This document shows positions 1 to 64,000 of a stretch of DNA of 64,000 bases, piece after piece. Origin of the DNA: Calvatia gigantea (lineage: Eukaryota > Basidiomycota > Agaricomycetes > Agaricales > Lycoperdaceae); contig JACAAK010000009.1 in NCBI GenBank assembly GCA_025093985.1, positions 3,348,001 to 3,412,000 of the forward strand. Direction: 5' to 3'. How positions within the stretch are numbered: position 1 is the first letter of the stretch; the number at the start of each line of letters is the position of its first letter. The notes under the pieces were generated by a model that was not told where the DNA came from, searched no databases, and saw only the letters and a program-made list of their open reading frames with translations. Made by a program: the position numbers and the translations under genes.

Positions 1-1060
1 ACTGTAGTACTAGCTACCGCGGAGGCAAATTTGAAAAGCCCGGAGTCGGCTGTATAGTTGCCGCAACTGAGTCCGCCACTTTAAAGATTTATATTATCTG
101 GACACCGAGCACATCCGAGAACCCTCTACGAGTGGCATCGAAGCCCGTTCCAAGAGTAGCTTTAGACTTCTCGAAAGCAACGGAGCGTCCACATATACTC
201 CGCTTATTTCAAAGTTGACCCCGCGGAAAAAGCTTTTCTGCCTTCGGGGGAGATCCGACGGTAGGATGGAAAATCCTCCCGCTTACTAGATTCACGTGGT
301 GTATTCAAATTGTCTCTGCCAACACATCCAAGGTGACCAGTTGAAGCCTTTCAGGTATTGTCCGGGCGGATAACGGGATTGGGGGTAGAGGGTCTGAGTG
401 GCGCCCGGAGGAAGGGCATGAATGTTCAAACGCTCACTCTTGGTATGGACTTGGTGTTTGTGGCGTATTATTGGATGGACATACAAAGCACAAGCATTCA
501 ATTCGCGGCCATGTTAGGACGGCGACTCTGACGCAATGAGTGCCTGCCCCAGCATGTGTACTTAAATGCTCTAGACCGCAGTGGAAGGTCGCTGGGCGTG
601 GGAGGATCGAGCTTTTGAGTTTCGCAGAATCGGAGGAAATGACGATTTTATTTGTATTTGTTTGAAACCAAGGGCTTCGAGGCGAAGTCAGTATTCCTGC
701 TCATCGTTAGCCACAGCGACGAGCACCGGGACCATGCGTCGTCTCACTCTTCATGCCTCTGCGCTCAACAACGAGGAGTACGACCTTTACACAACCAGCA
801 TAGTAGATCTCGCTCTCTGTGAATCTAATCGGACATGACGAGAACACCACACGCGACGACGCCTTTTATGAGGAAATTACTGTCAGTGTGCGTGAAGTAA
901 GAGCGTGGCTGCGCGGTCGTTACCCGAACATCCCAACTGAAAATATAGACGCTGTACGTTGTCTCTTGCTGTGCTATTTCCACTGTCTGATAGTCGCTGG
1001 CAACGTACCTCCTTATCTGGATCTTAGATTCTAAAATTCTTCTCGCCGGTGCTTGCACAG
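1..1060. other. No gene supported
   Basis: I see no coherent coding exon here. Short open frames on both strands have no recognisable motif. The last bases before 1061 (pyrimidine-rich, ending GCACAG) look like an intron acceptor for the EH-domain exon that follows, so the missing 5' exons of that gene may lie here in unrecognisable or decayed form. Confidence 0.5.
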
Positions 1061-3159
1061 GGCGACGTACTCACTGGGGGCCAGTTTTTTGCCATTTTGC
1101 GGCTCGTTGTCCATGCGCAAAACGGCAGGGAAGTTGATAGAGGTCTGGCCTTCGTCCAAGGTAAGCCTAGCAGTTTTTTGTTGCCTCCCCTTATTGTTAA
1201 TTTCAGCCGGTAATCAGCACATCCCGCATCCTCTGCGCATTTGCTAGCAAATGCTAAGTTGACATCAGAATACACTCCTCCGCAACTACCGAAGGCGCTC
1301 GGATGGCTATGCTGCATCTTCAGCTTCTGATACTACCGCAACACCTCTCGCTAATCCATTTTCTTACGATTCTCGTCAACAACCTCCTTTACATCCTTCT
1401 CAGCGCCAGGACTCGAGTAGATCAGTCCACTCCCCGAATAATCCCTTTGTTTTTCGTAGCAAGTCAATCTCTGAAGATGGCTCTAGTCGACTTCCACCCC
1501 TCCCACCCCGAAAAACCCAAAACGCCCCACCGCCTCGCCACGCCCCTATTTCATCTTCTGCCTCTGCACCAACACACCCCCAAGCCGTGTCAAGCACGAT
1601 CCCGAATATCTCTCGCGCACCACCCTCGATCACCCCCCAGCCCCTTTCTCACTCACATCCACCACCTCCCCCGCCCCCGCCACCCAAACCAAAATCTAAA
1701 CCTACAACTCATGTAACTTCTACGCTGATCAAGCAAAGCCTTCAAGCGTCTAAAACCGCTCAAACTATGAAAAAGGCTGAAGAGCAACTGGAGAAAGAAC
1801 GGGTATTACAAGTACTTAGGAGCAGCGCCGTCGTCACCGGTGCGCGTCCCTTTGCTGGTGCCAAAATCTCGGGCTCATCCATCCTTATAGGTAGTAACAT
1901 GCGGGGTTCTGGCTCTGGGAGTCGAAGCCCGTCGAAAAGGATCCCGGCGTCACAACAATCGGTGGTGGCCAAGTCAGATTCGAGCGCGAGTTGGAGTGGT
2001 GGGGAGGAGAGGGAGAGGGAAAGGCCGCCTCTACCGAGGAGGAGGCGGTATCAGCAGCAGCAGCAGCAGCAACAACCGAGTCCACCAATGTCGACAAGCT
2101 CATTAGAGCAGGTCGCACTGGCTGTTGCACCATCTGGGACGCGATCGCACCCACATACACCGTTTACCTTCAAGTCCATTTGAGTCACCCAATAACTCCC
2201 CACGTACGAGGCCGACACTTGATTTGCCCGGCGTTGCTAGTTTACCACCACCCACACATCCTGACCGGAAGCCATACGGATTCTCATATCAGATGCCGTC
2301 AACGATGCCTGACGAACATTCACCTTCGTCTTCTCTATCGCCCTTCAGACGTAACTTAGAATCATTCGAAGCGGTCTACGGAACTGGCTCGACAACATCC
2401 TCCTTGTCTACTGCTACACCATCTACACCAACCGCTACTTCAGATCTAATGTCATCCCCCGGATCACCACAACAACGGGTCCATCGAAGCAAATCTCTAC
2501 ACCACCACCCTCCACTCCCACACACCCCTCCTCCACCCCCCGCGCGGAGAAGACGACCAGAGAGCGTCCAAGTCTTATCAAACGGGGAAGTCCTATTCGG
2601 TGACAACAGCCCCACGAAATCACCCTTATACGACACGAACAACGCACTCAAAAACGCGATTACGCAAACCTCCCATCGACGGTCTTCATACAGTGCATCG
2701 TTGGGTAGTGGCGCTTCTTCGTCGTCCATTTTCGGTGGAGGAAGTGGAAGCGCAGGCGGGAATGGAGGAGGTGCGGATGCTCTTCAAAGGAAGTTTGCGG
2801 AATTGCAGCTTAAAGCCGAGAATGCGTTGCCGAAGCTTGAGGCAGCACGGTATAAGGCTGAAGCGGGGCTGAGTCGGCGTGGGTTTATCCAGGGTTCGAG
2901 CCATGGAAAGGCTGAGAAGAGGAGTAGGAGCAGAATTGGGGTGAAGGAGGATCGGAGAGGGTTGATGAGCGGGTATTGTGAGGATCAGTATGGTGGTGGT
3001 GCTGGGGAAGATGGTGAGATAGATGGCTTACGTAGCGGTGGGGGGCTGAGTGTGGACAGTGACAACGAAGAGCATACTAGGGAGCGCGGGGAGAGGGGGG
3101 TTGTGGAACGGGATGAGTTGAAGTGGCCTGCTGGTGAGGGATGGAGCAGAATGTTGTGA
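1061..3159 (+). pseudogene. EH-domain, proline-rich endocytic-type protein, 5'-incomplete and frameshifted
   Basis: The first exon (1061-1160) encodes the end of an EH (Eps15 homology) domain; its TGGQFFAILRLV and HAQNG motifs match the last helix of that fold, which binds NPF peptides in endocytic adaptors. An intron begins at 1161 (GTAAGC). After it comes a long proline/serine-rich tail with a polyproline run (about 1661-1690), a Lys/Glu-rich helix (MKKAEEQLEKERVLQV), a CAG/CAA-encoded glutamine run near 2050, and a C-terminal helix (ENALPKLEAARYKAEAG) before the stop at 3157-3159. The frame changes at least twice, near 1290 and near 2135-2170, and the first two thirds of the EH domain are absent upstream. 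The second break can be explained by one extra T at 2135. The EH assignment is from motif recognition. That this is a pseudogene is inference; sequence error is the alternative. Confidence 0.6.
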
Positions 3160-3479
3160 TTGTAGATTGGATTACAGCAGTTGTTTGTTAGACCTGTTGT
3201 ACTTGAATTTGTATGTCCCAATACAGTTCATCTACAAGGATGGATTTCTTCCAGACTTTCAATTCATCTCGTAGGATTGAATAATAATTTTCCTAGCTCA
3301 TGTCTATTATCTTTAGGTACTCAACTAGCTCCAGTGCAATTTGTTTCTGATGTTGATGGTTTTCCATGTCTCAATGACTGTACCTATGTCCATAAAGAAT
3401 GATTTCTATTTCCAAGTCCTTGAGTACAAGTACAATTAGAGGTCATCTAACATATTTAATGGGTAGATAACAACACCAC
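3160..3479. other. Intergenic, AT-rich
   Basis: Downstream flank of the EH-domain gene. Nothing recognised. Confidence 0.4.
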
Positions 3480-5424
3480 TGTTCCTGAGTGAGTAGCCAC
3501 CACCTATGTTCGGGTCCCCATGTCAAAAGAACAAGCACTGTTTGATCCCTGTGACTGAGGAGTATATATTCTATCACACCCTCCTTCTCAAACCTGGGGT
3601 GCAAGAAATTCTTTTGCCAAGCCAATGCATAGAAATTTCTATTAGGTTGTGGGAAAGTGTCATACCTTTGGCATAGCCACTGTTTTGCACTTGTCAATAA
3701 GCTGTTTATCCAGTACATCCAGGAGGCTTTGTTCAAACAAATCCTGGAATACTTTCTTTATTTGGGGGATGGTTTAGTTTAGACTCTCCTCACACAACAT
3801 TTTGCAAGTTCACTTCACATGAAGGTGACAGGAGCATTTTATCCATGGTAGGACACTGGAAAGCTTCGACCTGCCAAACAATGAAAATCAAAGTTTTGGA
3901 GATAATAACACTCTCCTTCTGTCCACCAGTACTCCACAGCTGTCACATGCCTTAGAGCATAAACAATAGTAAAATCCTTGTGAGGTGTACATGGGCTCCA
4001 TCTCATGGTCCCCAGTAAATTAGATATCCTGTAGCTACCCATGATATGCAGGTGTCCTTGCAGGATCCGTAGGTGGGCCCTAGGCGACAGCCAAACTGAA
4101 TGAGGTGGAGCCATCGTAAAGGCAGAAAACGGGTATGGTGTCTGGTGCTACATTGAGCAGCAGCTGTTGGAAAAAGAAATGGTGTCCCCGAAATGGATCG
4201 ATACTGGAAGGTACAGGGGAGCCAGCTATGCACACAAGACAGGTTTCTAACCTGCTGTTTGGGATTCCCTCCTACCGCACCAACTGAAATGAAGAATTTT
4301 GCAGGGCGAAACTGCTTACGCCCGAAATACTAGTTGCCAAGCCAAGCAAATTGCTCTTCTGTTGGCCACACCACATCCACAGGAAAGATGTCTGAAAGAC
4401 GACTCCGGATCTCCTGGAGTCCGTCACGAAGGAGGCAACGGACATCTTCTTGAGCTTCAGCATCATCCAGGGGACAATACTTCGTGCTCATATTCAGCCC
4501 ATACATTGATTTTCGAGAAAGCCCGCAACAAGTGGCTGTCTTCGGGGTGACTGGATACAAGCCATAGGAGTGGGGGGCGCCGGCGTAGCCCGCCGTATTC
4601 AGCGACGAGTTCCATCAACTCGGCAACTTCATCCCATTCCCAGCCCCGTCGAAAAATCGCGACAATTAATGGCGGATTCTCGAGGTAAAACGAGTGAGTT
4701 GTTGTCAGTGTGTTCCATGGATCAACTATAAGCTTCTTGAAAATGGTGCGTGGATGCTTTTCAAGGATCAGGGATCATCCACCAATTCCTTCAACACCAA
4801 TCTCCTGTACAATGGGTACTTCCGGATGAGTACCCAAAGAATACTTGAAATAAATTCTCCCGCGGAGGTATTGGGCCACGGAAAGGAAACAATTGCACCC
4901 AGTCTACGGATTTCTTCAACAATGCCTGTCATTGATTGAACCGTAGCCGGAATTCCACCAACTAAAAACGGGTCTGTGATCCAAAATAGGCTCTGATGCC
5001 GGTTCGAATCCAAAAACCATTGTAGAACTCTTGTCCTAAGGGACTTGCGGCTGTTTGACCACGGATCGGTTAAGGGATAGTGTTCGGTGGTCTGGTGCCG
5101 AGGCGGGAAGATATCGGCCCACCAAGCTGTGGATTTTGGGCAGTTAGCATTCTGGTGGGCAACTGTTGAGCGGAGTACGTACGCCCCCATCGGGCCCACT
5201 CCCACTTCCGCACATCTTCCCGTCGCCAAAATAGCGTCCACTGGTCATTGGTGTCGTAATACCTTTTGTCTGGGAGAGGTCGGTGTTGGCGAAGGATCTC
5301 AGCGACTGAGTAGGCAAGCGATTTGAAATCATGGCAGTGGCAAAGACAGCTGGGACACCGACTTACCCTCCATCGCTGATAACTTTGGATCACCTGCCAA
5401 TAATTCTTCAGGAGAGATCGCCAT
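3480..5424 (-). pseudogene. Decayed STAND-like (degenerate NACHT) gene, same lineage as the gene at 11157
   Basis: This is a paralogue of the intact gene at 11157-13310. Both have a 58-bp first exon from ATG (5424-5367 here) that encodes a DPKLSA motif, then a short intron (5366-5306 here, 61 bp versus 62 bp), then an exon starting AEIL. Recognisable blocks follow: WITDPFLV, RRLGAIVSF, YPLYR..LKELVDDP, a WLVSSHPED block, LLRDG, ISGVS, and near 3520-3610 the C-terminal EYILLSHRDQTVLVLL block that matches YVLLGRGIQTVLVIL of the intact copy. The frame breaks repeatedly, for example near 5110-5160, at a stop near 4768 and near 4465, and about 100 residues are missing around 4250. It already lacks Walker A and Walker B at the positions where the intact copy lacks them, so that loss predates the split of the two copies. 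Confidence 0.75.
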
Positions 5425-8064
5425 GCGATCTGCTTGGTAGCTGTAGTGCTTTATCGGTTTGCGCTCCTTAAGTTTCGAGAGGTCGGGGGCAGGAAGGCTG
5501 TAATGGCAGGAGGAGCGTGGTCGATGAAGAAGGGCAAGCGGTGATGTATTCGGTGATGGTCAAGGTGTCACGCACGGCCTTGAAGCGTTTGAGCTTTTCG
5601 CGTAGACGTCCCTTTGGCGCTGGCATGAGGAGTTCGAGTCGCGAAGGAAAGTATGCAAGAAATCCGCCCACATGGTTATATTGAAACGCACAAATTCAAA
5701 TATTTAAGCATAACTGGATAAAGAAGTCGATGGTCAGGCATCCTACCCCATTCTTCACTAGCTGGGCACTTCGACGCGTCCATCCCAGAATCTCTCTCCT
5801 CCTTCCATAGTTTCCCTGCACAGTCCCTCGTCATTGATCTACGTGCACGCTCAACCCTCTAGCTCTATCTGCGCCATCCGTCTCGCCGTCCACCACCATG
5901 CAGAACTTCACCATCCTCACCCATCAACGTTTCTCAATCCTCCTCACACCATTCCACACACTCCCTCACCCTCCCCATTAGCTCAGATCCTAGGTAACCT
6001 AACGCCGACTTAACCTAATGATTCCGGCCTTGGCTTGATATCGCACAGCTGTAGGCTTTCTTGGCACGCTCTGGACTTCACACAGTGATTCTGCAGATTT
6101 CCTTCGAGGTTTCCCATTTCCGTGTTCTCTGAAGTTGCTGAGCAGCGCAGGGCTGGGGAGGATTGTGTCGAGGGTACCATCTGGGTCACTTCAAGGCAGT
6201 TTAATGGGTATGGATGGTGGAGAATTTGGTTTTGATGTACCCATTACTATGGTTATCCAGAAAATGCCAGCAGACTCGAGAGAGCTTTTGGTGGTTGATG
6301 GGAGGATATGCCAGTGGAAACCAGGTACACGAATAGATCCAAAGTTACGTCTGAGCAGTGAATGGGAAGATGGGGACGGTTTCCGTTGGGGGTCGTTGAG
6401 GGGGTCAGATGGGAAGATCTACATGGGTTCCGATCTGGATTTGTCGGTGGTGGTGAATCACCAACTGTGGGGTAAACTACGACCTGGACCCGTTCATGGT
6501 GAGCAGCTTGGTAAGTCAAACGATCTCGAAGTAAATGGCGTACATAAATGGGCCATGTTCCAGACGGTACGAGGACGGGGACTCCAACAAAATTCTATGA
6601 AGTCTGTTGGCCTGTTACTGCCACTCCTCTTCGGGGGAGGCAGTCTCTCCTCCTCCTATCTGCACTTCTCAAGTCGAAACCGAGCAACGCCTGATGAAGG
6701 TGGCACCGATGACCCCACTCCGGACGCTTGGAGCCCTATTTGATGAAGGAGAAGCTGCGCAAATCCCACTATTGTAAGTGCAAGTGGTGGTTGGTTGACC
6801 AAAGGGGAGAGGTAGGATATGCTCAAGGTTCACTAGTGTGACTAGACAGTGAGTGTCGAATAGGATTTTGTCTTCAGGGCCAAAACCGGAGGGAGCCATA
6901 ATCGACATTGACCCGGTGGGGGAATTGAATGTATTACTAGTGGATATGCTCGTTTGCTTGGATTCAGGAGCCGTTAAGGAGCTAGGTGGAGCCAATATGG
7001 AAATGGGACATAGCGCAGTGCTGTTAGTTAAAGAGGTTGTTTGTGGAGAGAATTGGCCCCCGAATAGTGTAAACAGCAGGGAAGGGGAAGGAGCACGATA
7101 CGGAATGTGCTGTCTATGCAGATTACACTGAGCATGGACAGCATTGAGGTGGTCGTGTTAAATGCAGGGCATACTCGGGCGAAAGCGTACTTCAAGCTAG
7201 GGGTCTTCAAAGTTCAGGTGTTGAGGAATTCAAGCAGAGACGAGAAAGATCTGTATACCTTTTTTGTCCTCCAGGATCAACATCGGCCCGCTCTCCTTGT
7301 TCACACAGAAACACCGACTCACTCTACGTTCTAACCTCTTTCTCTAGAAAACCTTGTGGACCCAAACTCTATCAACTTCGTTATGACCCGGGTCCCAACA
7401 TGCGCGAAATCATGCATGCACTTGGCTTGGTTCTGATCCCTCTCTTCTTCTTGCCATGCCCGGTATCGCTGCAAGTCCCAGTGCTAAGACACCGATATCT
7501 CAATATATGGTACGTAAACCTTCCATGTGTCTTTCGACAGACTGATCATCCTATAGCAAACGGCAACAATGACAGGCCAGTAACGAGAGGGAGGAACAGG
7601 AAATTATGGTTGTCAGTGGCCGCGTGCCGAGTATCAAAGCTTCTGCCTTGGAAGAAGTGCCAAGGTTTAAAAACAAGCGCTCACGCTTGGTTTGACGCTC
7701 GGTGCTCTATGGAAAAATACCTATTCACCTATATCAAATACTACTCGTCAAAATCTGCGTTTCCTACTTCAACTGCCTTTCAAAAAAAGACCCCTACTCA
7801 AGCCAGAATGGTGTATGCTTCAACTACGCTCCATTCACACTTCTCCAACCACCGCCAACTCGGATTACGATCCACGGGCGATGCCATTCTTTAACCCCTT
7901 ATGTCATATGGGCATTGGCGGCTGCGTTATTTATGTCTCTGAGGGTTTATCTGATTGGCAGCACTCCTCTTTAAATGAGTATGGGAAATTGATCAAGTAG
8001 CAGTGTACTTTCACAGCCAAACTCCCGCTCGACCTTCTCTCTCCCACTCTCCTTCGCTATCATC
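5425..8064. other. Mostly unassigned sequence between two STAND loci
   Basis: Bases 5470-5720 are the presumptive promoter side of the minus-strand STAND pseudogene; upstream sequence with weak similarity lies before the start of its paralogue at 11157. The rest contains one medium open frame (6135-6743, listed separately) and scattered short frames without known motifs. Confidence 0.4.
6135..6743 (+). CDS. Unrecognised open frame, about 200 codons
   Basis: Open frame with no motif I recognise, no clear transmembrane segment and no matching exons around it. It contains DGRICQWKPGTR and DGKIYMGSDLDLSV, which resemble globular protein more than random translation but match no family I can name. 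The first codon is arbitrary (ATG or alternative). It could be an exon of a decayed gene or of a mobile element, or chance in a GC-balanced region. Confidence 0.2.
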   Translation: MLSSAGLGRIVSRVPSGSLQGSLMGMDGGEFGFDVPITMVIQKMPADSRELLVVDGRICQWKPGTRIDPKLRLSSEWEDGDGFRWGSLRGSDGKIYMGSDLDLSVVVNHQLWGKLRPGPVHGEQLGKSNDLEVNGVHKWAMFQTVRGRGLQQNSMKSVGLLLPLLFGGGSLSSSYLHFSSRNRATPDEGGTDDPTPDAWSPI

Positions 8065-10305
8065 ATGGCGAACTATCCTCCCCCTTTTCGTCACCCTCCC
8101 TTTGCCTCCGCGATTCCACAATTTACTGCCGCTAACCCACCTCCCAACCCCGGCTTCCCATCCTTCATGCAAATGGCGAATGCAAGAAACATGAATCCTT
8201 TCGTGGGCATCACCCCCCTTATGCCTCATGGTGTGTACATTTGACAAAATCACCAAATGATGGAGCTCAAACACTTTTGGTCCAACAGGATCAGGATTTT
8301 TGCATGGCGCAATCGGTACGACCTTGAATAATCCTAACATGATAGACAACTCTATCGGCGCTATCTACAACTTTTTTGACCTCGGCGCCCCAGCTACTAT
8401 TTACACATCTTCATCCTTCCCTTGTCCAACGACTGATAGTGACCCCACCTGTAGTCCTTCATATGCTCTACGATGCTTCAATTAAAGGAACCGAGATCGA
8501 CTCGAAGGTGCGCCACCCTCCTCCTCGCTGTCACCCAGGAACGCGCACATCTATAACAATGGAACTTTATTCTTGGGTCAAAAATGACAGCAGAAAGTGG
8601 AGCCTTGTCTGGATTGTCGGTTTCGCGGGGGTCGGAAAGACTGCAGTGGCACAAACCGTCGGGGAGTGGGCCAAGGAACAGGTAATCCTCGGTGCTGCCT
8701 TTTTCTTCTCCAGAACGCGCAACCACACCTGACCCGTCCCGCCTTTTCATTTCCATCAGCTTATCAACTCGCCTCTCAAAATGAGCAGTACCGACATATC
8801 GTCTCCCAACAACTCTCGACCGATTTTGGGCTTCTGGAAAAGGACATACGGACTCAATTCAAGAAACTCCTTATTGAGCCCTTGTCTGAGCTGAAACTCG
8901 ACAGGAAATTGTTGATCATCATCGACGGGTTGGATGAGTGCGATGGCCACGATGAGCAATGCGAGATCATCAATCTTGTTGGCGGCGCCGTCAGCTCTCC
9001 CGTTGCTCTCCCTGTCGTCTGGATGATCTGCAGCCGACCCGAGTCGCATATCAAGCGGACGTTCTTCCACGCTGATTTCAAAATCAAATATCTGAAAAAG
9101 GATGTGGCCATCGACGATTCTGAAACGCGCAAGGATATCGAACTCTTCATTCGCGCAGGCTTTAAGGAGGTCATGGAAAAGTTCACCACTGTGCAGGATG
9201 ATGGCAGCTGGCCAGCAGCCGAAGACGTTGAGAAGGTCGTTTCCGCTGCTTCAGGACTATTCGTATATGCGTCAACTATCGTCAAGTTCGTCGGTGACGA
9301 AAGCTACGCGGATCCTGATGGCCAGCTCAAGGCAGTTATCGCCTTCATCGAAGACTCCCCCGCGAAGTCCATTACGGAGAATCCATTACATTATCTTGAC
9401 AAACTTTACGAACAAATCCTTTCCGACGTGCACGAGAAATCTTTGCCGTTGGTCCTCCAGCTTCTCGCCACCTCCACCCTCTACCCAGCCCTGCCGATCT
9501 TGCAACTTGCCAACCTATTTGGCCTTAGCCAAGCCCGGTTCGATGCCGTGCTTTACCGACTTCATTCAGTCGTTGACGTCCCACCACCCGATAGAGCGTC
9601 TCAGGATCATATCCGGGTCTTCCATGCTTCCTTCATGGATTTCCTATGGAATCCAGCGCGCGCTGGCAGGTTCGCGTTGAACGAGCGGGATGTTCACGTG
9701 AATTTCGCCAAAGCCTGCTTTGGAGTTCTTGGCCAAACTCAACTTCGATACGCGAAGAATTTGGCCTGGTCGCCAAATGAAACTCCGGCATTCCTTTTAG
9801 CCTACCAGATCCTGACGTATTGTGCCGCTAATGTCTGGAGTGCCTGTACCAGCCTTGGTAACGTTGGAGACACGGGCGTGCTCAACACGATCATCAATTT
9901 CAATTACCTCTTTCTTCGTTTTGTGGAGGATAAGTTACCAGTGCTGCATTTATACGATTTTAGCCTGTGGTTACGGAGGCAGGTATGTCTGTGTGACGTC
10001 CTTCCGCCTGTCTCTGAGTATATCTGAGCATGTCGACATCCATTTCCTTTCAGATACAACAGCGCAACTTAGAAAACATTATTCAGCCTGTCAACTGGAA
10101 AACAGATTATCTGCGAGAGACCTTTGTAAGTCCCATTGCATTTCTTGTCCGCCAATCGCTAACAATATATCTCACTACGCAGGGGCCGTGCACTCTTGAC
10201 AGCAGCGGTACCGACGCTCTGCGTTGCTTTACGCTCGGAAAAGAGTCGAAGTATATCACAATTATGATGAGTTCGGACCGTATCATGCTGTCGCGCGAGG
10301 ATTGA
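8065..10305 (+). pseudogene. STAND/NACHT NTPase, nearly complete, three 1-bp frame breaks
   Basis: Fungal NLR-type STAND ATPase, a class of signalling switches used in allorecognition and immunity. Exon 1 runs 8065-8230 (ATG, PPPF..HPPF N-terminus), intron 8231-8288, then the main exon. Walker A is GFAGVGKTAVAQ, Walker B is LLIIIDGLDEC, followed by WMICSRPESHIK and a winged-helix-like block ending DVPPPDRAS..HIRVFHASFMDFL. Introns 9983-10053 and 10126-10182 are phase 0, and the C-terminus ends LSRED at 10303-10305. No WD40, ankyrin or TPR repeats follow. Three lesions break the frame: an extra T in the T-run 8372-8377, an extra T at 8730 (ACC|GAC reading DPS) and an extra A at 8758 (ATC|GCT reading IAYQL). 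All else is conserved, so inactivation is either very recent or a sequence error. Confidence 0.8.
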
Positions 10306-11156
10306 CGTAACCTGTCTGGAGCGCCGTTTCTTGACCCAACTACCAACTGCGGTCCACATGAAAAGAAGCTCTACTTACTACTTAAAGTCTATAGAAAAAA
10401 TTGCGAATATCTCGTGTAACATTCACTGACCTCGCCTATATGTAGCATTCTCTCTTGTAAGCGCCATAGCACTGCTCTAAAAGGAGAGCAGGTTTTAAGA
10501 GCCCTGCCATCCTTCGAGAGCCGCTAGCAAGGCTCCTAAATCGATTGAGCAAGGGCAAATACGACCCGAATTCCAAACCGAAACTTGTGAAATCACAGCT
10601 TATAGTTAAGAATATGTTACCAAAGCTTGAGGTAGTGTGGTATAAAGTGGAGACTGGGTTCGCGTTGATGTTCTCGCCGCTTCTGAGCCATGGGAAGGAG
10701 GAGGGGGCCTGGGACTGGGATCTGGGAAGCTCGGGGAAGCTTGATGAATTGGATATAAGGATCAGTAAGTACGTGACATAGGTAGTCACGAATCCGGCCG
10801 ATAAAGATTTTTGAGGGAACGCAAAAGAGGAAGGATGGCTAAAAAATGGCCTGCCAGAGAGGTGCGACGCAAGGTGCTGCTGCAGTTGTAGATGGGTTAC
10901 TTGCTCATGTCAACATTCTACTTTGCGCTCCTTTTCAATCTAGTTCAAGCCAATATTTTTCGGAAATTCCATATATTACGGGTTCGCACATTCCCCGGGA
11001 ACCTCCGGAGCTCAAGGCTGTGTGCGATAATCCAAGAGTCAAGAAGCGCATCCACAACCCACGCTGCTTCCTCAACTACAACAACTTTACATAGTTACGA
11101 ACTCCATCGTCACCCGACTCCTAACTAATAAGACACTACAACTGCAAGGAAGATTC
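10306..11156. other. Intergenic with a fragment of the EH-domain gene
   Basis: Apart from the gene fragment at 10545-10781, nothing coding is seen. Bases 11000-11156 are the promoter side of the next STAND-like gene. Confidence 0.4.
10545..10781 (+). pseudogene. Fragment duplicated from the 3' end of the EH-domain gene
   Basis: The translation contains KNMLPKLEVVWYKVETG, which aligns with ENALPKLEAARYKAEAG of the gene ending at 3159, and a following SHGK block is also shared. At DNA level the shared core is TACCAAAGCTTGAGG here versus TGCCGAAGCTTGAGG near 2825. Only the last ~80 codons are represented, the sequence is diverged, and no upstream exon is present. It is a gene scrap about 8 kb from its source. 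Confidence 0.6.
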
Positions 11157-13310
11157 ATGGCTACCTCGCATGAAGTAGAGCTGGCATGCGATCCAAAGTT
11201 ATCGGCGGAGGAAGGTAAGTAAACGTGCTAACTGGAGCTCCGTTGGATCCTGACTTCCTGTCGCTTACCACACCAGTCGCCGAGATCCTTGAAAAACATC
11301 ACTCCCTACCAATGGGTTCTTATTACGCTGCTAATTGGAAGGGGTTCTGGCCTGAGCTTGACGAGTGGGAGGAATTCAGGCCTAAACGTGACGAGTGGGA
11401 ACGTGGTTGGGGATGTACGTACCACTACAACAGTTCTTCAGGGATTGATAAACAAAAATCACCAGTGGAACCGCAGATTAGACCCAAATACATCTACTTC
11501 ATACCCCAATTCTCCTTGTCTCATCCATTCTCAAACATCCACAGACGCCTGAGGGGAAGAATTCTTAAATGGTTTTGCAATTCCACAAGAGATTGCAGTA
11601 TGCTTTGGATCACAGACCCTTTCGTTGTTTGCCTAGAATTGACTGTGGCCGGAGCAATTACTGGCATTTTCGAGGCACTGAATCGACTGGGTGCAATCGT
11701 TTCCTGCTCTCGGCTCACAAGCCAGCAAGAATTCATATTCCAGATTATTTATCAGCTTGCCAAACAATATCCACTTTACCGCAGCATCCTGATGAAGGAA
11801 TTGGTGGATGATCCCACAATCCTCGAGAAGACTCTTCGTACTCTGTTCCAAAAGCTCATCATCAAACCATGGGATATGTTGACCACCTCTCACCCACTTT
11901 ATCTCCAGAAACCCCTGGTCATTGTCGTTATATTCCATCGGTCTCCAGGCTACAATTATGGCACGAAATTCATTGAAGTCATCCAAGAATACGCACATTC
12001 ACACAAGTTCGGTCCCCTCCTGTGGCTGGTCTGCAGCCACCCCGAAGACCACGAGCTGAAACGGCCTTTCTCGACAATTGATGTCCGACCTGTATGTGAA
12101 TATGACACATGGCCTTGCGACGACACTGAAGCCAAACAAGAGGTCGATGAACTTCTCCGTGATGGATTCCAAAAGATCCGCAGAAATCATCCTGACGTCT
12201 TTACTGAGAATGAAGGGTGGCCGTCAAAAGCACAGCTCGCTCAAATAACAAGAGTTATCTCTGGCGTATCTCCCTTTGCTTGCATTGTCCTTGACTTTAT
12301 TGGTGTAGAGAGCGGGCAACCCAAACGACAGCTTGAGGCCTGTATGGAATACATGAACGGCTCTCCTGCTCCTTCGGCTCTTGACCCGTTTCCTGCGCTC
12401 GATCATTTTTATCAACAGTTTTTTTCAAAATTGCCATCCGATGCAGTAAACATCCTCGGCATGTTCAACGGGTTCGCAACACATGACGCCCGCCACTTGG
12501 CAAACCTCCTGGGAATCACTAGGGATAGGCTCTACACCATCATTTCCAACGACCTATACCCTGTCTTAAAACTTCTCCCTCACGAAAACACCGCGCAAGA
12601 AGTCCTGGGGCTTCAGGACAGCGCGTCCGGGACATTCCTTCGGTATGTAGGGGCATGGCCTACCAGTGATATGGCACCTGTGTTTATGCGACAATGTCTG
12701 CGCGTTCTCAGCTCTCGCACCGTGTCTGCAACAGTGAGTGACTTCATGAAGTGGAAACAATCTGGGTATTGGGATCTCTGGCGGTATTTACGTCTGCTAC
12801 AAGTGGAAACGGCTGGGAAGGTGTGGTGGGCTATCGATGCAAACTCTAGACATAGAGGTCAAGAGGACGATCACTTGAGCGAATTTGATTTCCGTAATCT
12901 GGTTCCCATTAGCACAAGGTTGGTTTGTCTGAAATTCTATGAAGGTCTCGTGCGGCTTCAGGTAACTTGTTCTGAAGCGTTGTTGGGAAATTTCGGCTGA
13001 TTCGTCTCAGAGGACAAAACCACCAGCGGGTCAGCATCCTCTTGTTCGCACGAAGCCCATCTTTCCTTCGGATCACCAGCTCATTGAGAAATGCGAGACG
13101 GTCGCAAAGCCAATGGTGCGTTTTACTTATCACTTTATTGGTTTGTTTTAATGATTATCCTAGTGTTTTAGTCGTGACGAAAAGCCGCCGAATGCAGATT
13201 GCCCGCAGTATGTACTGCTCGGTCGTGGAATCCAAACAGTGTTAGTTATTTTAACACTGGAAAGTAAAAATGTTGCGATTTATTCACTTGACATGTTGGA
13301 TGACATGTAA
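11157..13310 (+). CDS. Intact STAND-like protein without Walker A/B (pseudo-NTPase), 664 aa
   Basis: Four exons join without any frame break: 11157-11214, 11277-12961, 13011-13115, 13164-13310. The overall order matches the NACHT STAND proteins at 8065 and 32433: N-terminal block, ATPase-like region, winged-helix-like region, and a C-terminal YVLLGRGIQTVLVIL strand block. Where those proteins have WIVGFAGVGKTAVAQ, this one has WITDPFVVCLELTVAG, with no GxxxxGK[ST]. Where they have IIIDGLDEC, it has IVVIFHRSPG, with no acidic pair. The sensor-like CSRPESH is CSHPEDH. An LLRDGFQKI helix and an ISGVSPFA block remain. ATP binding by the usual mode is therefore unlikely. The same losses in the copies at 3480-5424 and, as far as present, 48730-49698 show this is a separate lineage. 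Its role is unknown; an adaptor or decoy partner of active STANDs is inference. Confidence 0.75.
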
Positions 13311-14405
13311 CTGGCGTTGGAGGTTCGGGAGTGTTGAAAGTCTCACATATAATCCGCACCATGTTCATGTCCTTTTGAAGCCATCATGTACTGATCACCA
13401 AAGATCGACAGCATGTATAAAACTATGAAATTGCGTGACAAAGAATCCTCAGTAGTTAGTCCATGAGTGGGTAAACATGGCGTCCAAAACTCCAATGTCT
13501 GTCCCATTAATCCGATAAAACAAAGCAACAAAAATCCGCATCATCTAGGCCAAAGAAAACACCCTACGCAAGGAAAAGTACGGAGAAGACAACACCGAGG
13601 AGAGATACGCCAGAAATAGCTATTGCAGAAGCATCGTTGGAAGTGCCAGTAGCACCAGGTGCACTACCAGTTCGGCTACCACTCAGCGGCACCAGCGGAA
13701 CCGGTAGGAGCAGGAGCGTCAATCTTAATGCTAGGGCTAGGAAGGCTAGTGTAGATAGCCGAGCTAGTGTAGGATACACAGTTGGACGAGGCGGGGATGC
13801 GGGCGGTGTAAGGCATGGTGGCGATAGCAGCCTTGATCCTCGGGAGGTTGAGTGTAGGTCATAACCTGGCCATCGACGGTGTAGACACCAGGGAAGTCCT
13901 GGTTGTCACCCTCACAAGACTCGAAGGTGCCATTACGAGCATTGTTGGGAGCGTTGTAGACACAACCGATACGATCGAGTCTGTGCTCGCAGTATTTCTC
14001 GTCGTCAGGCTTTGTTGGGGTCAGCAGGCCTTGAAGCAGAACGCGTTGCCGCCCATGAAGCTGAAACGAGGACAATGAATTAGCTGCGGTATCAGAAGGT
14101 GAAGTGGATGACGTACTTATGCCACTCGATGACCTGAGTCCAGCTCCCACCGAATGCCTCAGAATAGATGAGACCACCCATGGGGTTACCACGCAAGTCA
14201 GGCACCGTGAGGGTCCATCTCACCTCCCCAGTCATCACCGGCGATGTTGATGAGTTCCTGGCGGATGAAACCAACGACCTGGACGTAGTTCGGGGTCTTC
14301 ATGAATTGAACGCCTTGAAGTGCGCCTGCGGGTAATCAACCGAGTACCACGACCGGGTTTCGTGCACCATGCCACCATCTCGCCTTCAGTGTTGGCGACG
14401 ACCGA
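12350..14405. repeat. Inverted duplication, arm A
   Basis: This segment carries the 3' half of the pseudo-NTPase gene, its downstream spacer and most of the glycoprotein gene on the other strand. It is repeated in inverted orientation at 47645-49698 with very high identity; the spacer 13311-13563 differs by only a handful of mostly C/T changes. Weaker similarity continues outward to 14804 (partner 47251). Confidence 0.85.
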
Positions 14406-14804
14406 GTTGGGCTCGGAAGGAGCCCAGAGACAGAAGTCTGGATACGTATCAGAGATGACGAAGTGTCTATAGAAGGGTTACGCACCGTCGATGCTGTTGA
14501 TGAATGAAGTTTGGCATTCGGAGGTGGGCCCCTCTGTGGTCGAGTTGCACATGTTGTAGCCATGTTGACCACCACGGATGAGACCAGTGTCGGTATCGAC
14601 TTTGTAGGGCTATGATTTATTTAATTTTCAAAACAAGCGAACATAGTCAGTCCAAAGGTCGAAAACGTACGATGCCAGAGGGGTAAGCGAAGGTTTTGGA
14701 GGCGAGGGGAACAGCCTGGGAAGGTGCCGGTGACCTGAGCATTAGCGACTGCAACGGAGAGAGCAGCGAGGGCTGAAGAGTTTTGAAAGAGTGGAAGTCG
14801 ACAT
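13564..14804 (-). pseudogene. Macrofage-activating-glycoprotein-like GPI protein, copy A, with several 1-bp insertions
   Basis: Same family and exon plan as the intact gene at 41745. Conserved blocks include DFCLWAP, WCTKPGRGTR, DPHGADLRGNPMGG, WTQVIEWH, CEHRLDRIGC, NAPNNARNGTFESC and a Ser/Ala-rich tail ending in a hydrophobic GPI-signal-like segment (SGVSLLGVVFSVLFLA). The ATG is at 14804-14802 and the stop at 13566-13564. Compared with copy B (47251-48476), extra bases disrupt the frame: plus-strand A at 14200, 14023, 13829 and 13685, each separating C from G, plus an extra A-type base near 14330, an extra base in a short run near 14010, and a break in the signal peptide. Most of the protein is otherwise intact. 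Confidence 0.8.
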
Positions 14805-15056
14805 TGAGCCGGTAAAGAGAGAAAATATTTGTCTAAAAATAAGAGAAGTTGAGAGCAGAGTCGTTGACCGGAACAAGCAGCTTAACTTCCTAAAATATCA
14901 CCTCCTTTCGGAGTTTCAATTCCTCGGCAATACCCTCAGCCTTTCTTTGGGTGGGGGCACGGACCATTCACGTGCCCAGTCGCGTCCTTTTCATTCAGCC
15001 CATCCCTGGTTTGGCCCATTCTTTCTTACCAACGCCTCATCATCTCTCGTACGAAT

Positions 15057-15552
15057 ATGCCCAAAGCCGCCAGCAGTACATGCTTATGTTTTTCATTGTT
15101 CGTCCATACGTAATCTCTGACGTGTTTCCTTACCCAACAGCCAAAAACAAGCCCGCAGCTAGCTTGAAACGGGGACCCAAGCGTCAGATAGGACGCATAT
15201 ATTCATCTTATTGTGCTCACTCGCGCCTTCTTTCTAGTTATTACAGCGGACAAGCCCAAGCGAGAACCTGTCGGCCTATAACCTGTTCTGCAAGAAACAT
15301 ATGAAGGAATGGATCGCTACTCACCCTGGCCGTGCTAAAGAAGCGATGTCCCACGTACTTGTGCTTTGCATTCTGTTCTTATGGCGTCTGATCTGGCTTG
15401 TGCCTCTTGCTCTGTGTCAACCATAGATTGCTCTCATGTGGAAGGACGCCCCCGAAAACCCCAACCGAGGCAAGGCAACCAAAGTGAAACGCACGAAGGG
15501 TGCCTCGTCCTCAGGCCCTAGTTCTAGTGACCCTTTGTCTTCTGACGACTGA
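15057..15552 (+). CDS. HMG-box (YABBY-like) chromatin protein, one frame break
   Basis: Small nuclear DNA-bending protein. I read exons 15057-15075, 15141-15182, 15247-15354 and 15427-15552, in order MPKAAS, a Lys/Arg-rich linker, the box core AYNLFCKKHMKEW followed by HPGRAKEAMSH, and after an intron ALMWKDAPENPNRGKA. It ends in a Ser-rich acidic tail (SSDPLSSDD). This arrangement fits the fungal HMG-box proteins whose box is often labelled YABBY-like. One extra T at 15269 separates C and G of what should be CCG TCG (Pro-Ser) just before the box; without it the frame runs through. The donor at 15183 (GTCAGA) is weak, so the linker boundary is uncertain. The gene is either freshly broken or affected by a sequence error. 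Confidence 0.65.
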
Positions 15553-15676
15553 TGGCTTATCTGCTGTTTTACTCTTGGTGGCCCATTAACTGTATAACCC
15601 TGCGCGATAGTACATGTACCAATACACGCCGATCCAGCATTGCCCTTCGCTTATCCTGTCCGAGAATATCCTGAAA

Positions 15677-16503
15677 TCACATTACTACGCAACAGCTCGT
15701 CACGGCCGTTGTAGCGACGTTTGTCACCACATTCTCGACAACAACCCCTCCAGCCGCCTTACCGGCATCACCCGCCTTCTGGCCAAACGTCTTTTAAAGA
15801 CTTATCAATATCGTTGGGCATATAATGGCGAAAGGACACGTACTCTGGGCTCTGCAACTGGCGGAAGTTGAAGGTCATGGAACATAAGGGCGAGCACCAG
15901 GAACACTTTCTCTTCATTCGATATTTCTGCAGAGAACTTCAGTGTGGCCAGATCGTTCTTTGAGAATGCCTTGACAGTTGAGCGAGGTATAAGTCGCGAG
16001 TAGCTTGGATTTCCACGTTTAGCCTTGCGTATATGCAGTGAGTATCTACCGGTTTCCATTGTCCGCATGCCGAACTTACCGTCCAAACCCTAGAATCATG
16101 TGTCGTCGTGTATTTTCCGGATGGCCATGTCCATTCAATGTCACTGTGCATGTGAGTCCCTGTGATACACTCGCGCACGACACGATACTTACAGACTGAA
16201 GGTACCACCAATCTTATGCTTAGCCTCTTTGAGTGTCTTCGACACACCCCCGACGGTAATCATCTTCGTCTTCCAATTAATTTCACCTTGCACAGTGCTC
16301 GGCTTGTCGCCGCTAGTTGTCGCCACTAGGGTGGTGAGTTTGTTGGTGTCTCCCATCCCTCTTGTCGTCGTAATTTGGAACGTCGGGAACGTTGGATTTT
16401 CAGCCTTGATTTCGTTGTTACCGGCATCGTAACGGTTGAATACATAAGTTGAGGGGTCAGTAGGCACGTCTTTCTGTGTGGTCGGTTTGCTCGGCGTCGC
16501 CAT
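15677..16503 (-). CDS. DUF6593-like protein, 222 aa, with C-terminal CaaX box
   Basis: Four exons on the minus strand join without a break: 16503-16193, 16143-16080, 16023-15844, 15790-15677. The N-terminal half alternates short strands (TYVFNRYDAGNNEI, PTFPTFQITT, GEINWKTKMITVGG), the second half has WTWPSGKYTTT, KFSAEISNEEKVFLVLALMF and a Gly/Ala/Val-rich tail. The pattern, a small beta-rich domain with a glutamate-x-x-Trp strand and a hydrophobic final strand, is what I know from Agaricomycete DUF6593 proteins; function is unknown in that family. The last residues are TSCCVVM, a canonical CaaX farnesylation box (CVVM) with an extra Cys before it, predicting membrane anchoring. A paralogue lies at 38916-39712 with CTIM at its end. 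Confidence 0.65.
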
Positions 16504-19500
16504 TGCAATGATTTGAAAGGATGGCCCTCGTGGCTTGAAGTTGGGGTGTAAAGCGGAGAAGAAAATCTCGACCACATACATATAAGGTTGTACTCCAAGC
16601 AGCTCAGATACTTATCAGTGTTGTATTTGTGAACAGCTGCGATCTTTGTCGCTTCAGGGACGTTTCGTTGTCCAAGGGTGACAAGGGTATGGCAGATTAG
16701 AATCAAAACCGGATTTTATTGGCCGCGATGACTTTCAACGGTTCACGAGGCAAGCGTTTATGACAAGTCCAGGGCGGTCGTCTTCAAATGCAGGGCGGAA
16801 TAGTATGATCCTGATCTTTCGGAGACACGAGGGTGAACAAAACCCCCAGTCCAGCCTCTTTTTTTTTGGTGTTGTGAGGTCGTGGTGCCGACAGTGGGGC
16901 AGTGCTGTTCTTCTGGAGAATGTGCTGATGCCGAGATCTAAAAATGTTCATAACGATCCCTGTGGCCTGCCAAGGAACGGAAATTTCCCTTTCCTGGACG
17001 CTAGGATGTCCGGGCTTGTACAAGTCCAGAAACTGTGATCATCACCCGCAAGGTTTGTGCATGTTCGCCTGAATAGTGCGTGATTCGTCAGTCCCTGTTT
17101 TGTACCTTGGAACCTACCATGCCGATAAACCCACTTTGCTCTCAGCAGCGTAGATAGAGGCATCGATTGAAGAATATGAGTGCGGTGGTTCTTGGTAACC
17201 AACAATACTACTCGCAATCATTAGTTCTCAGTATTAGTGGGGTGTTTCCTACAATGGTCGTGAGCGTGGGGAGCACCAACGACCTGAGATTTGAGTTACT
17301 ATCTTGCTTAGTTGGCTCAAATCAGAACCTCCCAGGCCAACATTACGGCTTGCACACGACTCCCTTCACTGACACTCATACAATAGCAATAACCCCCAAG
17401 AGCTCGACCATCGACTCGATTTGGTAAAGGCATCCTCCCTGCCCCCTATTTTCCACGAAAGAGAGAAAATGTCAATAGATGCATTTTGTTTATTTGCCTC
17501 TGGTATAATATGCAACGTCGTCGAAGGAAGGACGGCTACTCGGACCTCGATACCACGTCAAAAGTTATACCCCTCAGAACACGGGGGAGAAGGACACCTT
17601 CCAGGATAATGACGCCTGTGCGAAATTGTGCACTTCAATCGCCGACCTTAGACTTTCTAAACATCTCTGACGGCCACCACTTCTGTGCGCACTTAGAAAA
17701 ATCGTGTGACAGTCACATAGATATATTTGGTGTACTTCAAGTACAGTGGTGTGATTTATGGCAGCGAGGATGCTACCGAGCTATCCCGTAGATCGCTCTA
17801 AGTGCGCCTGAGGGGTGCCAACAGACCTGACGGACCAGGTGATGCTGGAACCATCCCGTATGGTCTCCAAACCAGGAGGACGGTTGGCGTTAAGCTGGCA
17901 GCGTTGTAAGGCGGGTTTCGTGGTTGTAGAGGAAATAAGTGTAGGATTGGTTGTCGAAAGATGATCTCTATGATACATCGCGAAATTGCTACTTAAATGA
18001 GTGTTTTACCATGATTCCCACGGTAGCCGTAATGCTATCCCTATGGCGTTCAGAGAGTCAAGAATAGATACCGTATCTGGCGGCGCGAATGAATCTCGGA
18101 AGTGCTAGCTGTACTCCTAGAGGCGAATGATTCAGGAAGTCAAAACAGAAGTGACGACTTTAATCTTGATGTCGCATTTAAGGGTCATATCCCCTAAAAC
18201 CCGGGATGGAAGGATGCCTTCCAAGAAATGATCATGAAGGATAATTTTTCATTCGGAAGTTCACCTTAGACTTTCTGGATGTACCTGCTGCCCATTACTG
18301 CGCTAGAGGAGGCGTGCAGGTAATCATGCGTCGGTTTCATTTGCGCTCTGCCTCGTGTAATCTCTCGCAGTGAGGGTATCACCAAAGTATTCCTTGGTTT
18401 ACTTAAAATGGCGGCACGTTGTACCCGGGGAATAATAACAGACACGACACTTGATGTTCGCCGGGCATTGCTGGAGACCTTGATATGACTATACGCATAG
18501 TCCCCAATCCAGATGTATGGGTGGTGGTAAGCTAGCAATGCTCAGCGGGTCAAATGAGCATCTCGAACGGGTAGGCGATTCCGCGGGTCGAGGATAAAGG
18601 GTATGTGCATGTACGATCCAGTTCCAGGTCGTGGACACCGCTGATGTAGCACGTGTGATCAAAAGTGGTTACGGTAGCGTCGCCTGTGGGATGGACTTCG
18701 GCACGTAATTGCGATCATGGAGAAGGAAGTGCTCTCACAAGACCGAACGAAACCAGTAGTGCAATCGCTTGCCTTGATGGGCGTTGCGCGACGGGACGAA
18801 CAGCACTGGCGCTAGTGCGAGTAGGGACGGTGGAGTGCGACAAAAGACTCTAGCGATACGAGGAAACATGGTTGCTGAGGTTAGCTTCTGGTTGGGGTGC
18901 GTTTGGTAGGGCTCTGCCAAAGGTTTACCACAGAATTATAAGGTCCTTTTATACCTGGAAACACTTGCGTCGGCTCGTAGAGTATTCTTCAATTACATCG
19001 CGTGTGTGTGGTAGGAAGGAAGAGCCAGTTCAACGGCCCAACTGGAATCTTTCAACTGGCCATCACTCCCCCAATTTCCAACACTCAATGTCATTGTTAG
19101 GTGGCGGGAGCAAAAATTGACTAGTTTTCGGCTTTTTGAAGAGTACTAAGACGGTAGCAGTGACCCTAGTTCTGGGTCCATTTCGAGGAGCTAGCTGTGG
19201 TGGATCACAGAATCCCTTTGGCACACTTGGATGGGTATGGTCCAGTAGCACTGTCCTGTAACGTCACTCGCCCCGGGAATTGGTTTGGATAGGTCGCTGA
19301 TGATCTGCCATGATTTTGCGTTAGAATATCCATCAGATCCGGCACGTTCAAGAGAGTCCCTAGACAAGGTGTATTCCATACTAAAATTGGATGACTTACT
19401 AAGTGGGAAGGTGGAAAAAGCGGATACCATAACGCCATATCAACCCAGGACTTTCTTTTCGCGAACAATACGTCCGCTAGATCACGGTCTGCAACGATAC

Positions 19501-20160
19501 CGGTTTCCGGGAGGATACGAGAAAGGCCTGAAGCAGTTTTGGGCGCTGCGTTACTTATGCTTTGCGCAATTCTCACTCGTTGAGTTTCTCGGCAGATGAA
19601 GCAGCGCAGATTTAAGGAACGCCCCGAACGCTCGCAAGATCCTGAATTGCAATAGGCCCTGTTTGGCTGACTCGGTATATAGGCATATTGGCTATTCCAA
19701 TGAGGTTATTCCGTGGGTTATCAGATGGTGTGTAGGGTCGGGGCCTTTGTTCCTGGAGCGCGAAGGGATAAGACATACCACCCTCATGGTCCTCAGAACT
19801 TCAGCACTGTAGTTTCTGAGTGTCAAGCAATTGATGCTTTCCACATCAATATTCGAATTTGAAATGCGAACCCTTTGCCTGTTGTATGACGTCTGATAGA
19901 CCGTGAACAAGGAACTTCGCCCAACGTTGGTAAATTGCGTAGGATCTCCCGCCTGTACCGAATCTACTGATATTATCATATCCATAGCGGACGCTTCGTT
20001 GTGATGTCATCGCGTCACCTTGTGTGACACTCGCCTCCTGCACAGTGGGAACACGTAAAAATAGCCCTCACATCCCTCCAACAGCGTTATGGTCAGCTGA
20101 GGTGAAGACTTCCCAGGATGAACTAATGCCTCTCGACTTGATATCTCTTCACTCAGTGCC
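16504..20160. other. 3.7 kb without a recognisable gene
   Basis: Both strands carry only short frames without motifs or plausible splice chains. Two stretches, about 17558-17700 and 18175-18310, share interrupted similarity (for example CACCTTAGACTTTCT-type cores and AGGA..CCTTCCA), suggesting an old duplication or a decayed mobile element. Nothing else is supported. Confidence 0.45.
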
Positions 20161-22206
20161 ATGACCTCAAAACACTTTTACACCTCCCTAGATGGCTTGG
20201 TACTCAAATCGTTGAAAGGCGCCACCTTGCTGAATCCGAGCTTGAGATTGTATGTGCTCATCCGACACCTTTCTAACTTTAGAACTCAGATATGTTTCTA
20301 GCAGGCACTCAATATCACGTACCGTCTACACAATTGATCGCTCTCCACACTGCTCAGGTAGCCGTCATTTCAGGTGGAGGTGCTGGCCACGAGCCTGCGC
20401 ACTGCAGGATATACAGGTCGTGGAATGCTTTCCGCAAGCTGTCTCTGGAGAGATATTTGCCAGTCCCAGTTCCAAACAAATCCTCAACACGATACGACTT
20501 GCAGCTTTTGGAGAAGAATCTCCATCGTCATCCGCGAAACGCGACGTCCTCGTCATTATCAACAACTATACTGGTGATAGGCTCAATTTTGGGCTTGCGA
20601 TCGAGAAAGCCCGCCTCCTGTTCCCGAACATCAATATCGCCAGTGTTATAGTCGCAGATGACGTTTCTCTTCTTAGTTCTCCAACTACCCAGGCGGTTGG
20701 TCCACGAGGTTTAGCCGGAAATATCCTCGTGTGCAAACTTCTTGGGACGCTCGCAGATACAGGAGCGAGCCTAGACCAGGTCAAGGCTTACGGGGATGCT
20801 GTCGTTTCGAATCTCGCTAGTATTGGTGTTGCTCTTGAGCACTGCCAGTGTCCCAGGTCGACAGGAGGCGACCCAAAGCATGGGCGGTGATGAATGCTGA
20901 GGTTGGGTTAGGACTGCATAACGAGGCTGGAGTCAGTAGGAGGAAGATGGGAAGTGCACAGAGCGTCATTCAGGAAATGGTTCGGATGATTTTGCGGAGT
21001 AGCAGTGATGTTCCATTCATCAGAGGAATCGAAGATGAATGCGTTCCTATTCGTGAATAATTTGGGGGGATTATCACAATTGGAGATGGGCGCCCTGTTG
21101 TGGGACCTAGTTGCTGAGTTAGGTTTGTTTTTCTATTCGAACGCCCCGGCCTTGTACTTACCGTTTCATGTTATCCATCAGAGGTCTACGATATATGCCT
21201 ACGAAGAATTTACCTATCGTCGTTCATGACGTCTCTCAACGCACCTGGATTCTCAGCATCTCTCCTCAATGTCTCTGGGACTACCCGTTTTCCGACATTA
21301 AAGCTCAATGCGGACACATATGGTTTGCTTGATGCACCTACGGACGCACATTCCTGGGTGGGCGTTCGAAAATATTGGGCCGGTCGTAGGGTCGACCCTG
21401 GCGCTATTGCAGACCTCAAGGATTACTTTTCCGAGCAAGTCCATCTTGGGCGGCGTGGTAGTGCTCCCACGCACAAACCACCATTAAAAATTAGGGACGC
21501 TTTGCGATCGGCGTGTGAAGCAGTTTTAGAGATAGAGAAAGAACTCACGGAATATGACACTGTTGCTGGAGATGGAGACTGTGGACACACATTCGCTGCC
21601 GGAGCTAGAGGTGCGCCGTTCTGTTCTCACAATCTTACGAATGCTTATTCGGAATCTCTAGCCATTCTTTCGGAGGTCCAGGACCCGGAATCCCCGCTAT
21701 GGACGCTTGACTCAGCGGCCCTTACTGAGAAAATTGCTGGTACCCTTGACGATGCCATGGGCGGAACGATTGGAGCACGTAAGTCATCAAGTCCGGGTGA
21801 ATGGAATGATGCTCATCTCAGTTCAGTTTTTGGAATATATCTCAACGCATACTCGGGAGCGCTGCATTCGGATTTCTCGATTTCCGATTTAAACGCTGCG
21901 CCGTTGAAAGCTTTTGAGGCCTTATCTCATCATACGACCGCCAAACCTGGAGATCGAACAGTTGTTGATGCCCTCCATCCCTTCTGTCATGTCCTCGCGA
22001 CTTCTGGTGACCTCGATCAGGCAGTTATTCAGTCAATCAAGGGCGCGGAAGGGACCCGTGGGATGAAACCCAAGCTCGGAAGAGCTGTATATATTGGGGA
22101 GACTGAGGTCACTTTCGACACTCCTGACCCTGGTGCTTGGGGTGTTGCTCAACTGCTGCGAGGGTTCGTTGCAGGTTTATCCAATAAAGGGGGTACCACG
22201 GGCTAA
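20161..22206 (+). pseudogene. DAK1: Dihydroxyacetone (glycerone) kinase, DhaK-DhaL fusion, several 1-bp insertions
   Basis: ATP-dependent kinase phosphorylating dihydroxyacetone (and glyceraldehyde) in cytosolic glycerol/methanol metabolism. From MTSKHF at 20161 the DhaK domain shows ISGGGAGHEPAH, AGYTGRGMLSAS, GEIFASPSSKQIL, NYTGDRLNFGLA, LEHC (the His that binds substrate covalently) and GLGLHNEAGV, then VNNLGGLSQLEMGAL and FMTSLNAPGFS. The DhaL domain follows with the metal/ATP motif GDGDCGHTF and DAMGGTIGA; it ends near GAWGVAQLLRGFVAGL at 22206. Introns are inferred around 20250-20285, 20330-20361, 21120-21180, 21612-21660 and 21780-21826. Five single T insertions break the DhaK half: 20403, 20440 and 20898 (each between C and G), 20849 and about 21042. 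The DhaL half has none. Removing these bases restores a normal DAK reading frame. Confidence 0.8.
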
Positions 22207-25200
22207 TGGTCTCACAACTGAGATGTTATGACTGCGTGGACCTATTAGTAGTAGTGAAGTCTGTTTTGTTACAACGCGGCATCAAGTGTCCCTCCAAGTA
22301 CAGACTGAGCGAACAAGAATAGAGCACACTGGAAGTCCACGAGCATTCTATCTTAGGCACCATCTGCGGCTTGCCAACTATGCGTCATTGCGTGTAGCTC
22401 GGGAGCCCTGAGTGTAAAACCATCAGCCCTTGGCGTAAAAATAGGAGAGAAAACGTTGGTCTACTCCCCGTTACTAATCTATGTTGTGATTTGTGCTGTG
22501 ATTCGTGGGTGTTTATGGAACAACGCCGAGTCACTGAGCAGATACGATCAGCGAATAGGTTTAATCACCGCGCAACGGTTTGATACAAGTACATGATACT
22601 GCGAAGGTGCCTTGACCCTCCGACGTGTCGATATCGTTCGGTTCGATGTCTGTTTGGGACGCTTCCAGCTCCCAGAGTGAGTCCCTATTCACCGCCCTAT
22701 TCGAAGTAACCGGGATTGACACGATCATTGAAACGACACCATTGATTCCCCGACAGGGGTGTGGGCGTGGCACCACGCTTGCTCATAAACGTGATGCGCC
22801 TCCATCGCAGCCTCAACTTGGACTGTCGTGGGTTAAAATTAGAGAAGAGTGTTCTGAGTGAGTGGATGTGGTGGGTCAGTGGGTCCGTCTCCAAGGTTGG
22901 CAGTCTCTTAGACCCCGGAGCATTCCTTCGTGCAGAGTTGCCTGATGACTTGCTTTTGTGTCTCGCCATTCGCAAGGTACTGCTGTGGGAATTTCTTCAA
23001 TCTATAACAATGAAATGGTAACACAGAGCTACATTTTCTGGTTGAGTTGGAAAGTAAAAGTACGTCTTAGAGCACAATTGATAATCAGGCGCAACCAGCA
23101 AACAATCACGTATGTTATTTCTATTACCAGGTAGGGACAAATGTAAGAGGCGTGCAACGCCACAAGCTGGAATACAGAGACTAAAGCGAAAGGAATAGAC
23201 TAAGATTCTAGAAGGACTCATATCGTTGGTAACTACATGGACGTGGCTGTTGAAGCATGGAGTACAACGCCCTTAGTATTCGACACACAAGTTATTACTG
23301 GCCGCCGCAAGCAGGGCAAGCCCCATTGACGTGAAGCGCTGATGTGGTCACTTGAGTGCTTTGACTGGGTACTCGGAACAAGAGACTCACTATATCGTTC
23401 AGGTGCCAAACGGCTATGATGGAACGAGTGTCAGCTGCAAATTTTATATGGCGGGGCTACACAAATTATTCACGTACTTTTGCCAACAGGTTTGGCTACA
23501 TGTGGCGGGGTTGCAATCATTGGGGTGGTTCGGGCTGAACTTGCAGTTGGTGGTGTAACAGACGATCTAAGGGATTTTTTATCAAAGGTGGGCAAATTTA
23601 CCACGGGAAAGTGTTACACACTAGTTCATCTGGCTAGAGGGTAGGGCCTATCAGGAAAGAGCGGCGTGAACAACAGGGTGATTAATAACGCACCAAGGCG
23701 ACGACGTGGTTGCAACCACTATAACGTTTGTTAACCCTATAAAAGGATGAGTAAATGCCTCTGGGGAATAGAAGTTGTTGCTTACTGTCTGTAACGGCAC
23801 ATTGTATTGATCTTCTCAAAGTTGTGGAGGTAAAGAAAGCGACTTGACTCATCCCACCTTTTATATTTAAGCCTCTGCTCTGCCTTTGTGGGCAACTCGT
23901 AGTTACGAGTTTGAGGGTGCCCGTCGGCGGTGTTAAATGGACTCACTGGTAATAGCGGTATCAACTCGCCTGCGCGTCCGATTGGGTGTTATATTGGCCT
24001 CATTGGCTTCATCATGTCAGGTGCGGCTACTCACGAGGTGGCCTGTAGGTGATAAAAAGTGGATTCGAACCGGCGACTCAAACCTGAGGACCCTTAGGAA
24101 ATGACTGTTGTGAATTCCATTTAGCCTTTCACCCTCGGCGTAGGCATTCGGGCTTAATTTGCGGTCGATGCTGATCAGAAGTTGCCGCTCTAAGGATGGT
24201 TACCGGACGTCCTCCAGGCTCCGGTCCGAAACTTGGATGCTCTTGAAAGTGATCCGATGCATTAATTATAACTCTGATCCGACGCTGTTTTGGGGAGCAT
24301 GGGCCGAAAAACAACAGGATGTCACCGGACCAGAGGTGGCTAGCCGCTACATAACTCATGAGCAATAAGTATAATTTTGCAATCAACTTGGGTCGTGACG
24401 ATGGTCACATAGCTTTCTCATCGTTTGCCCCATCATCGATGCAGCCTGGCGTGGGGACCTACCGCCCGAGGGTGGTCGCCGCTTCGACTTGGACACGGAG
24501 ATAGGGGACGAGTTCCGGGTTTGGATGGAGAGAGATTGGGACCCGTTAGGGAGGGATGAAGGGCGGATGGGCCGCGACTGGAGAGAACGCCGGGCTCCCC
24601 AAGACGAGAGCTCTGGGACAGACATTGGACTAGGCTTTAGGACGCAACCATGCTGGCTTGGCCAGGGGTTGCCTTTGCGGAAGGTAGGCGGCTTACTGTC
24701 ACTTACATTGAGGAATGGACAGAACGACTCAGAAGGGAGCGTGCCCTTCTCGAGTCACGGGACTCGGACCCGCGCTATGGTGAATTCTGCGGCGCGTTTT
24801 TTCTTTGGGGGGCGTCGGGGTCGTCCGGTGTCCCCAGACAATTCTTAGTTTTACTGTGTTTATGGGTTCTCGGGCCGTCTTTTCGGTTTCGAGTCGGAAG
24901 GACAACTTGTAGTACTTGTGCTTTATACTAGTGTGGGGGCGGACTGCTCACGTGCACCGCCTTTAATGGATGATTTAACAAAAAAAAAAACCATCATCGA
25001 TGCATCACCGCCACTGGCAATCACCACCGCTTCAAAGAAATCTACACTACTTTTAACCTATGACTACAAGACAACACATCCAAATGCTTCGTTGCAGCGC
25101 ATGGGTTAATTTGTCGCGACTTAACGGTGATTCCGCTTGAAGCCGAATCAGAAAAGAAAACAGCCACAGTGTGGTATTTGGCCTAAACGGCGATGGCAAA

Positions 25201-25281
25201 TAACATGGGTTGTATCGGAGTGCGGGGTGACATTCCGAGGTGGCTTTCGAAAAATGTTGTTCCCGCGCATGTTCACAAACT
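22207..25281. other. 3 kb largely without gene; one weak open frame
   Basis: No known family is seen. The only stretch that looks protein-like is 24432-24931 (next entry). A tRNA-like T-loop string near 24060 was examined and rejected. Confidence 0.4.
24432..24848 (+). CDS. Unrecognised charged-protein open frame, possibly a decayed exon
   Basis: The frame from 24432 reads IIDAAWRGDLPPEGG followed by FDLDTEIGDEFRVWMERDW and an Arg/Asp-rich stretch. From about 24690 a different frame gives RRLTVTYIEEWTERLRRERALL, which looks like the continuation of the same charged, helical protein. This suggests a coding exon with a frame break, or an exon-intron junction I cannot place. No family is recognised. 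Confidence 0.25.
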   Translation: MIDAAWRGDLPPEGGRRFDLDTEIGDEFRVWMERDWDPLGRDEGRMGRDWRERRAPQDESSGTDIGLGFRTQPCWLGQGLPLRKVGGLLSLTLRNGQNDSEGSVPFSSHGTRTRAMVNSAARFFFGGRRGRPVSPDNS

Positions 25282-27242
25282 ATGCTAAGGTTTCGATGGA
25301 CAGTGCAATACCCAACTTTCTTTAGGAGTATCTCTACCAAACCAATTGTCCACATTCCGAAATCTTCGATTCATCCTTTCGGCGATCCTTCCAACCAACG
25401 TCCCATCCTTCGCAACGTCGAATGGATAGTTAGAGAAGGAGAAGCTTGGGCAGTCTTGTCGCCGTCCTCGGGTGACGGAGGAAAGCGTTCACTGCTTCAG
25501 GTATGCTACTTAGTCTTTCATTGAACTTTGCTGATAATCTTTACTAGACTTTGCTAGGGCATCTGCGTGTTCTCCCGGAGCTGGGAGCACCTGCCCAGGA
25601 AGGCCTGTTTCCATTCCTGGGTAAGGACGTTGACCCATATACACGTGTTGGCAGTGTCTCGTTTTCCCATCGCTCTGGCCGTGATTCCGGAGGCGCATTT
25701 TACGACTATACCGCTCGCTACGGTGCCATCCGTGATGAAGACACCCTTACGCTCCGGGAGAGCATGTTCCCGGAGAGCATTCCCGAAAGTAAACCAGACC
25801 CCCTCTCCGTTTCGTCCTCCGAGAAACCCAAGATTAAGAGAGCTGCATTCGAGGATGTCGTCAAGCTCTCTGGCGAGGACAGGGTCCTATTCGGTGCTCT
25901 AGTGAAGGAAATGGACCTGGAGCGACTGCTGGACTTACCGCTGATTGCACTAAGTAATGGGCAGATGAGGCGTGCGCGAATTGCAAGAGGAGTCTTGAGG
26001 AAACCAGACATATTGTTACTTGGACGAACCCTTAAGTGCGTGATTCTGTTGACGTTCTAATTTCAATCTTCTGATGGCACTTTCAGCTGGCCTGGACGTA
26101 TCAGTCACGTCCCAAGCTCCTCCATCTCCTCCAAAAGCTTCATGAATCACGGAAGCCAGCGAGTAATACTCGGCCTTCGAACGCAAGATGACATTCCTTC
26201 ATGGATTACCCATGTCGCGTTGGTACAGGGTGGAACTGTCAAGACAGGTTCCAAAGAGGACATAATACCCCTCATCAATCACGAACCTTCATATCTCGTT
26301 TCACCAGAATCAGGAACAGTTGGGACCACTCCAGGGACCGTCGTCGTGGATTTAAAACGCGTAAATGTGAAATATGGTGACCGAGTAGTAAGTTTCATAT
26401 TCTCGCTTTATCGAATGGTCCCTTAACTACCTTTAAGATCCTCAAAGACATTAGTTGGCAAATTCGCCAAGGAGAGCGATGGCATCTCCAAGGACCAAAT
26501 GGTACTTAGTTTCTTGCTTCTATTCAACCACGATCTGAGTAATCACGACCCAGGGTCTGGCAAGACAACACTTCTCTCCCTCATTCTTGGGGACCACCCT
26601 CAATCCTACATCCAGAGCCATCTCCTTCTCCCGTCCCCTCCACACCCTTCCATTCCTTCTAAATTCGTGCTCAACCCTCGCGGACGCATCCCCACGGCTC
26701 ACCTACGTCAGTCCATTGGCGCTGTTTCTCCCGAAATCTTTGACGCATTCCCTCGCCGCCACCCTGGTATGACCGTTTGGGAGGCAATCGGCACAGGCTT
26801 TGAAGGAGTCTTCGTCCCTCTCCCTGGAAACGGCATAGGTGCGACTGAACCTGGTAAAGAAGTGCTCCGTGAATGGCGCCGGGCACGTATTTGGAGGATG
26901 TTGGAAAATTTGGGACCGTCTGCATGGGCCTCTTCAGAGTATCCGAGAGAGGTTGCACAGGAATTTTCGGAGAGGAGGTTTACGAATTTGGGCGTTGCTG
27001 AGCAGAGGATGGTGTTGCTGATGCGTGCGCTTGTTGGCAGGCAGCCGTTGGTACTGTTGGATGAAGTTTGGAGTGGGATGAATGAGGAGATGGTCAAGGC
27101 AGCAAGGAAGTATCTGAGGGAGAGGGTGGGAAACGACCAAGCGGTGGTTGTGGTTACACACCGGGAGGATGAGGTTCCGTGGACTGAGAGGGACGGCATT
27201 AAGAGGTTTAAACTTGGCGATGGCATAGGTACATTGAAGTAA
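25282..27242 (+). CDS. Twin-cassette ABC ATPase (YDR061W/ModF-like), probably mitochondrial, three frame breaks
   Basis: Soluble ABC protein with two nucleotide-binding domains and no membrane segments. Exons: 25282-25500, 25548-26035, 26087-26387, 26438-26501, 26554-27242. The start MLRFRWTVQYPTFFRSIST is a good mitochondrial presequence. Domain 1 has a weak Walker A (SSGDGGKRSLLQ) and signature LSNGQMRRARIARG. Domain 2 has Walker A GPNGSGKTTLL, split by the 26502-26553 intron, signature LGVAEQRMVLLMRAL and Walker B PLVLLDEVWSG. Three small lesions cluster around the end of domain 1: an extra G near 26022 (should read LLLDEP), an extra A at 26103 separating C and G, and an extra C near 26156. 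Substrate and role are unknown; the family resembles yeast YDR061W. The gene is either newly broken or the bases are errors. Confidence 0.7.
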
Positions 27243-28284
27243 CGCTGGATATAGCAAATGATATTGGTTGCATTAACGTCGTTTATGCCGAACGATGTAT
27301 GAAGACGTTATGCGCTTCCATCTATTCACAATTTCCGACCTTTGTCGGTAAGTTTTGAGCTATTATCTAGATAATTTCCGGCATTTTCACAATGTCGATA
27401 TTGAACGGGAGGAGCAAAAAAGGAAATTCAGTCAGGAATTGCTACGCATGGTTCTTAGATAACTCCGGAGAGACACAGAATACTCACCAGCGCCCCTCAA
27501 TCTTACATGTCAATCCAAGGCTTACCGACCTCTCTACTTTCCTCCTGGAGCATCACCGTGATTCCAAGGACGCCGGGAGATAGTACGCGGGGCACCATCA
27601 TATGGGTCACGGTGCCTTTGTCTCGGCTCTCATCCGTTCACACCTGGGATTTTGTTGGGGGACACATATGAAACTACCTTTCGTACTATTAGGGTTGTGT
27701 GATTTCCAGTGTCTCTAACCGTAGCCCATTCGTTCATGCAAGGTTATAATGAAGGGGAAAGCACTCTGTTCGAAGCGTGCCGATCATGCTACGGGGAGGT
27801 CGGGATTTTGCCACAGGTTCAGTAATTGAATTCAAATGAATCCATGGATAGCGTGAACTTTCTAGACCACTATCGAGTGTACCCGGTAATGAAAAATGTG
27901 GCTATGCCTAAAGCTGAAGGTGTGGTGCTTGTGGAGGCTGCGGTGGAGAGGGGTTAAAAATCGTGATCCGACATTCCAACAGAAGACTGCAAGCACCATT
28001 CTTTTTACGCACAGGGATATTGTGGACCCCCTGTCGCCCCATCTAAGGGAGGTATATTTATCTAGGCAACGAAGGTGCTGTTGAGGCTCCACGGCACCAC
28101 ATTCACTCCAACAGGTGTGCATATCTAGATTCGGGTTGACTTACCATAGAAAATGATTAAGGACCATTTACTATTGAAGCAGCCGTATATACGGATCCAT
28201 GTCCCGCTTTCGGGACCGTAACCCTAAATCCAACAACAGAATCCCTAGTGCTTGGCCTTGAAGAGGTAATGGCCGACACCCCAC
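27243..28284. other. Intergenic, between convergent genes
   Basis: No coding exon or structured RNA seen between the ABC gene (+) and the methyltransferase gene (-), which converge here. Confidence 0.4.
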
Positions 28285-29917
28285 CTACATGGCAACTAAA
28301 TCAGACGACGTCCGAGTGAAGACACCGACGTACTCTTGTCCTCCATTCATATTGAACATTTCTGAACAGGCCATATAGAAGACCCGGAACCTTTATGGGT
28401 CCAGGCGAATAAGCTCATTGGACTGTGAAAGCAGCAGCGAGGCACTACTTGTAGAGCAGCTTCCGACCTTCTTCTGCAGGTTTCCTCTTCGCCATGACAT
28501 CTTGTTCTAATTCTCGCAAGCCCTCTGCAATGAGACGTTAAAACCGGGCAGGAAAGCCAGAAAGGCTGCTCACACCTGCGGTTACTATCCTGGATTCTGA
28601 GCCAATCTTCACATGTTTTAGAATAGTGCTGGCCAGAAATATACCAACTTCCGACCAATGTCGCATCATCTTGAAAATACGCCTAGATGGAATCTATTAG
28701 TATACCAGCTTATATTAACCCAAGGCAAGTTGTCGCTCACGAAAAGATCATGGGAAGGCATGGTGCCACCTACAACGCAGTTGGTTCGTAGAACACTCAG
28801 AATTCTTGACTTCTAGAACCTGAAAGTTGAGTCCTACCTGAAAAGAAGTTCTGCGCCATCCACCCGTCATCCTCGGCAAAATGATATGGAATGGTTTGGT
28901 GACAAAACGTGTGGATAAACAGAAGCGCTGGATCATAATCGCCTTCCTGAGTCGGTCGAGGCCAGGTAGAGACTTTTCGTAATAGCGCTTGATAGTTCTT
29001 CATGTGCTCAAATATCTTTCAGAAGGGTAGAAGAGTGTTAGTGTCATACCCGAGTGTCGAAGTTACAAGATATTAACCCCAATGGAGAGGATACTGGTCA
29101 AACCTGCAAGGTTATTAATTTTCTCTCCACCGGGTTAACACGTACGGTCGCACGGAGGACCTACCGTTTCGAACCATGGAAGTCGAAATGATTGACGTCT
29201 GCCGTGATAATCTGCGGTACATAAGTGGTAGTGGACCGGGTCAGAAGTTCAACCCAAAAATGACCTCGAGGTTTGAAAGTCCTTGCTCCATGGCTGCTGC
29301 GTCAATGTATGTTTTCTGCGTCGATGAGTTTGACAGCCCAATAATGTTCGAACAGGGGGTATTTCTAGCTCTGGAGTATCAGACCACATTTTCGTATGTC
29401 CTCTTTAGTTGAGCGTCACTAACCTTGGCAAGAAAAAGAGATAAACTTCCCCAACCTTTGAAAATACATTTTCGTCAACATTGGCATTTGAATGAAAGGG
29501 GAAAAAAGTCGTACCACACCCGAGGTCGAGTATATCCATCCCATCCCCCAGCTTTGCCTTCTCACAGTAGCTTTTAGCATACATTCTTCCATTTGGGCCA
29601 AGCTCTCCTTTCCTGAGGGATATGGACAAGCAGAGTACTTCACTTGGGGATCTAGGGTGGAGAGCATGAAATTCGTTGATATCTAGGACCATGCTTAGGT
29701 TCACTAGTAATAGATGGAAGTGGTGGAAACTGACTTCATAGTGCTGTTTGTTAGCTTTGTGGGGTACATCTGCAATGACTGCACAAGCCTTGACCTTGTC
29801 AACCCACTTTATTTTGGTAGTGTAGTTTACTTCAAATGACCTGTGGTCAATTTCATGCAGCTGCTTTTGGAGAAGAAAGTGGATGGTATATTGTAGCATG
29901 AAATCTGGATCTAACCC
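28285..29917 (-). pseudogene. Coclaurine N-methyltransferase-like SAM enzyme (CFA-synthase fold), 1-bp frame breaks
   Basis: SAM-dependent methyltransferase related to cyclopropane-fatty-acid synthases; fungal homologues are usually annotated coclaurine N-methyltransferase, but the true substrate is unknown. Reading leftward: GLDPDFMLQYTIHFLL, HEIDHRSFEVNY, DVPHKANKQHYE, then after an intron KYSACPYPSGKESL, the SAM-binding LDLGCG+WGSLSLFLA split by an intron, NIIGLSNSSTQKTYID, ITADVNHFDFHGSKRFD, IFEHMKNYQALLRKV, LLFIHTFCHQTIPYHF, GGTMPSHDLF, SWYISGQHYSKTCEDWL, and FRVFYMACSEMFNMNGGQ to the stop at 28285. Several single-base changes break it: one base missing in an A run near 29570, one extra near 29345, and extra plus-strand T at 29095 and 28577, both separating C from G. 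The upstream exon with the start codon was not found. Confidence 0.7.
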
Positions 29918-31030
29918 CTGTAATGGAGTGTCACAGCTAGTATGGCTTCCTTCTATTCAGCATAGATATCTGGTCTGGTACTGGGTAGATATCCAATAAT
30001 AGTGTGTATGATGTTCTGTCATGCATTTTTCTTGAGTAAGAACATTGCATGCTTGTTGTTATGTGCATTACCTTACTTTGCAACTAGGCCTGGATCATCT
30101 CCACTCAGGGAGAGGTTCAATGCTATAGCCCAGGAGTATTGACAAGTCTCAATGACCTCTGTGCAGACTTTGGATCACTCCCTCGAGTAGAAGCTTGTGC
30201 TTGTCTGAGAAGTCCAAGTTAAATGTCACTGTAGTCCCCAAGGTTGTTAACCTTGTAGCAGACAAGTGAAGATAAGGAAGCTTGTTACTAGAATAACCTA
30301 AGGTAATACAGAGTACTACTTAGTGTTATATACTAGTTACAGATAAGAGGTGAGAGATTACATAGTAAAGGGGTATGAGTCAATGAGAACTACTACAGGT
30401 TAATTGGTAAGCTATGGAATCACAAGGGTAAGAGGAAATGAATAGAGAAGATAGACACAAGTGAATAGAAGTCCAATAGTGAGAATAGAAATGATGACTG
30501 GAAATGAGTCATAAGAAGTGAAGGTAGAAATACATGTGATAAATAAATAAAGATCAGACCAGGGTATAGGGAAAGGAGGTTAATATGTTAATGGAAAGAA
30601 CAGAGAAAATAGGAAGTTAGTTTGCTGTAGTCTGGAGGCAAGTTTGTAACATTAGCCCATTTCTAGGTAAATTACTCTGAAATTTACACTAATAGACAGG
30701 AATAGTCAAGGGAGATACCATCATCATACTGTAGTATTCATCATTGAAGGTGTCATGGAAATTGGAGTAAGTCAGAGTTTGTTGCTGTTCTTTCATTCAG
30801 TTTACTGCTTCAATGTGTTTAGGGTATCAAGGGCAATATTTGGGTTTATGTTGGGAATTCTGGGTTTTGCAAATTCAGCAGAAGTATTGAGGACAGGACC
30901 ATTAGTAATGTCTTGGTTTCATTTTTCAACAGATGGGGCATATGGTATGTATACAATGGCTAGCCCAATGGCCAATTGCAGGAAGATGGAGCTTTTCACA
31001 TTTCTTGCAAAATACTTCTGGGGTAAAGTT
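29918..31030. other. AT-rich, purine-skewed intergenic region
   Basis: No gene seen. Bases 30240-30760 on the plus strand are strikingly rich in A and G, and a short inverted repeat CAAGGTT..AACCTTG sits near 30240. The sequence resembles decayed retroelement or terminal-repeat DNA, but no diagnostic motif was found. Confidence 0.35.
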
Positions 31031-31381
31031 TGAGTTAGTATAATGAAGGTTGGCTAGGGAGCTGTGGTAAAATGTTGAAATTTTGAAACACAACGAGTGA
31101 ATGTGCAACTACGGAGGCGAAGAGTCTGAATTAGAAAAAAATGTCAATAAAGAGAAAGATGTGCGGTGAAATTTTATTAAAGTGGGTAGTGGTCTAAAAC
31201 ACGACGTATGGCAGGCGAAATGGACGGTTTGTGTAGTGAGCGAGGAACGAGCGGATCGGCGACGGATCGATGAATGGTCGGGGTGACGAAATCTTCGGAG
31301 GGCGGACTGATTAGTGTGAGATGCTCGTTGGGTGCCGTTCCGAAGGCAGCCGACGTGCAGTCTCCACATGACGTCAGCATT
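31031..31381. repeat. Left terminal direct repeat
   Basis: Begins TGAGTTAGTATAATG and ends GACGTCAGCATT. Matches 31935-32285 base for base as far as I can read. Confidence 0.8.
31369..31376. promoter_or_regulatory. CRE palindrome TGACGTCA in left terminal repeat
   Basis: Perfect ATF/CREB-type bZIP site 5 bp from the end of the terminal repeat; repeated in the right copy at 32273-32280. Function not shown. Confidence 0.35.
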
Positions 31382-31934
31382 AAAACACCTCGGAGACTCT
31401 ATGACCCTGCTCTGCGCGTTAGACCTAAGTGCTTGCTTCATTCACTCACTAGTTCCCACTACAACAACTGTACGGGACTCGAGGTTCTCCATCAAGGGAC
31501 GGACATATGACTGAAGAGATGAGGCGGCGGTTCAACGAAAATAGGGTGTGACTGCGTCCGTCAGTCACGAGGCTTCGAAACCGGGTCCAGGAAAAGAGAG
31601 ACAGAGGCCGGGAACACAAGAGAACGAGGGGCGAGAGCGACGACGTCAGATACGTCGTCGAGAACGAGTCCAGGAAAGAGAGACGAGAGACTGCGAGACG
31701 ACGCGAGAACGAGAGACTGCGAGACGACGCGAGAACGAGAGACTGCGAGACGACACGAGAACGAGAGGTAAGACACTTGATTTTTAGCAACTGAGAGAGA
31801 GAGAGAGAGAGTGGGTATCCAATTACTAGGTGTCGAGCCTCTACTGGCTCGACTGTATTTATACTGTAGACAACTTGTCCGGTGTTCAATTTCTACGGTT
31901 ATCTACAAATACTGAACCTGTATAGTAAATGTGT

Positions 31935-32285
31935 TGAGTTAGTATAATGAAGGTTGGCTAGGGAGCTGTGGTAAAATGTTGAAATTTTGAAACACAACGA
32001 GTGAATGTGCAACTACGGAGGCGAAGAGTCTGAATTAGAAAAAAATGTCAATAAAGAGAAAGATGTGCGGTGAAATTTTATTAAAGTGGGTAGTGGTCTA
32101 AAACACGACGTATGGCAGGCGAAATGGACGGTTTGTGTAGTGAGCGAGGAACGAGCGGATCGGCGACGGATCGATGAATGGTCGGGGTGACGAAATCTTC
32201 GGAGGGCGGACTGATTAGTGTGAGATGCTCGTTGGGTGCCGTTCCGAAGGCAGCCGACGTGCAGTCTCCACATGACGTCAGCATT
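31935..32285. repeat. Right terminal direct repeat
   Basis: Second copy of the terminal repeat; its end lies about 150 bp upstream of the start codon of the STAND gene at 32433. Confidence 0.8.
32273..32280. promoter_or_regulatory. CRE palindrome TGACGTCA upstream of the STAND gene
   Basis: Same bZIP-type palindrome as in the left repeat, about 155 bp upstream of the ATG at 32433, so it could act as a promoter element for that gene. This is inference from position only. Confidence 0.35.
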
Positions 32286-32432
32286 TAAGTTGCAGTCAGT
32301 ATCCACCCGCCCTTTTTTTCACCCATATCCTCCACCTCGCGATCCCGGATGCTTGTCGATGCACTGTTCGATTCCCTCGTTCGGGGTTTCAGGAATTCCA
32401 AGCACCAAAAGTATGACAATCATCCCGATGGA

Positions 32433-34799
32433 ATGAATACACGTGAGCTTGACCCATGATCGTTTAAGTCACCATCCTGACCAGATTATGATTCCTAGGC
32501 TCACGGAAATCAACCACCCGCCGAAATCAGTCTGGCTTCTTCCATAATGCGAATCACTTTGTCGTTGACAGGTCAACGTTTATCGAAAATCGCGGCAAGA
32601 TTGTCCAACAATTCGCAATGGGGAACTCAGGTGGGCCAATTCTATTGGGGTTGCCACCGTCATGTTCAAACTAGTGTGGCACAGTGCTTGACCCCGTACT
32701 TGAACTTATCGCACCATACACCGACCCCGATGCTGCAGTCGACTCGAGCGCCCGATTCCCACCTCCGCTATGTCATCCGGGGACACGATTGCAAATTGGG
32801 GGAAGGTTAGCTGACTGGGTGTCTAACCCCAAGCGCCCATGGAGCATGATGTGGCTGCATGGTCCGGCTGGGACCGGGAAGTCCGCAGTCGCTCAAACTT
32901 TTGCTGAGCGCTGCACCACAAATGGGCGCTTGGGTGCTGCTTTCTTCTTTTCCCGCACCAACGGCCGCGACGACCCTGATACTGTTGTCCCGACCCTCGC
33001 ATATCAGCTGGCCGTCTGCCATCCCGACTACAAATCTCTCCTGACTGCCCAACTTGCTAACGATCCCCAATTGTTGCGCAAGGCACGTCACATCCAATTC
33101 AAACGGCTCATTGTTGAGCCATTCTCTCGGCTACAGGCCCAGAGGCGGAAGCGTATCCGAGAACCCTTTCTGATTGTGTTGGATGGATTGGATGAATGCA
33201 AAGGGGAAAGGGCCCAGCGGGACATTATCGAAATGGTTAGCGAGGTTGTGCGGCTAAAGAAGGATCTCCCTCTATTGTGGTTGATTTGCAGCCGACCAGA
33301 GGCTCACCTTAAGTATATTTTCTCGATGCCGGACTTTATGGTCAGCTGTGGGCGCGAGGAACTAGCAATAAACGCGGAGTCGATCGCTGATGTCGATTTG
33401 TATCTGCGGGATGGGTTGGCCGGAATCAGGGTCGAATTTCAGGATGTTACGACTCCGACGTGGCCGTCTGAAGCACAGGTCACCGAACTTTCGGTTAAGG
33501 CGTCTGGTCATTTCGCTTTCGCCGCAACTTCAATTAGATATGTCGGCGACCCGACGTTTGCCACGCCAATGACCCGGCTTGAAATTCTTTTGTCTTTCCT
33601 CAAGGGAATCAGAGCCGGGACGACCAACCCGCTCGAGGCTCTTGATGCTCTCTATACCCAAATCATCGAAGACGTACCAACACACGCTCTCCCGACAGTC
33701 AAGCGAATCCTTGGTTACTTCATCTTCCTATCAGATAACGACTACTTGGATTTCGTTCAGGGGCTTTGCAATTTCCTCCACATTGATCAAACCATGTTTT
33801 ATGGTGCTTTTCGAAAGCTTCATTCTGTGATTGATGTCCCCCCACCTGAAATGGCCTGCCACAGCCAGTTGCGTTTTTACCACACGTCGTTTGAGGACTA
33901 TCTTCGTGATCCCAACCGCTCAGGCAAATTTGTCATTGTAGAGCAGGACGCCAACCTCGACTATGCCAAGTCGTGTCTTTCGTGGTACAAGATTAACTTG
34001 GCACTCTTCCATTCCACTGATGGTATGTTTACAATCACAAGCCCCACTGGCAAGAAACTCACTGCACCTCAGAGCCCGCCTTTAACGCATCACATGAACA
34101 CGGAATCCTGCCCGACTTGAAGTGGACTTCGGGCACCGTTCAAGTAGAAATCTCGCGTGAGATCGTACGACTTGCTGAAAAGCACTGTTGGTGGGCATGC
34201 ACACAAGTGGACGAATGGGACGAAGTTCTTCTCTCCCAAATTCAAAACTTCGATTTTAGGTACATCCGAACAAGCGACCTCGCCGATGACTGGTGCGGTT
34301 TTGTAAACAAGTTATGGGAGGCTGTAAGCGTTGATCGCTACTAGTACCCTTCTTTTATTCCCTGCGCTCATAAATCCTTGTTACGTAGGGTTCCTCAAAC
34401 AATATCATTCGCACAGCGCCACACAACGAGGTGGATCTCCAATTGTTGGAACACGTGAGGTATATGACAATGCCTAGGCGGCCTGTTGAACCTGCTGGAT
34501 TTCCGCTGGACTTGGTATGTTGCCTTGCTCACCTCTGAACCTTTTCCTTAAACGGCGAGTAGCGCGGATCTACCCATACGCCGAGGAGAGAATACTTTAT
34601 CCTTGGATGTGGTTCGAACGCCGTCGTGTGCTGTTTTACTCGCACCTCCAAGCATCACCGATTCGACATACTGGATTGTGATGAGGCTTCCTCAAAGGAA
34701 CGGCTTGATGCCCATTTTGTTTGGCTTGAAAAGGAGGGGTTGTTCGAAGCAGATATTGTTGAAACAGGGGGAAAAGCGGGAAGTAGGAGCATCGTATAA
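32433..34799 (+). CDS. Intact STAND/NACHT NTPase (NLR-like), 697 aa
   Basis: Six exons join without a break: 32433-32442, 32499-32630, 32685-34022, 34073-34323, 34389-34514, 34563-34799. The N-terminus has FFHNANHFVVD and STFIENRGKIVQQF, a beta-type repeat common at the head of Agaricomycete STANDs, and then SSARFPPPLCHPGTR. Walker A is HGPAGTGKSAVAQ, Walker B LIVLDGLDEC, followed by WLICSRPEAHLKY, a winged-helix-like block (FYGAFRKLHSVIDVPPPE, RFYHTSFEDYL) and the C-terminal REYFILGCGSNAVV block. No ligand-sensing repeat domain follows, as in many mushroom NLRs. Such proteins are nucleotide-driven switches in recognition and cell-death pathways; the specific role here is unknown. A terminal-repeat element ends about 150 bp upstream. 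The first exon has only ten bases, so the start is the least certain part. Confidence 0.8.
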
Positions 34800-35859
34800 T
34801 GTATCTGGAATGTGTTTTCACCTACATGTTCGAGGAAATCATAACCATGTGGTTCTGGAGAGGCGTGTACGACGCGATACACATCGGTATTTGTTTAGGG
34901 AGGCAATAAACGCACAGCCTCGTGATCTTTTGAACTTCGACACAGTTTTGTGTTGAGGTGCTCTCACATGGTCCGGCCGGGATGCTTTTGTACCGACTGC
35001 TGCACTCAAATCTGGGACAGATTAGACCGGTAAAATAGTCGTCCTCGCATTCCTGGACATAATATTGGATGAACTTGTCCTCCTTGTCGTGCTGGTTGAA
35101 ATTGGCGGTTTAGGCTTCAACTCTCCAAGCATCGTGCGATCGTGGGTGTTTTCAATGACCTTCTCTTCGCTGGAATGACAGTTTTTGCCCCTTGCTTCGG
35201 GCTAGTGCCTATCACGGGCCCCCGTGGGGAGGTTGTCCTTCGGTAGAGTTATTGAGCTGCGATGATAAAAACTCTCTTGTGAGAGCTCTGTGCTTACTGA
35301 AATGTCAATCGTGTCCGTTTATATTGTATGTGAGCACACATTACGACATACGCACCCAATGAACATTCTTTCGGGGCCACTTATCGATGGTCTGTCTCAA
35401 ACGACCGTATTAATGGCCTACTCAGTTGGACCTATGTAGTCTCCCTCATTGTTTGCTTGTTCGGTGGACTGAGGGGTTCTCGGAGGTTATAGCGCCTATG
35501 AACTTACAACTAGCCTCTTCCTCCACGCTCTTATTCTTGCAACTTGTTACCGGAGAAGATGTTTGGGGAAACACAGGGCGAAAGTAAGCAACTTAGGGGC
35601 AGTGGGCGATTGACAAAGGGCATCGTTTCTGTTACGAACTGATACACGTACCCATGTCTTTGACGATAGTCTCTACGACTACTACAGTACGATATAATGG
35701 AAGTGCATCCACAATAGAGAGTATTAAGTCGCGCTTCAGTATCCACAGGTGATGATGCAAGGAAAGAATTACTGCGCAGAAAGCGTGCTAACACTCTCCC
35801 AATAGCTATGTTTATTGTTAGCCACAATCGGGGACAAACAGGGGGACAACAGATGGCAC
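34800..35859. other. Intergenic, nothing recognised
   Basis: About 1 kb between the STAND gene and the 3' end of the minus-strand carboxylesterase. Only short frames without motifs. Confidence 0.4.
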
Positions 35860-38093
35860 TCACGCACAACGCTCAAGGAGATTAGGCGCGGTCGTGATGG
35901 TGTGGAACACAGGAACGCCTGCATCCGTTTTGTTGAACAACATCTCCACCCTTTCCTTGTCACTCCATCTTGGCCATTGGGGAATGGTATTCGTAGGATC
36001 CCATTTGACATTTGGATCCAAGGCCAGAACGAAGTTCAAAAATGACTCGGCAAAGTTCTTGAGGAAGAGAGGATTGTTGAAACCCGGAGGGTGGCCAGGT
36101 GTACTGTGAAGGTTTCAGACTCATGTCCTTTAGGACTCTAAAACTTACCTGGGGAAATAGTAGCTAACATCCATACCATGTCCTCCAGGTGGAAGAGCAA
36201 ATTCACCCTGTTTCCAGTCAGCAGACGATCTCTTGTCATAGTTAATACAGGCCCCCCACCTTGAAGCCTTTATTTTTGAACGCGCGAAGCAAGAAATATG
36301 TTGGACAGATGAAAATAGCTAAGGGTGACAAATGAGTATCGAAAACAGGATGCATGGATGGCTGGCTTACATTCTCCCATAATAGCGACAGCTTGGTCGA
36401 TGGGACTCCCGACATTTGCATACTGGGCAGTACCAACAGCAACTTCGGGATCCCGGAAATCAGGGAATAAGTTGGCTAGGTACTCGGGGACTCGGATAGT
36501 GTCCGCAATTTTCATATCCACAAAAGCAGCACCTTCAAACGTGTTTGTAACGGTGAGGAGCGCCTCCTAGAGGGTAAAAAATAGCGGCTGGTTATCGTGG
36601 AAAAGCATCGGGAGTGGTAAGGGGAACCTACACCATTTACTTTGCCTTCTTGGAGAAGTTGGGTGGGCCGTTTGGTGATGAAACGTCCGTCTACCACGGG
36701 AACGAAAATGAATGTTCCGAAGAACCCACTATTCCCGATGTTGGTGTTCGCCTGCTGAAGCAGGCCAACGTCAACCTGTCTTAAGCATTCGAGGGCATCC
36801 TTGGCCGAAGAGCACCTATTAAAGCATGGAAATAGCGAATATTGGCCCGAGTATCTCAAACAACACACCCTGTTGCATTCGCCACTTCAGCGAATAATTG
36901 CTCATAACGCAAGTCGGTCAGTTCAAGGAATTAGTGACCTAAACCACTGGCTGACCTCAGGAATCCGATGATTGAACACATATTGGGAAGGAAGGAATGT
37001 CGAGCTGGTGATTGCTGCACGGAAGAGAGGGGGGCGGGTGTTTCCGTTGTTTGCAATAGCCTGCTGAAGGACAGATCCAGCGCCTTTAACGAATCAATAT
37101 GAAACTCCAATGCACCAACGACTAGCCTACCTGCTGATTCTCCCCAGATTACGACACTGCGTGGATCTCCATTAAACTTGCTGATCTATCGTTTAGTTAG
37201 CACTTGAATAAGGGTGCTACAAGAAGAACCGTACGTGACGTTGAACCCACTGTAGTGCAAACTGTTGGTCGACTAAAGGGCATATCAGTGTTCCATCTCT
37301 CCCAACAAATATGGGATTTACGCAGTCCCACATTCAGAGCGCCTTTGTCGTGAACCTTCTGACCGGCCAAAAAACCAAATACGCCAAGGCGATATTGGAT
37401 GATAACAGCCACAACACCCTCTCCAGCTTCACGAACTAAGTCATTACCATCGAAAATATCGGTACCGGTGGATCCGGAAGCACTTCCAGCCATGTAACCC
37501 CCACTAGAAGTCGGACGAAATCAGGGGGGATTTCCGAAGACACAAAAATGCGAACCCGTGAATCCAAACAACAACAGGTAAGTTCTTCTTTCTGGACATC
37601 GGGGTGATGACGCTACCCCATGTTCGACGCGAGGAGTTTACCATAGATAGTCAGCTTGTATATATTTGTAGTTGAGACACATACTTTAGGAAGAGGCAGT
37701 CCTCTGAGAAATCGGGAACCGTACGTTTCTGTCGGCCAGCATGGTCATGCGAAGGGAAAGGTGCCGTCGCTTGATTACCCCTCCCAGATTGCCAACATCT
37801 GTTTGGAAACGCAACGGCTTTCTGGATCCCGGGCGTTGTTTTGGGAAGTTGAGGTTCCCTCCAGCGAAATGTCCCTTCAAGTGAGTCGAATCACCAACAC
37901 AACTTGAATAACAAATGACCTACTCACCTGTTGGAGCTGAAGCAAATCGCATTCCCAGAAATTCGATATTTCCGGTTTCGTTGTTAAAGCTCCCTTCGTA
38001 CTTGGCATAACCCAGATCAACAACAGTAGTCGGTTTAGCCGCCTGTGCAATTGCAATAGACGACAAGTAAACAAAAGTCAATGATGGCCGCAT
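35860..38093 (-). CDS. Secreted type-B carboxylesterase/lipase, about 530 aa, 13 exons
   Basis: Alpha/beta hydrolase cleaving carboxylic esters, probably secreted. Start at 38093 with signal peptide MRPSLTFVYLSSIAIAQA. The chain reads FLGMRFASAPT, SEDCLFL, VVVWIHGGGYMAGSASG (oxyanion loop), VVAVIIQYRLGVFGFLAG, GALNVGL, then the nucleophile elbow VVIWGESAGAGS (catalytic Ser in GESAG), a TNTFEGAAF acidic region and GGHGMDVSYYFP with the likely catalytic His. It ends LERCA at 35862-35860. Twelve introns of about 46-70 bp, all GT/AG, join without frame loss; this is one of the cleanest genes in the window. Family members act on lipids, sterol esters or plant cell-wall esters; the substrate here is unknown. 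A TATAAA lies about 40 bp upstream of the ATG. Confidence 0.85.
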
Positions 38094-38129
38094 GATGCCC
38101 TGAGGTTCGTAGACCAGTACTCAGTCTTC

Positions 38130-38135
38130 TTTATA
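38130..38135 (-). promoter_or_regulatory. TATA box of the carboxylesterase gene
   Basis: TATAAA on the minus strand, about 37-42 bp upstream of the start codon at 38093. Position is close for a TATA box, implying a very short leader. Confidence 0.35.
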
Positions 38136-38915
38136 CCGGTTGGAAGGACTTTCGGTTACTTAAAGGGTCCAACGGTACTTTTAACTGTTCTTCGTGAGCA
38201 CAATTCGAACGACACAGGCCTGCGCTTATTAAACCGCTTTTGGGTGCGGTCCTCAGTCCGTTATCTCATGCTTTAGTATTGAGGAGACTTCTGGGGTCGG
38301 AATTCTTTTGGACTAATACTTCCATCATCGCACAACATATCTCCTGGAAAGTTTTACCACATTTGTTGGGGCGGAGCTGCGGACGTCGCCCCCTACACAA
38401 ATAGTACAGATTCCCTGCGATGTGAAGGGGAACGTGGGATTACGTTGGGCTCCTGAGAAAGCTTTGTTGAAAAATGGGAATGTGAACGCGCTCAACCGTG
38501 GTAGAGGGCAAATCGATGCTTTGAAGGGGGCCGACGGCGAGGAGATTGTATTGATGAGGCCTCGCCCTGTCTACTTGGTCATAATCAATCAACTTTGCTG
38601 GCAGACTCTCACCCTTAACCAAGGTCAGCCAGACTTTGGGGCTTACAAATAGACGCCAACCGACTCATCTGACGTTCCCCTCCGAGTTCCTCTTGGGCGA
38701 ATACTGGGCGATTTAAACAACAGAAATTGAATTTTGTTCCTGGTCAGGTCGAGAGAAAAACCCGGCCCAAGCGACTCCTCCAAAATGCCAAAAATCCTCT
38801 GACCACAAGAAGGAATGACAAACAATCAAACCAAAATAAGGTACTCCGAATTTTATTAGAAATCGCCAATGCGAAACGGCGTGTTATTCCTACGTTTATA
38901 TCGTCGCTTCCAAGA
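38136..38915. other. Intergenic
   Basis: Upstream region of the carboxylesterase and downstream flank of the DUF6593-like pseudogene. Nothing else recognised. Confidence 0.4.
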
Positions 38916-39712
38916 TCACATTATTGTGCAACAGCTCGTAACCGCCGTCGTTGTTGCGTTTGATATCACATTCTCAGCGACAGTTGGGCCAGCCTCCAAG
39001 CCAACGGCAGCGGCTTGCTGTCCAAACGTCTCTCAAGGGCCATCAACACTCTTGTGCACAGACGCGGCGGAAGCGAGAATAAGGACATACTCTTGCGAAG
39101 CTCGGGGAACGGGAGAGTAAATATGAGGAAAGTTTTCTCTTCATTGGGTATATCCACAAAGAACTTCAGCGTCACTGGTCTGTGCTCGGGCCCAAATCCA
39201 GTGTAAGTTGCGAGTGCCTGGCTTTCGCGCTTTGCCTTAATGGTAATGGGCGAGCAACGATGAGCTTCCCATCCCTCCAACCGACTCACCATTAAAATCC
39301 CGGACATAAGTTTAGCCCTGTGGTTTCCAGGCAGTCACGTCCAGTCGTGATAACTACGCCAGTGAACCATCTTGTGTACTACAATTACTCAAGTTACTCA
39401 CGGACTGGCCGTCCCGTAGGGCCTATGTTCACATTCCTTAAATATCCTTGATACCCTTCCAACGGAAACCTTCCTCATTTTCCAGTCAATTTCGCCTAGT
39501 ACGCTACTCGTGTCATCTTCACTTGTGATCAACGCCAAAGTTGTGAGCTCCATGAGGCCTCCTGTTCCCCCCGATGTGGAAATCTGGAACGTTGGAAGTG
39601 TTGGATCTTCTGGAATGATTTCACTGTTTCCTGGATCAGAACCCCAGAAGGTGTATACTTGGACCTTGAAGCGTCTGCTCGCTGGTGGGGCTGGCGCATT
39701 TGGTGCCAGCAT
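38916..39712 (-). pseudogene. DUF6593-like paralogue with one nonsense codon; CaaX end conserved
   Basis: Paralogue of the gene at 15677-16503 with the same exon plan. Shared blocks: PTLPTFQISTS versus PTFPTFQITTT, GEIDWKMRKVSVG versus GEINWKTKMITVG, LKFFVDIPNEEKTFLIF versus LKFSAEISNEEKVFLVL, and the tail TFGQ..ATTTAVTSCC. The second exon reads HDWT, then TGA at 39337-39335 where the paralogue has Trp in WTWPSGK, so a single TGG-to-TGA change probably inactivates it. The paralogue's ATG aligns with a GTG at 39721; the next ATG (39712) is taken as start. It ends SCCTIM, again a CaaX box (CTIM). Only one lesion is seen, so the loss is recent or compensated by an alternative splice. Confidence 0.6.
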
Positions 39713-41693
39713 CGTAGCCACTGATTAATGGCTGGGTGTAGGACTGACAAACAACGCGCGCAATTGGGAGCCATCATATATTTGGTATTCAACGCGGTCC
39801 CAGATCTTTGTCACGGACAGTTATGATCAAGCCCTACACGACGGGTTTGAACCAAAACTGGTCTACGCCCTTGCACATTCCGCCCCCGCGAATTGATACA
39901 GTACAAGAAACAAATTTTTCTAGAAGTTTTTCAACTAACGGCCTGTACCCTGGGGCGCGGGGAAAGTGAGAAGGATACTGCGTTTCCCCCGCTTCGGCGC
40001 TAGCATGGCTAGCACCAGATGAGGTAATGGTCAGATGAGGGGGTGGTGCCGATTCCGGGGAATGTGCAGTGCGCGGAAAGTGCCAAAGTTGACCAAACTC
40101 CATGTGGTGACCCGACCTGTTGGCTACATTCGTAGTCATTTGACTAGGATCAACATGTGTTCAAGGATACATCACCCCATTTGTCGCGAAGGGCAAACGT
40201 TCTCAGGTTTTGTAAATGTAATGAATTGCTACTTTGATTAAATATTAGGTAGTAGGAGCCGATGAGAGAGAGAGAAAGGAGGTGGGGGGAAGCGTACACG
40301 TGGTGAGGTAAATTGGTTGTGTTCACCACCACGTGTTAGGGTGCGATTTAAGCGGAGGTGTCTGTTGGGATATATTAGAAGGGAGCCTCGCAATAAGTAC
40401 GGGAATATGCCAATGCCTGTCTGGCGACCTTCCAGCAAGGCAATCAGAAACGAGAAGAGAGCAAAGCCAGGGCTCAATATAATAGATTTTGGAGTTAGCG
40501 TAGGGGTACTGGGACCGCATTTTCCAACGACACGAGTGTGTGACCCATAGGTTTTCAAACGAAGCAAAACGAAGCACTTCGCACCCCCCAACCAACATCT
40601 CGAAGTCGCAGCCAACCTTGAAGGACTTTATGCATCCAGTGGGCTGGTGTAAAAAGGGTGTAGGAATGGAGCCTATGAACCTGTGCTCCCAGTGCGAAGC
40701 TATCATATCACAGTGAGGGTTAACCAAAGCCTATTCTGCGACTTTGTCTGCAAGTTGAAGGCTGGGCATCGAGAAGGTGGCGAGGACTGTTACTGTGCCA
40801 AGTTACAGTCACACCAGGGTATGAGTGGGATGAGGTACGCCGAACGTAATAAATCAAGAGAACCTTGCACAAAATCATTATGCTGGTGATTAATGCGCGG
40901 TGGCCATTAATCTCGTTTTGGGAAGCAGCTGGCGTCCGTTTCGTTATTGGTGTGTAGAGTCCCCTAATCGCCCGCATTTCGCTCGAGACTGGTAACATCC
41001 CCAGTAGCAAGAGAAAGGTGCCGTTATCTTTTTCGTCTTTGGGGTGAAATTCGATATCTGCCCCGTTCGGGGTTGTGTCCTAACCACTAACGACGATTAC
41101 ACGTTAACTGGCCTTGGAAATTATGAGTGGTGTATGACTTATCGGCAACACGTTTGTTGGCTGGGCAGAGTGATATAGGTAATGAGGTGCGTTACATTTG
41201 TGATTCGTTGTTCAGTATTGTGTTTTTGTATGTACGCGGACTCGCAGATGGCTGTAAAAGTACAGCCAGTACAGCGGACAAGGACCTTGGCGTTGTGAAA
41301 TGGGAGTAGAATGCTTGGCGTTCCCAGAGGGCTGGGCTGATAAGGAAACCGCCCGTTTTCGCCGAGACTAGCCAAGGTAAGGATAACGGGATACGATAGT
41401 TAGACTTGGTCTTTGGAAGGATGCTGCTGTTCCAGCCGTATGTCGCTGAAAAGGATCCGTAAGGCGCTCTTTTTGGCGTACACTGAGGTCTTGTATAAAG
41501 TCGTAGTGTAGGGAGAGATTATGAGATGCTGACGGCCAGGGCTTTGACGGAAGAACCTTGTGATGGTGTCAATGACTTGAATGACGGTTACACAAGCCAA
41601 GCCAAGGAGCAGTTCTTGCCCTGGACCAATCAAAAAAGAAACTTAATGAATACGGGAAGGAGCTAAAAAGCCGCGAGGTGCACGTTAGCTCCC
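39713..41693. other. 2 kb without recognisable gene
   Basis: Short frames only. A small (AG)n-rich spot lies near 40263-40280. No repeats of the large families seen elsewhere in the window. Confidence 0.4.
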
Positions 41694-41700
41694 TATAATA
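41694..41700 (+). promoter_or_regulatory. TATA box of glycoprotein gene
   Basis: TATAATA about 45-50 bp upstream of the ATG at 41745, followed by a pyrimidine-rich leader (TTTTTTCGCTT). Confidence 0.4.
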
Positions 41701-41744
41701 CCCCGTAATACCCTCCACATTCCTTACACTCCGTTTTTTCGCTT

Positions 41745-42965
41745 ATGGCTGCCAAACTCTCAAAATTAGTTGGCCTGACTGCGTTTGCAGTGGCAGGGGC
41801 CAATGCCCAGGCGATCACTGGGACGTACCCTGCCACTCCTTTAGCCTCAAAAACTGGTTACACGTATCCCACTGGAGTTGTACGTTATTTTTTTTGGGTT
41901 CGCTTTTCAACGTGTCGTGTATTGAAAAAAAAAAACGACACAGCCATACAAAGTAGATACTGACGTTGGACTCATTCGCGGTCAACAAGCTGGCTACAAC
42001 ATTTGTAACTCGACTACCGAAGGCCAGAAATCCCTTTGCCAGACATCTTTCATCAACAGTATCGACGACTTTTGCCTTTGGGCTCCGATTGAACCGAACA
42101 GCGTCGTCGGGGATATTGAAGGAGAAATGATTGCGTGGTGTACCAAGCCTGGTCGTGGCACGCGCCTCATTCCCGACGGCGCGTTGTCTGGTGTGCAGTT
42201 TGTTAGGGCACCCGACTACGTGCAGGTTGTTGGGTTTGTGAACCAGGAGATGATCAATATTGCGGCTGGTGATTACGGAGGGGAAATGGACCCTCACGGA
42301 GCGGATTTGCGCGGTAACCCCATGGGAGGAATCATCTTCACGCAGCAGTTCGGCGGTCAGTGGACTCAGGTTGCCGAGTGGCACAAGTAAGTGGCCATAG
42401 CAATATTTGGCATTTTGGAGATGCTAATCTCTTGGAATGGCGTAGCTTCATAGGTGCAAACGCGTTTTGTCTCAAGGCTTGTGATCCGAGCAAACCGAAC
42501 GACGACAAGTTCTGTGAGCACATACTCGATAGGATTGGCTGTGCGTACAACGCGCCCAACAATGCCCGCAACGGCACGTTCGAGTCTTGTGACAGCGAAA
42601 ACCAAGATTACCCGGGTGTTTATACTGTTAATGGTGCTGTTCAGACGTACACTCAGCCTCCTGAAGCCCTTGGGCCTATCACTACAATGCCATACACCGC
42701 CCGTGTCCCAGCGTCGTCCAATTGTGTTCAGCATACCAGCGCTGCCATCTACACTGGTTTGCCGAAAATCGGCGCTGCTGCTGCTTCTTCGTCCGGCGCT
42801 AGTGCATCGACTGCCGGTAGTGGTCTATCATCTCGGCCTACAGGCAGTGTGACAGGAACTGCAGCGGGCGCAGGCAATACGTCAAGCTCAGGGCATGGGA
42901 CGACCGTGGGGATGGGGACGGCTGCGGTGATGATGATGAGTGTGATTACCTTGTTACTAGTTTGA
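41745..42965 (+). CDS. Macrofage-activating-glycoprotein-like, GPI-anchored cell-surface protein, 365 aa
   Basis: Three exons (41745-41879, 41944-42386, 42446-42965) join cleanly. A signal peptide (MAAKLSKLVGLTAFAVAGA) is followed by a Cys-containing globular domain with CNSTTEGQKSLCQTSF, DDFCLWAP, WCTKPGRGTRLIP, DPHGADLRGNPMGG, CLKACDPSKPNDDKFCEH, GCAYNAPNNARNGTFESC and GVYTVNG. A Ser/Ala/Gly-rich low-complexity tail ends in a hydrophobic segment (MGTAAVMMMSVITLLLV) typical of a GPI-attachment signal. This is the basidiomycete family usually named macrofage activating glycoprotein; it is a wall or surface protein of unknown biochemical role. It is the intact, more diverged member of three copies in the window (others at 13564-14804 and 47251-48476). 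Confidence 0.85.
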
Positions 42966-43019
42966 TCGTATTATACTTGTGTCCCGCGCTTGTGACTTTT
43001 ATCCACTACCATCAACATC

Positions 43020-46000
43020 ATGTCTACAAAGTTCAAACGAGCTCTGAAGAGTGCCGCAAGACTTCCTGTCAAGGCTGCGCGGGGCACTCGTGGTGGCTTC
43101 AGTCCTGCTCAGGGCGAACCGCCAGTTGTTCTCCTTCGTGTTTACGTCGCTGGTTGCACTGACCTCATTGCCAAAGACCGGAACGGTTCCAGCGACCCGT
43201 ACGTCCTCAGTCCTTCGGCAGCGCACAATCACTTACATCACCGCCCAATTAGCTTCGTCGTTGTCTCTGTCCTCAACTCCCGCCAAAGCACTCCCGTCGT
43301 CAAGCGCTCCACCAATCCGACGTACAGTGTGAAGGATGCGACATTCGACTTCCCTTTGTACCTTTCCACTGCCGATAAGCTGGGCGCTATTGAACTCGTT
43401 GTGTGGGACAAGGACATGCTCACTAAGGATTACCTTGGAGAAGCGGCACTCCCATTGGAAGACTGGTTTGTAGCTCGGCCGTTCGCTTTTGATGATCCCA
43501 ATAATACGGTGTGTTAACATACTTCACTTTCGTCATCCTTGTGCACTGACACATTGAATCCAGCAATTCTCTGTTCCCCTCGTCTCCACTCGTTCCAATA
43601 CACAAGCGACTGGAACAATTCGACTTAAGCTTGGCTTCCTCGCGCCGCCCAATGCACAATCCACCCTCCCTTTCGCTGATGTCTTTAAGGAACTCAACAA
43701 ACGATCTAGACCGTCTGTTGTTTCTGCTCCCCCCGTGCGTGATTTCCCCTCAGTCCTCGCAGTTTCACCCGTTGATATCCCTCAGACTGAAGGTGTCGGC
43801 ACCGTCCGCTCTCATCAAGCAGGTCTCGGGTTCCAAGATGATGGTGGCCTTTCATCCGACGATGAAGATGACTACGATGACGACTTTGTCGATGCACCTT
43901 CAGAACCTTCCTCTTCCGCCCCTCCAAGCCCGTTTGCTGATCTCTACACTTCACCTACGCCTCCCCCGACTGCGACCGAGCAAAAGTCCCTGACAACGGC
44001 AGTCGGCTCTCCCACTACGCCGACTGTAGAGCCCATCGTTAAGACACCGGTAGCGACAACCCCGAAAACTGGTTTCATACCCCGTATGAAGTTCCCTAGG
44101 AGCTTATCGGGGCTATCCGTGACTCGTTCTTCCTCCACATCCGTTCCCACCTCTGCCGCTTCTACCCCGATGACCGAAGGTACCCTCCATACCCCTGAGG
44201 TACTCGATACGAAAACTAAACGTGGAGCAGGCAGAAAGGCAACAACGGATACTCAACCCCTCGTCGATCTTTCTGAGCCATCAGTGAAGAAGAGAGGGAC
44301 GGAGTACAAGTTTGAAGGGGGAAATGATATTCTGGGTATCGTGATGCTAGAGATTCAAGGGGCTGATGACCTTCCGCGCCTCAGGAACAGTACGTACCAT
44401 TGCTACCTCCTTATATCTGAATTCATCATTAGCTGTTTTGTTCAGTGACGCGCACAGGATGGGACATGGACCCCTTCGTCGTTATCTCATTCGGCAAGAA
44501 AGTATTCCGGACGCGCGTCATACGTCATTCACGTAATCCCGCTTGGGATGAGAAATTGCTTTTCCACGTTCGGCGCTACGAGGCGTCGTTTAACGTTCAA
44601 CTCGCTATCCTCGACTGGGACAAGCTCTCCTCGAACGACCACATCGGTGATGCTAGCTTCAACGTAAGGGAGTTGATCAATTCCGCACCCCAACCTGGAT
44701 CGAATGGGTTGTACGCTGCTGACGAGAATGGCGACCATCCCATGAAGGAATACAAATTGCCGTTGGTGACGGCCAAGGAGGTGCCTTGGGAGGCAAAGCA
44801 TAATCCTACAATCACATTCCGGTGGGTCGGTGAACTGTTTTATTGGTTCCATATACTGAGGTTGTCGGAATAGTGCTAAATATCAACCTTACGACGCGCT
44901 CCGGCAACGATTTTGGCGCCAATACATGAAGCAGTATGATACCGATGCCACCTGGGCCCTCTCCCACGTCGAGCTCACGTCCATGCTCGACTCGCTCGGT
45001 TCTACCCTCTCCTCGTCCACGATCTCGAACTTCTTCACGCGTTACCACAAAAAGGCTCACGAAGACGAACTATCTTTTGAAGAAGTTATACTCTGCTTGG
45101 AGGAAGAGCTCAACTAGGCCCGAGGACCAAAAGAAGCGATTGGATAGCGCTGATATGAGCGCTGATACCAGTTTCAGCGCGACGCCCGTGCTCCAAGTTG
45201 CTGATAGGGGAGGAAATGTCCTCAAACTTGATCAACTGGATTTTTCGGGTCCCGCTACCTTACACGGTGGAATTGACAACGATCCCGAAACGATTAACAG
45301 TAGCAACAAAATTCCAGCCCCACCTGGTACGAAAACGGAACCTATGCAAGTCCCACTCCAACGGGTCGCCGCGCCTATTTCTTCCATCATGGGTGGTGGC
45401 GTCAGTGCCTCTCCTGCAGAATCAGGCTCTGAAGATGCCGAGGAGGACCTTTCTTCGGGCTCCAACAACAATTCCCCACCTCCATCCAACGGCTCCAATT
45501 CCGTGCCCGCGTCGGGTGTGACGCCCATCAACCCACCTCCGCCTAAAAAATCTCCCCGCTTTCGACGAAAGGGCAAGTCCCTCAAGCCGAAAGTCATCAA
45601 GAAATCTACGGGAATCGGCGAAGTATCTGCAGCCAGCAGCGGCGGGGACGATAGTAGTAGGGAGGACTCGGTGGAGCGTGTTATCAACGTCAAGAGTTGT
45701 CCGCTATGTCATCGTCCGAGAATGGGTTCGAAGGGGGAGGTAGATATTATGACGCACATTGCCGTGTGCGCGTCGCAGGATTGGAATCGGGTGGACAGGA
45801 TTGTGGTGGGTAATTTCGTTACCGCGAGTCAGGCACAGAGGAAGTGGTATACGAAGGTTATTACGAAGTTGAGTAGTGGCGACTACAAGCTCGGTGCGGT
45901 AAGTCCTAACCATGACAAGCTTTGGGTTTGTACGGGCCTGTACATTGACACGAGTTGGTTACCAGAACTCGGCCAATATCATTGTGCAAAACAGGCTAAC

Positions 46001-47107
46001 GGGCCATTTGGAGGAGGAAAAGATGCAGGTGTACGTGAGGTTGGGTATCCGCCTGCTGTACAAGGGTATGAAGGGTCGTATGGAAGGTGCACGAGGTGGG
46101 TATCCGGCTTACTCGTGCTCGAACTATATAACTGATGAAAATTGTTAGCTCGTGGACTCCTCAAATCGCTCTCGATCAAACAGGGCATCAAGTACGACTC
46201 GCCCGAGTCTGCCAAGGACATCCCGGCCTTCATCGAATTCCATAAACTAAAGGTAGAAGAAATCCTCGATCCCCTCGAGTCGTTCAGTACGTTATCCTTC
46301 ACTGATCGCCACTAAAGCCCAATAACGCCATTACAATAGAAAATTTCAATGAATTCTTCTATCGAAAACTCAAACCTTCTGCTCGCCCCGTCGAAGCCCT
46401 GGGGAATCCCTACCGACTTGTTAGTGCTGCAGACTCCCGCCTCATGGTTTTTGAAACCATCTCCGAAGCCACACGTCTGTGGATTAAAGGCCGTGAATTC
46501 TCGGTTGGTCGACTACTAGGTGATGTATACAAGGACCAGGCAGACAGGTATACTGGTGGTGCGCTGGGTATCTTCAGGTTGGCCCCACAAGATTACCATC
46601 GCTTCCACTCGCCCGTTGACGGCAGGATTGGCAAGATGACCTATATTGCAGGGGAGTACTACACAGTCAACGTAAGCCTCAGACTGTTACCTTTCTGAGG
46701 GGTTTGGTGACACCTCGTTAGCCACAAGCGATCAGAACAGCGCTCGATGTTTATGGAGAGAATGTGCGCAAGATCGTGCCAATTGATAGCCCCCAATTTG
46801 GTCGCGTGATGGCCGTGTGTATTGGCGCTATGATGGTCGGCAGTATTGTCACGACAGTTGAAGAGGGTGAGGAGGTCAAACGTGGCCAGGAATTTGGGTA
46901 CTTTGCTTTCGGTGTGTTCCGGTTCCATCGCGACCTACTCTCATTCAAGTACTAACAATGACATTAGGTGGATCAACTATTGTAGTGTTGTTTGAGAAGG
47001 GCGTACTTGAGTGGGATGAAGACTTGTTAGTTAATGGGGGTTCTTCACTGGAAACGTTGGTTAGAGTTGGCATGGGAATCGGCAACGGCACGCGCCCACA
47101 AATCTAA
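43020..47107 (+). CDS. PSD2: Phosphatidylserine decarboxylase, C2-domain (Psd2) type, one frame break
   Basis: Makes phosphatidylethanolamine from phosphatidylserine on endomembranes. Ten exons, with introns at 43199-43252, 43509-43563, 44390-44445, 44822-44873, 45899-45965, 46096-46148, 46287-46339, 46672-46721 and 46912-46967. Order: C2 domain 1 ([24 protein letters not shown]), acidic linker, C2 domain 2 ([21 protein letters not shown]), EF-hand-like helices ([13 protein letters not shown]), a Ser/Pro-rich linker, a CPLC..H..C zinc-knuckle-like motif, then the catalytic part with [26 protein letters not shown] and the self-cleavage site FGGST, whose Ser becomes the pyruvoyl group. At 45113-45118 the frame shifts by +1 (CTCAACTAGG) giving an immediate TAG. 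All other junctions are sound, so one lesion or error separates this from a working gene. Confidence 0.85.
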
Positions 47108-47250
47108 TCATTAATAGAATACTTACTCAGAACTGGACGGATAATACCCCATGCTAAAATGTACCTGTACTTCTTGACCTTATCTTCATTCTTGCTCTCT
47201 CCACTTCAAGGATGACGTTTACACAAACCACCCCTCTCTTTACCAGCTCA

Positions 47251-48476
47251 ATGCCGACTTCACTCTTTTGAAACCTTTCGCCCACGCTGATCTCTCCATT
47301 GCAGTCGCAAACGCTCAGGTCACCAATCTTCCCGCATGTTCCTCCTGCCACTAAAGCATTCGCCAAACCTTCCGGTATCGTCCGCTTTTGGCCCTTCGAC
47401 AGACCACGTTCGACTGTTGTTAAAATAAACAAATTATAACCCCACAAAGCTGGCACTGACACTGGTCCCATCCGGGGAGATTAATATGGCTATGGCGTGT
47501 ACAACCCAACCACAGAAGGGCCCACCTCTCAAGGTCAAACTTCAGTCATTAACAACACCGACTGTGTATAACTCTTCATAGACACCTCGCCAACGATGAT
47601 ACACATACAGACTTTTTCACTGGAGTCCTTCCGATCCCAATCCGCTCGTCGCCAACACTGAAGGCGAGATGGTTGCATGGCGTAAGAAACCCGGTCGTGG
47701 CACTCGCTGGATTCCCGCAGGCGCACTTCAAGGTGTCCAATTCATGAAGACCCCCAACTATACCCAGGTTGTTGATTTCATTCGCCAGGAACTCATCAAC
47801 ACTGCCAGTGATGATTGGGGAGGTGAGACGAACCCTCACGGTGCCGACTTGCGTGGTAACCCCATGGGTGGTCTCATCTATTCTGAGGCATTCGGTGGGA
47901 GCTGGACTCAGGTCATTGAGTGGCATAAGTACGTCATCCACTTCACCTCGTGATACCGCAGCTAATTCATTGCCTCGTTTCAGCTTCATGGGCGGTAACG
48001 CGTTCTGCTTCAAGGCCTGTGACCCCAACAAGCCTGACGACGAGAAATACTGCGAGCACAGACTCGATCGTATCGGTTGTGTCTACAACGCTCCCAACAA
48101 TGCTCGTAATGGCACCTTCGAGTCTTGTGAGGGTGACAACCAGGACTTCCCTGGTGTCTACACCGTCGATGACCAGGTTATGACCTACACTCAACCTCCC
48201 GAGGATCAAGGCGCTATCGCCACCATGCCTTACACCGCCCGTATCCCCGCCTCGTCCAACTGCGTATCCTACACTAGCTCGGCTATCTACACTGGCCTTC
48301 CTAGCCCTAGCATTAAGATTGACGCTCCTGCTCCTACCGGTTCCGCTGGTGCCGCGAGTGGTAGCCGAACCGGGAGTGCGCCTGGTGCTACCGGCACTTC
48401 CAATGATGCTTCTGCAATAGCTATTTCTGGCGTATCTCTCCTCGGTGTTGTCTTCTCCGTACTTTTCCTTGCGTAG
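47251..48476 (+). pseudogene. Macrofage-activating-glycoprotein-like, copy B, decayed 5' half
   Basis: Near-identical to copy A (13564-14804) from about 47645 to the stop at 48474-48476: KPGRGTRWIP, DLRGNPMGGLIYSE, RLDRIGCVYNAPNNARNG, and the tail SGVSLLGVVFSVLFLA are all in frame across the intron near 47930-47985. Upstream of 47645 similarity to copy A falls sharply; the start (ATG 47251) runs into TGA after six codons and the DFCLW block is scrambled. It does not have the C[T]G insertions that break copy A. It is therefore a 5'-dead copy with a well-kept 3' half. Confidence 0.8.
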
Positions 48477-49698
48477 GATGTTTTCTTTGGCCTAGATGAT
48501 GTGGATTTTTGTTGCTTTGTTTTATCGGATTAATGGGACAGACATTGGAGTTTTGGACGCCATGTTTACCCACTCATGGACTAGCTACTGAGGATTCTTT
48601 GTCACGCAATTTCATAGTTTTATACATGCTGTCGATCTTTGGTGATCAGTACATGATGGTTTCGAAAAGACACGAATATGGTGCGGATTATATGTGAGAC
48701 TTTCAACACTCCCGGCCCTCCAACGCCAGTCATATGTCATCCAACATGTCAAGTGAATAAATCGCAACATTTTTACTTTCCAGTGTTAGAATAACTAATA
48801 CTGTTTGGATTCCGCGACCAAGTAGTACATACTGCGGGAAATCTGCATTCGGCGGCTTTTCACCAATACTAAAACACTAGGATAATCATTAAAACAAACC
48901 AATAAAGTGATAAGTAAAACGCACCATTGGCTTTGCGACCGTCTCGCATTTCTCAATGAGCTGGTGATCCGAAGGAAAGATGGGCTTCGTGCGAACAAGA
49001 GGATGCTGACCCGCTGGTGGTTTTGTCCCCTGAGACGAATCAGCCGAAATTTCCAACGACGCTTCAGAACAAGTTACCTGAAGTTGCATGAGACCTTCAT
49101 AGAATTTCAGACAAACCAACCTTGTGCTAATGGGAACCAGATTACGGAAATCAAATTCGCTCAAGTGATCGTCCTCTTGACCTCTATGTCTAGAGTTTGC
49201 ATCGATAGCCCACCACACCTTCCCAGCCGTTTCCACTTGTAGCAGACGTAAATACCGCCAGAGATCCCTATCTCCAGATGGTTTCTACTTCATGGAGTCA
49301 CTCACTGTTGCAGACACGGTGCGAAAGCTGAGAACGCGCAGATATTGTCGCGTAAACACACGTGCCATATCACTGGTAGGCCATGCCCCTAAATGAACCA
49401 CATGCAGAAGGAATGTCCCGAGCGCGCTGTCCCGAAGCGCTACAACTTCCTGCGTGGTGTCCCCTGGAGGGGGCATTTTTAATACAGGGTATAGGTCGTT
49501 GGAAATGATGGTGTAGAGCTTGTCCCTATCGATTCCCAGGAGGTTTGCCAAGTGGCGGGCGTCATGTGTTGCGAACCCGTTGAACATGCCGAGGATGTTT
49601 ACTGCATCAAATGGCAATTTTGAAAAAAACTGTTGATAAGAATAATCGAGCGCAGGAAATGGGTCAAGAGCCGGAGGAGCGGGAGAGCCGTTCATGTA
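47645..49698. repeat. Inverted duplication, arm B
   Basis: Inverted partner of 12350-14405. The arm stops at about 49698, exactly where repeat sequence of the Penelope-like element begins, so the element inserted into or captured the edge of the duplication. Confidence 0.85.
48730..49698 (-). pseudogene. 5'-truncated copy of the pseudo-NTPase STAND gene
   Basis: Corresponds to residues from YMNGSPAP to the C-terminus of the gene at 11157-13310. It retains FNGFATHDARHLANLLGI and WWAIDANSRHRG, the C-terminal introns, and the stop near 48730. A TGG-to-TAG change follows SDSMK (near 49285), and the ATPase-like half is missing because of the repeat junction at 49698. Confidence 0.8.
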
Positions 49699-49780
49699 TA
49701 GGATCGCGCTATACTTGGGGATGAGTATAGGGGTTAGAAGGTGATTCCTAAAAACCGTTGAGTTGTCCGATGGAGGAGAC

Positions 49781-49845
49781 AGCGCAACAGGCTGGGGAGC
49801 TACCCCAGCCACCTGTTTCGTCTTATGACAGACTCATCAGGCGCT
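49781..49845 (-). ncRNA. Hammerhead ribozyme motif 1 (complete core)
   Basis: On the minus strand: stem I AGCGC/GCGCT, core CTGATGA, stem II GTCT..AGAC with loop GTCATA, core GAAA, stem III starting CAGG with inner CTGGGG/CCCCAG, then cleavage triplet GTT. All consensus core positions are present. Same strand as the Penelope-like ORF; hammerheads are known in terminal repeats of Penelope-like elements. Confidence 0.8.
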
Positions 49846-50278
49846 CTGATTATCCATCAGTACCTACCAGACCAATAGAACGCGTACGATCGCGCTATAC
49901 TTGGGGATGAGTATAATTAACTCGATCCATGGAACAGTTGACAAATGTCAACGAGCGCTAACGAAGCGCCCAAAAATTCAAGCGCTTGTGGGCGCTTAAA
50001 TTATCGTCAGGAAAAACAAAGGTAAGGAAAACTTTTACTTAAGCGCCCGCGTAGCGCCCAAATGCGGGGCGCCCATTAAGCGCCCACGCACATGAATACA
50101 TGTTTTCACGAAAAGTGAAAATAAACGTATCAAGTAACTGACAATGTCATCAGCTTGACAACTGAGGGCGGGGTACATACCGTGGCAGGTTATTTACGCA
50201 ACAGTCCAGCTCAGACAGTCCCTTAGTCCATCTATCAGCCTGCGCATCACGAGACAAGGCCGGTTCCACTCACCATTG

Positions 50279-50303
50279 TTAGGGGAGGTTAGGGGTTAGG
50301 GGG
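50279..50303 (+). repeat. Telomere-like TTAGGGG run in the truncated element
   Basis: Three imperfect units TTAGGGG(A) in a row; repeated at 56744-56768 in the full-length element. Basidiomycete telomeres are TTAGGG, so this may be captured telomeric sequence. Confidence 0.5.
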
Positions 50304-51087
50304 TTCCTACGTATTAGTAGTAGTCCAAGATTGCGTACACGGATGTACTTACCGCAAAGTGTTCCATTTGGCACACCTGCAAGGAAAACGTTGGTGATCC
50401 AATGCGATGTTGTTGGTCTTTCGCTATCCCAACCGGGGCCATCACCTCCCCGGTGTAAAACTACTGGTAAAAGCGTTCACTCAAGAACACGTTCGTCAAG
50501 CCACAGTACGAACTCTCAAACGACACTGACTACTGGCTTCATTCCTTCATCCTGCCTATTACCTGCCACACCAGGTTAAGCATTAGGTCTAGACTCCCTT
50601 CATATTGGTTGTGTGAACGTCAATATAGGTTGCCCAACGTATCTATCCCGCTCACACGCCCATAGAAAGCGCACTTTACCTAAGATGAGTCCAACCTGAC
50701 ATGCTTGGCGTAACGCACACTGCGTAGTGGATCACTACTCGCATCGCATACTCGAAGGCATGCCAGGTATCAAAGGAGTTGGAGCCAGAAGGCCCCGTCG
50801 GGTCGGGAGATTTTTGATTAGACCGGAGTCACCCAGAATCGTAACTGGGATTTCGTTTCGACCGAGAATTCAGAAGAAGTTTTCGCCAGGCGTCTAAAAG
50901 AACGCCCGCGGACAAGAGGTACTAGTGAAGCTCAAGCTTCAGCTAACCAACCATCCAAGGTAGTCTGACGCAAGTCAGTACGTTGATCTCTATTGAGATC
51001 TGGAAAACTACCTAGATCACGTCTTTCTAAGACAGCCCGCCGCCAAGAAGCAGCAAGATCTATAAGTTGTTTCGTTCGTCGCTTACT

Positions 51088-52640
51088 GACGATCAACCGC
51101 CGATCAAGAAGTCCAAGTTTATCCAAGCGTAGATACTCACCTCTGCCCACCAGAGACTTAGCAACTACACTAGAGTGAGCGTCAACCCGCCAAAGCGGAT
51201 CTTCACCACCCCAATGCAATCGCCCTCCCCGACGAGTTTCAGTAAGTTCCGGCTTGGTTGCGAGTAGGGGTTATCTAGGTGAGTTGGACATTAGGGGTCA
51301 TAGGGGTCAAAAATTATTGGAAGGGGATAGGCAGGGGATGAGTAGGGGTGGGCAGGGGATGGGCTGGAGATGAGTAGGGGTGGGCAGGGGATGGGCAGGG
51401 AATGAGTAGGGGTGGGCAGGAAATGGGCAGGGAATGGGCTGGGGACAGCTGGGGACAGGCTGGGGGTGGGCAGGGAATGGGCATGGAATGGACAGGGAAT
51501 GGACAGGGAATGGGCAGGAGACAGCTGGGGACAGGCTGGGGGTGGGCAGGGAATGGGCAGGAAATGGACAGGGAATGGACAGGGAATGGGCAGGGGACAG
51601 CTGGGGACAGGCTGGAGGTGGGCAGGCTCATAGGGGATGAGTAAGAATAAGGAGGGGATGAGGAGGGGAATGAGGAGGAATGGGTAGAGAACAGACTGGG
51701 GATGGGGGAATGGACTGGGGGTGATATTGGAGTTGTGCACACCCATTTGTCCAAGACAAATGAATGTCCATCACACCCATTTGTCCAAGACAAATGAATG
51801 TCCATCACACCTCAGCCAACTGTGGGAAAATCAGAGTGGTGCACACCAATTCATCCAAGATGAATTGGTGTGCATGAGTCCTCAGAACATTAAATATAGA
51901 ATGATACTGGAATAACTCCACCAAAAATGAGCAGATCTACTCATACTTTTTTTCATTTTGTTCGGATTGACAGTGGCTTTTCAGCGACTCCAGATACAGG
52001 CCAATATGTTCATTCATTGCAGCACTATTTCAAAAACTCGCATTTATGGTGTTATTGGTATAACTCACTGGATACTAAAGCGATCATTTCGGTCTAAATT
52101 CCGTTGAATAGTACTCATTGAGCTAATTCCAACAAGCCCAAATACATTATATTTCATTCAGGCTCTGTATTTCTACTGTATTCATAGTATTTACCCCAAA
52201 ATAGACACATAATTCTATAACAATACAACGGCTGCAGATAATTACTCGGTCCCTTTTGTAGATTACTCACATTTACAGGAATCCCCTGATGAGATACTGG
52301 GGATGTTGCTTCAATAACTACTTGGAGTGCTGTGGAGCCACCTTGTTGTTTAGAAATGCTAAAATATTATGGCAGAGAGTAGGCGAATTTCTACGGTCTC
52401 AATACCGTTGGAAAGAGCTCTCTGAGGCGGTTCTAACGAGGTATAATACATGGTGATTGGATTGCAGGGGCTACCAGTACTGGCTCAGCAATTGTTGACA
52501 TTGACTGATTGAGTGTGGGAAAAATTGGGATAGTGCAGACCATTCGTCTTGGACAAATGTGTGTGCATTGGTACCTCAATTCATTATGGGAATACTGGAG
52601 TGGCTCACACACATTCGTCTTGGATGAATGGATGTGTACC
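51088..52640. repeat. Segmental duplication, copy 1
   Basis: Element 3' fragment, G-rich minisatellite and one satellite unit, repeated in the same orientation and order at 54898-56377. Copy 2 lacks many 1-4 base stretches in its first 450 bp. Confidence 0.8.
51299..51720 (+). repeat. G-rich minisatellite
   Basis: Irregular tandem array of GGGGATGGGCA, GGGAATGGACA and GGGGACAGCTG-like units. Nearly every unit has runs of three or four G, so G-quadruplexes on this strand are plausible. The proline-rich translations of the other strand are repeat artefacts. Confidence 0.75.
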
Positions 52641-53850
52641 AAGTCCAGTTCACAGTGGGAATATTCGACTGGTGCACACCCGTTCGTCTTGGACGAATGG
52701 ATGTGCATCAAACCTCACTGGACTGTGGGAAAATTAGAGTGGTGAACACATCAATTCGTCTTGGACGAATCTGTGTGCATGAGTCTCCAGAACATGGAAT
52801 ATAGAATGATAATGGGATAACTCCACCAAAAGTGAGCGGATCCACTCGGTCTTTCTTTTAACTTGTTCGGATTTGCAGCGGCTTTTTATAAACCCCAGAT
52901 ACAGGCTGATATGTTCATTTACTGCGGCACCATTCTAAAAACACATATTTATAATGATATTGCTATAACTCACTGGACACCAAAGCAATCATTTCGGTCT
53001 GAACGCCATTGGATAGTACTCATTGAGCATATTCCAACGAGCCTAAATACATTATATTCCGTTGAGGTGCTGTATTTCTACTGTATTCACAGTATTTTTT
53101 TCCAAATACACAAATAATTGTATGACAATACAGTGGACAGAGATAATAGCTCTGTCTCTTTTGTAGAAATATGATATTAACAGGGGGCTTTTAATGAGAT
53201 ACTGGAGATGTTGCTCCAAGGATTATATATGGTATGCTGTGAGGCCATGTTTTTATTAAGAGGAATGCTGGAATATTATTGCAGGGAGTAGGCGGATTTC
53301 TACGGTCCTGGTACCGTTAGAAAGAGCTCATTGAGGCGATCACAACGAGGTATAATACATCATGATTGGGCAGCAGTGGCTGCCTGTACGAGCCTTACTA
53401 CTACTGACAGTGACTGATTGAGTGTGGGAATGTTTGAGTGGTGCGGCATCATTTGTCTTGGACGAATGTGTGTGCATTGGTACCTCCATTTATTATGGAA
53501 ATATTGGAGTGGTGCACACTCATTCATCTTGGACGAATGGGTATGTACCAAGTCCAGTTCACAGTGGGAATATTGGACTGGTGCACACCCATTTGTCCAA
53601 GACGAATGTCTGCGCATCAGACCTCAGCTAACTGTGGGAAAATTAGAGTGGTGCACACACCAATTCGTCCAAGACAAATCTGTGTGCATGAATCTCCAGA
53701 ACACTAATGAAAGAATGATAATGAAATAACTTCACAGAAACTCAACCAATTTGCTCAGTCTTTTTTTCAAAATGATTGGATTTTCAGCCGCTTTTCAACG
53801 CGTCTAAATACGGGCCGATACGTGCAGTAGCTGTGCTGCTACTTAAGTAC
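51729..53850. repeat. ~900-bp satellite units with palindrome clusters (left block)
   Basis: Tandem units of roughly 900 bp. Each has an AT-rich body and a cluster of up to four palindromes spaced about 73 bp apart with core ATTCGTC-N3-GACGAAT (clusters near 51745-51880, 52520-52790, 53430-53690). The bodies also share shorter internal motifs (ACGGTCT..TACCGTTGGA..AGAGCTCA..TGAGGC), showing older internal duplication. No coding capacity. Confidence 0.75.
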
Positions 53851-53904
53851 TCAGGGGTTAGGAGAGGGAGATCCTAAAAACCGTTGAGTTGTCGATGGAG
53901 AGAC

Positions 53905-53969
53905 AGTGCAACAGGCTGGGGAGCTACCCCAGCCACCTGTTTCGTCTTATGACAGACTCATCAGGCGCT
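53905..53969 (-). ncRNA. Hammerhead motif 2 (stem I damaged)
   Basis: Core and stems II/III as in motif 1, but the stem I 3' strand is GCACT instead of GCGCT, leaving a C-A mismatch in a 5-bp stem. Confidence 0.55.
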
Positions 53970-54323
53970 CTGATTATCCATCAGTACCTACCAGACCAAT
54001 AGAACGCGATCGTTCGCGTTATTATTGGGGACGAGCGTAAATAGCTCGATCCATGGAACAGCTGATAAATGTCAGCGAGCGCTTAAAAAGCGCCCATAAA
54101 ATCAAGCGCTTGTGGGCGCTTAATTTACCGTCAGGAAAGAAAAGTAAAGGAAAAACTTGTACTTAAGCGCCCGCATAGCGCCCAAATGCGGGGCGCCCAT
54201 TAAGCGCCCACGCACTTAAATACGAACATTCTTGAATAATAAATGAACGTACCAAGTACCTACCGATGTCATCAGCTTGACAACTGAGGGCGGGGTACAT
54301 ACCATGGCAGGTTATTTACGCAA

Positions 54324-54597
54324 CAGTCCAGCTCGGACAGTCCCTTAGTCCATCTATCAGCCTGCGCATCACAAGACAAGGCCGGTTCGAAGAGAAGGTG
54401 ATTCCTAAAAACCGTTGAGTTGTCCGATGGAAGAGACAGCGCAACAGGCTGGGGAGCTACCAGTCCAGCTCGGACAGTCCCTTAGTCCATCTATCAGCCT
54501 GCGCATCACAAGACAAGGCCGGTTCGAAGAGAAGGTGATTCCTAAAAACCGTTGAGTTGTCCGATGGAAGAGACAGCGCAACAGGCTGGGGAGCTAC
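54324..54597. repeat. Perfect 137-bp tandem duplication
   Basis: 54324-54460 and 54461-54597 are identical head-to-tail copies spanning the end of one terminal repeat and the start of the next; the junction cuts the hammerhead stem III loop. Confidence 0.85.
54438..54460 (-). ncRNA. Hammerhead fragment 3
   Basis: Only stem I 3' strand and half of stem III remain; interrupted by the tandem duplication. Non-functional. Confidence 0.5.
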
Positions 54598-54639
54598 CCC
54601 AGCCACCTGTTTCGTTTTATGACAGACTCATCAGGCGCT
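54575..54639 (-). ncRNA. Hammerhead motif 4 (stem II mismatch)
   Basis: As motif 1, but stem II reads GTCT..AAAC, a C-A mismatch in the 4-bp stem. Core CTGATGA and GAAA intact. Confidence 0.6.
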
Positions 54640-54897
54640 CTGATTATCCATCAGTACCTACCAAACCAATAGAACGCGTACGATCGCGCTATATCTGGGG
54701 ATGAGTATAATTAACTCAATCCATGGAACAGTTGACAAATGTCAACGAGCACTAATGAAGCGCCCAAAAATTCAAGCGCTTGTGGGCGCTTAAATTATCA
54801 TCAGGAAAAACAAAAGTAAGGAAAACTTATACTTAAGCGCCCGCGTAGCGCCCAAGTGCGGGGCGCCCATTAAGCGCCCACGCACTTAAATACGAAC

Positions 54898-56377
54898 ACG
54901 CCGATCAAGAAGTCCAAGTTTATCCAAGCGTAGATACTCACCTCTGCCCACCAGAGACTTAGCAACTACACTAGATGAGCGTCAACCCGCCAAAGCGGAT
55001 CTTCACCACCCCAATGCAATCGCCCTCCCCGACGAGTTTCAGTAAGTTCCGGCTTGGTTGCGAGTAGGTTATCTAGGTCAGTTGGCATTAGGGGTCATAG
55101 GGGTCAAAAATTATTGGAAGGGGATAGGCAGGGGATGTAGGGTGGCAGGGGTGGGCTGGAGATGAGTAGGGGTGGGCAGGGGATGGGCGGAATGAGTAGG
55201 GGAGGGCAGGAAAGGGCAGGGAATGGGCTGGGCAGCTGGGGACAGGCTGGGGGTGGCGGGAATGGGCATGGAATGCAGGGAATGGAAGGGAATGGGCAGG
55301 AGACAGCTGGGGCAGGCTGGGGGTGGGCAGGGAATGGGCAGGAAATGAAGGGAATGGACAGGGAATGGGCAGGGGACAGCTGGGGACAGGCTGGGGGTGG
55401 GCAGGCTCATAGGGGATGAGTAAGAATAAGGAGGGGATGAGGAGGGGGATGAGGAGGAATGGGTAGAGAACAGACTGGGGATGGGGGAATGGACTGGGGG
55501 TGATATTGGAGTTGTGCACACCCATTTGTCCAAGACAAATGGATGTCCATCACACCTCAGCCAACTGTGGGAAAATCAGAGTGGTGCACACCAATTCATC
55601 CAAGATGAATTGGTGTGCATGAGTCCTCAGAACATTAAATATAGAATGATACTGGAATAACTCCACCAAAAATTAGCAGATCTACTCATACTTTTTTTTA
55701 TTTTGTTCGGATTGACAGTGGCTTTTCAGCGACTCCAGATACAGGCCAATATGTTCATTCATTGCAGCACTATTTCAAAAACTCGCATTTATGGTGTTAT
55801 TGGTATAACTCACTGGATACTAAAGCGATCATTTCGGTCTAAATTCCGTTGAATAGTACTCATTGAGCTAATTCCAACAAGCCCAAATACATTATATTTC
55901 ATTCAGGCTCTGTATTTCTACTGTATTCATAGTATTTACCCCAAAATAGACACATAATTCTATAACAATACAACGGCTGCAGATAATTACTCGGTCCCTT
56001 TTGTAGCTTAATTAAATTTACAGGCAGCCTCCAATGAGATACTGGGGATGTTGCTTCAATAACTACCTGGAGTGCTGTGGAGCCACCTTGTTATTAAAGA
56101 AATGCTAAAATATTATGGCAGAGAGTAGGCGAATTTCTACGGTCTCAATACCGTTGGAAAGAGCTCTCTGAGGCGGTTCTAACGAGGTATAATACATGGT
56201 GATTGGATTGCAGGGGCTACCAGTACTGGCTCAGCAATTGTTGACATTGACTGATTGAGTGTGGGAAAAATTGGGATAGTGCAGACCATTCGTCTTGGAC
56301 AAATGTGTGTGCATTGGTACCTCAATTCATTATGGGAATACTGGAGTGGCTCACACACATTCGTCTTGGATGAATGG
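54898..56377. repeat. Segmental duplication, copy 2
   Basis: Second copy of 51088-52640: an element ORF scrap (54898-55064), G-rich minisatellite (about 55095-55500) and a satellite unit cut at 56377 by the full-length Penelope-like element. Confidence 0.8.
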
Positions 56378-56743
56378 AGTAATTAACTCGATCCATGGAA
56401 CAGTTGACAAATGTCAACGAGCGCTAAAATAGCGCCCAAAACCCTAGCGCTTATGGGCGCTTAAGTTATCGTCAGGAAATGTAAAAGTAAGGAAAACTTG
56501 TACTTAAGCGCCCGCGTAGCGCCCAAATGCGGGGCGCCCATTAAGCGCCCACGCACTTAAATATGAACATTCTCGAAATAATAAAATGAACATACCAAGT
56601 ACCTAACGATGTCATCAGCTTGACAACTGAGGGCGGGGTACATACCGTGGCAGGTTATTTACACAACAGTCCAGCTCAGACAATCCCTTAGTCCATCTAT
56701 CAGCCTGCGCATCACGAGACAAGGCCGGTTCCACTCACCATTG

Positions 56744-56768
56744 TTAGGGGAGGTTAGGGGTTAGGGGG
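56744..56768 (+). repeat. Telomere-like TTAGGGG run in the full-length element
   Basis: Same imperfect TTAGGGG units as at 50279-50303, between the terminal repeat and the 3' untranslated region. Confidence 0.5.
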
Positions 56769-57396
56769 TTCCTACGTATTAGTAGTAGTCCAAGATTGCG
56801 TACACGGATGTACTTACCGCAAAGTGTTCCATTTGGCACACCTGCAAGGAAAACGTTGGTGATCCAATGCGATGTTGTTGGTCGTTCGCTATCCCGACCG
56901 GGGCCATCACCTCCCCGGCGTATAACTACTGGTAAAAGCGTTCACTTAAGAACACGTTCGTCAAGCCACAGTACGAACTCTCAAACGACACTGACTACTG
57001 GCTTCATTCCTTCATCCTGCCTATTACCTGCCACACCAGGTTAAGCATTAGGTCTAGACTCCCTTCATATTGGTTGTGTGAACATCAATATAGGTTGCCC
57101 AACGTATCTATCCCGCTCACGCGCCCATAGAAAGCGCACTTTACCTAAGATGAGTCCAACCTGACATGCTTGGCGTAACGCACACTGCGTAGTGGATCAC
57201 TACTCGCATCGCATACTCGAAGGCATGCCAGGTATCAAAGGAGTTGGAGCCAGAAGGCCCCGTCGGGTCGGGAGATTTTTGATTAGACCGAAGTCACCCA
57301 GAATCGTAACTGGGATTTCGTTTCGACCGAGAATTCAGAAGAAGTTTTCGCCAGGCATCCAAAAGAACGCCCGCGGACAAGAGGTACTAGTGAAGC

Positions 57397-60300
57397 TCAA
57401 GCTTCAGCTAACCAACCATCCAAGGTAGTCTGACGCAAGTCAGTACGTTGATCTCTATTGAGATCTGGAAAACTACCTAGATCACGTCTTTCTAAGACAG
57501 CCCGCCGCCAAGAAGCAGCGAGATCTATAAGTTGTTTCGTTCGTCGCTTACTGACGATCAACCGCCGATCAAGAAGTCCAAGTTTATCCAAGCGTAGATA
57601 CTCACCTCTGCCCACCAGAGACTTAGCAACTACACTAGAATGAGCGTCAACCCGCCATAGCGGATCTTCACCACCCCAATGCAATCGCCCTCCCCGACGA
57701 GTTTCAGTAAGTTCCGGCTTGGTTGCGAGTATTTCCGCGGAGAGTTCTGATTTCTCCGGGGTATTACCGAAGGATAATGTGCGTAGTGCAACTATCCATC
57801 CAGACTTCAGGCTGTCTGCCAACGTTTGAACGTTAAATAAATCCCATGACAAGTTATATTCTGATTTAAGGACAAGGACGTCCGCTGGTTCAGGTCGACT
57901 CTCTCTAAGCCGATTATCCCAACGTTCCTTATAGTTTCTCCTTAACCAAGAAGCAATTAACTTAGGAGGGTAGCCTCTCGCAATATAGATATCCGCAATT
58001 TCTCTACATGCTTCTACGTAGTAATCATACTTCGAAGAAAGAGTGGCTAGCCTACTCAGTTCACTCGTGAATGTGCCGCGCTTGACATATTCCGGGTGAG
58101 AGCTAATCCATGGTAAACGTTCGAAATGGTTAAGCGGTTTCCTGTACGGTTTGTGACGAAACTCACCGTCCTCAAAAAAGAGGGTCAAATCCAGGAAGTT
58201 GACGTGATTATCATCCGCATCCCATTCAATTTCACAGTTCTCGAATTTGAGAGGACTTACCCATCCAAGGGCCTCTCCGTATGACCTAGCGTACACTAAG
58301 GCCAAACAATCATCGATATAGCGTCCATAATACGCTACGCGAGCGGTTGAACCCATACGATAGGCTTCCTCATGGTGTACTCCATAAAGATTAGCTAAAT
58401 CCGGTGAGCATGCAACGCCCATCGCTAATCCGTGATTCTGCCTATAATAATCCCCGTCGAACTGGAATATAAGATCGTCGTTGGCCGCTTTGAGGCACTC
58501 CCTCATTAACCAAGCTCTGTTGGTAGATTCCTCAACGCTTAAATCCTCTTGCATCGATAACCATTTAAGGTATCTGTCATTAACAATCTCTAGACAGCGA
58601 TCCTTATCGATATTAGGATAGAATGCTACGACGTCACCTGAGACGAAGTATAAGCGATGCAGCGACCCATTTATTAATTTAAATTGGGGTAACGACAATT
58701 TAGCAAGCTTAAGTACCAAATCCTTTGTTCCATGAATTATGAATGGACTCTCGGCAATTAATGGTTTAAGATGCTTGGAGACATACTTCCCGGCTGGACC
58801 TTGTATAACAGAGTGGCAAGGGATAATCGGCCTTGCTTTTACCGGTTGTTTATGGATTTTAGGAATCACATAAAAGTTTGGGAGTCGGTCAGCATACTCC
58901 GCCCAAGTATCTTCCTTGTGACGGTAATTTGTAGCCATGACCTCCGGTAAAAAGAAACTCCTAAAGAAGTCCGGAAGTTGCGGGTGAACGTCATGTTCAG
59001 CACAGAATTTTGCAATTCTCTCCATGTGCGAAAGCTTCGACCATATATACCAATGGACCGATCCATACTCGCCAGTAGTATGGTCCATATGATTAGGATC
59101 AGGATGGAACGTTTTCGGGTCAAATTTAAGTTTTGTATAGTCAGGAGTATCCCGACTACCCATAGCGTTAAGAAGCTTAAGCGCGCTTTCTATGAACCAG
59201 GATCGCGGAGCAACTGCGCAACCTAAGTTTTTGTCAGTGACCATCAGTAGGAGCTCGTGAGTTACTAGATAGTCATGGAGTTTGGAGATCGGCGGTAAAA
59301 GCGATCTAGGTGTGCGACCGCCAATCTGGTCATCGTTGGGCAATTGCGAGACTACTTTATTAATCGTCCGCGTCCCTTCTTCGATGCCAAACTCAAATGC
59401 TCTGTCTAATGGACTCGCCCGCTTACGTGAAGCTTTAGACGGAGTCGCATAGTCTGGATCATAGTCGTTGATTAATTCACCATTGTCATGATCATCCATA
59501 ATTCGGAAGTGAACTGACCATCGGAGACGATCAACGAAATCGTCCCAAGCATCTAAGATTAATTGCTTAGAATACTTAGTGGGGAGCATGTACTTAAGTC
59601 CCGCACTCAGGTGAATCGCTAACTCACGCGGTACATCGCAATCAATCATATGTATAGTGGACCTATAGCGCATACTTTCTAAAACTACAGAAGGTATTCT
59701 AGCCCATACAAATTGCTGCGCGTGGCGAAGGGAAACTGTTAGTAGCCAACTAGGATAAGTGGAAGAGATATCCCACCTGAAAGGCGCGCGATGCACGCGT
59801 ATACCAAGGATGCCGCTATCATCTATTACGACCTCCCGCCTTTCCCCTTCTTGTTCGGCTTGGACTTGCCCTGATTGCGTAGCCGAACCTGTCTGCCACC
59901 CTTGGTCCCCCGCGCGCGTTGGACTTGACCACCGGAGGATTTCCCCCCAGTGGCCCCGTCTTTCGCGCGTTGACCTCCTCCCTTGCCTGGCTTGGGATTC
60001 TGGTGGAAAAGGAAGGGAAAATTCATCAGAGCTTAACAGATCAGCATAAGCGTCGATGGACGAACGACGCACCTGTTTACCCTTTCCCTTTCCTTTATCG
60101 AGCGCTTTAGCTACTTCCGCCCTCACCATCTCAGCGACGGATTTGGAGGATGACGCTTCTTGAACGTCGTCAATTGCTGCTCGCTGTAGCCGTTGTTTAT
60201 CAGCTTTGACCTTGCTTTCCTTGTTGAGCGCGTCTTCTACGATGCCGATCGCGCGACCCCAAATTACTGGGATGTCGTCAAGGAGGTCACGGAATGCTGC

Positions 60301-61200
60301 GACCACGGCTGGGTCATCCGTCCTGCCCTTCAAAACAGGCCGCCCATGTACATCTGCATGCTTATGATCCCACACAAGGACCTTAGCTTCTTTATGCAGA
60401 CGTTCAAAAGTAGCGACAAGGTCGGCGTATAGGCGATCGCCGGTCGCAGTGAAGTGTGCGGTGGTCATAGCGGGCGCAGCTGCAGCCCCGGTGCTAGACC
60501 CTTCACCACGGTCCTCGTCATCTACTTCCATAGCCCCACCCTCGGGGTCTATGAGCAACGTGAGTGCGCGTAGCTCACTGGCCTCGGTTTCCTTGAGCTC
60601 TATGACCTTATTCAAGGCCTCGAGTTCATAGGTTTTATGGAGGTCGTTCAAGGAGGTGCGAACCTCCTCGGCATGCGCGACCATGAACGTTTTCACGAAT
60701 TGTGGTTGCGCTCGTTTGGTCTGAAGAGAGGGGGGGATTTTTCCGTCATCTCGTGAGCTTTGCAAGCTCTTGAGTTGGCGCTCAACGGCAGCCAGGGATT
60801 TTCGGGCGCGCATCGCAGCCTCGAGGTGCTCCTTGAAGACACCCCTGTAATCCCCCGGAAATATACATCCCAGCAGATCGAAGAGGTTTTCGCAGCCCAT
60901 AATGGGCGCGCGCCTCGCGATCGCTTGTGCCTGCTGGATCTTTTGAAGGTTCTGAGGCGTATTCGCCTTTCCCTCCAGAACCGTCTCCAAGGCGCCCAAT
61001 GTTTGTGCTATTGCTATGGCAGGGGCAGCCGCAGGACTTTGCTCCCGTACGTGGAGCCCTCGAGTCGCGCCTCTCGCTAGTTGAGAGATCGGAAGGGTGA
61101 AGGGACGAGGGACGGGAGGGCGAGAACCAGCAGAGCCACGGCCACGGCCGCGACCACGTTTCGAGTTGCCAGAGGATGACGCTGAAGCACGAGGGGGCAT
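57397..61200 (-). CDS. Penelope-like reverse transcriptase polyprotein, 1267 aa, no GIY-YIG domain seen
   Basis: Intact single-exon ORF. Residues 1-450: basic and low-complexity (RGRGRGRG near the start, Lys/Gly-rich near 390), probably nucleic-acid binding. The RT lies at about 770-1075: PKIHKQPVKARPII (hallmark of Penelope-like RTs), VSGDVVAFYPNID (motif A), HGLAMGVACSPDLANLYG (motif B), catalytic YIDD at about 961-964 in YYGRYIDDCLALVYA, VNFLDLTLFF, and HKPYRKPLNHFERLPW followed by a SSHPEYVKRG block. The C-terminal 190 residues are basic and show no GIY-YIG endonuclease motif. RTs of this group lacking endonuclease (Athena, Coprina) are known at telomeres of rotifers and fungi and prime from chromosome ends; the telomere-like runs fit this. 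Assignment is from motif order; a retron-like or other RT clade is less likely. No frame lesion, so possibly active. Confidence 0.75.
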   Translation of the reverse strand: MPPRASASSSGNSKRGRGRGRGSAGSRPPVPRPFTLPISQLARGATRGLHVREQSPAAAPAIAIAQTLGALETVLEGKANTPQNLQKIQQAQAIARRAPIMGCENLFDLLGCIFPGDYRGVFKEHLEAAMRARKSLAAVERQLKSLQSSRDDGKIPPSLQTKRAQPQFVKTFMVAHAEEVRTSLNDLHKTYELEALNKVIELKETEASELRALTLLIDPEGGAMEVDDEDRGEGSSTGAAAAPAMTTAHFTATGDRLYADLVATFERLHKEAKVLVWDHKHADVHGRPVLKGRTDDPAVVAAFRDLLDDIPVIWGRAIGIVEDALNKESKVKADKQRLQRAAIDDVQEASSSKSVAEMVRAEVAKALDKGKGKGKQVRRSSIDAYADLLSSDEFSLPFPPESQARQGRRSTRERRGHWGEILRWSSPTRAGDQGWQTGSATQSGQVQAEQEGERREVVIDDSGILGIRVHRAPFRWDISSTYPSWLLTVSLRHAQQFVWARIPSVVLESMRYRSTIHMIDCDVPRELAIHLSAGLKYMLPTKYSKQLILDAWDDFVDRLRWSVHFRIMDDHDNGELINDYDPDYATPSKASRKRASPLDRAFEFGIEEGTRTINKVVSQLPNDDQIGGRTPRSLLPPISKLHDYLVTHELLLMVTDKNLGCAVAPRSWFIESALKLLNAMGSRDTPDYTKLKFDPKTFHPDPNHMDHTTGEYGSVHWYIWSKLSHMERIAKFCAEHDVHPQLPDFFRSFFLPEVMATNYRHKEDTWAEYADRLPNFYVIPKIHKQPVKARPIIPCHSVIQGPAGKYVSKHLKPLIAESPFIIHGTKDLVLKLAKLSLPQFKLINGSLHRLYFVSGDVVAFYPNIDKDRCLEIVNDRYLKWLSMQEDLSVEESTNRAWLMRECLKAANDDLIFQFDGDYYRQNHGLAMGVACSPDLANLYGVHHEEAYRMGSTARVAYYGRYIDDCLALVYARSYGEALGWVSPLKFENCEIEWDADDNHVNFLDLTLFFEDGEFRHKPYRKPLNHFERLPWISSHPEYVKRGTFTSELSRLATLSSKYDYYVEACREIADIYIARGYPPKLIASWLRRNYKERWDNRLRESRPEPADVLVLKSEYNLSWDLFNVQTLADSLKSGWIVALRTLSFGNTPEKSELSAEILATKPELTETRRGGRLHWGGEDPLWRVDAHSSVVAKSLVGRGEYLRLDKLGLLDRRLIVSKRRTKQLIDLAASWRRAVLERRDLGSFPDLNRDQRTDLRQTTLDGWLAEA

Positions 61201-61305
61201 CGCGAATAGATGTCGAAAAATGGGAGGCGGAGAGAGGAGCGACGGTTTTGCGAAGTGGGGAGAAGGTGATACCTAAAAACCGTTGAGTTGTCCGATGGAG
61301 GAGAC

Positions 61306-61370
61306 AGCGCAACAGGTTGGGGAGCTACCCCAACCACCTGTTTCGTCTTATGACAGACTCATCAGGCGCT
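61306..61370 (-). ncRNA. Hammerhead ribozyme motif 5 (complete, compensatory stem III pair)
   Basis: Stem I AGCGC/GCGCT, core CTGATGA, stem II GTCT/AGAC, core GAAA, cleavage GTT all intact, located about 105 bp upstream of the element ORF start. Stem III has GGTTGGGG/CCCCAACC where other copies have GGCTGGGG/CCCCAGCC: a C-G pair replaced by U-A. Confidence 0.85.
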
Positions 61371-61803
61371 CTGATTATCCATCAGTACCTACCAAACCAA
61401 TGAAACGCGTACGATCGCGCTATACTTGGGGATGAGTATAATTAACTCGATCCATGGAACAGTTGACAAATGTCAACGAGCGCTAAAATAGCGCCCAAAA
61501 ACCCAGCGCTTATGGGCGCTTAAGTTATCGTCAGGAAATGTAAAAGTAAGGAAAAACTTGTACTTAAGCGCCCGCGTAGCGCCCAAATGCGGGGCGCCCA
61601 TTAAGCGCCCACGCACTTAAATATGAACATTCTCGAAATAATAAAATGAACATACCAAGTACCTAACGATGTCATCAGCTTGACAACTGAGGGCGGGGTA
61701 CATACCGTGGCAGGTTATTTACACAACAGTCCAGCTCAGACAATCCCATTGTTAGGGGAGAAGGTGATACCTAAAAACCGTTGAGTTGTCCGATGGAAGA
61801 GAC

Positions 61804-61864
61804 AGCGCAACAGGCTGGGGAGCTACCCCAGCCACCTGTTTTGTCTTATGACAGACTCATCAGG
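61804..61864 (-). ncRNA. Hammerhead fragment 6 (dead)
   Basis: The GAAA core reads AAAA and the stem I 5' strand is lost at the satellite junction (61864/61865). Confidence 0.55.
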
Positions 61865-64000
61865 TGATGTTGCTCCAATAGTTACATGGCGTACTATGGA
61901 GCCACTTTGTTATTAGAGAAATGCTGGAATATTATGCCAGAGAATAGGCGGATTTCTACGGTATTTGTACCGTTGGAAAGAGCTCATTGAGGCGATTCCA
62001 ACGAGGTACAATACATGGAAATTGGATTGCAGGGGCTACCAGTACTGGCTCAACAGCACTGACAGCAACTGTTGAGTGTGGGAATATTGGAGTGGTCCAC
62101 ACCATTTGTCTTGGACGAATGTGTGTGCACTGGTACCTCAATTTATTATGCAAATACTGGAGTGGTGCACACCCATTCATCCAAGATGAATGGGTGTGTA
62201 CCAAGTCCAGTTCACAGTGGCAATATTGGACTGGTGCACGCCCATTCGTCCAAGACGAATGGATGTGCATTAGACCCCACTGGACTGTGGGAAAATTAGA
62301 GTGGTGCACACATCAATTCGTCTTGGACGAATTGGTGTGCATGAGTCCTCAGAGCATTAAATATTGAATGGTACTGGAATAACTCCACCAAAAATGAGCG
62401 GATCCACTCGATCTTTTTTTTAACCTGTCCGGATTTGCAGCCGCTTTCTATCGACATTGGATACGGGCTGATACGTTCATTTACTGCAGCGCTATTTTAA
62501 AAACACATGTTTCTCATGTTATTGCTATAACTCACCGGACACTGAAGCAATCATCTAGGTGTAGATGCCATTAGATAGTACCCACTGAGCGGATTCCAAC
62601 GAGCCTAAATACGTTATATTCCGATGAGGTACTGTATTTCTACTGTATTCACCAGTATTTTCCTCCAAATACACAAATAATTCTATAACAATACAGTGGA
62701 CAGAGATAATAGCTCAGTCTCTTTTGTAGTAATATGATATTTAACAGGCAGCTTTTAATGAGATACTGGGGGTATTACTCCAAAGACTATATGGTATGCT
62801 GTGAGGCCATTATCTTATTAGAGGAATGCTGGAATATTATTGCAGGGAGTAGGCGGATTTTTACGGTCATGGCACTGTTAGAGAGAGCTCATCGAGGTGA
62901 TTACAACGATGCATAATACATCATGATTGGGCAGCAGTGGCCCTCTGTATGAGCTGTACAACTACTGACAGTGAATGATTGAGCGTGGGAATATTGGAGT
63001 GGTCCACACCATTCGTCCAAGACGGATGTGTGTGCATTGGTACCTCCATTTATTAAAATATTGGAGTGGTGGGCACTCATTCTTCTTGGACAAATGTATG
63101 TACCAAGTCCAGTTTACAGTGGGAATATTGAACTGGTGCACCACCATTCGTTCAAGGCGAATCAGTGGGCATCAGACCTCAGCTAACTACTGTGGGAATA
63201 TTTGACTGGTGCACACATCAATTCGTCTTGGACGAATCCACATGCATATCTCCAGAACACTAATTCTAGAATGATAATGAAATAACCTCACGAGAACTGG
63301 ACCGATTGACTTGGTCTTTTTTTTGAACTTTTCGGATTCTTAGCCAGTTTCCAACGCACCAATATACGGGCCGATACGCTCAGTATTTGTAGTGCTATGT
63401 CAAAAACCCGCATTTTTAATGATCATCCTATAATTCAATGAGTATTGAGCCAATCACTACAGTCTGAAGTGCGTTGGATAGTACTCATTGAGTGGATTTC
63501 AACGAGTATAAATTAATTATATTCCAATCAGGCATTGAGCTTCTATTTAATTCCTAGTATTTCTATGAAATGGACAAAGTATTCTATAGCAATTCAATGG
63601 CTGCAGCTATTGACTCAGTCTTTTTTGTGGATTGACGGGAAATGCAGTCGCATTTTAACGGAGTATTGAGGATGTTACTCTGATGGCTATATGTCATATT
63701 ATGGAGCTGGCCTTTATCAGAGATGTTAAATTATTATGCCAACAAGTGGGTAGATTACTACGGTCTTGGTATCGTTGGACAGAGCTCACTGAGGCAATTC
63801 TAACGAGGTATAATACATGATGATTGGATTGCAGTGGCACCCAGTACTGGCTCAGCAATTACTGACAGTGACTAATTGAGTGTGGGAATATTGGAGTGGT
63901 CCACACCATTCGTCCAAGACGAATGTGTGTGCATTGGTACCTCAATTCATTATGGAAATACTGGAGTGGTTCACACACATTCATCTTGGATGAATGAATG
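61865..64000. repeat. ~900-bp satellite units with palindrome clusters (right block, runs off window)
   Basis: More than two units, with clusters near 62095-62345, 63000-63240 and from 63895. The best palindrome (62168-62198) has two perfect 14-bp arms around CAA. Others: 62242-62262 (loop CAA) and 62314-62334 (loop TTG). The array continues past the end of the window. Confidence 0.75.

Follow-up and report, generated by a model that had tools for sequence, protein, structure and literature searches.

Recurrent reverse-complement change of a three-base palindrome center in a subtelomeric satellite of Calvatia gigantea

The three-base center of palindromes in a subtelomeric satellite of Calvatia gigantea changed to its exact reverse complement in place, in several lineages and within nearly identical surroundings, and this change was commoner there than other changes of the same bases. 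The window analyzed is the whole 64,000-nt stretch of contig JACAAK010000009.1 from position 3,348,001 to 3,412,000. Positions without a contig prefix refer to this window, and copies elsewhere in the genome are cited as contig:position (e.g., C45:62640).

Satellite palindromes and their genomic distribution

The satellite occurs in the 46-Mb genome as subtelomeric units of approximately 900 bp, each carrying four palindromes (P1 to P4) of the form ATTYRTC-NNN-GAYRAAT, with 7-bp core arms around a 3-base spacer. The window contained 25 satellite palindromes between 51745 and 63995, four of them with one or two changes, and their centers were CAA in 12 and TTG in 13 (Table 1). The palindrome coordinates of the original prediction were right to within a few bases, and its assignments also held for the first palindrome (TTG at 52542, 53451, and 62104; CAA at 63011 and 63908) and the third (TTG at 52682; CAA at 53591 and 62244).

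Across the genome, the pattern ATTYRTCNNNGAYRAAT had 188 sites, compared with 4 for the reversed control pattern; 147 lay in the first 20 stretches examined, 33 more were placed, and 8 were unplaced. Most of the placed sites were subtelomeric. Two placed sites, C2:807040 and C12:1578141, were solitary within contigs and had unrelated flanks, and they look like chance sites. Two of 160 classified rows, which represented an overlapping chance frame with the center ATG, were removed before the pair counts and trees, leaving 158 oriented copies of the 900-bp satellite genome-wide, 149 of which had CAA or TTG at the center. The 34 places where a neighboring palindrome was missing were inspected by eye and showed truncations, insertions, spacing changes, or class mislabels, with no point-decayed palindrome. 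An arm duplication altered one palindrome, at C34:8592 and its copy C34:4362363. As context unrelated to the flip, a reverse-transcriptase element was seen at several contig ends, where it interrupts the satellite. A PDB sequence search with its open frame gave no match, and an Rfam search of the whole window gave no match at the gathering threshold.

Table 1. Satellite stretches, palindromes, and other features located in the window
Feature	Position	Strand	Description
Satellite stretch 1	51729..53810 (end approximate, by eye)	+	Partial unit, full unit, further unit
Stretch 1, partial unit	51745, 51779, 51849	+	Palindromes CAA, CAA, CAA
Stretch 1, full unit	52542, 52613, 52682, 52754	+	Palindromes each TTG
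Stretch 1, last unit	53451, 53522, 53591, 53663	+	Palindromes TTG, TTG, CAA, CAA
P3 palindrome	53591..53607	+	ATTTGTC-CAA-GACGAAT; homologue C34:17509 is ATTTGTC-TTG-GACGAAT, flanks 1.0% divergent; recent flip
Satellite stretch 2	55500..56377 (ends approximate)	+	Truncated at both ends
Stretch 2, palindromes	55524, 55594, 56288, 56359	+	CAA, CAA, TTG, TTG
P4 palindrome	55594..55610	+	ATTCATC-CAA-GATGAAT; 16-bp perfect arms, left TGCACACCA, right TGGTGTGCA
Reverse-transcriptase element, open frame	57397..61200	-	1267 aa; multicopy
Satellite stretch 3	61865..64000 (start approximate)	+	Continues beyond window end
Stretch 3, first four palindromes	62104, 62175, 62244, 62316	+	TTG, CAA, CAA, TTG
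P2 palindrome	62175..62191	+	ATTCATC-CAA-GATGAAT; homologue C34:15082 has TTG, flanks 3.4% divergent
Stretch 3, next four palindromes	63011, 63079, 63146, 63221	+	CAA, TTG, CAA, TTG
Stretch 3, last two palindromes	63908, 63979	+	CAA, TTG

Reverse-complemented centers in closely related copies

Homologous copies were compared in pairs that shared at least 120 comparable columns. Among 126 pairs with flanks less than 2% divergent, nine (four separate events) had reverse-complemented centers; the other 117 kept their state, and none differed at the center in any other way. In the control at the same divergence, 0 of 24,295 homologous flank triplets, with palindromes masked, had changed at all three bases. 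These counts exclude chance and confirm that the center flips are real. When the limit was raised to 6%, 27 of 228 pairs were flipped and 10 differed otherwise at the center, and 21 of 43,606 masked flank triplets had changed at all three bases, one of them to the reverse complement. The corresponding control below 12% gave 220 fully changed triplets of 96,977, including seven reverse complements. Masking mattered for this control: in unmasked flanks below 2%, all 14 of the 14 fully changed triplets were reverse-complemented, presumably being the centers of neighboring palindromes.

The flipped pairs below 6% were reduced by hand to eight separate contrasts. The P3 palindrome at 53591 and its homologue C34:17509 have the same asymmetric arms and opposite centers, so that the inversion, if single, spanned at most 9 bp. 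The original prediction that the palindrome inverted therefore stood for the center, and inversion of the whole palindrome was contradicted by at least this one recent case. In another contrast, the palindrome at 55594 and its homologue C45:62640 (TTG) differed at the three center bases and at two others in 317 compared. C45:62640 was a particularly clean case, with perfect arms of 16 bp; over 317 compared bases, it departed from C45:10234 only at the three center bases and at a single site 105 bases from where the palindrome starts. The copy at 51849, whose palindrome is the same as that at 55594, had flanks 5.7% from those of C45:62640. One further candidate, C6:18835 (CAG) against C45:59945 (CTG), was rejected, because these centers are one base apart and a flip is indistinguishable from a point mutation.

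Recurrence and inheritance of the center state

Quick maximum-likelihood trees were built from palindrome-masked flanks for 154 of the 158 copies, of which 145 were labeled CAA or TTG and nine with another center were left unlabeled. The four copies left off the trees had a weak flank score, and two of them were in the window (51745 and 56359). The four trees needed 21 flips, a number that may be somewhat high because each tree had 8 to 16 weakly supported inner branches. By class, there were 4 flips over a tree length of 2.56 for P1, 2 over 0.76 for P2, 8 over 3.08 for P3, and 7 over 3.05 for P4. The same trees had six other triplet changes. Per position, 5.25 flips occurred per palindrome position compared with 1.48 changes per flank column. 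The flip counts for P1 and P4 were below every one of 300 label shuffles, indicating that the center state is inherited between flips; those for P2 and P3 were inside the shuffled range. The center state is thus partly inherited and homoplastic. Perfect tracking of unit phylogeny by the center state was not seen, given the 21 changes on these quick flank trees, and the repeated, independent inversion in place that had been proposed earlier was borne out by the nine close pairs, the tree changes, and the eight contrasts.

Arm variation and predicted hairpins

Variants on the arms changed CG to TG or CA, and TA was found in 0 of 223 rows. Covariation of the arms, as put forward in the original prediction, was examined in 114 copies that were distinct with their flanks. 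The same dinucleotide was present on both arms in 61 of them, compared with 47.7 in shuffles (p 0.0014), and 48 of these 61 were undecayed CG/CG. When both arms had decayed to CA or TG, 13 copies matched and 11 did not (24 and 12 with duplicates), and in the other arrays the numbers were 22 and 17, with an overall match that was not significant (p 0.16). Arm covariation was therefore rejected as evidence of structure, since the matched excess was mostly undecayed CG/CG and the common variants were the two products of CpG transition; the arms mutate largely without coordination. These variants look like CpG decay that proceeded largely independently on the two arms.

In 142 flipped pairs below 12%, the arms were identical in 21 (18 symmetric and 3 asymmetric), swapped in six, and otherwise different in 115; the six pairs with swapped arms were all 9.8 to 11.8% apart. 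Among 346 same-center pairs, three also had swapped arms. One of these three, 53522 and C34:17578, was 1.5% apart and could be the result of two independent CpG changes or of two inversions. An unexpected result was the conservation of non-CpG arm bases, which changed at a rate four times below that of the flanks, with 0.35 changes per arm column (14 over 40) compared with 1.48 per flank column (614 over 416), in copies selected by a pattern tolerating three mismatches.

Among the copies examined, the perfect arms were 2 to 16 bp long. In the eight contrasts, they measured 16, 14, and 9 bp in three and at most 8 bp in the copies taken as derived in the other five. Seven window palindromes were folded, one of them on both strands. 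Seven of the eight folds had predicted energies of -11.5 to -19.8 kcal/mol, and 0 of 200 shuffles were as good; the asymmetric copy at 52542 folded at only -6.3 kcal/mol, and 13 of 200 shuffles were as good. The fold of the copy at 51849 was -17.8 kcal/mol. The wider hairpin at 62175 had 19 predicted pairs, 14 of them perfect beside the loop, at -19.8 kcal/mol as DNA. At 53591, only 3 bp beside the loop pair perfectly, followed by a T-G pair.

Proposed mechanism and alternatives

Local inversion of the spacer through replication template switching or hairpin processing, with the resulting state then inherited, is in our judgment a fairly likely explanation. The palindromes would behave as short inverted repeats, with up to 16 to 19 pairs including flanks, whose spacer is occasionally inverted in place from CAA to TTG or back. 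A DNA polymerase at such an inverted repeat would leave its template inside one arm for the complementary one, copy the spacer from there, and then return; an extruded hairpin that was opened and rejoined could give the same product. The flipped state would be inherited as units duplicate within and between chromosome ends. From sequence comparison, we infer polymerase template switching as the agent. CAA and TTG are probably interchangeable, since whatever conserves the arms would be symmetric.

Template switching or hairpin processing is favored by the exact reverse complements without intermediates in the closest pairs, the clean flank control, the excess of flips over other triplet changes and over changes per flank column, the case of C45:62640, and the stable folds. 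In addition, the same product has been described in wild yeast (PMC8604942), and loop inversions that fit template switching have been inferred for rRNA genes (PMC8794818). Several observations count against it. Template switching should tend to even out the arms, and many stay mismatched at CpG. The palindrome at 53591 pairs over 3 bp and that at 52542 folds poorly, and the yeast inversions were reported only with arms of >9 bp (PMC8604942). Classes with longer hairpins showed no visible excess of flips. Below 6%, 10 pairs had other center differences, and gene conversion could explain several flips.

Gene conversion would require one ancient inversion or independent origin, after which short tracts between units spread CAA and TTG. 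We consider this explanation unlikely, although the repeats are multicopy and flipped-center copies other than the close sibling could have been donors in five of the eight contrasts, with matches of 35 bp (C77:3412048), 58 bp (C34:15153), and 45 bp (C34:17437). The match was 52 or 25 bp for C34:17509 or 53591, depending on which is derived, and for C34:13212 and C7:426810 it was 17 bp if TTG is derived and 77 bp if CAA is derived. However, the best donors for C45:62640, 62175, and C56:32562 matched over only 19, 21, and 19 bp, respectively, so that a conversion tract would need to fit within approximately one palindrome, and C45:62640 and C45:10234 had no other differences within 95 bp of the center. 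Mixing of nearly identical repeat copies during consensus building is very unlikely as the cause. The most recent flips do rest on single copies within such repeats, but other flips are shared by several copies from different contigs, mixed centers also occur in the 49-bp arrays on C56 and C26, and both states must be present in the genome regardless.

A succession of point mutations passing through a more perfect ancestral form, without inversion, is extremely improbable and nearly refuted for the recent flips. CAA is one transition away from CAG, and TTG one from CTG; CAG and CTG are themselves one base apart, and such centers are carried by palindromes on C6 and at C45:59k as well as by some sections of the 49-bp arrays. 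This route could account for the first split between CAA and TTG. In contrast, CAG or CTG was found in 0 of 158 copies of the 900-bp satellite, and close pairs had full flips with no other center difference. A dedicated site-specific recombinase or invertase that flips the center is scarcely credible either. Recombinase sites have dyad-symmetric arms around an asymmetric core, which the palindromes resemble in outline, and searches with two families (PF00589 and PF00239) gave above-cutoff hits only on C38 (a tyrosine-recombinase-like frame) and C42 (a resolvase-like frame). Neither contig had a palindrome or satellite among the matches listed. To our knowledge, the enzymes known in these classes invert DNA between two sites and never the core of one site, but here the change is confined to one palindrome, to at most 9 bp at 53591, rather than to a segment between two inverted sites, and 117 of the 126 closest pairs keep their state. 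The hairpin-based process named in the original prediction is thus the best explanation, and its recombinase found no support in the two families searched.

Comparison with known systems

Spacer inversion is a published kind of event, and the subtelomeric satellite setting is new. Our literature searches found no fungal subtelomeric palindromic satellite by title and nothing for spacer inversion combined with satellite and inverted repeat. The nuclear repeats studied here differ from organelle genomes, in which small inversions of chloroplast DNA usually involve longer loops. Hairpin-associated small inversions of chloroplasts are discussed in PMC3123225, where the loop of a stem-loop was inverted repeatedly and independently across lineages, as here; that paper found no association with stem-loops for its own bird nuclear microinversion hotspots. 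For rRNA genes, Monttinen and Loytynoja (2022, PMC8794818) inferred loop inversions that fit template switching. These genes resemble the satellite in being multicopy repeated DNA with an inverted loop explained by template switching, but the rRNA stem is a functional RNA, whereas the satellite has no known RNA and the window gave no Rfam match at the gathering threshold.

In Saccharomyces cerevisiae, Abraham and Hazkani-Covo (2021, PMC8604942) describe inversion of inverted-repeat spacers by polymerase template switching. These short spacers, several of them of 2 to 3 bp (e.g., ttc/gaa), were exactly reverse-complemented between unchanged arms, recurrently and reversibly within the species, as in the exact, recurrent changes between unchanged arms found here. 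Unlike the yeast cases, which were in protein-coding genes and were seen only with arms of >9 bp, the present ones are in a multicopy subtelomeric satellite, have perfect arms of 2 to 16 bp among those examined, and show little arm homogenization. The homogenization expected of template switching was not seen, the arms decaying largely independently at CpG. This is not decisive against template switching, because only 1 of the 10 spacer inversions in that yeast study came with homogenization (PMC8604942).

A conserved box at chromosome ends

The 17-mer is shared by repeats with nonmatching masked flanks, namely the 900-bp satellite, arrays of 49 bp, and the C6/C45 region. With palindromes masked, blastn at E 0.05 gave no match among the satellite, the 49-bp arrays, and the C45:59k region, and the two 49-bp arrays matched each other; the power of this search is low for 32-bp spacers. 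Short flank words, ACC...GGTGT and AGACCTCA, were seen by eye to recur across families. A common origin of the repeat families is possible from their sequences.

The conservation of non-CpG arm bases and the recurrence of the 17-mer with nonmatching flanks make a dimer-binding box, one of the options in the original prediction, viable. We tentatively suggest, as a plausible reading that we do not favor, that the palindrome is a subtelomeric box for a putative homodimer contacting both arms and ignoring the center. Selection would keep the box in these repeat families with nonmatching flanks, and the center would flip freely and record, at chromosome ends, the formation of hairpins or the switching of templates. 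The CENP-B box of alpha satellite is a 17-bp box that is kept while the surrounding satellite diverges, and it is not palindromic. The box described here is likewise 17 bp and conserved beyond its flanks, but it is palindromic, most of its placed sites are subtelomeric, and its binding protein is putative.

With more than 100 related hairpins in one genome, a two-state center, and a flank clock, this satellite provides a natural measure of spacer inversion against substitution. The counts warn against the use of such centers as phylogenetic characters. They also point to a conserved box at chromosome ends, which a putative protein may bind.

Inversion of the palindrome centers

A full unit of the ~900-bp satellite carries four palindromes, P1 to P4, spaced about 70 bp, each with 7-bp arms around a 3-base center. 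The pattern ATTYRTCNNNGAYRAAT had 188 sites genome-wide, compared with 4 for the reversed pattern; 147 of the 188 were in 20 extracted stretches, 33 were elsewhere among the matches listed, and the other 8 had no assigned position. Allowing up to three mismatches, 160 palindromes were assigned to four classes by flank similarity, and removal of two that represented an overlapping chance frame left 158. The center was CAA or TTG in 149 of these: P1 had 17 TTG, 14 CAA, and 5 other centers; P2 had 27 TTG and 4 CAA; P3 had 30 CAA, 12 TTG, and 1 other; and P4 had 23 TTG, 22 CAA, and 3 TTA.

Copies of the same class were compared pairwise using masked flanks of 120 bp on each side. Below 1% flank divergence, 6 of 85 pairs had reverse-complemented centers, and below 2%, 9 of 126 pairs, representing four separate events, were flipped, with no other center changes at either level. 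At 2 to 6% divergence, 18 of 102 pairs were flipped and 10 showed other center changes; 31 of 66 were flipped at 6 to 8%, and 36 to 44% per bin beyond 8%. As a control with the palindromes masked, none of 24,295 flank triplets in the pairs below 2% had changed at all three bases, and 21 of 43,606 had done so below 6%, one of them to its reverse complement. The clearest case is C45:62640 (TTG) and C45:10234 (CAA; contig and position): of 317 bases compared, only the three center bases and a single further base, at a distance of 105 from where the palindrome begins, were different. Window position 53591 and C34:17509 have identical asymmetric arms with the center alone turned, and thus a single inversion would span at most 9 bp. 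These results confirm that the flip is real and local, as the original prediction of in-place inversion had proposed.

Quick maximum-likelihood trees were built from the masked flanks of 154 copies, 145 of them labeled CAA or TTG. The minimum numbers of changes were 4, 2, 8, and 7 for P1 to P4, compared with means of 10.3, 3.9, 10.6, and 14.8 in 300 label shuffles; the total of 21 may be inflated by 8 to 16 weak branches per tree. Eight separate contrasts between closely related copies with opposite centers (<6%), based on pairwise flank divergence instead of trees, likewise support repeated, independent flipping. The P1 and P4 counts were lower than every shuffle, and center state therefore follows units between flips; P2 and P3 were inside the shuffled range, so that their trees give little evidence of inheritance. 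Center state is thus partly inherited and recurrently flipped. On the same trees, there were 5.25 flips per palindrome position (other triplet changes, 6 in all) against 1.48 changes per flank column. Flipping therefore outpaces substitution at a single flank site a few-fold, and not by orders of magnitude.

Variation of the arms

The arms vary as CG, CA, or TG at the fourth and fifth bases; TA was never found there in 223 rows. Deamination of CpG on either strand would yield CA or TG, and this set is the pattern that it would give if the sites are assumed to be methylated. The covariation of arms suggested earlier is weak at most, and the two arms decay almost independently. Where both had decayed, 13 of 24 distinct satellite copies matched and 11 did not (24 versus 12 with duplicates), as against 22 and 17 in other arrays. 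The excess of overall matching in the satellite over shuffles (61 of 114 versus 47.7, P = 0.0014; 91 of 158 versus 65.6 with duplicates) came mostly from CG/CG.

Arm bases outside the CpG are strongly conserved. Changes per column were 0.35 at non-CpG and 3.25 at CpG arm positions, the former being four-fold slower than in flanks. The arms are not homogenized at CpG, and thus arm-to-arm copying does not readily explain this conservation. In a check for decayed palindromes that the search pattern would overlook, inspection by eye of 34 expected neighbor places showed no palindrome lost by point decay, only truncations, insertions, and spacing changes; one palindrome was altered by arm duplication.

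Genomic setting

Satellite units lie near contig ends of the 45.95-Mb, 77-contig genome, at both ends of C34 and C45 and also on C7, C67, C74, and C77; further units are on C56 at 31.6 to 32.6 kb, and one more C45 piece is at 62 kb. The window corresponds to positions 3348001-3412000 of C77. C34 and C7 terminate in TTAGGG-type runs, and C45 has a CCCCTAA run 193 bases in. This places the satellite in subtelomeric DNA, to the extent that contig ends represent chromosome ends. The array reverses its orientation at corresponding units on C34 (11.3k to 13.1k) and C7 (424.9k to 426.7k), and the two chromosome ends therefore seem to share a rearranged block.

Repeat features related to or adjoining the satellite
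Feature	Location	Strand	Remark
Tandem arrays in which the satellite palindrome recurs every 49 bp	C56:28960-30314 and C26:23551-26936		mixed CAA/TTG neighbors
About ten dispersed palindromes that share the satellite form	C45:59237-60200 and C6:18311-19090		places homologous, 78-88% identity
Multicopy reverse-transcriptase element	57397-61200	-	1267-aa open frame
Reverse-transcriptase element fragments	about 50935-51270	-	others elsewhere in genome
G-rich degenerate 11-bp tandem repeats, AGGGGATGGGC-like	51322-51680 and 55140-55500		adjoin satellite

Of three stretches of 49-bp array, one had clumped CAA and TTG states (P = 0.02, at C26:23.5-24.6k); the remaining two gave P = 0.09 and P = 0.48. 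The dispersed palindromes mostly have neither state (CAG, CTG, CTA, CCA, TGA, TGG, and CTC; also CAA). Masked flanks of the three settings (satellite, 49-bp arrays, and the region of dispersed palindromes) showed no mutual blastn match, a comparison of low power. With its slowly changing arms and its recurrence as the same 17-mer amid nonmatching flanks, the palindrome is a candidate for a symmetric box at chromosome ends to which a protein might bind.

The reverse-transcriptase frame had 39 genome matches, at least 5 of them no farther than about 700 bases from the beginning of a contig, and its named relatives are from Agaricus bisporus and Leucoagaricus. Pfam gave no match for the frame itself, and two relatives matched RVT_1 below its cut-off. 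The element presumably resembles telomere-associated, endonuclease-less Penelope-like elements (Coprina). Beside several further copies of the partial unit that adjoins them, sequence like the G-rich repeats occupies the position of P2. Two window open reading frames matched NPHP3_N (one also NACHT), and one matched DAK2. Together with the relatives of the reverse-transcriptase frame, these matches point to a probable agaricomycete origin.

Origin of the inversions

Single-strand DNA folds were computed for seven palindromes of the window, with both strands folded in one case. Of the eight folds, seven reached -11.5 to -19.8 kcal/mol, better than any of 200 shuffles; the copy at 52542, which is asymmetric, folded weakly (-6.3 kcal/mol; 13 of 200 shuffles equally good). 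The predicted hairpin process is plausible. A search for two recombinase families (PF00589 and PF00239) gave no support for a recombinase; a tyrosine-recombinase-like frame (C38:1452-1960) and a resolvase-like frame (C42:24016-24417) are on other contigs and may represent contaminant contigs or mobile elements.

The main rival is gene conversion between satellite units. With each copy's sibling set aside, the best-matching donor agreed over 25 to 58 bp in four of the eight contrasts and over only 19 to 21 bp in three; for the eighth, the length was 17 bp if one state is taken as derived and 77 bp if the other is. A stepwise route via CAG and CTG might account for how CAA and TTG first arose but does not explain the recent flips. 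Local inversion of the spacer by template switching or hairpin processing is a fairly probable explanation. In yeast, template switching inverts short spacers repeatedly and reversibly, and arms were unchanged in 9 of 10 genes (PMC8604942); the product is the same as in the Calvatia satellite. The flips represent a new instance, now in a subtelomeric satellite, of an already published mutational process.
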